A stretch of 22,705 bases of DNA from a virus. The position numbers and the translations under genes are program-made. The notes under the pieces are model-generated. The model saw nothing but the letters and a program-made list of their open reading frames with translations. It ran no database searches and had not been told where the DNA came from. The stretch lies in the IMG/VR virus record IMGVR_UViG_3300028025_004051, positions 1 through 22,705 of that record; one strand, given 5' to 3'. Positions 1 to 22,705 of this stretch are shown here, piece after piece (positions within the stretch are counted from its first letter, which is position 1; the number at the start of each line of letters is the position of its first letter).

Positions 1-2
1 AG

Positions 3-569
3 TTAGATTAGTACTTCACCAAACAACTTTTTTTGTTGGGCTTCTTTTTTCTTTTTGATTTCTTCTTGTTTGGCTAGTTTTTCTTGTTTGGCTTTTAATC
101 TTTGTTGTTTTGCTCTAGCTTTTTCTTCGGTGTTTCTTCGAGCCTTACCCATTGGAGCAAAGTTGTAACCAAATTTAAGACCGTCACGGCATTGTATATT
201 TTTTTCTACAACATGCCGTAAATGTTCTTGCCCACATAATATCCTTTCACGACATAAGTCTACGTTATCGATCATTAAGTCAACGCCGTATGTAGTAGAT
301 AAGGCTTGTTCAAAGGTTGAACCATTCTCCATCTTACGAATGATAACCTCACCTAGGAATTGCCCATCACCACAACTTGGATCTAGAAAAGTTTTAGTTG
401 GGTCCGTAAACTGCCCCAATGGTAACTTCTCTAAAATTTCCTGCACTAATGGAGTTGGGGTAAAGACCTCACCCGTCACCTTTACTCTTAATTGGTCCCG
501 CTCTACTCCACCCATATAGGTGCGATTACGAATGTGGTCAACTACTTCACTTAACGTTGGCTTCAACAT
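3..569 (-). CDS. Truncated N6-adenine methyltransferase-like protein
   Basis: About 188 residues, read from the ATG at 569 (starts MLKPTLSEVV), which overlaps the end of the helicase-methyltransferase gene by 23 bp. An upstream in-frame start at 701 would overlap far more and adds no recognisable sequence. The N-terminal half carries a Type I/IIG N6-adenine methyltransferase-like segment: GEVFTPTPLV (motif X-like), then FLDPSCGDGQFL (SAM-binding motif I) and YGVD (acidic motif II position). The expected catalytic NPPY motif is not visible. Soon after the SAM-binding half the protein turns into a Lys/Glu/Gln-rich tail, probably a coiled coil or nucleic-acid-binding segment, ending LFGEVLI. It could be a SAM-binding partner of the upstream fusion, which has its own NPPY, or a decayed enzyme. 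The fold is fairly sure; the activity is unknown. Confidence 0.7.
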   Translation of the reverse strand: MLKPTLSEVVDHIRNRTYMGGVERDQLRVKVTGEVFTPTPLVQEILEKLPLGQFTDPTKTFLDPSCGDGQFLGEVIIRKMENGSTFEQALSTTYGVDLMIDNVDLCRERILCGQEHLRHVVEKNIQCRDGLKFGYNFAPMGKARRNTEEKARAKQQRLKAKQEKLAKQEEIKKKKEAQQKKLFGEVLI

Positions 570-3500
570 AATCAATTTCTTCTTGGGTAAGACCAAAATG
601 TTGGTAAAGTTCTTGGTCTGTCCAAATTTTACTAGCAAGTTTAGGCAATGATGATAGAACTTTTCCATTAAGGAATCCGCTCCACTTACCAGTATTAACA
701 ATAAATTTATAAAGTTTACTATCGAGATAACTTAAAATATTTTGTGCCTCTGCAGAGTCTGCTAGTATGTATTGACACACTTCTGAGGTGCCAAGATTAC
801 CTGCACTAAAAAAAGGTTTAAAATATCCACTAGTAGTCCAAACAATTTTAGACTTTAAAAAATCCTTTGATTGTTTTTTGCAAAACTTTGTCTGTGCATT
901 TGTGTGGAATGTTACATATTTGTAAGTTGTATCTTGAGTGTCAGAGAAATTATTGTGCTTGTGGTCACTGTGGCAAGATGTATCGCAAAGTATATCCAAC
1001 TTAGGATGAGTTGAATTAATAACTTTGTCGTGCATAGGAAATGTCTTTGCAAAATTTCTTGGCAAATACTGAAGTTTAGTAATGTCTACTGTAAGACCGT
1101 CAATCACAGCAGTTTGCGTGTTTTTATTTTTTTGTACACACCAGGCTGTAAAACTGCTACCAACGGTAAAATATTTTCCTACTTCGGTGTCGACCCAAAT
1201 AAGAGAATTATCTTTAAACATCTTCAGAAGTTGACTGTTCGGACTCATCCAACTGTCAGGAGTTACAAACGCAATAAACCCATTTGGATTTAACAACTCA
1301 ATACCCTTTTCTGCAAATTTGCTCCACAGGTTATGGCTTTTTGGTTGTTTTGTTCCTTTATCGTTATTACCTTGATAAGGGGGGTTACCTACTATCACAT
1401 CAAATTTCATATCAAATTCCATTTCTGTAAAGTCCCCTTGCATCACTACAATGCCAGGGTATTTCCGTTTAATCTGATTACAGAGAAAACTATACTTGTC
1501 ATTATACACAATCTTGTCTATAATATCAATTCCAAACATATCTACTAGTACATCTACTTCTGACCCGTGGCCGCCAGCTACTACAAGAATATGTTTACAA
1601 TGCTTACTCTTAATAAATCTTTTTAGTTCTCGATTGCCAAAAATTTCAAACCAAAGTTTTGCGTCATCCTTAAGAATAGCCAGTGCGTTATTTTCAATAT
1701 GTTTCTGTGTTGTGTTATATTTACTCATACGCACAATCATGTCTAACGTAGAAATTTCTAACCGATGTGCAAGACGTTTAATTGTATCTGGACCAACACC
1801 GTATAATTCTACGAATTCCTTGTACATTTCTGTATTGTTTTCAATGAGATCTACACATTCTAAAAAACTTTCACCTTGATAATTACTCAATGCTAGAACC
1901 GTCGTAGCACTTCCGTTAATCATACGTACAGCTTTTTCAACCACTGCCTTAAGAGGATCTTTTTTTACTTTGCCTGTAGCAGATTTTCCAGAATCAAATG
2001 TTTTACCGGTAGCAACAATTTTGTCAATTTTAGACTTTTCTGCTTTACTACCAGAAGAGCGTTTAGCCAATTCACCAAAAGCTTCGATTTCTTCAGAAGT
2101 AAGATCTTCAATAGTAATACGAGTATGAGCATTGGCAATTTCTAATAGCTTGTTGTTATCCTCGAACTCTTTAATAATTGTGTCGGCATCCATCCATTGA
2201 CCAGAAATCATGTCCTTAATGTTAACACTGTTCATTACCTCACGAACAGCTTCAGGATAAGTCTTGCCCTTCTGGCGGATTAACAATGCCGCTTCTACTG
2301 CCACACTCATTACAGAATTGCGAGTCTTACTTTGGTCAAAGGCAAAGTCAAAGATGTGACCGAATTTCTTACCGTATCCAGGAGTAAGGCAACGGCTATA
2401 CTTTTGCATGTAAGGATAAACATCGCCTCCTTCTTGCATAAACAGGCATGCCTGGATCTCAGGAATACTATAACTGCGAGTACCCATCATATTAGTGATC
2501 ACTAACAGTTTATCACGACCTGGATAGTAACCGTTTTGCAATCGGACCAATTCTTCTTTGGTAAGGCCTTCTGCTTCTTTATTATCAGTATAATCTCCGT
2601 TGAGAATTAGCACTTTGTGTTCTTCGCAATATTTCTCAATAATTTCTGCCAATGATTCCATTGACTTCTTAGAGATATTAACAAACAACATAAGATGATT
2701 GATAATCTCACCTGCGGCTTGGCTCAAGTTCATTCCGTAGATAGGTTGATATCCTAACAAGTCTTGGAATACTGCGGCAATAAACTTTTCCTGCGAACGA
2801 GCCTTTTCAAGGATCTTATTAATGTTAGGCAATACATCATTGTCAAAGTCTTCCAATAGTTTGTTCATTTTAGGATTAAACAACATATTGTAGAATCGAC
2901 GCACTACTACATTAGGAATACTAGGGTCCTGTTCTACCATGCAGTATGGAACACTAATAATCTCGTCAATGGCGTTCTTGCCGAATGCTTTAGCCAGGCG
3001 ACCAATATTAGTGCCGCTGGCATTGATACGAGTAATTGTTTTACCGTTAAGGATATATTCAACTTTGTCAACTTGACTATCAGTATGGGTACCAAAGTCG
3101 GTTTCTTCTAGCAAGGCAATGTGTGTGCCTGCTAGTTGATTAATCCACTCATACTTTTCTTCTGCTTCTGGATTAAGGCTAATAAACACAACGGGCATTT
3201 TGCCGTCTGACAGGGCCTTTTTGTATTGCTCTTCTGAGTCAGCATCTGCGGCATCAATAAACTGCATACTTGCAAAATCAATGTACTTGCCAATCTCATC
3301 CTTATAGGAAGTCTTAACACTTAGGCCAACACCATAGGCCATAATAAACATAGACTCATGGCCAAATTCTTCTCGCATGGTTTTTGCAAGAGATAGGAAC
3401 AAGATAGTCTTGCCAATACGAGCCGCTAGTTCGCAGACAAAGTTTGTTACAATGCCATTCTGGCGAAGGGCTGACAGAACTTTCTTGATTACAAGAATCT

Positions 3501-3969
3501 GAACATCACGCAGATTAACAGCCTGCTTCTCATGATTAGGATTGAGCTTTGCCGCACACTTGCGAATTTTCTCATTGAGCCAAAGTCTAATAGGTTCAAA
3601 ATCTTTAGTCTTAATAAACTGTTCAATAAGCATTTTTTCGACTGCAATTTTAAACAGTTCCGAATACCTATTAGAGTCAGGCCGAGGCAATTGTGCGGCA
3701 ACAGATTGCCTTACAATTTTATGCAGAGCATGATCTCGATAACCCGGCTCGGGGATAGTATCTAGCAAATACTTTTGCCAAGAAACGTTTTTAGAACTAG
3801 ATAGACTTAACTGGCGATCGGCGATTGTTCCTTCGGGAGCATCACCTAGACCAAATTGGAGGAACCCAGTTGATGCCATTGCGTCAATCCAAGTTTCTTC
3901 GGTCATGATGTAGATACCGGTAGTATCTGTTTTAAGGCCAAGTTCTTCAGGGGACTTTACATAAGTCAT
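547..3969 (-). CDS. Helicase-like ATPase fused to Eco57I-type N6-adenine DNA methyltransferase
   Basis: 1140 residues. Residues about 150-550 look like a superfamily 2 helicase core: a Walker A-like ELAARIGKT (180-188), a DExx-like LLEETDF (286-292), a motif III-like NASGT (316-320), and TNMMGTRSYSIPE with QKYSRCLTPG (about 492-531) resembling motifs V and VI. Residues about 790-1000 are a methyltransferase: a degenerate motif I VVAGGHGSEVD, acidic VYNDK, and catalytic GNPPY at 861-865 (N6-adenine class). The C-terminal 140 residues may be a target-recognition region. No nuclease motif is evident, so this looks more like modification or anti-restriction than a complete restriction enzyme. Its ATG shares an ATGA with the stop of the upstream 56-residue gene, with GGAG placed correctly, so translation is probably coupled. 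Domain calls are from motifs only. Confidence 0.82.
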   Translation of the reverse strand: MTYVKSPEELGLKTDTTGIYIMTEETWIDAMASTGFLQFGLGDAPEGTIADRQLSLSSSKNVSWQKYLLDTIPEPGYRDHALHKIVRQSVAAQLPRPDSNRYSELFKIAVEKMLIEQFIKTKDFEPIRLWLNEKIRKCAAKLNPNHEKQAVNLRDVQILVIKKVLSALRQNGIVTNFVCELAARIGKTILFLSLAKTMREEFGHESMFIMAYGVGLSVKTSYKDEIGKYIDFASMQFIDAADADSEEQYKKALSDGKMPVVFISLNPEAEEKYEWINQLAGTHIALLEETDFGTHTDSQVDKVEYILNGKTITRINASGTNIGRLAKAFGKNAIDEIISVPYCMVEQDPSIPNVVVRRFYNMLFNPKMNKLLEDFDNDVLPNINKILEKARSQEKFIAAVFQDLLGYQPIYGMNLSQAAGEIINHLMLFVNISKKSMESLAEIIEKYCEEHKVLILNGDYTDNKEAEGLTKEELVRLQNGYYPGRDKLLVITNMMGTRSYSIPEIQACLFMQEGGDVYPYMQKYSRCLTPGYGKKFGHIFDFAFDQSKTRNSVMSVAVEAALLIRQKGKTYPEAVREVMNSVNIKDMISGQWMDADTIIKEFEDNNKLLEIANAHTRITIEDLTSEEIEAFGELAKRSSGSKAEKSKIDKIVATGKTFDSGKSATGKVKKDPLKAVVEKAVRMINGSATTVLALSNYQGESFLECVDLIENNTEMYKEFVELYGVGPDTIKRLAHRLEISTLDMIVRMSKYNTTQKHIENNALAILKDDAKLWFEIFGNRELKRFIKSKHCKHILVVAGGHGSEVDVLVDMFGIDIIDKIVYNDKYSFLCNQIKRKYPGIVVMQGDFTEMEFDMKFDVIVGNPPYQGNNDKGTKQPKSHNLWSKFAEKGIELLNPNGFIAFVTPDSWMSPNSQLLKMFKDNSLIWVDTEVGKYFTVGSSFTAWCVQKNKNTQTAVIDGLTVDITKLQYLPRNFAKTFPMHDKVINSTHPKLDILCDTSCHSDHKHNNFSDTQDTTYKYVTFHTNAQTKFCKKQSKDFLKSKIVWTTSGYFKPFFSAGNLGTSEVCQYILADSAEAQNILSYLDSKLYKFIVNTGKWSGFLNGKVLSSLPKLASKIWTDQELYQHFGLTQEEIDYVEANVK

Positions 3970-4136
3970 TCTTCATCTCCAAAATCTGCGGAATCTTCTT
4001 GATCTTGCTTAAACGCTTCTGCTTCGAAGAGTGTATCAAACGGATCACTTTGATAAGCGCAGGATCCAAAAGGACCGTTGAAGTACACATAGTACTTGTT
4101 CTCTTCTTCATCGAAACGGATCTTAAGTTCGTCCAT
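3966..4136 (-). CDS. Small acidic protein, 56 residues
   Basis: A short gene starting MDELKIRFDEEENKYYVYF and ending in an acidic tail (DSADFGDEE). AAAGGAA precedes the ATG at good spacing, and the gene lies directly behind a consensus sigma70 promoter. Its TGA overlaps the next ATG as ATGA, so it is the first gene of a transcript leading into the helicase-methyltransferase. The strong negative charge is what is seen in DNA-mimic and other small early phage inhibitors, but nothing here identifies a target. I do not recognise the family. That it is a real gene is well supported by promoter, ribosome binding site and overlap. Confidence 0.75.
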   Translation of the reverse strand: MDELKIRFDEEENKYYVYFNGPFGSCAYQSDPFDTLFEAEAFKQDQEDSADFGDEE

Positions 4137-4161
4137 TTTGGTTCCTTTCTAATATGTATTA

Positions 4162-4190
4162 ATTATACAGGAAAAACCTAATATTGTCAA
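4162..4190 (-). promoter_or_regulatory. Consensus sigma70 promoter for the small acidic gene
   Basis: TTGACA (4190-4185), a 17-bp spacer, and TATAAT (4167-4162) on the minus strand, a full match to the housekeeping consensus. The expected start of transcription near 4155 gives a short leader containing AAAGGAA before the ATG at 4136. A perfect match suggests expression by unmodified host polymerase early in infection. Confidence 0.85.
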
Positions 4191-4207
4191 GTGTAGGTTT
4201 TACCAAA

Positions 4208-4738
4208 TTATCTAGGACGGATTTTCATTTTAGCGTAGATGTTTTGGACACCTACGGCTTGCCGAATGGCATCCTGCAGAGCATCGTGTTTACTACCCTG
4301 CGGCATGTCTGGATCGTAGCCCAAATCAAACAATGTACGGGTGTCGCGTAACTGCCAATAATTCCACGGCAAAGGTTTGCCAAGTTGGCGATAGATATTT
4401 TCAATGATAACCAAGTCAAAGGTAGCACCGTGACTCCAAAATGCCGAGCAACCCCAAGCGAATTTGTGGAACTGGTCCATGGCATCCGCAAGTGGAATAC
4501 GACCTTCTTCACTGAATGCTTCTTCCATAATAGCAGGGTCTTGACGCCCCCACCACTCAAGTGTGGCGGGGTCAATTTCACGGCCTAACTTATCTTGGTC
4601 GTCGAGATCAATTTTAAAATAAATTTTCTCACCATAGCCCTGCGCATAGGGATTAAAGTGGACTGCGCCTAGACTGAGGACTACAGCGTTTGGGGAGACT
4701 GCCATAGTCTCCATATCGATCATAAGATGTTTTGTCAT
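4208..4738 (-). CDS. DEDDh 3'-5' exonuclease (DexA/Rv2179c-like)
   Basis: 176 residues with an RNase H-like exonuclease fold. The catalytic set is visible: D8 and E10 in MIDMET, D108 in HGATFDLV, and H151 with D156 in KHDALQDA, which makes it the DEDDh class. WWGRQDP after the first strands is typical of the phage DexA and Rv2179c-like exonucleases. Such enzymes degrade single-stranded DNA or RNA from the 3' end; in T4, DexA is a non-essential DNA exonuclease. At 176 residues it is shorter than T4 DexA. It has its own consensus promoter whose -10 box ends only six bases before the ATG, and no ribosome binding site is present, so the message may be leaderless. Family call is confident; DNA versus RNA substrate is open. 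Confidence 0.85.
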   Translation of the reverse strand: MTKHLMIDMETMAVSPNAVVLSLGAVHFNPYAQGYGEKIYFKIDLDDQDKLGREIDPATLEWWGRQDPAIMEEAFSEEGRIPLADAMDQFHKFAWGCSAFWSHGATFDLVIIENIYRQLGKPLPWNYWQLRDTRTLFDLGYDPDMPQGSKHDALQDAIRQAVGVQNIYAKMKIRPR

Positions 4739-4744
4739 ACATCA

Positions 4745-4773
4745 AGTATAACACATCTTATGGTATTTGTCAA
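4745..4773 (-). promoter_or_regulatory. Sigma70 promoter giving a probable leaderless exonuclease mRNA
   Basis: TTGACA (4773-4768), 17-bp spacer, TATACT (4750-4745). The -35 box contains the TGA stop of the bS21 gene. With normal spacing, transcription would start within a base or two of the ATG at 4738. Confidence 0.8.
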
Positions 4774-5006
4774 TACATTTTTTTAGGTAGGCTTTGGTCT
4801 CTGAGTTTCTTTTGCCAACGACTTTTGGCTGCTCCTGCTCTACGCTTTCGGACAGTAGTTGGCTTTTCGTAGAACATTTTGGCTCTCAGTGTTTCCAAAA
4901 TTCCAGAATCATCTACTTTTTGTTTAAATTTTCTCAGTGCTACGTTCAACGGCAGGTCGCCTACGATAACCTTATTACCCATTAGTGCTTTGTTGTTTTT
5001 GCTCAT
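4770..5006 (-). CDS. rpsU: Ribosomal protein bS21
   Basis: 78 residues. The core [18 protein letters not shown] followed by [17 protein letters not shown] matches bS21, including the diagnostic FYEKPT.RKR stretch, with a basic C-terminal helix as in bacterial bS21. In the ribosome this protein sits on the 30S platform near the 3' end of 16S rRNA, next to the anti-Shine-Dalgarno region, and affects initiation. I chose the ATG at 5006 ([10 protein letters not shown]); a TTG at 5021 and an ATG at 4982 are alternatives. It overlaps the end of clpX by about 30 bp. Phage copies of bS21 are known in several aquatic myoviruses and huge phages and are thought to replace the host protein and bias initiation. 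Confidence 0.92.
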
Positions 5007-6222
5007 TTTTCTTTTTATCAAAAATCATAATGGCTGGTTTGCCATCAACGGTATCTTTACTTATGCGAATTGACTTCAAACCGCGTTCGACGAGATCTAC
5101 AGCATCAAACTGATAGGGCATTAAGATCTTTTCGATAATGTTTTTAAGTCCGCGAGCATTGGTTTTGAGATCTTTGGCTCGTTTTGCAATTTCATGTAAG
5201 GCATCTTGATCAAAACTTAGATTAATGCCATCTAACTCAAACATATATTGATACTGCTTGATCGTGCTGTTTTTAGTATCTACGAGAATTTTTACAAGTT
5301 GATCTTCACTGAGTTCATCTACGTTAGTAATCAATCCAAAGCGACCCACGAATTCAGGAATAAGTCCAAACTTGATAAGATCCTTGGTTGTCACTTCTTG
5401 TAGCAAAGCTGGATTATCTTCTACGTTGTCTACATTAGCATGGAAGCCTACACTTCTAGCACCTGTACGTTGTTTGATAAGTTTGTCAATGCCTACAAAG
5501 GCGCCGCCGCAGATAAACAAGATACTACGAGTATCAATCTCCTGCATATCACTGCCCGGGTGTTTGCGTTTACTAGTAGACGGCACTCTCATAATGCTGC
5601 CTTCGATCATCTTTAGCAGGGCTTGTTGCACACCTTCTCCGCTGACATCTCGGGTGATACTAGCACTTTCGCCCTTACGGCTGATCTTGTCGATTTCATC
5701 AATGTAGACAATACCTCGAGCTGCTTTTTCCATATCTCCGTCTGCTTCATTGATCAAACGAGTAAGAATACTTTCTACATCATCACCGACGTAGCCTGCC
5801 TCTGTAATACCAGTAGCATCACATATAGCAAAGGGTAGATCTAGGTATTCGGCAATCTTACGTGCCATCATTGTTTTGCCACAGCCAGTAGGACCTAACA
5901 ATAATACATTGGTTTTTTCTAGCTCAATGTCTTTACTGGGATTATTAATGCGTTTAAAATGCTGGCTAACTGCCACACTTAGTGCAATCTTAGCATCATC
6001 TTGACCTATAACATAATCGTCTAGGTACTCTTTTATTTTAACGGGGTTTAGTAGTTTAAGTGTATTAGGAAAAGTTTTTACTTTTTCATCTTTGAGTATA
6101 TCAATACAAAGCTCTACACAATCATTACAAATGGCAGCGTGATCGCCGACAATTAACTTTTCCACATCCTCTTTGCTTTTGTTGCAAAAATCACACTTGT
6201 GGTCTGTTTCCGATTTTGTCAT
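4975..6222 (-). CDS. clpX: ATP-dependent protease unfoldase ClpX
   Basis: 415 residues, essentially full bacterial length. The N-terminal zinc domain has C10, C13, C32 and C35. The AAA+ core has Walker A GPTGCGKT (110-117), pore loop GYVG (143-146), Walker B IVYIDEID (171-178), the RKH loop (219-221) used in ssrA-tag recognition, and a sensor-2 region NARGLKNII. The ClpP-docking loop reads VGF at 258-260, where E. coli has IGF, so docking to a host ClpP looks possible. No clpP is in the window. It lies in an overlapping chain with an unknown gene upstream and bS21 downstream, with AAAGAG before the ATG. A complete ClpX in a phage is unusual. In the same window the tmRNA encodes a tag ending ALAA, the class of degron ClpX reads. 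Confidence 0.95.
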
Positions 6223-6604
6223 TAAATGCTCTTTCTAAAAATGCTTCTACTTTAGTTATCCTATTCTGATTAATGAAGTGACAAACTGCGGATGTGTTTT
6301 CATTATCAGTTTTGTAATAGACGTTCTTCTTTCCTAGTATGTAGCCACTTAAGGTAGAGGTAGCGGTGTTGACACCATCAAGGTCGATATACGTGTACTC
6401 ACATCTAGACAGTGCATAGAAAAACCATTCAAGGTTTATATCGTGATCATAAAAATAAATGTTAATATGCTCAGTGAGATTAGCGTCAGCTAACCATTTA
6501 CTTACTCTTGTTTGATCTTCATCGGCTAAGTGTACAAACATAATGCTGTACGATTCATTTTCAAAAAAATCAGGCGGTGTTATTAATGTTATTCTATTAT
6601 CCAT
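6191..6604 (-). CDS. Unknown phage protein upstream of clpX
   Basis: 137 residues, start fixed by a TAATG overlap with the membrane-protein gene before it; its end overlaps the clpX start by about 30 bp. Alternating hydrophobic strands (ITLITPP, SIMFVHL, INIYFYD, YTYIDLDG, KNVYYKT) and helices suggest an alpha/beta Rossmann-like protein. An acidic EYTYIDLD stretch followed by a glycine-rich turn could form a ligand site, as in nucleoside deoxyribosyltransferase- or TIR-like folds, but no catalytic signature is clear. I considered a ClpX adaptor such as SspB because of position, but no SspB sequence features or C-terminal ClpX-binding tail are seen. Function unknown. Confidence 0.75.
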   Translation of the reverse strand: MDNRITLITPPDFFENESYSIMFVHLADEDQTRVSKWLADANLTEHINIYFYDHDINLEWFFYALSRCEYTYIDLDGVNTATSTLSGYILGKKNVYYKTDNENTSAVCHFINQNRITKVEAFLERAFNDKIGNRPQV

Positions 6605-7977
6605 TATATTCTTGCTTTAACTGCCATTATATACTCTTGTGGAACATCACGCAAGGCCATACGGTTAGATTTTACAAGCTCGATGTACTCCGCAACATCT
6701 GGATGAGGAGCATCGTTATAAGGATCTGGATTAACTGCCGCACTGGTCTCAAAATATTCTTCTTTGCTGATAGCAGTTTTAGTCCAGAGATCACTTTCTT
6801 TTTGTTCTTCGTTTTGTACAAATAATGGTGTATCTGTGACAGTGGCTGTGCTGACTACATCAGATTCCTTTTCTGGGCTGTCACCCTCCGCTTTGTAGAC
6901 CATTGGCTTAAGATTTTCAAAATGCTTAAACGGTTTGTTTAGGTAGGGATGCTTATCAGCGATTGATGCATCAATAAGTTCTTCAACCTCTTCTTCGGTA
7001 TTTGGGTATGTTGTAGTAACATCAGTCTGATACATCCATCCTGTAGATACAGGATCTTTCAAAGGCTTAACATCTTCAGTTATTTCTTCTGCTGTAGGTT
7101 TTTCACCAACGTGTGCTACATAACCATCACGGAGTTCGTCTTCAAATACTTCATTAAATGCATCTGCAAACTCTTGTAGTTCACGCTCACTAGGATCTTC
7201 ACGTTCGCGGAAGTTTTGGAAACTGATTTGACTAGATAGTAACAGGATAACAGCTAATGGATCAAACACTACAATAAGGATAATGATTACCCAAGTTACT
7301 GCTTTCTCTAATAGACCTTCGTTTGTTTCACCGTAGACGAACTGTGCTATATATTTGATAGGGCCAACTTCAGCTTCTACTTTACGGACCTCTGCGGCAA
7401 TCGGAGCCCGCTCTTCGCTAAGGCTAGTAACTGTTTTCTGGTAGGTTTCGATTTCAGCAAGGAGACGCCCACGTTCCTTTTGTTGACTCCTACGGACAGC
7501 CACGGCTTTATCGGCACCTTTTTCATCTGTGCTTCGACCCATAACCTGGTCCACTGCCTCATCCATTTGTTTAAGAGCCTTGCGGTTGACATCTATATTT
7601 TCCTTGGCAATTTTAATCTTCTCATCATACACGGCAATCTTTGCCTGTACATCACCTGACACCAAACTTTGGTCACTGTGCGCCTTACTCAAGAATCCAA
7701 AGATACCCATGCTGGTAACTATCATGAGAACCATAATAGCAGTGAATAGATAGATCCGCATTGACCACGGAGCAATCTTCCAATTTTGTTTTAGCCATAG
7801 TGTGGCTGTAATTTTACCTAGGCCTAATGCTATACCCATGATAACCACAGGGATAACTGCGGCAGAGAAGATAGAAGTTAGTCCGAGAATACTGTAGTAC
7901 TCTGCAACCAGTGATAGGAACAGGCCACTGAATAATGCTAGGTAGGCGAGAAATTTTTCATTTAAAGTTGGTTTCAT
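6604..7977 (-). CDS. Four-helix membrane protein with large coiled-coil loop
   Basis: 457 residues. Three hydrophobic segments lie in the first 100 residues (about 9-30, 33-56 and 74-97), then a charged heptad-rich region (about 105-210) predicted as a coiled coil, then a fourth membrane helix (about 225-250). The last 200 residues are acidic and soluble. The layout resembles DUF4407-type phage and bacterial membrane proteins, but I cannot assign the family from sequence alone. It is probably an inner-membrane protein. The coiled coil and the tail should lie on opposite sides of the membrane only if the helix count is as read. It ends in a TAATG overlap with the next gene. No ribosome binding site precedes its ATG; a GATAAATA late-promoter-like motif ends seven bases upstream. 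Confidence 0.8.
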   Translation of the reverse strand: MKPTLNEKFLAYLALFSGLFLSLVAEYYSILGLTSIFSAAVIPVVIMGIALGLGKITATLWLKQNWKIAPWSMRIYLFTAIMVLMIVTSMGIFGFLSKAHSDQSLVSGDVQAKIAVYDEKIKIAKENIDVNRKALKQMDEAVDQVMGRSTDEKGADKAVAVRRSQQKERGRLLAEIETYQKTVTSLSEERAPIAAEVRKVEAEVGPIKYIAQFVYGETNEGLLEKAVTWVIIILIVVFDPLAVILLLSSQISFQNFREREDPSERELQEFADAFNEVFEDELRDGYVAHVGEKPTAEEITEDVKPLKDPVSTGWMYQTDVTTTYPNTEEEVEELIDASIADKHPYLNKPFKHFENLKPMVYKAEGDSPEKESDVVSTATVTDTPLFVQNEEQKESDLWTKTAISKEEYFETSAAVNPDPYNDAPHPDVAEYIELVKSNRMALRDVPQEYIMAVKARI

Positions 7978-7983
7978 AAGATT

Positions 7984-7991
7984 TATTTATC
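7984..7991 (-). promoter_or_regulatory. T4-like late promoter motif GATAAATA
   Basis: GATAAATA differs from the T4 late box TATAAATA at one position and matches the NATAAATA form seen in T4-like phages. It includes the TAA stop of the upstream gene. Transcription would begin almost at the ATG of the membrane protein at 7977. Chance occurrence is possible in this AT-rich sequence. Confidence 0.4.
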
Positions 7992-8370
7992 GGCGCATAG
8001 TAGCGATAGCCACGGCTTCCTCATCGGAGAAAATAGGCACGGCGTTGCTCTTATGCATAGTACCAATACCTTTAATCTTGGTACCAGTATATTGAGGGAT
8101 ATCTTTAGTACGTACTGCACCAGAGTGCCCTGTGTCGCGGCTAGCGATGCGAGCAGTCTCTCGACCTGATAGAGAGTAGACCAATGGCTCAGCAGACAAT
8201 GCACGTTGCCGTTTCTTTTCTTGTTCTTCAACTGCCCATTTCTTTTGTAGAGCCTTCCATGACTCATCAAGTTCACGAGCCTTCTTGGCTTCTTCAGCAT
8301 TACGGAATTTAACTTTGCCTTTGCGCTTGCCAGTGGTAGACAGCCAAGGTCCTTCAAGATGCATAGTCAT
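7987..8370 (-). CDS. Unknown charged phage protein
   Basis: 127 residues from the ATG at 8370, which shares ATGA with the stop of the preceding 33-residue gene; a more upstream in-frame start at 8406 would overlap that gene. The N-terminus HLEGPWLSTTGKRKGKVKFRN is followed by a Lys/Glu-rich helix (about 25-65) and a Ser/Gly-rich C-terminal half. The sequence looks like proteins widespread in T4-like phages of aquatic bacteria, but I know of no assigned role. An overlapping open frame at 7983-8357 in another frame is low-complexity basic sequence and is not a gene. Context is a run of small phage genes ahead of the membrane protein. Confidence 0.72.
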   Translation of the reverse strand: MTMHLEGPWLSTTGKRKGKVKFRNAEEAKKARELDESWKALQKKWAVEEQEKKRQRALSAEPLVYSLSGRETARIASRDTGHSGAVRTKDIPQYTGTKIKGIGTMHKSNAVPIFSDEEAVAIATMRR

Positions 8371-8468
8371 ATAATACTCAACCAAAAAATAAAAACAGCA
8401 ATCCAAGGATGCCCTGTCATAGCAACAAACAGGGCTAGGATTGTACCAAAGAAGATTTTATCTCCCAT
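8367..8468 (-). CDS. 33-residue small membrane protein
   Basis: The sequence starts MGDKIFFGTILALFVAMTG and ends in FIFWLSII; nearly the whole chain is hydrophobic, as one long or two short membrane segments around a HPW turn. Its ATG overlaps the stop of the gene before it (TAATG) and its TGA overlaps the ATG of the next gene (ATGA), so it sits in a coupled chain without spare bases. Such tight junctions on both sides make it likely to be translated. Function is unknown; tiny phage membrane proteins include lysis regulators and superinfection-exclusion proteins. Confidence 0.65.
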   Translation of the reverse strand: MGDKIFFGTILALFVAMTGHPWIAVFIFWLSII

Positions 8469-8803
8469 TATACCACTTCGAGTGCAGGGAAGTCAACTGG
8501 ATTGTCAGTGTTAGTTTCGTGTACTTTTGGTTCAAAAGTTTTTTGAATCTTTTTAGGGATACCAGTGAAGCGCAGGATCTCGCCATTTGGATTGATCTTA
8601 ATACTGCCAGCAACGACCCAAATCTTTGCACCAGCGGCATCAACACCTGCAAGTTTTCGGACTACGCCATTGATCAAGCCAGTGCTGGTATCCTTGCCAC
8701 GATTCCAAAAATAAGTTGTGCCTTTGTTAGTCCAAATTTGTTCATCTTTGGATTGTGCAATGCACCAAAGTTTAAGTTGAGTAAGTGTGTATTCAGCGGA
8801 CAT
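8468..8803 (-). CDS. Unknown phage protein, first gene of an operon
   Basis: 111 residues starting MSAEYTLTQLKLWCIAQ, with AAGGAA at good distance from the ATG and a sigma70-like promoter just upstream. A beta-rich middle (IWVVAGSIKINPNGEILRFTGIPKK) suggests a small compact domain. No motif I recognise. It begins the chain that runs through the small membrane protein, the charged protein, the four-helix membrane protein, the unknown alpha/beta protein, clpX and bS21, with no terminator visible between them. Confidence 0.7.
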   Translation of the reverse strand: MSAEYTLTQLKLWCIAQSKDEQIWTNKGTTYFWNRGKDTSTGLINGVVRKLAGVDAAGAKIWVVAGSIKINPNGEILRFTGIPKKIQKTFEPKVHETNTDNPVDFPALEVV

Positions 8804-8829
8804 ATAAATTCCTTGTTAAGATATTATAT

Positions 8830-8858
8830 ATTATACAGCCATAATGGTATTACCGCAA
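8830..8858 (-). promoter_or_regulatory. Sigma70-like promoter for the clpX-rpsU operon
   Basis: TTGCGG (8858-8853), 17-bp spacer, TATAAT (8835-8830), between the pstS terminator and the first gene of the chain. The -10 is perfect; the -35 matches in TTG and weakly after. Confidence 0.6.
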
Positions 8859-8870
8859 CCGGAAATTTTA

Positions 8871-8896
8871 CCAAAAGAAAACCCACCGAAGTGGGC
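8871..8896 (-). terminator. Intrinsic terminator after pstS
   Basis: Minus-strand CCCAC-TTCG-GTGGG hairpin with a stable tetraloop, followed by TTTTCTTTT. The tail and loop closely match the terminator after the porin gene. Confidence 0.8.
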
Positions 8897-8944
8897 TTAC
8901 TGCTGGCTACTTATCCTATTATACGCCACCAGCCGGCGATTATT

Positions 8945-9949
8945 TTATTTGACCTGCGTCCAAACACGCTCACGGATCTGTTTTGTTAGTGCATCAGGTA
9001 ATGGTACGTAGTCCAAATCTACGGCGTCTTTCTTACCATTCTTAAATGCCCAGTCAAAGAACTTAATAACTTCATCGCTGGTAGCTTTGTTTCTTGGCTC
9101 TTTGTACATGATGATGAAACTTGCCGAACTTACTGGCCAAGCATTAGGATTCTTTTGATCCACAATGCTGAGTCCCATACCGGGGACACTGAACCAATCA
9201 GCACCATCTGCGGCTGCGGCAAAGGTTAAGTCATCTGGACTAACATACTTGCCTGATTTGTTTTGTAGTTGCATAAATGTCATTTTGTTTTGTTTGACAT
9301 AGGCATACTCTACATAACCGATACTACCTTTAATTCTAGTCACATTGGCTGCAACACCTTCATTACCTTTACCACCTACTGAAGCAGACGCTGGCCACTT
9401 GACTGCGGCACCACGACCTACTTTAGCTAGCCACTCAGGACTTACTGTGCTTAGATAGTCTGTCCAATTGAATGTTGTGCCACTACCATCTGCACGATGA
9501 ATAATAGTAATTTCTAAGTTAGGTAAGTTCTTACCTGGATTCAATGCTACTAGTTTAGGATCATTCCAACGATTAATGTTGCCCAAGAATACTTCTGCTA
9601 ATACTGGACCAGTGATGCGTAGTTCTCCGGGCTTGATGCCATCTAAGTTGACAACAGGAACTGTTCCGCCGATAATAGCAGGGAATTGAATTTGTCCGTT
9701 CTTGTCTAAATCTTCACCTTTGACTGGAGCATCGGTTGCTCCAAAGTCTACTGTGCGAGCATTGATTTGTCTAATGCCGCCCGAACTACCGATACTTTGA
9801 TAGTTTAAACTTTTTCCAGTTTCTTTCTTGTATCCTTCGGCCCACTTATAATAGATAGGGAATGGGAACGTTGCTCCAGCACCCACCATGTCTGTGGCCT
9901 GTGCTGATATAGCTACTGAGGCTAATAGAATAGCAAATAGTTTTTTCAC
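8945..9949 (-). CDS. pstS: Periplasmic phosphate-binding protein PstS
   Basis: 334 residues with a signal peptide (about 1-18, cleavage near SAQA-T). The phosphate-binding signatures are present: GAGATFPFPIYYKW, IGSSGGIRQI, DFGATDAPV and RADGSGTTFNWTDYL. PstS captures inorganic phosphate in the periplasm and passes it to the PstCAB transporter; no pstC, A or B is in the window, so it must work with the host transporter. It begins with GTG, preceded by AAGGAG. A Pho-box-like repeat lies 48-65 bp upstream and a hairpin terminator follows, making it a self-contained unit. Phage pstS genes under Pho boxes are established in cyanophages. This version looks betaproteobacterial in style. The call is firm. 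Confidence 0.95.
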   Translation of the reverse strand: MKKLFAILLASVAISAQATDMVGAGATFPFPIYYKWAEGYKKETGKSLNYQSIGSSGGIRQINARTVDFGATDAPVKGEDLDKNGQIQFPAIIGGTVPVVNLDGIKPGELRITGPVLAEVFLGNINRWNDPKLVALNPGKNLPNLEITIIHRADGSGTTFNWTDYLSTVSPEWLAKVGRGAAVKWPASASVGGKGNEGVAANVTRIKGSIGYVEYAYVKQNKMTFMQLQNKSGKYVSPDDLTFAAAADGADWFSVPGMGLSIVDQKNPNAWPVSSASFIIMYKEPRNKATSDEVIKFFDWAFKNGKKDAVDLDYVPLPDALTKQIRERVWTQVK

Positions 9950-9979
9950 TTGTAAGTCTCCTTGTGTTTGTGATATTAA

Positions 9980-10014
9980 TATTTAAACACAAAATGATTA
10001 CAATATGATTACAA
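9980..10014 (-). promoter_or_regulatory. Pho-box promoter of pstS
   Basis: Minus strand reads TTGTAAT-CATA-TTGTAAT (10014-9997), a degenerate third repeat TTGTGTT (9992-9986), and TAAATA (9985-9980) exactly 11 bp after the second repeat. The 7+4 direct-repeat layout is that of PhoB binding sites, which replace the -35 box. The same arrangement recurs before the metallophosphoesterase gene. Confidence 0.78.
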
Positions 10015-10024
10015 TTTTAAGATT

Positions 10025-10747
10025 TTAATTCCAATATTTAGAACCGTCTAATCTATCCCAATATGCTTTGTTATTGCGATTGACAAAGTTTTTAATCAAG
10101 TAAGCGGCCATACCAAAGTATCCCATCTTTTTGAATCTACGACTGTCCTGCCCGAAATGGTGATTAACAAGTTTAAACTTTTTTGGACTATACATTCTCG
10201 ATAGGAAGTAGTCCTCCGATGTTGATGCTTTTTCAGGAAACCCTCCGAATTCATCGAATCGATCCTTGCGTGTTAACATAAATGCACCAACTGCAAAAGG
10301 GCTAAAGAATTTTAAAATATGATTTATAATATTAAACAGAGTAAAGCCGATCTTTGCTCTAACATCGTTGTCATAACATTTAATATTCAACCCAATGAGA
10401 TCTAAGTCTTTTGATTCCATTTCAAAGACAGCATCACGAATAACAGTGTCTTTAAAGAATCGAACATCTGCATCAATGAATAATATATAAGGAGTAGTAA
10501 CTAATCTAGCACCGTTATTCTTAGCTGTAGACACAGGTCCACCTTCTATGATTTCCACATTGAGATTGCCTTTTACAGCCTGTATTACTTCTCGAGTGTT
10601 ATCTGTTGAACAGTCTGCAATGATGATTCTAGTACTACCTATCATTTGATTGCGTAAGTGCGTTAACAGATATGGGATATAGTTTTCCTCATTTTTACAA
10701 GGAACTACAATAGTAATTTTGTCACTGAATTTCATTTCTTTATACAT
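10025..10747 (-). CDS. Family 2 glycosyltransferase, probably membrane-associated
   Basis: 240 residues. GT-A fold signatures: ITIVVPCKNEENYI (about 11-24), IIADCSTDNT (about 42-51), a metal-binding DADV (92-95) in ILFIDADVRF, and an acidic STSEDYFLSR (about 176-184) in the acceptor region. A hydrophobic stretch at about 133-160 suggests membrane contact, fitting a lipid-linked acceptor. The gene follows the metallophosphoesterase by about 20 bp in the same transcript, and pstS comes next, so expression under phosphate starvation is likely. I infer that it may glycosylate diacylglycerol released by the phosphoesterase, but many GT2 enzymes act on polyprenyl phosphate or polysaccharide and that cannot be excluded. 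The start could also be the ATG at 10735. Confidence 0.87.
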   Translation of the reverse strand: MYKEMKFSDKITIVVPCKNEENYIPYLLTHLRNQMIGSTRIIIADCSTDNTREVIQAVKGNLNVEIIEGGPVSTAKNNGARLVTTPYILFIDADVRFFKDTVIRDAVFEMESKDLDLIGLNIKCYDNDVRAKIGFTLFNIINHILKFFSPFAVGAFMLTRKDRFDEFGGFPEKASTSEDYFLSRMYSPKKFKLVNHHFGQDSRRFKKMGYFGMAAYLIKNFVNRNNKAYWDRLDGSKYWN

Positions 10748-10768
10748 TCTCCCTCAACTTTAAATTGA

Positions 10769-11650
10769 TTAAACTTTAGTTGATACGACATTGTCTTCAG
10801 GACTGATTCGCACGATTTCTGATCCGGGAATATCAGTGTTATTCTTCCTGGAATGTCGTTTGGATTGCTTGAATGAATCGCTAACAATAACATTATCCAC
10901 ATCGTCCTTCTCCTTGGTCCAGGTAACTATTTCCCAACGACCATCCCAATGTTCTACGAGAGCTGTACAGCTTTCGACCCAGTCGCCGTCATTCATATAC
11001 ATTACACCATCTATTTCTTTAATCTCTGCGTGATGTATGTGTCCACATATAACTCCATCAAAGCCGCGCTTCTTGCAATAGCCTGCTAGATTGTTCTCAA
11101 ACTTGAACATAAAATCCACAGCCTTCTTTACACGATGTTTAAGATATTTGCTCAGTGACCAATATCCAAATCCCATCTTATGACGTAGCCAGTTAAACTT
11201 GCCGTTTAGATATAGAATAAAGTCGTAGGCCTTGTCACCTAAAAATCCCAACCAAGGTGCTAGGCGTGTGATACCATCAAACAAGTCGCCGTGTGTAACT
11301 AGATAGTGCTTACCATCTGCACCTATATGTTCTATTTGATTATGTATCTCAACATGACCAAAACTAAAACCATAGGGTATCATTGGTCTTAGAAATTCAT
11401 CGTGATTACCTGCTATGAATATAACCCGGGTCCCACGCTTGGCATGTCCTAGTACACGACGGACTACATTGGTATGACTCTGCTTCCATCGCCATTTGTT
11501 TTGTTGTATCTTCCAGGCATCAATGATATCGCCTACAAGATAAAGTGTATCGCAGGAGTTATGTTTAAGAAAGTTGTTTAATTTATCCGCTTGACTGTCT
11601 TTGGTTCCGAGATGCACATCACTGACAAAGATTGAGCGGTATGTCTTCAT
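10769..11650 (-). CDS. LpxH/PlcP-type metallophosphoesterase
   Basis: 293 residues of the calcineurin-like superfamily. Metal ligands are visible: D11 and H13 (SDVHLG), D41 (GDIID), N82 and H83 (GNHDE), H120 (THGD) and H204/H206 (GHIHH). WSLSKYLKHRVKKAV and NDGDWVESCTALVEH place it in the COG2908 branch usually labelled UDP-2,3-diacylglucosamine diphosphatase. That branch includes PlcP, the phosphate-starvation phospholipase C of Sinorhizobium and SAR11, which cuts phospholipids to diacylglycerol. The Pho-box promoter, the glycosyltransferase downstream and pstS next in line favour the PlcP role over lipid A synthesis. There is no clear ribosome binding site, and the promoter -10 lies so close to the ATG that the message may be leaderless. 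Fold is certain; substrate is inferred. Confidence 0.88.
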   Translation of the reverse strand: MKTYRSIFVSDVHLGTKDSQADKLNNFLKHNSCDTLYLVGDIIDAWKIQQNKWRWKQSHTNVVRRVLGHAKRGTRVIFIAGNHDEFLRPMIPYGFSFGHVEIHNQIEHIGADGKHYLVTHGDLFDGITRLAPWLGFLGDKAYDFILYLNGKFNWLRHKMGFGYWSLSKYLKHRVKKAVDFMFKFENNLAGYCKKRGFDGVICGHIHHAEIKEIDGVMYMNDGDWVESCTALVEHWDGRWEIVTWTKEKDDVDNVIVSDSFKQSKRHSRKNNTDIPGSEIVRISPEDNVVSTKV

Positions 11651-11655
11651 ACTAT

Positions 11656-11690
11656 TATTTAAGGAATATTCGATTACAATATGATTACAA
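11656..11690 (-). promoter_or_regulatory. Pho-box promoter of the metallophosphoesterase operon
   Basis: TTGTAAT-CATA-TTGTAAT (11690-11673), 11 bp, then TAAATA (11661-11656). Repeat sequence, spacing and -10 match the pstS promoter base for base. It begins two bases past the end of the porin terminator. Confidence 0.78.
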
Positions 11691-11692
11691 TG

Positions 11693-11719
11693 CCAAAAGA
11701 AAACCCGCCGAAGCGGGTT
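11693..11719 (-). terminator. Intrinsic terminator after porin
   Basis: Minus-strand AACCCGC-TTCG-GCGGGTT hairpin followed by TTCTTTT. Its 3' half shares GGGTTTTCTTTTGG with the terminator after pstS. Confidence 0.82.
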
Positions 11720-11737
11720 AATTCTATCTAATTAAAA

Positions 11738-12646
11738 TTAGAAACTGTGGACTAAACCAACACCATATTGTCTAACATCGTTGGCTGTACCACCGGCATC
11801 AACATTACGATAGGCAACCAATGCACTGGTACGCTTGCTGAAAGCGTAGTTAACACCTAGGTTATAGGCTTTAACTTCACTAATAGACAAACCAGTCTTA
11901 GTACCGTAGCTACCTCTAAGGGTAACTGGGGTTCCGTGTACAGGAACAGTAGCACCGTATAAACGACCTTTGGTCTCAACTACGCCAGTCTTGTCTTCAC
12001 TTTGAATTGTAGACAATGTAACACCTGCTACTTGACCACTAAGGGTTACTAGATTAGTATAATCAGTGCCTGACTCGAAACGAGCAATGGCTGCTGTAAC
12101 TGGACCTGCCTTACCACCGAGGCTCCAAGAAATTGCTTCAGCAGTTGTTGGGTTGGTGTACATACTACGATCATAGTTAGCGATCACTGGACCTACTTTT
12201 GTTCCAAAGAATACGCTGTCACCCATGCGTCTAGAACGATCATTGATAACATCTGGTGAAACAGATGCGTATGTTGCACCACCGAATGAATCAGCGGCTT
12301 TTATAGTAAGGAACGCACTGTGCTCTTTGCGGCCTAGGTCAATGCTGGCAAACTTAGAACCAAGACCTACAGTAGCTTGACGATCGCCAAGTTGTGTAGA
12401 TGCGCCTGCTTTTGGATCATCCAACGCAACAGTAGTGTCAACGACCACTCTAGTAGATAAACCACCGTTGAGCTTCTCTTCAGCTCTGAAAACAATGCGG
12501 CTTGAGTCATTCACTAAAGAAGTAACTTCGGTACTACCTGTTTTTGTGCTGTCAACAAACGTGGCAATTCTACCACTGACAGTAACTTGAGCAGAGGCTG
12601 CAATCGCGGAGACCGCTAATACAGTTGCTAATACAATTTTCTTCAT
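11738..12646 (-). CDS. Outer-membrane porin, Burkholderiales type
   Basis: 302 residues. A signal peptide (MKKIVLATVLAVSAIAASA, then QVTVSGRI) leads into a beta-barrel of alternating strands: SSRIVFRAEEKLNGG, RQATVGLG and FASIDLGR are typical of the Gram-negative porin family of Burkholderiales. It ends in YGVGLVHSF, with the C-terminal Phe needed for Bam-dependent insertion. It is shorter than the usual 340-400 residue host porins, perhaps from shortened loops. It has its own promoter, ribosome binding site (AAAGGAAA) and terminator. Possible roles are replacing host porins to alter nutrient entry, or blocking superinfection as the porin of lambdoid phage PA-2 does. A phage-borne porin next to a phosphate cassette suggests anion uptake, but pore selectivity cannot be read from sequence. 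Confidence 0.9.
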   Translation of the reverse strand: MKKIVLATVLAVSAIAASAQVTVSGRIATFVDSTKTGSTEVTSLVNDSSRIVFRAEEKLNGGLSTRVVVDTTVALDDPKAGASTQLGDRQATVGLGSKFASIDLGRKEHSAFLTIKAADSFGGATYASVSPDVINDRSRRMGDSVFFGTKVGPVIANYDRSMYTNPTTAEAISWSLGGKAGPVTAAIARFESGTDYTNLVTLSGQVAGVTLSTIQSEDKTGVVETKGRLYGATVPVHGTPVTLRGSYGTKTGLSISEVKAYNLGVNYAFSKRTSALVAYRNVDAGGTANDVRQYGVGLVHSF

Positions 12647-12664
12647 TTTTAATTTCCTTTAAAA

Positions 12665-12684
12665 CATGATCTTAAATGATCATG
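12665..12684. promoter_or_regulatory. Inverted repeat in the porin leader
   Basis: CATGATC, a six-base loop and GATCATG form a perfect 7-bp inverted repeat between the porin promoter and its ribosome binding site. It could be an operator or an mRNA stem. No T-run follows, so it is not a terminator. Confidence 0.45.
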
Positions 12685-12688
12685 AACT

Positions 12689-12717
12689 ATTATTTACTCT
12701 TCAGCTACAAAGGTCAA
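12689..12717 (-). promoter_or_regulatory. Sigma70 promoter of the porin gene
   Basis: TTGACC (12717-12712), 17-bp spacer, AATAAT (12694-12689), directly downstream of the tmRNA terminator. No Pho-box repeat is seen here. Confidence 0.68.
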
Positions 12718-12718
12718 G

Positions 12719-12745
12719 AAAAAAGGCTACCTAAGTAGCCTTTTT
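12719..12745 (-). terminator. Intrinsic terminator after the tmRNA gene
   Basis: Minus-strand AAAAGGCTAC-TTAG-GTAGCCTTTT, a perfect 10-bp stem, followed by further T residues. Confidence 0.85.
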
Positions 12746-13080
12746 GGTGGTTTCTGTTACGAGGTATTTCCTACCCTAAGCCGAGTTTAGGCGGCTAAAG
12801 CGAACTGTTCGTCGTTTGCATTTACGTTTTTTGCTTCTTCGGCCGAGTTCCCCCAACCCTAACGGCTTCTACATTGCCGGACTGTCCATTTCAATACTTG
12901 TGACCCTGTCGAAACCATGGCAGGCCCATCAGAAGTAGTTTATGTTTGTCAATCTAGATATTTAAAAAGGGCATATTCGAATTAGCCTCTAGCATCCTCG
13001 GAAGGGACAAATCTAACTGTGTTCAAAACTACTTTTGGTGGACCTGGCGGGAGTCGAACCCGCGTCCAGAATCCTTTTCT
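12746..13080 (-). ncRNA. ssrA: Permuted two-piece tmRNA
   Basis: The 3' acceptor piece comes first (about 13080-13036), with T-arm GCGGG-TTCGACT-CCCGC and an encoded CCA ending at 13036. The coding piece starts at 12927 with GGGCCUG. GGGCCUG pairs with CAGGUCC as a 7-bp acceptor stem whose third pair is G-U, the alanine identity element. CAGGGUC of the coding piece pairs with GAUUCUG of the acceptor piece to form helix P2. A 108-base intervening segment (13035-12928) separates the pieces; AAGUAGUUU at its start pairs perfectly with AAACUACUU near its end, which would hold the precursor together for processing. The tag frame follows, then pseudoknot-like sequence and a terminator. Permuted tmRNAs are known in alphaproteobacteria, cyanobacteria and a betaproteobacterial group. 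The role is rescue of stalled ribosomes and tagging of the unfinished peptide. Confidence 0.93.
12787..12819 (-). other. tmRNA tag reading frame ANDEQFALAA
   Basis: GCA resume codon at 12819, then nine codons and TAA. The encoded peptide ANDEQFALAA closely resembles betaproteobacterial tags such as ANDERFALAA and ends in the ALAA degron read by ClpX and ClpA. Confidence 0.93.
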
Positions 13081-13108
13081 GTCTACTTCATACAGTCTTA
13101 ACTTTTAT

Positions 13109-13435
13109 TTACACTCTAAAACTTTCGCCACAACCACATTTATCACGTTCATTGGGATTACGAAATTCAAACCCTTCATTGAGTCCATTACGAGCCCAAT
13201 CAACTATGAGTCCTTGTAGGTATACCAATGACTTTGCATCAACTAGTACTACAAAATCTGGTTGAGCAAAATTAGTTACCCCCTCTTCAGCAATGTAACT
13301 ATCAACATATTCTAACGTATAAGCAAGGCCGCTACAACCTGTAGTTTTTACACCTAGCCGTATACCAATACCCTTGCCACGTTTGGACAGGAGCTGAGTG
13401 ATTTTCTTATTGGCTGTGTCGGTTACGGTAATCAT
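13109..13435 (-). CDS. iscA: A-type iron-sulfur carrier (IscA/ErpA/HesB)
   Basis: 108 residues. The three family cysteines are present: one in TTGCSGLAY (about C34) and two in the CGCGESF motif near the C-terminus. Length and layout match bacterial IscA and ErpA. The protein receives Fe-S clusters or iron and delivers clusters to apoproteins in the cytoplasm. Its ATG overlaps the end of iscU by 29 bp, so the two are co-translated. Host isc genes such as iscS, hscAB and fdx are absent from the window, so the phage pair must plug into the host machinery. Clients in the window are not obvious. IscA versus ErpA cannot be settled by eye. Confidence 0.92.
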   Translation of the reverse strand: MITVTDTANKKITQLLSKRGKGIGIRLGVKTTGCSGLAYTLEYVDSYIAEEGVTNFAQPDFVVLVDAKSLVYLQGLIVDWARNGLNEGFEFRNPNERDKCGCGESFRV

Positions 13436-13793
13436 TTACGGCCGCTTTAATAGCATCTTCTGCTAGAATACTACAATGTATCTTTACCGGGGGAAGGGCC
13501 AGTTCTTCGGCAATTTCGGAGTTTTTGATTGATCCTGCTTCGTCGAGTGTTTTTCCTTTGACCCATTCGGTAATGAGACTCGAGCTCGCGATAGCCGATC
13601 CACAGCCATACGTTTTAAATTTTGCATCTGTAATAATACCTGTATCATTGTCAACCTTTATCTGTAACTTCATTACATCGCCGCAAGCAGGTGCGCCAAC
13701 CATACCAGTACCAACATTAGGATCACTCTTGTCAAAAGATCCGACATTCCTGGGATTTTCATAGTGGTCAACAACTTTATCTGAATAGGCCAT
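13407..13793 (-). CDS. iscU: Iron-sulfur scaffold IscU
   Basis: 128 residues, full length. Cluster ligands are all present: the cysteine in APACGDVMKL (C37), the cysteine in KTYGCGSAIASSS, and the His-Cys pair in LPPVKIHCSILAEDAI. The LPPVK segment is the HscA chaperone recognition motif, so the phage protein should still interact with the host HscA/HscB. IscU assembles new [2Fe-2S] clusters using sulfur from IscS. Its ATG overlaps the stop of the His-rich secreted protein (TAATG) with no independent ribosome binding site, indicating coupling. With all catalytic residues intact this is presumably active rather than an inhibitor. Confidence 0.94.
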   Translation of the reverse strand: MAYSDKVVDHYENPRNVGSFDKSDPNVGTGMVGAPACGDVMKLQIKVDNDTGIITDAKFKTYGCGSAIASSSLITEWVKGKTLDEAGSIKNSEIAEELALPPVKIHCSILAEDAIKAAVNDYRNRHSQ

Positions 13794-14143
13794 TATTTAC
13801 ATTCAATATAGGTAGCCTGGACGAATTGTCCATATTGATTTTTAACCCATCCAAAGTTTTCAAATGGATATGTTCCCTGGGGGCATTGTATAATTGGGGA
13901 ACCTTGAGCAATTGGCGGTTGAACAACAACGGTAGGAGCCTCTGCAGGCTTATTGTTATTTGCAATGGCCGCACCTACAACTCCACCAATAATCAACGGA
14001 ACAAATACCTGTCCCCAATTACCACCATGATGATGAATTACTCGTGGACCGTGATGTCCGTGGTGGCCAAAATGTCTATGCTGAGCTGATGCTGTGCCAA
14101 CAAGGGCGGTAGCCAAAACAACTGCGGTCAATAATTTTTTCAT
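13793..14143 (-). CDS. Secreted histidine-rich protein
   Basis: 116 residues from the ATG at 14143, chosen because GGAG sits six bases upstream; an ATG at 14155 is an alternative. A clear signal peptide (MKKLLTAVVLATALVGTASA) is followed by a cluster of about eleven His between residues 21 and 45 (HRHFGHHGHHG and IHHHGG), a glycine-zipper-like hydrophobic stretch LIIGGVVGAAIA, a proline-rich linker and a C-terminal domain with two Cys (CPQGTYPFE and YIEC) that may form a disulfide. It probably binds a transition metal in the periplasm. Direct coupling to iscU suggests iron handling, but the metal and function are inferred. No family recognised. Confidence 0.78.
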   Translation of the reverse strand: MKKLLTAVVLATALVGTASAQHRHFGHHGHHGPRVIHHHGGNWGQVFVPLIIGGVVGAAIANNNKPAEAPTVVVQPPIAQGSPIIQCPQGTYPFENFGWVKNQYGQFVQATYIECK

Positions 14144-14199
14144 AACTTTCTCCATGATGTATATATAACGCCTTAGCCTTATAATACGTTGACAAAATT

Positions 14200-14269
14200 G
14201 GCAGACTTCCCAGGGCGTGTGGAGCCTCTGCCGAGCCTTGTGTCCCCTTGCTATGCAAGTTCGCCCCTG
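14200..14269 (-). promoter_or_regulatory. Possible structured RNA leader with pseudoknot
   Basis: Between the 48-residue gene and the His-rich protein, the minus strand holds CAGGGGCG (14269-14262), a CTTGC-ATA-GCAAG hairpin (14259-14247), GGCAGA (14232-14227), CGCCCTG (14217-14211) and TCTGCC (14205-14200). The first pairs with the fourth (one bulge) and the third with the fifth, an interleaved pseudoknot. It is GC-rich in AT-rich surroundings and has no terminator T-run. It could be a cis-regulator of the His-rich protein, iscU and iscA genes, or a separate RNA. I match it to no known riboswitch. Confidence 0.4.
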
Positions 14270-14284
14270 CGAAAGCATATATAT

Positions 14285-14431
14285 TTAATTAATTCTACTG
14301 TAGTTTAACACCATACCGGAACCGTACATGCTTTCGGCAAGCATTTTACACTCCCAATCATTGTTTGCATTAACTACGACGTCGGCAGTTTGATACTGAT
14401 TAAGTCTAATCCAAACACGATATTGATACAT
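14285..14431 (-). CDS. 48-residue unknown protein
   Basis: Starts MYQYRVWIRLNQYQTADVVV and ends VLNYSRIN. A ribosome binding site (GGAG) lies at seven-base spacing inside the end of the cold-shock gene, only two bases before this ATG. The pattern of strand (YRVWIRL), strand (TADVVVNA), helix (WECKMLAESMYG) and strand (GMVLNYSRI) suggests a small alpha/beta domain. It is co-transcribed with the cold-shock protein. Function unknown; small proteins of this look occur in T4-like phages of aquatic bacteria. Confidence 0.75.
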   Translation of the reverse strand: MYQYRVWIRLNQYQTADVVVNANNDWECKMLAESMYGSGMVLNYSRIN

Positions 14432-14433
14432 AA

Positions 14434-14637
14434 TTAACTCCGTTGAATATTCTGAGCCTGTTTACCATTTGGACCATCTGTAACTTCAAATTGGACACGT
14501 TCGTCCGTTTTTAAAGTTCTATAGCCCTCCATTTGAATTTGGCTAAAATGTGCAAACACATCTTCACCTCCTTCATCTGGTACAATAAATCCAAAACCTT
14601 TGGAATTATTAAACCATTTTACTTTACCTTGTTGCAT
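14434..14637 (-). CDS. Cold-shock domain protein
   Basis: 67 residues, a complete CspA-type OB fold: GKVKWFNNSKGFGFI contains RNP1 (KGFGFI) and DVFAHFS contains RNP2 (VFAHF). These proteins bind single-stranded RNA and DNA and melt secondary structure in messages. AGAGGAAG precedes the ATG, behind a perfect sigma70 promoter, so strong early expression is likely. It opens the transcript running through the 48-residue protein and perhaps the His-rich, iscU and iscA genes. A phage copy could assist translation of phage messages or act as an antiterminator, as host CspA-family proteins do; which of these is unknown. Confidence 0.94.
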   Translation of the reverse strand: MQQGKVKWFNNSKGFGFIVPDEGGEDVFAHFSQIQMEGYRTLKTDERVQFEVTDGPNGKQAQNIQRS

Positions 14638-14657
14638 TACTGCTTCCTCTTGTTACT

Positions 14658-14686
14658 ATTATACTGGATTTTTACCAGTTTGTCAA
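14658..14686 (-). promoter_or_regulatory. Consensus sigma70 promoter of the cold-shock gene
   Basis: TTGACA (14686-14681), 17-bp spacer, TATAAT (14663-14658). The spacer itself holds a short inverted repeat, CTGG...CCAG. The -35 box lies just after the TAA of the hydrolase gene. Confidence 0.87.
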
Positions 14687-14689
14687 CCA

Positions 14690-15526
14690 TTATGTTTTAC
14701 TTGGGCGCCAACAACTTACCCAATTTGCGTTATTCGCACCTGTACCATTTGGATAAGATTTGGTTAAATCACCATCATCCGGGTTGTTTTTTCCGCCGCT
14801 AGGAGTTTGGTTACCTCCTACAAATGTGTATTTGCCATTTTGGGCAGTATAAACAAAGTTAACATGTCTATAACTCCAAAATGCGATGTCACCCGGCTGT
14901 GCTTGGTCTTTGGGAACTTGCGTAGCATTCCACTTTTCTGGATTGGTTGTGATAGCGGCTGCACTAGCAGTTTGGAAATATCGATAACCTGCACTCTTTA
15001 ATCCAAAATTAACAAAGCCCATGCACCAAGCTGTTTGGTCTGTAGTCCAAGGACCACTACTAGGATATCCTAGATTTTGCCATATACCTGTAATTGTTGG
15101 ATTGCTAGGTTTACCGCCTTGCCCAGTTTCTCTCCATTTACCTTGTGCTGCCTCATCGAGACATTTGTCTAAGAATGGAATAATACTAGAGAATGTAGTG
15201 TCAGTTGAAATTGTCGATGTAGCCGCAGTAGCAGTTGTAGCATCATCCGGTGTACCGGCATAGTTGCCTTTAACACCATCTGCGGCCGCACCTGCATTAT
15301 AATACTGATTAGGCTGACCGTTCTGAGCAGAGACATAGGTATTAACCTGGCTTGCTACTTCTTCTGCTACTAGTGGATCTAACTCCACTGCTACAGATAC
15401 GCTGATGCCACCAAAGGTTCCACTACCGCCCGGCGATAGCCAAAGAGCTATCGGTACATTATTAGCGTAGACGTTGCCGCTGTGATAAACGTCACTGAGT
15501 CGGCCTGAACCTGGAATGTATGGCAT
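14690..15526 (-). CDS. Tail-associated or lytic hydrolase, CHAP/NlpC-P60-like
   Basis: 278 residues. The C-terminal 150 residues resemble CHAP-like cell wall hydrolases: a Cys in TAWCMGFVNFGLKSAGY, then QPGDIAFWSYRHVNFVYT with the His, and FVGGNQT. The Cys-His pair could cut peptidoglycan peptides. The N-terminal 40 residues (GSGRLSDVYHSGNVYANNV) have the look of a PAAR or baseplate-tip domain, joined by an Ala/Thr-rich linker (about 75-110). That and the virion-like genes before it favour a tail-tip enzyme over a free endolysin; no signal peptide is seen. AGGAGA precedes the ATG. The hydrolase call is moderate; the PAAR-like reading is tentative. Confidence 0.75.
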   Translation of the reverse strand: MPYIPGSGRLSDVYHSGNVYANNVPIALWLSPGGSGTFGGISVSVAVELDPLVAEEVASQVNTYVSAQNGQPNQYYNAGAAADGVKGNYAGTPDDATTATAATSTISTDTTFSSIIPFLDKCLDEAAQGKWRETGQGGKPSNPTITGIWQNLGYPSSGPWTTDQTAWCMGFVNFGLKSAGYRYFQTASAAAITTNPEKWNATQVPKDQAQPGDIAFWSYRHVNFVYTAQNGKYTFVGGNQTPSGGKNNPDDGDLTKSYPNGTGANNANWVSCWRPSKT

Positions 15527-15546
15527 ATTAATCTCCTATCATATAT

Positions 15547-15834
15547 TTACGATAAGGCAATGCCAGTTGTTCCCTGTACATATTGATCTGCGGCGCTCTT
15601 TTCAGCAGGTACCATAACAATGATATGACTATGTTTGATAGTAACATTGTCACTGCCACCTAAGAACATAAACGGCATCATGCCCAGTCCTTGTGCGCCA
15701 ATGCTTACACTTTTAGGTCTGTTTAGTTTAACATACTCAGCAGTATCTTCATCTAAGCGTCCGATGATTTCTTCGCCGGAAATTAATTTAATGCTCACTG
15801 TGTCACCAGTGGCTGCGGGTTTTTGAATTAACAT
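15547..15834 (-). CDS. Small Sm-like beta-barrel protein
   Basis: 95 residues. The pattern TVSIKLISGEEIIGRLDEDTAEYVKLNRPKS followed by two hydrophobic strands (FMFLGGSDNVTI and SHIIVMVPA) is what an Sm/LSm-type barrel gives, with GEEIIGRL at the position of the Sm1 glycine turn. Similar short proteins are common in T4-like phages next to structural genes. Whether it binds RNA like Hfq or is a structural or chaperone protein is not known. Its ATG follows one base after the stop of the preceding virion-like gene. Confidence 0.68.
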   Translation of the reverse strand: MLIQKPAATGDTVSIKLISGEEIIGRLDEDTAEYVKLNRPKSVSIGAQGLGMMPFMFLGGSDNVTIKHSHIIVMVPAEKSAADQYVQGTTGIALS

Positions 15835-15835
15835 T

Positions 15836-16309
15836 TTATTCCTCGTTTTCTTTTTTAGGTATTTCGCATAAAGCTTCGAGCGTTTTATAATGCTCGTAGG
15901 CTTTTTTAAGAGCCGCGAAGTGCTCTAGTTTTGCAGGGTCAGGTTGAAGTATGGCAAGACGATCATTGATTGATTCTAATGTCTTAGCAATGCTAACACC
16001 TTTGATCTTAACATCGCCTTCGAAGTCTGCATCACCCCTAACACTCAATGAGCTTTGAGTAGATCCAGCCCAGTTTATATTACTCCAGCTAGTACCATTT
16101 GATCCACTGCTGGTTAGAAAGCTACCAGAGCTGCCAATTGCACCATAGTTACTACTGCTACTACCACTAATGGTTATACTAGGTGGTATATTACTATAAG
16201 AGTAATTGTAGGAGTTCATACTACTAGTATCTATAGTGATACTGTCATATTCTACACCACTGGATAGATCAATGGTGTTTTCATCTACAATGGGCTCTTC
16301 ATCAGCCAT
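15836..16309 (-). CDS. Virion-associated coiled-coil protein
   Basis: 157 residues. An acidic start is followed by a Ser/Gly/Asn-rich low-complexity middle (about 25-90). Then LSVRGDADFEGDVKIKGVSIAKTL, a short beta repeat seen in phage fibre-like proteins, leads into a charged helical tail (SINDRLAILQPDPAKLEHFAALKKAYEHYKTLEAL) that is probably a trimeric or dimeric coiled coil. This design fits a minor virion, neck or fibre protein. The start overlaps the glutaredoxin stop by eight bases. Exact position in the particle is unknown. Confidence 0.72.
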   Translation of the reverse strand: MADEEPIVDENTIDLSSGVEYDSITIDTSSMNSYNYSYSNIPPSITISGSSSSNYGAIGSSGSFLTSSGSNGTSWSNINWAGSTQSSLSVRGDADFEGDVKIKGVSIAKTLESINDRLAILQPDPAKLEHFAALKKAYEHYKTLEALCEIPKKENEE

Positions 16310-16529
16310 TTAGGTGCGCCTTTAGTTCAGTGAAGCCACCGATAAGTTTATCATCGATAAAGATCTGCGGCACTGTTCTTGCTGTAGGTACAGCTTCTAA
16401 TAATTCTTCTTTAGAGTATCCATCACCGATTTTCTTTTCTTCAAATGGGATGCCTCTTTGTTTTAATAATGCCTTTGCCTGATCGCAAAATGGGCAGTGG
16501 TACTTCGACCACACAATTGCTTGAGTCAT
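16302..16529 (-). CDS. Glutaredoxin
   Basis: 75 residues from the ATG at 16529, which has AGGAAG at good spacing; a longer in-frame extension upstream runs into nrdB. The redox site CPFC follows the first strand (AIVWSKYHCPFCDQA), and TVPQIFIDDKLIGGF supplies the cis-Pro and glutathione-binding turn. It starts ten bases after nrdB ends, so it most likely reduces the phage ribonucleotide reductase, the job of NrdC in T4. Confidence 0.93.
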   Translation of the reverse strand: MTQAIVWSKYHCPFCDQAKALLKQRGIPFEEKKIGDGYSKEELLEAVPTARTVPQIFIDDKLIGGFTELKAHLNG

Positions 16530-16539
16530 TTTTACTTCC

Positions 16540-17640
16540 TTATAGATCTGGTAATTCTTCGTAGCTAACTGAGTCACTCATAACACCAATAACATAATTA
16601 GTTGATTCAGTTTCCTGGAGAGCACTTTGTTTCTTGTTGATGTTAACATGTTTGTTAAACCATGGAATAGGACTCATCTTAGGATGGTCTTCAAGATACT
16701 TAATGCCAATTTCTTTTAGTCTTGTAAATGCTGTATAGTCAACAAAGTCTTTTAAGATGCTGGCGTTTAATCCAATGACCACACCTTTCTTGAACAAGTA
16801 ATCGGCCCAGGCTTTTTCTTCTTGAATAACTTCCATGTACATGGTATAGACTTCTTCTTGGCATTCTTCTTCTAACTTAATAAAATCTGGATCGTCTTTT
16901 CCTGCATTGTTGATCAACCAGGCAGTCCAGTCAGCATGTAGAATTTCATCTTGTAGGATCAAGCTGATGATGTTACCATTACCGATATAGATCTTGTTCT
17001 CTACCATGGCCAGTGATGTGGCGAAGGATACCATGAAACGTAGGGCTTCGAGTGCGTATGAAGCATGTAAGGCCAACCATATGGCTCGCTTGTGAGCGTG
17101 GAGTCCAATGTCTTCACCCAACTCTTTACGGCAGTTAAGCTGATGAAGATCCTCATAGTAACGACCAATGTTAGCAGCCATGCCAACAATTTCAGCTGTG
17201 TCGTGAATCTTGTTAAATTCTTCTTTAGGTACTCCATATACGTTCCTAATAATATGTGAATAAGACTTGCTGTGAATATTTGTTTCAAAGAAGCTCCAGT
17301 TACTGACCAGTGCTTCTAATTCAGGAACACTGATTACAGGGCTGAATACTTGATTAGGCGCACGACCTTGGATACTATCTAAGGCTGTTTGACGTAGTAG
17401 GTTGCTGGTAAAAATATGCTTGACAGCATCACTGGCATCTTTGTGATCCATCTTGTCTTTGGTAAGACTGATTTCTTCTGGCACCCAGAAGAAGCCACGA
17501 GCAAGTTCTTCATACTTGGCAATTTTAGGATACTTGACTTCTTCAAAACGCTGAACTGTTACTGGTCCAGCAGGATCCAAGAACATAGTGCGCTTCAAAT
17601 AGTTTGTCTGTTTACTTAGATTGTATTGTGCTTTTGACAT
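16540..17640 (-). CDS. nrdB: Ribonucleotide reductase class Ia, beta subunit
   Basis: 366 residues from the ATG at 17640; the open frame upstream of it is not protein-like. The diiron and radical residues match E. coli NrdB: LDSIQG (first Asp ligand), FFETNIHSKSY (Glu, His and the radical Tyr), VSFATSLAMVE (Glu) and LQDEILH (Glu and His). The C-terminal tail DSVSYEELPDL should dock into NrdA. It supplies the tyrosyl radical for making deoxynucleotides. An unknown gene lies between nrdA and nrdB, and glutaredoxin follows. Confidence 0.96.
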   Translation of the reverse strand: MSKAQYNLSKQTNYLKRTMFLDPAGPVTVQRFEEVKYPKIAKYEELARGFFWVPEEISLTKDKMDHKDASDAVKHIFTSNLLRQTALDSIQGRAPNQVFSPVISVPELEALVSNWSFFETNIHSKSYSHIIRNVYGVPKEEFNKIHDTAEIVGMAANIGRYYEDLHQLNCRKELGEDIGLHAHKRAIWLALHASYALEALRFMVSFATSLAMVENKIYIGNGNIISLILQDEILHADWTAWLINNAGKDDPDFIKLEEECQEEVYTMYMEVIQEEKAWADYLFKKGVVIGLNASILKDFVDYTAFTRLKEIGIKYLEDHPKMSPIPWFNKHVNINKKQSALQETESTNYVIGVMSDSVSYEELPDL

Positions 17641-17641
17641 A

Positions 17642-18043
17642 TTAAATAACCAATTCCTGCCATGATGCTGAATCATTGGACCATATGTACTTCTTCCCGT
17701 CATCAGGTGGAGGTGATGGTGGTTCCCATCCGCATATTGTTTCATTAAATACCCATCCATTAGGATGAGAGAATCCCATAGCCTGTGCAATTCGAGCTGC
17801 ACGTTCTTCTTCGGTATACCCAATTTCAGTATGCACATCACGCACAACATCGTCCGACTGCAATTGATAGATAGATTCAATTCTCACATATGGACCAGAA
17901 ATAGGCGCTTGTACTCTCTCAAACACTTTCAATGTGTTTGGAAGATTGGCAGGATCGAATTGAGGATTGACCTGTCTTAGATTGTCTTCTAGAATTGGAT
18001 GTCCTTCAATTTTACCATCAATATATTGTATATATAACTTCAT
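17642..18043 (-). CDS. Unknown protein between nrdA and nrdB
   Basis: 133 residues starting MKLYIQYIDGKIEGHPI, chosen for AAAGGAAA at good spacing; an upstream in-frame start would overlap nrdA. A compact N-terminal half is followed by a helix (YTEEERAARIAQAM) and a C-terminal tail GWEPPSPPPDDGKKYIWSNDSASWQEL, with proline-rich and tryptophan-containing repeats like those at the ends of phage fibre-adhesin and tail-related proteins. It may be a virion protein that happens to lie within the nucleotide genes. I do not recognise a family with known function. Confidence 0.72.
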   Translation of the reverse strand: MKLYIQYIDGKIEGHPILEDNLRQVNPQFDPANLPNTLKVFERVQAPISGPYVRIESIYQLQSDDVVRDVHTEIGYTEEERAARIAQAMGFSHPNGWVFNETICGWEPPSPPPDDGKKYIWSNDSASWQELVI

Positions 18044-18053
18044 TTTATTTCCT

Positions 18054-20378
18054 TTATAATTTACACGCTTCGCAGTCATCGTCTAATTCTTCATAGACTG
18101 TTACTGGAGAAAGTGTAATTGCACTACTTGTATTTGTCATGTCGGCCTTGGCGCCAACTTTATTAATTAAACTATAGTATATAGTCTTTAAGCCCCATCT
18201 GTAAGCCAACATTAAATTTTTGGCAATTACAGTTGCTGGAACTTTTCCACCTTGATAATTTGCAGGATTATAGAATGTATTAGTTGACAAACTTTGGTCA
18301 ATGTAAACAGCCAATACTGCCGCTGTTTTCAAATAGTCAACACAATCTTTCTGGTCCCACATTAATTGATAACGGTTCTTTAGACGCTTGTATTCCGGTA
18401 CTACCTGCACAAACGATCCTGCCTTTGATTCTTTAACAGAAATCATTTCCATAGGCATTTCAATTCCGTTAGTACTATTTAATACTACTGAGCTAGATTC
18501 AACAGGGGCTACTGCCATCAATGTTGCATTGCGAATACCGTACTTGATCATGCGAGCACGTAGTGGTTCCCAATCCATGCTAGGTGTAAAGTCTGTTAAT
18601 TCATTAACGCCTGCTTTACGTCTCTCCCAGGGGAATACTCCCTTACCATAGTATGTGTATTCACTACGTGTACATGGGCCGCGTTCTTGGGCCAGTTCTA
18701 CACTTGCTTCAGTGAGGTAGTATGCTTGATGTTCCATCCAACGTTTAACTTCTGCCAAAGCTTCGTCGGTTCCATATTTGAAACTTTTACGAGCATGCCA
18801 GTAAGCTAGATTAGTAATGCCAACACCTAGCGGTTCAAAATCTTGATTAGCCAGTTTACTTTGTACGCTTAAGAAGTCTTGATAGTTTAGTAGGTTACTT
18901 AGTGAACGAACTAGAACACGGCAAGCCTTTCTCATTTCTTGTGGATTGCGGAACGCACCCCAGTTGATTGACCCAAGAGTACAAAGAGCAATTCGCCCCT
19001 CTGGATCTTCAATTCTCTGGAAAGGACGGGTGGGTAAAAGTATCTCTTGGCATAGGTTCGATTGATATATCGGATCCAAGGTTGTATCAAATGGCCCTTG
19101 ATTGATGACGTTGTCGATGTTGACAAGATAAATGCGCCCAGTATCAGTGCGTTCTTTAAGAATTCCATTTTTGAATATCTCATCCGCTGATACAACTTTC
19201 TTTTTCTTTGTCTTATCTTGCTCATATTGTAGATACAACTTTTCAAATTCTGCACTATTGCGGTAGTAGGCCTCGTACAAGTCTGGAACTTCTGCTGGGT
19301 CAAACAAACTCATTGTTTCGCCACGTTTGTAACGATTCCAGAACATGGCGTTAACTACTACGCTATAGTCCATCTGACGTACACGAGTTTCGTCTGTTCC
19401 TTGATTGTTCTTTAATACAATAAGGTCTTCGAACTGTGCATGCCAGACAGGGAACGTGACTGTACAGCTGGCGTTGCGTATGCCGCCTTGACTGCATGAT
19501 CTTAAATCGGCAAACCATTTCTTCAAGAATGGTACTAGACCCGTGTGTTTGATTTCACCATTGCGAATTGGGGCGCCTAAGGGGCGAATTCTACCTATTT
19601 CGAGACCAATTCCGGCTCGTTTTGAGGCATATTTGGCCATCATTTCGCCTGCGGCGAATATCGAATCAAGGGTATCGTCACTGCTAATAAGCACACAACT
19701 ACTGAACTGTTTAGTTGTAGTACCGAGGCCAGCGAGCACAGGAGTAGCGAGAGTAAAATGACCATCGGACGCACATTCATAATATTCCTTAACTAATTTT
19801 AATCTAGTTTCTTTGGGTTCGTTGTGGAAAGCAGTTGCGGCAGCAATAGCATAACGCACCTGTGGTGTTTCATAGATCTGGCCTGTAGCACGATTTTGTA
19901 CAAGATACTTTTCTGCTAGCTGGGCAATGGCAGCAAATGTATAACCTTCGTCCTTGTCGTGGTCTAGGAATAGGTCAATGATCTTCCACTCATCTTCAGT
20001 GTACCAATCTAATAGTTCACTGGTATACATTCCTGCGGTTACATTCTTTTTTACGATTTCATATAGTGGTGGAGGATCATAGGTACCATATACTTCTTTG
20101 CGTAACATACTAACACGCTGACGACCTGCTACGTATTGATAGTTAACATTGTTAATTTCTGGATTTTCAGTTTCGTCGATTAGGTTAACCATAGCTTTTA
20201 GCAGTAGCTCGTCTATGGTCTGTGTAGTCATGCCGTCGTGAAGTTCTATTTGAGCCTTGATCTCAATCATCGACGGACTAACTCCATCAATGCCTCTGCA
20301 GCCGTAGGCTACCTGTCTCTGTATTTTTGCGATATCTAACGGGACACGTTCCCCGTTACGCTTGACCACTGTGATCAT
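18054..20378 (-). CDS. nrdA: Ribonucleotide reductase class Ia, alpha subunit
   Basis: 774 residues, close to the E. coli length of 761. An N-terminal ATP-cone-like region (VVKRNGERVPLDIAKI) precedes the barrel. Active-site residues are seen: C228 (FSSC), C443 and E445 (SNLCQE) and C466 (IALC); the radical-transfer Tyr pair is in LKTIYY near the C-terminus; the shuttle cysteines C769 and C772 are in the CEACKL tail. GAGG lies eight bases before the ATG. With NrdB and glutaredoxin it forms a complete aerobic dNTP supply set under phage control. Confidence 0.97.
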   Translation of the reverse strand: MITVVKRNGERVPLDIAKIQRQVAYGCRGIDGVSPSMIEIKAQIELHDGMTTQTIDELLLKAMVNLIDETENPEINNVNYQYVAGRQRVSMLRKEVYGTYDPPPLYEIVKKNVTAGMYTSELLDWYTEDEWKIIDLFLDHDKDEGYTFAAIAQLAEKYLVQNRATGQIYETPQVRYAIAAATAFHNEPKETRLKLVKEYYECASDGHFTLATPVLAGLGTTTKQFSSCVLISSDDTLDSIFAAGEMMAKYASKRAGIGLEIGRIRPLGAPIRNGEIKHTGLVPFLKKWFADLRSCSQGGIRNASCTVTFPVWHAQFEDLIVLKNNQGTDETRVRQMDYSVVVNAMFWNRYKRGETMSLFDPAEVPDLYEAYYRNSAEFEKLYLQYEQDKTKKKKVVSADEIFKNGILKERTDTGRIYLVNIDNVINQGPFDTTLDPIYQSNLCQEILLPTRPFQRIEDPEGRIALCTLGSINWGAFRNPQEMRKACRVLVRSLSNLLNYQDFLSVQSKLANQDFEPLGVGITNLAYWHARKSFKYGTDEALAEVKRWMEHQAYYLTEASVELAQERGPCTRSEYTYYGKGVFPWERRKAGVNELTDFTPSMDWEPLRARMIKYGIRNATLMAVAPVESSSVVLNSTNGIEMPMEMISVKESKAGSFVQVVPEYKRLKNRYQLMWDQKDCVDYLKTAAVLAVYIDQSLSTNTFYNPANYQGGKVPATVIAKNLMLAYRWGLKTIYYSLINKVGAKADMTNTSSAITLSPVTVYEELDDDCEACKL

Positions 20379-20412
20379 TAAGTAACCTCTTTTTGTTGTT
20401 CTAGGTTGATAT

Positions 20413-20847
20413 TTACCTTGGGGCGCTAACTTCTATTAGATTTTCTAGTCTAAATGAGTCAGGTACTTCAGGCGTAGGAATTGGCCCATTATCACTGTAG
20501 TTTATAACCCAATTGTCATCAATATATAATAGATTATACTGCCTTGTGCGAGCAGAGTCAACTAATGTTCTTAGTTCAATCTTACTACTTTGATATTTTT
20601 TTGTCAGTTTTAAAGTCCAACCGATCATTAGTGCTTTGGTAAAATCATCATATTTGTTTTCTTCAATGATTTCCCACGGACTAGGCCAGCTTTGTTGGTA
20701 ATACGGATCTACACTTCTGTTATGGGGCGTGAAAGGAGCTCGATGCCAAAAATCCCATACCTCTTGTAAAGGGTCATTAGCCTCGTCTAGCTTTCTTCTA
20801 TGATTTGCCCACTCTGTTAATCTACTATCTACAGGTTGGTTAAACAT
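20413..20847 (-). CDS. Conserved unknown phage protein
   Basis: 144 residues rich in aromatic residues: WANHRRKLDEANDPLQEVWDFWHRAPF, then SWPSPWEIIEENKYDDFTKALMIGWTLKL. The look is that of a soluble protein shared by T4-like phages of cyanobacteria and other aquatic hosts, usually left without a function. AAGGAAA precedes the ATG and the gene follows the tail fibre by eight bases. It ends SAPR in front of nrdA. It may be a virion or assembly factor by neighbourhood. Confidence 0.75.
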   Translation of the reverse strand: MFNQPVDSRLTEWANHRRKLDEANDPLQEVWDFWHRAPFTPHNRSVDPYYQQSWPSPWEIIEENKYDDFTKALMIGWTLKLTKKYQSSKIELRTLVDSARTRQYNLLYIDDNWVINYSDNGPIPTPEVPDSFRLENLIEVSAPR

Positions 20848-20855
20848 TAATTTCC

Positions 20856-22622
20856 TTACAGCATTAATTTTGTTTGAAGTTCTACTTGCACTGCTGATGT
20901 CAATGTGGGATTAACACCAATCAGTTCGTAATATTTATATGTAGGGTCTAAGGCTATTCCCCAATATAATCCACCGTCGGTTACAGATACATTATATTCA
21001 TCAAACAATTGCACGTCTGATGGTGTAGATCCGGGCCTAATATAAACCTGTAATGTTCCCATCTTGTTAACAGTTGCATCGTATGAAGTGCAATTGTATT
21101 TTAAAGATAGATACTGTGCGTTGCCTGTTATAGGTAAGCGCATGATAGTTGTCGAAGTAAATGCAGCCAAAGTTGCTGTAGATACTGAATTAAGATCGAT
21201 AGTTGCTCTTCCCTCTATCAACGGATAATATGTATAAGTTGAACCAAGATTCTGATTATGGAAGTATTCTCTACCAAAATAATCATTGACACTGGCGTTG
21301 CCTGGAGTGGCAAATTTTATAACAGATGTTCCGTTACTAGCACTGCCTTCTGACACGCCTCGATCACCTACTCTAATAAATGAATTATTTTCGCTGACAT
21401 GGAATGTAGGCACTCCGCTTCTATTCGCTCCGACAAAAATTCCTTGGTTGTAAATGTTTTGGAATTTATTGTTTACAATTCGAGCGTAAGTAGGACCAGT
21501 TGTTGCTACTACATCTGTAGTGGTACTAAATGCAATACCATAGGTTGAATATTTAAAACTATTATTTTGAATTACAATATGATTTGTATCATAGTTTGAT
21601 CTTACATCATAATATAGGCCTTCAAATTGACAATGGTCAATTAAAATATTTTCAGATGTACATGCGTTATATCCTCTAATATCTATTCCTGTATAGCCTG
21701 GTCCAACAGCTGGATTAAGCAAGGATGTATATGTACCTTGGAATTTTACTTCACGGATAACTGCATTGTCTACACAGTCTAAACTGATAAGAGCAAGACT
21801 TGGATTAACTAAACTGGATGTAGTATATCGAAGAGTCATTCCTTCGATGTGAATATTCTTAGGTTGCCCTGGACCAGTTATTGATAGCGTAGTACTATTT
21901 GTGTTAGCAGCATCAAACTCACCTTGGTCGTAGTTATTTTCAGAATGCTCACTTCTTCTTCCTTTCCAATCAACTGTTTGAAAAATACCAGTACCGGCAG
22001 TTACATCTTCAATAATTGTCTTATCTATACCTTCACCGATAATAACAGTGTCTCTAGGAATTTTTAATGTTTGGCCAATTCTATAAACACCGGCAGGGAA
22101 GAACAACTTTTTATTATATCTTAATGAACGCTCAGTATCATATTGAGTAGCAGTATTGTAAACATCCATGTCTAAAAATAAATGATCAATGGCTGTTTGT
22201 AGGGCGATACTGCAATCAATGGCTTCTGTTGCAGTAGAAGTAACTACTCCAAAATCTGCAACACTGACAAAATCATCTAATTTATTCTGAACACTTCTTA
22301 TTACCCTATCGTTGCCTGTAGGAGCTAAACCGTTAACGTATGTTGAAGAAGTAATTGTTTCTGCATGATCAACGTTCCAAACATAGTTTGTCGTGGTGTT
22401 GAGCATTCCGTTAGAAACAAAGCTAGTAAACAGACGTATATCATTTTCTGTTAAGACTCGTATATTAGTATCACGAGCTCCACCGTCTTCTCTCTTTAAA
22501 CCAATATATAAATTTTCAGTATCTTCCGCCCAAGCAAATTCACCACCTGCAAGCTGTGGAATTCCTGTTTGATTTTCACGTCCTCGGCGGACTTGTATTT
22601 TTGCTATCTCAATAACGGCCAT
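20856..22622 (-). CDS. Tail fibre or tailspike with beta-helix domain
   Basis: 588 residues. The N-terminal 55 residues (IAKIQVRRGRENQTGIPQL, then GEFAWAEDTENLYIG) match the phage tail hub module found on many fibres and the major tropism determinant. DFVSVADFGV then LFFPAGVYRIGQTLKIPRD and VIIGEG begin a pectate-lyase-like right-handed beta-helix of Asn-rich coils (IVIQNNSFKYS, ARIVNNKFQNI). The last 130 residues look like a separate beta domain. It probably binds or cleaves host surface glycan; catalytic acids cannot be picked out by eye. A late-promoter motif and a hairpin over the ribosome binding site precede it. Confidence 0.9.
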   Translation of the reverse strand: MAVIEIAKIQVRRGRENQTGIPQLAGGEFAWAEDTENLYIGLKREDGGARDTNIRVLTENDIRLFTSFVSNGMLNTTTNYVWNVDHAETITSSTYVNGLAPTGNDRVIRSVQNKLDDFVSVADFGVVTSTATEAIDCSIALQTAIDHLFLDMDVYNTATQYDTERSLRYNKKLFFPAGVYRIGQTLKIPRDTVIIGEGIDKTIIEDVTAGTGIFQTVDWKGRRSEHSENNYDQGEFDAANTNSTTLSITGPGQPKNIHIEGMTLRYTTSSLVNPSLALISLDCVDNAVIREVKFQGTYTSLLNPAVGPGYTGIDIRGYNACTSENILIDHCQFEGLYYDVRSNYDTNHIVIQNNSFKYSTYGIAFSTTTDVVATTGPTYARIVNNKFQNIYNQGIFVGANRSGVPTFHVSENNSFIRVGDRGVSEGSASNGTSVIKFATPGNASVNDYFGREYFHNQNLGSTYTYYPLIEGRATIDLNSVSTATLAAFTSTTIMRLPITGNAQYLSLKYNCTSYDATVNKMGTLQVYIRPGSTPSDVQLFDEYNVSVTDGGLYWGIALDPTYKYYELIGVNPTLTSAVQVELQTKLML

Positions 22623-22624
22623 GG

Positions 22625-22651
22625 AAATATCCCCTGTATGGGATATTTATG
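22625..22651 (-). promoter_or_regulatory. Late promoter inside a hairpin that covers the tail-fibre ribosome binding site
   Basis: CATAAATA (22651-22644) is a one-mismatch T4 late box. AAATATCCC (22648-22640), loop ATACAG and GGGATATTT (22633-22625) form a perfect 9-bp stem. AGGGG, the likely ribosome binding site, is partly in the stem, nine bases before the ATG. A late transcript would start near the loop and lack the 5' arm. Confidence 0.65.
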
Positions 22652-22705
22652 CCGTCAAGAGTGGTTTGAGTCCGCGAAGCCCTAAAGAGTAGTATTCTTC
22701 TACTT
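22647..22705 (-). CDS. C-terminal end of an unknown gene, cut by the window edge
   Basis: The frame from the window edge reads VEEYYSLGLRGLKPLLTA and stops at TAA (22649-22647), which overlaps the late box of the tail-fibre gene. It fits the same-strand, close-packed layout. Only 18 residues are visible, so identity is unknown; a virion protein is likely by position. A second frame is open here too, so the frame choice is moderate. Confidence 0.45.
   Translation of the reverse strand, partial: VEEYYSLGLRGLKPLLTA

Follow-up and report, generated by a model that had tools for sequence, protein, structure and literature searches.

A putative phosphate-controlled lipid-renovation operon, pairing plcP with a glycosyltransferase gene, in a large phage

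A three-gene cassette on 22,705 bp of viral DNA (an entire IMG/VR record, here called the window) is, in our judgment, quite probably a phage-borne operon for membrane lipid renovation under phosphate control. This reading is supported by the family identity of its phosphoesterase (PlcP), by the pairing of plcP with a glycosyltransferase gene, by Pho-box-like repeats, and by purifying selection. The source is probably a large phage of a betaproteobacterium. A preliminary description of the window had noted a tandem of a metallophosphoesterase and a GT2 glycosyltransferase gene followed by pstS; all three genes were found on the minus strand exactly where it had placed them, and profile searches bore out their families. 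In order of transcription, the features are as follows.

11702-11719, minus strand: intrinsic terminator of the upstream porin transcript, a 7-bp stem (AACCCGC/GCGGGTT) followed by TTCTTTT
11672-11690, minus strand: Pho-box-like tandem repeat TTGTAATCATATTGTAATC, 19 bp with an 11-bp period, which opens the plcP-GT2 transcript
11656-11661, minus strand: TAAATA, -10-like or late-promoter-like element of plcP-GT2
10769-11650, minus strand: plcP, PlcP-type metallophosphoesterase (phospholipase C), 293 aa, ATG start
10025-10747, minus strand: GT2 glycosyltransferase gene, predicted glycolipid (diacylglycerol) type, 240 aa, ATG start, with DAD and ED motifs
9996-10014, minus strand: Pho-box-like tandem repeat TTGTAATCATATTGTAATC, identical to the plcP box, which opens the pstS transcript
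9980-9985, minus strand: TAAATA, -10-like or late-promoter-like element of pstS
8945-9949, minus strand: pstS, periplasmic phosphate-binding protein, 334 aa, GTG start, with a signal peptide-like N terminus
8879-8898, minus strand: intrinsic terminator 3' of pstS at the end of the cassette, an 8-bp stem followed by TCTTTT

The first terminator is predicted to insulate the cassette from the upstream porin transcript, and only 21 nt separate plcP from the GT2 gene. PlcP matches Metallophos (PF00149, 4.8e-11) and GT2 matches Glycos_transf_2 (PF00535, 1.7e-19), while PstS matches NF008171 at 8e-119, with 396.7 bits against a curated equivalog cutoff of 339, and phrog_5385 at 2.8e-65. Purifying selection is strong on all three, with dN/dS values of 0.10 for PlcP (median over viral homologues), 0.08 for GT2, and 0.09 for PstS; overall the values ran from 0.08 to 0.16.

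Each transcript had been described as opening with a Pho-box-like repeat. With up to three mismatches allowed, TTGTAATCATATTGTAATC occurs in the window at exactly two sites, both perfect, against 0.01 expected by chance, and none of 100 shuffles contained two; the description needs correction only in that plcP and the GT2 gene share one promoter and box, pstS having its own. At both boxes, counting from the first base of the second half-site's TGT, TAAATA follows at 17 nt, so that 11-bp tandem half-sites stand just upstream of a -10-like element, as in promoters of the Pho regulon. The arrangement recurs in related phages. Pairs of half-sites at 11 bp were found in 35 of 54 nonredundant plcP upstream regions (0.015 expected), with a single pair at any other distance up to 40 bp, and TAAATA has the same spacing in 21 of the 35 boxed regions. 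In 11 related loci, pstS too is preceded by a box. A scan of 1.06 Mb returned 84 sites with the 11-bp period, versus 1 to 8 sites at other periods, and almost all of the 84 stand at plcP, at pstS, or at a single additional gene. TAAATA itself is enriched upstream of genes in the related phages (289 of 1,036; 78 expected), and transcription of the cassette may be tied to such phage promoters. The boxes are candidate sites for host PhoB, by which the operon is probably controlled. They are largely confined to the window's clade: in a second viral plcP clade, the TGT-type tandem pair was present in only 4 of 37 upstream regions, and phage Mosig and one other carry a TTTAAC-type pair instead.

The pairing of plcP with a glycosyltransferase gene proved far stronger than a single window could show. 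The phage PlcP has close relatives on at least 599 viral contigs. Where a close viral locus extends to the gene after plcP, this gene encodes a glycosyltransferase in every case (78 of 78), either GT2 (55 loci) or an Agt-like GT4 (23 loci). Seen from the glycosyltransferase side, plcP is in the locus in 205 of 206 judgeable cases (78/78, 49/50, and 78/78) (for viral GT2 loci, 127 of 128); hundreds of further phage contigs have the pair. On the plcP tree, GT2 and GT4 have replaced each other at least four to eight times. In phages Mosig and S-SRM01 no glycosyltransferase gene is next to plcP; in Mosig, an isolated SAR11 phage, plcP and a phosphate-transporter gene are divergently oriented.

The GT4 of sister phages shares 39% identity over 325 aa with the verified glycolipid synthase Agt1, whose product is monoglucosyl-diacylglycerol (PMC8528852). 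The window's enzyme is of family GT2 with a GT-A fold (model pLDDT, 91) instead of GT4 with the GT-B fold of Agt. Its D92 and D94 (DxD metal motif) and E178-D179 (ED catalytic-base motif) are conserved in all 20 aligned sequences. A fold search gave TarS/TarP and other saccharide transferases as the closest solved structures, with no lipid enzyme among the nearest folds and no pointer to a lipid acceptor, so that donor and acceptor of GT2 are predictions. Its context as the partner of plcP and its exchange with the Agt-like GT4 suggest a lipid role, and we regard it as a putative diacylglycerol glycosyltransferase.

We propose that in an infected cell short of phosphate, host PhoB would bind the 11-bp tandem boxes and turn on both transcripts. 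PlcP would remove the phosphate headgroup of host membrane phospholipids to leave diacylglycerol, GT2 would transfer a sugar from a nucleotide sugar onto it to give a phosphate-free glycolipid, and PstS would boost phosphate uptake; we infer a gain in phage yield. PlcP enzymes release the phospho-headgroup (phosphoethanolamine or similar) rather than free phosphate. Since no Pi is freed, the gain may lie in sparing membrane phosphorus, or a further phosphatase may be needed. The original interpretation, in which phospholipid is converted to glycolipid and phosphate is freed for phage DNA, appears partly supported: its core, PlcP with a lipid-type glycosyltransferase under phosphate regulation in a phage, passed every sequence test that we made, among them the refuting condition that the interpretation itself had named, a grouping of the phosphoesterase with LpxH, which was not seen. 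The two enzymes may also act as proposed with a benefit that is structural, in bilayer synthesis or envelope change during a long infection by a large phage, and not in phosphate for phage DNA. The release of a headgroup in place of Pi favors this, as do the scarcity of Pho boxes in the second viral clade and the fatty-acid desaturase genes, a second lipid-modifying function, near the pair in 27 of 160 glycosyltransferase-centered loci. However, the linkage to pstS and the shared Pho-type boxes in the window's clade suggest that the trigger is phosphate limitation, and we consider a structural benefit possible but rather unlikely.

A rival identity for the phosphoesterase is LpxH; the preliminary description had supposed PlcP. 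A viral LpxH would serve lipid A synthesis, and GT2 would alter LPS, perhaps to keep out superinfecting phages or to modify the receptor. COG2908 and automatic names do read UDP-2,3-diacylglucosamine diphosphatase, and GT2 weakly matches GtrB-like O-antigen conversion proteins in profile searches. The top fold matches of the phosphoesterase are LpxH; its structure model is weak (pLDDT, 70), too weak for a comparison of pockets. Its profile match to LpxH (3.9e-12) is far under the curated cutoffs, with 45.8 of 134 bits for NF003743 and 34.2 of 190.35 bits for TIGR01854. The five metallophosphoesterase blocks (D-x-H, GD, GNH(D/E), H, and GHxH) are complete in the phage protein, including the invariant PlcP residues D11, H13, G40-D41, G81-N82-H83-D84, H120, and G203-H204-x-H206. 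In LpxH, the arginine of GNRD in block 3 binds the phosphate of lipid X. This arginine is present in 100% of the LpxH sequences (n = 15) and absent from every viral sequence compared; viral and cellular PlcP have histidine (GNHD) in 100%, and GNHD versus GNRD is the published diagnostic for LpxH2 and LpxH (PMC3087551, PMC5016852). In a tree with LpxH and verified PlcP, 71 PlcP and viral rows separate from 15 LpxH rows with support of 100/100. Pseudomonas aeruginosa PA3219 and a Sinorhizobium meliloti homologue fall on the PlcP side, and the viral sequences form clades of their own. The phage protein is 55% identical over 243 aa to PA3219, a verified PlcP (PMC8528852), and 43% identical to the S. 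meliloti protein, probably the characterized PlcP of that species. P. aeruginosa LpxH2 (270 aa), which appears to be PA3219, fails to rescue the loss of E. coli lpxH (PMC3087551), and this too counts against LpxH. The Agt-like partner in sister phages, the Pho boxes, and pstS point to phosphate and not to LPS. With block 3, profile scores, and tree all against it, we reject LpxH as the identity and rate a role in lipid A or LPS as very unlikely; on sequence grounds the phosphoesterase is a PlcP. PlcP enzymes use Mn2+ to convert phosphatidyl lipids to diacylglycerol, the activity predicted here. Burkholderiales-order genomes encode LpxH and PlcP as separate genes, and because plcP is already present in 76 of 195 of them, the phage gene may simply boost an existing pathway.

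The window has nrdA/nrdB, a DNA methylase gene, and a tail-lysozyme-like gene, and its gene order recurs on viral contigs, the largest of 228 kb. The T4-type capsid gene gp23 was found in 11 of 22 records tested (contigs of 126 to 525 kb), and the terminase model PF03237 matched in 1 of 13 records, too few to be informative. That the contigs are misfiled bacterial or prophage debris, the cassette being ordinary host genes, might be read from the lack of a capsid or terminase gene in the window and its host-like genes (porin, iscU, iscA, clpX, and tmRNA), but we reject it as exceedingly improbable, since the same pair lies on the gp23-bearing contigs, an isolated phage has plcP next to a gene for a phosphate transporter, the viral plcP sequences fall into separate clades, and GT2 was found in none of 294 Burkholderiales-order genomes except for one 3-kb metagenome-assembled contig that itself looks viral. 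The gp23 contigs, the isolate Mosig, and the purifying selection mark plcP and its partner as viral auxiliary metabolic genes.

In bacterial PlcP-Agt operons (P. aeruginosa PA3219-PA3218 and SAR11 HTCC7211), plcP is followed by the glycosyltransferase gene and preceded by a Pho box, as in the phage; known PlcP proteins of the same family also occur in Phaeobacter MED193 and S. meliloti. Sister phages, like these operons, often use an Agt-like GT4. The cassette differs in being phage borne and in having GT2 (GT-A, inverting by family) in place of GT4 Agt (GT-B, retaining), so that the predicted glycolipid would be the beta anomer, where Agt gives the alpha. Close cellular relatives of GT2 (62 to 64% identity) were found only in SAR86, where the gene overlaps plcP beside phoX and phoD. 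This phoD-phoX-GT2-plcP group (L172; GT2-plcP also in L173 and L175) likewise places the GT2 family next to plcP among phosphate starvation genes, but it is cellular, has GT2 before plcP, and its plcP is only about 44% identical to that of the phage. Few genomes of the family have it (5 of 107), and its intergenic region showed no tandem box of the TGT type. LpxH shares the metallophosphoesterase superfamily, COG, and automatic name with PlcP and differs in GNRD and its separate clade. Viral lpxH entries have been listed as auxiliary metabolic genes from Lake Baikal (PMC9611531) and the Levantine Basin (PMC10653327), and these may be misnamed PlcP. In cyanophages, pstS and other genes are under host PhoBR control via a Pho box (PMC10976474 and work cited there), which resembles the cassette, whereas the functions described there are uptake or nucleotide recycling, with no phospholipase-glycosyltransferase pair. 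In the open-licence literature, we found no paper on viral PlcP or phage lipid renovation.

Taken more broadly, it seems likely to us that numerous large phages of aquatic bacteria encode both enzymes of a full lipid-renovation operon, with PlcP-GT2 and PlcP-Agt-like GT4 interchangeable and the GT2 version using a glycolipid synthase family almost exclusively viral in what was searched, and that under phosphate scarcity infection itself would turn host phospholipid into glycolipid. Known phage phosphate genes serve uptake, scavenging, and regulation, and a cell has one of its large phosphorus pools in the membrane. If our reading is true, the phage would control where host phosphorus is stored, and infected bacteria in phosphorus-poor water would shift their lipid classes, which would confound lipid biomarkers of phosphorus stress. 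Viral "lpxH" genes in existing catalogues merit reexamination. The GT2 family is offered as a candidate for glycolipid synthesis, and the SAR11 phage Mosig, an isolate in which plcP adjoins a phosphate-transporter gene, provides a directly testable system.

The window makes up an entire IMG/VR record (22,705 bp), and every gene identified in it is encoded on the minus strand. The tandem of a plcP-like gene and a GT2 glycosyltransferase gene, the pstS gene that follows and the Pho-box-like repeats described previously were all located within the region claimed, and the cassette is arranged as follows.

11719-11702 (minus): terminator, upstream end of cassette
11690-11672 (minus): Pho-box-like repeat before plcP, first copy of TTGTAATCATATTGTAATC
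11650-10769 (minus): plcP
10747-10025 (minus): GT2 glycosyltransferase
10014-9996 (minus): Pho-box-like repeat before pstS, identical to the plcP copy
9949-8945 (minus): pstS
8898-8879 (minus): terminator, downstream end of cassette

Directly upstream is a Gram-negative porin gene (11738-12646, minus; Porin_4, 5.6e-24), which has its own TAAATA element without a Pho box; porin genes are present at other viral loci too. An Eco57I-type methylase domain lies within the C-terminal part of a 1,140-aa protein (547-3969, minus), the end of which is overlapped by a second frame at 3-701.

The preliminary description had called the phosphoesterase PlcP-like, to be refuted by a grouping with LpxH, the lipid A enzyme of the same COG2908, and the maximum-likelihood tree bore the PlcP reading out: LpxH forms one clade (support 100/100), and the viral proteins fall outside it on the PlcP side, as two main groups. 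One contains the window protein (24 rows, support 100/99); the second takes in the isolated SAR11 phage Mosig. Scores of the window PlcP against LpxH profiles were far under the cut-offs, and block 3 reads GNH in all 71 viral and cellular PlcP-type sequences and GNR in all 15 LpxH sequences. The His-to-Arg change in this block is described as unique to LpxH, where the arginine sits at the phosphate of lipid X (PMC3087551, PMC5016852). Block 3, the profile scores and the tree position together make an LpxH identity very unlikely. A 270-aa protein on a Pseudomonas aeruginosa plasmid, encoded beside an Agt-like gene, shares 55% identity with the window PlcP over 243 residues. Its length, its glycosyltransferase neighbor and a cyclase-domain gene behind agree with the PA3219-PA3218 locus, and from gene order and length we infer that it is PA3219; PlcP and Agt1 functions have been demonstrated by experiment for this locus (PMC8528852). 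LpxH matches were present in 17 of 18 Burkholderiales-order genomes, 5 of which also have a separate PlcP-type gene. The plcP genes of Mosig and S-SRM01 are annotated merely as UDP-2,3-diacylglucosamine hydrolase/diphosphatase, and viral lpxH (K03269) has been entered as an LPS-synthesis AMG in Lake Baikal, along with a desaturase (PMC9611531, Table 2), and in the Levantine Basin (PMC10653327). These "lpxH" AMGs may be misnamed PlcP.

PlcP relatives are found on at least 599 viral contigs. The next gene was visible in 78 of the best 80 loci and was a glycosyltransferase in all 78, namely the window's GT2 in 55 and a GT4 in 23. The GT4, with Glycos_transf_1/Glyco_transf_4 domains, has 39% identity over 325 residues to Agt1, a verified glycolipid synthase. 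Within the window clade, parsimony on the plcP tree requires at least eight changes between GT2 and GT4, or at least four if only well-supported branches are counted; therefore, the slot after plcP is filled by two unrelated glycosyltransferases. Searching from the glycosyltransferase side, in three locus sets that share some contigs and with four loci lacking upstream sequence omitted, we found plcP in 78/78 loci for the GT2 profile, 49/50 for distant GT2 (identity down to 37%) and 78/78 for GT4. In a more distant plcP set (52 to 94% to Mosig), GT2 or GT4 lies no more than two genes away in 50 of 80 loci, the others having contig ends, genes unresolved by gene calling or no glycosyltransferase; Mosig's own locus has none within two genes. 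A gene for a fatty-acid desaturase (PF00487), which may add a second lipid-modifying activity, lies a few genes from the pair at 6261-6962 of viral locus L035 and in about 27 of 160 glycosyltransferase-centered loci.

The GT2 has intact DxD and ED motifs and a confidently predicted GT-A fold (pLDDT 91), with mostly saccharide transferases as the nearest solved structures (10 to 19% identity). When 84,980 species of bacteria and archaea were scanned, not exhaustively, with two short peptide patterns, the sole close matches were three SAR86 genomes (62 to 64% identity) and one 3-kb MAG contig (78%), which has a plcP end in front and looks viral. Profile searches found GT2 in 5 of 107 SAR86-family genomes, overlapping plcP in all five; among 294 Burkholderiales-order genomes, the sole occurrence was the viral-looking MAG contig. 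The pair in one SAR86 genome adjoins the alkaline phosphatases PhoX and PhoD, an arrangement that gives independent cellular support for a lipid role in phosphate starvation.

The window holds two copies of TTGTAATCATATTGTAATC and none further with up to three mismatches (chance expectation, 0.01). Among 54 nonredundant plcP upstream regions, TGT[AC]A[TC] half-sites were paired at 11-bp spacing 35 times, versus 0.015 expected, and just once over all other spacings of up to 40 bp. Related viral DNA totaling 1.06 Mb contains 84 such 11-bp sites (other spacings, 1 to 8 each), nearly all preceding plcP, pstS or a gene for one alanine-rich protein; in the second viral PlcP clade, most upstream regions lack the box (present in 4/37). 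The alanine-rich, probably coiled protein is encoded immediately before or after the plcP-glycosyltransferase pair at several viral loci (L030, 9710-10363; L043, L054, L069, L076 and others). It has an 11-bp Pho-type box of its own, which makes it a candidate third component of the phosphate regulon in these phages. In 21 of 35 boxed plcP upstream regions, TAAATA follows at a constant distance of 17 nt; in these T4-like phages it possibly serves as the late promoter element. Since it is enriched before many genes (289/1,036 in the related viral loci, versus 78 expected), the putative Pho box may be superimposed on a late promoter of the T4 kind or may just take the place of a -35 element. In cyanophages, pstS and other phage genes are under host PhoBR control (PMC10976474).

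Median dN/dS values were 0.10 for PlcP, 0.08 for GT2, 0.16 for GT4 and 0.09 for PstS. A T4-type gp23 capsid gene was present on 11 of 22 tested records (contigs of 126 to 525 kb). The window's own record has no capsid gene and is taken as viral from its phage-type genes and the gene order that it shares. The host is probably a betaproteobacterium, because the window carries a permuted Betaproteobacteria-type tmRNA and the Gram-negative porin, which weakly matches the neisserial PorB family. The tmRNA (12719-13147, minus; RF01850, 120 bits; ARAGORN tag ANDEQFALAA) overlaps the 3' end region of iscA, part of an iron-sulfur cluster assembly pair with iscU (13109-13793, minus); related genes occur in several sister contigs. 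The phage also encodes a full-length ClpX with zinc finger (4975-6222, minus), which together with the tmRNA could redirect host protein degradation.

PlcP family membership, a fixed glycosyltransferase partnership, the box architecture and selection can be read from the sequences themselves. PlcP yields diacylglycerol, from which Agt makes glycosyl-DAG; GT2 would take Agt's role, probably giving the opposite anomer. Host PhoB would be the switch, and the phage would gain or spare phosphorus. As PlcP releases phosphorylated headgroups, recovery of Pi would require another enzyme. The PlcP-glycosyltransferase lipid pathway is known in bacteria, and we found no published account of it in phages in the open-licence literature. 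What is new here is the genetic setting of the pathway and the glycosyltransferase with which PlcP is paired.

Follow-up and report, generated by a model that had tools for sequence, protein, structure and literature searches.

The 22,705-nucleotide stretch of viral DNA analysed here (IMG/VR record IMGVR_UViG_3300028025_004051, positions 1 to 22,705; the window), from a freshwater phage, carries a complete porin gene. It belongs to a phage-only family whose members have shortened outer loops and are often found next to genes for nutrient import, an arrangement suggesting that phages remodel the host surface for their own nutrition. The explanation that we favour, with moderate confidence, is that the gene is a mobile single-gene module whose product is a loop-trimmed, anion-preferring pore of the Omp32 type, raising nutrient influx in the infected cell and possibly hiding it from rival phages. 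The features of the window on which the argument draws are as follows.

8945–9949, minus strand: PstS, periplasmic phosphate-binding protein.
10025–10747, minus strand: family 2 glycosyltransferase.
10769–11650, minus strand: metallophosphatase, possibly a PlcP-type phospholipase C, downstream of the porin.
11702–11719, minus strand: terminator hairpin 3′ of the porin, of the type found after the tmRNA in L081, L082 and L009.
11719–12750, minus strand: porin unit of ~1.03 kb, missing as a block from L081 and L082.
11738–12646, minus strand: porin coding sequence, 302 residues, predicted 16-strand barrel of the Omp32/PorB type (open reading frame, Pfam and model).
12590–12646, minus strand: signal-peptide codons 1–19, with probable cleavage after A19.
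12654–12660, minus strand: ribosome-binding site AAAGGAA, read from the sequence.
12665–12684, minus strand: 5′ untranslated hairpin with a 7-bp stem and a 6-nt loop, between promoter and ribosome-binding site.
12689–12717, minus strand: sigma-70-like promoter TTGACC-17-AATAAT, by consensus, conserved in L008.
12720–12745, minus strand (listed for the plus strand): terminator-like hairpin between the tmRNA and the porin promoter.
12696–13128, minus strand: permuted beta-proteobacterial-type tmRNA with the tag ANDEQFALAA, upstream of the porin, matching the beta-proteobacterial Rfam family.

The porin reading frame starts with ATG, is complete and encodes 302 residues that match Pfam Porin_4 at 5.6e-24 (85.9 bits against a cut-off of 27), with an additional Porin_1 match at the C-terminus. 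Across an alignment of 47 phage porins, M1, A19, Q20 and F302 are invariant, and by inspection the A19/Q20 and F302 pattern is as expected of a signal-peptidase site and the porin C-terminal signal; the signal peptide was assigned by alignment and inspection alone, and 283 residues are left after A19. The GC content of the gene is 0.449, compared with 0.401 for the window, and its third-position GC of 0.310 falls inside the range of the window's other genes. All ten porin pairs tested gave a dN/dS of 0.12–0.27, indicating that the protein is under purifying selection. The original prediction of a complete porin with a signal peptide, a terminal phenylalanine, its own promoter and its own terminator is confirmed by the Porin_4 match, the invariant A19, Q20 and F302, the TTGACC-17-AATAAT site and the 3′ hairpin, as is the placement of the gene between the tmRNA (12696–13128) and a phosphate cassette, namely the phosphatase–glycosyltransferase–PstS group (8945–11650).

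The decisive evidence for a stand-alone unit is an empty site in two close relatives, L081 and L082. In both, alignment to the window extends across the tmRNA up to position 12751, breaks off for 8 nt and picks up again at 11718; they keep the tmRNA and the downstream genes, with a phosphatase 91% identical to that of the window, and are without exactly the porin unit, which comprises the second terminator, the promoter, the leader and the reading frame. The terminator type 3′ of the window porin is the one that follows the tmRNA in L081, L082 and L009, so the porin unit sits between the tmRNA and the tmRNA's original terminator, or was lost there. Absence as a unit from a close relative is a mark of an autonomous accessory gene (moron), and L081 and L082 display it; the gene also appears to possess the promoter and terminator of its own that a moron should have, as judged by consensus and conservation. 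In other phages the porin has different neighbours and lies at many genome positions. The claim that the gene is phage-borne and stand-alone is thus well supported, by 65 viral loci, a single copy in 20 of 20 records and its precise absence from close relatives.

Within the unit, leader and body have been exchanged separately. In a fixed-window DNA comparison, L024 and L050 share 97–98% of their DNA from −150 to +60 but 72–82% across the porin body, and conversely L006 and L050 share 87–93% of the body and only 62–65% of the leader and signal peptide. A different gene follows the window's leader (82% over 51 nt) and a similar signal peptide in L085 and L086. Shared leaders in front of different bodies indicate that the leader with its signal peptide behaves as a module. 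The gene under the window-type leader in L085 (7797–8246, plus strand; L086 also carries the arrangement) encodes a putative barrel of 149 residues in L085 that matches the C-terminal half of Porin_4; we rejected this half-porin as a relative of the porin body, as its signal peptide alone aligns with the porin profile.

A promoter scan of the region by itself was at chance level (9 found, 9.2 expected). The promoter-like site of the window porin nevertheless recurs in the relative L008, and sites scoring at least 10/12 were present in 23 of 46 porin leaders, compared with 72 of 574 other reading frames of the same loci. Most porin leaders have a hairpin that separates promoter and ribosome-binding site. 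Leader structure showed a similar difference, with a mean z of −1.72 in 45 porin leaders against −0.39 in the 574 other frames, and a hairpin at z < −1.5 in 27/45 against 97/574; the stretch from −110 to −69 is structured too (mean z −1.33; 19/45), so the 5′ hairpin signal is not specific to one position, and structure further upstream is expected beside terminators. The T4-type late promoter motif TATAAATA precedes the porins of some relatives, but the window has no excess of it (1 match, 2.06 expected), and sigma-70 is the better fit to the window site; we therefore do not claim late expression. Phage PA-2 is a temperate enterobacterial lambdoid phage with an OmpC-like porin, and the phage porin transcript with ipeX is linked to it. 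PMC12197685 describes ipeX, borne on a phage porin transcript, as acting on host OmpC. In the window, 18 nt separate the porin stop codon from the terminator, too few to accommodate a 3′ RNA like ipeX, and a PA-2-type 3′ regulatory RNA against host porins was rejected on account of this gap.

The porin belongs to a sizeable viral family. Scanning viral contigs with the window protein alone gave 6 loci, and rescanning with an alignment of these returned 65, a set that overlaps the first; the window and these loci make 66 reading frames, which after removal of a 135-residue fragment (L068) represent 54 distinct sequences, 47 of them below 95% mutual identity, and all 47 match Porin_4 at E 0.001. 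The L002 porin is identical to that of the window, each of the 20 virus records searched holds exactly one copy, and the longest of the contigs measures 364 kb. Of 17 virus records searched for the T4 capsid family gp23, 6 contain a match that exceeds its cut-off, and three plasmids contain none. A search of 50,697 phage records (INPHARED) with two different porins found no relative, and neither did two genome_contigs scans, whose 336 and 15 pattern matches included none; the scans rely on short peptide patterns and so exclude close copies only. In PHROGs, one of the 47 phage porins matches one unnamed family, weakly. The possibility raised beforehand that the gene might be identical to a host gene, or missing from related phages, was not realised: those two pattern-limited scans returned no host copy, and related phages carry the gene.

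Plasmid records yielded mostly Burkholderiales porins, with ~24–39% identity to the phage porin. In a tree of the 47 non-redundant phage porins and 11 plasmid-borne beta-proteobacterial porins, the phage sequences form one clade with support of 100/99; freshwater host porins are absent from this tree and long branches were flagged in it, so the separation is from these plasmid-borne porins and not necessarily from the true donor. The separate clade at this level of identity, together with the phage-like third-position GC, indicates that the porin is not a recent host gene. "Burkholderiales porin", as the gene had been called, is a label to be corrected: in fold the protein is of the Omp32/PorB type, but in sequence it stands in a phage clade apart from the plasmid-borne cellular porins. 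The accompanying statement that it is shorter than host porins holds for the comparison set used, phage porins having 285–312 residues and all 11 plasmid-borne beta-proteobacterial porins 337–407, a few of whose annotated starts look doubtful.

An AlphaFold2 monomer model of the window porin, built on the 47-sequence alignment (mean pLDDT 90.5, pTM 0.83), has 17 strand elements, which we read as 16 barrel strands and an extension of the L1 hairpin, and an inward constriction loop L3 with a helix at residues 109–139. The best solved match is Omp32 with malate (Z 31.2, 1.8 Å over 277 residues), followed by Omp32 alone (Z 31.0) and then BpsOmp38 and PorB, with Z of 25–31 to solved porins. With its family match, modelled barrel and L3, signal peptide and C-terminal phenylalanine, the protein has the features of a 16-strand general porin (Porin_4). 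Loop lengths, measured on an alignment of the phage porins with the 11 bacterial porins, answer the question of which loops are shortened: the outer loops L5–L8 are cut back, with 2 (2–4) residues in L5 of the phage porins against 8–31 in the bacterial ones, 2 (2–5) against 2–32 in L6, 2 (2–17) against 7–21 in L7 and 7 (4–16) against 9–28 in L8. L4 is not shorter (7 versus 4), and the turns and L2 are alike in both sets.

In the constriction, D88, R89, R106, D119 and R140 are invariant in all 47 phage porins, and the position of D70 is acidic in all of them. The anion selectivity of Omp32 is set by its arginines R38, R75 and R133. R89 and R140 align with Omp32 R75 and R133, and R50 of the window porin aligns with R38, a position held by Arg in 14 of the 47 phage porins and by Asn in 26; the net charge is not different from that of cellular porins (median +4 versus +5). 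The phage porin is thus like the anion-selective Omp32 of Comamonas (Delftia) acidovorans (PDB 1e54, 2fgq) in its predicted fold and in two of three constriction arginines, and unlike it in sequence (~20% identity), in size (283 residues after A19 against ~330), in its trimmed L5–L8 and in the third arginine, which is not conserved, its own selectivity being a prediction.

Genes around 52 porin loci were clustered, of which 51 were readable (L017 was left out). Recurring importer genes near the porin, named by Pfam matches of representatives, encode TctC, DctP, a family 3 binding protein, a sodium:dicarboxylate symporter and a PstS-like protein, for the most part importers of anionic nutrients, and an Asp/Glu racemase, likewise named from a representative, is also recurrent. 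At least one importer gene lies within five reading frames of the porin in 12 of the 51 readable loci, and none in the other 39. With distance cut-offs that were set after the data were seen, 12 of 18 importer genes were no more than 6.5 kb from the porin, where random porin positions would give 2.7 (five importer families searched in 19 records; G016, a near-copy of G015, was dropped), and at the level of contigs of at least 50 kb, each counted once and with one of the related records G007, G009 and G010, 4 of 7 contigs with an importer gene had one within 3 kb of the porin (P 0.0005), the clustering giving P values of 0.002 at 5 kb, 0.006 at 6.5 kb and 0.025 at 10 kb. Among the 11 plasmid-borne porins, six have a transporter gene as immediate neighbour or at a distance of one gene, and one lies between phosphatases, so the phage arrangement mirrors a cellular habit. 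The earlier idea that the porin increases nutrient influx gains independent support from this clustering, for what is still a putative function; the companion idea, that it removes receptors for rival phages, draws only circumstantial support from the trimmed outer loops.

The neighbourhoods vary in composition. In L016, L018 and L025, genes for a family 3 binding protein, a sodium:dicarboxylate symporter, a protein of unknown type and an Asp/Glu racemase come before the porin, with members varying by locus; TctC-type and some DctP-type binding proteins occur on the phage contigs L021, L024, L035, L042, L043, L044, L058 and L067, several of them adjoining the porin. In L049 a DNA/RNA non-specific endonuclease with a signal-like N-terminus (7150–7929, plus strand) directly precedes it.

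In the window itself, the phosphatase–glycosyltransferase–PstS group would free and capture phosphate. The phosphatase (10769–11650) is possibly a PlcP-type phospholipase C, and shares 46–55% identity with LpxH-annotated proteins from Sinorhizobium and Pseudomonas plasmid records; LpxH itself, a lipid A gene, was rejected because the protein is below the NCBIfam cut-offs (45.8 versus 134 and 34.2 versus 190.35 bits). PMC4796936 and PMC8528852 describe PlcP–Agt lipid remodelling, in which phospholipase C is paired with a glycosyltransferase under phosphate stress. The window's metallophosphatase followed by a glycosyltransferase near PstS is like this system, a likeness that concerns the porin's neighbour, and differs from it in that the glycosyltransferase is of family 2 and the phage phosphatase putative. 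The phosphatase family is present in at least 599 viral loci; among the best 80 of these, the next gene, where there is one, is a glycosyltransferase of one of two clusters in 78 of 78 cases (the second cluster was identified from one member), and only 5 of the 80 carry a porin. In Pelagibacter phage Mosig, a phosphatase homologue adjoins a phosphate-transporter gene. The phosphatase (window 10769–11650, minus strand; L080–L159) and the glycosyltransferase are perhaps a widespread phage lipid-remodelling pair.

In the course of events that we propose, the porin would be expressed from its own promoter, its mRNA perhaps steadied by the 5′ hairpin, and its signal peptide would direct export to the outer membrane of the infected cell, where, as its family suggests, it may insert as a trimer. 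A preference for small anions should follow, because the constriction keeps the invariant arginine pair. Through such a pore more phosphate and more organic acids would diffuse into the periplasm, for capture by phage-encoded binding proteins such as PstS and use in DNA synthesis, and the trimmed loops may, secondarily, let permeability be gained without new docking sites for rival phages. Against this stand the 39 of 51 loci without a nearby importer, the mostly porin-less phosphatase loci, the equivalent of R38 being mostly Asn, and the unchanged charge. We put forward more tentatively, as a possibility with the balance against it, that large freshwater phages encode a whole envelope import line, consisting of a "stealth" porin, periplasmic binding proteins for phosphate, organic acids and amino acids, an inner-membrane dicarboxylate symporter and a lipid-phosphate salvage pair; the porin would here be a plug-in leader (promoter, hairpin and signal peptide) with barrel bodies swapped by recombination, retuning entry without giving rivals a receptor.

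The loop trimming also admits an explanation in which the main job of the porin is surface change: it would replace or dilute the host's loop-bearing porins, so that neither rivals nor the offspring of the phage itself could still adsorb to the infected cell or to what is left of it, and nutrient flow would only be kept up. The shortness of L5–L8 across the family agrees with this, as does the exchange of porin bodies under one leader (L024/L050, with L006/L050 as the converse), and phage porin transcripts, according to PMC12197685, yield ipeX, which controls OmpC production. We nonetheless consider it unlikely, since it does not predict the clustering of importers, no host-porin repressor was found, 18 nt leave no space for an ipeX-like 3′ RNA and short loops could be plain economy. 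There is a slight chance that the gene is instead a general envelope module without a specific substrate, a leader cassette that delivers any small barrel able to maintain the permeability or stability of the infected cell when infection is long. Porins occupy many genome positions, and L085 and L086 have another barrel behind this leader, that of L085 having 149 residues and only the signal peptide in common with the porin profile; however, the invariant constriction residues and the clustering of importers imply a selective pore.

That host DNA was wrongly binned or joined in viral contigs might be supposed because porins are normally cellular and IMG/VR contigs are metagenomic. This is largely refuted already, and we give it a negligible probability: there are 65 loci, the phage porins form a clade apart from cellular ones, gp23 is present in 6 of 17 virus records, the third-position GC is phage-like and the flanks are syntenic with porin-less phage relatives. 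A recent host gene or an assembly junction was rejected on the same loci, clade, GC and porin-less syntenic relatives, together with the single copy per record.

To our knowledge, the auxiliary genes that have been studied in phages work mostly within the cell; a porin clade that is widespread and confined to phages would mean that phages also manage the outer membrane. If the porin is a loop-trimmed nutrient pore, as we favour, nutrient supply during infection would be tied to which surface proteins rival phages can use, and the loop trimming poses the direct question of whether a loopless porin feeds the cell yet resists adsorption.

Phage porins as such are already known, from PA-2, from viral ompL and from OmpC-named entries. 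PA-2 shares with our phages a porin on the phage genome, but the phages described here are large and in part T4-like, their porin belongs to the Omp32/PorB type and there is no space for a 3′ RNA. PMC8115048 reports a glnK-amtB-ompL cassette of oxygen-minimum-zone viruses, with the viral porin gene directly beside an ammonium importer and acquired with its neighbours from Flavobacteriales; a porin beside a nutrient importer is common to both cases, whereas ours is one phage clade with changing neighbours. The "OmpC porin" entries of uncultured Caudovirales phages (A0A6J5L4P1, A0A6J5LP82), known by database name, have a related predicted fold at 14–18% identity. In the open-licence literature searched, we found neither this porin clade nor its loop trimming or association with binding proteins described; the word "porin" is absent from the main text of PMC6802176 and PMC7674155, and PMC13282480 has it only in another sense.

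Some further genes of the window and its relatives deserve mention. Permuted tmRNA genes are present in the window and in L002, L003, L004, L088, L092, L094, L107, L126, L132, L144, L151–L153 and L159, and the ARAGORN tag reading is unusually long (20-plus residues) in L107, L126, L144, L151–L153 and L159; by the type of its tmRNA only, the host of the window phage is probably beta-proteobacterial. Adjoining the tmRNA, 13109–13793 (minus strand) encodes IscU, above cut-off, and an IscA-like protein, and in L081 an IscU homologue lies between ribonucleotide reductase genes instead. His-rich small proteins with signal-like N-termini occur in the window (13793–14278, minus strand), L042 (5303–5680), L009 and L045, those of the window and L042 having no match in Pfam. 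At 4975–6222 (minus strand) the window also encodes a full-length ClpX, well above its curated cut-off.
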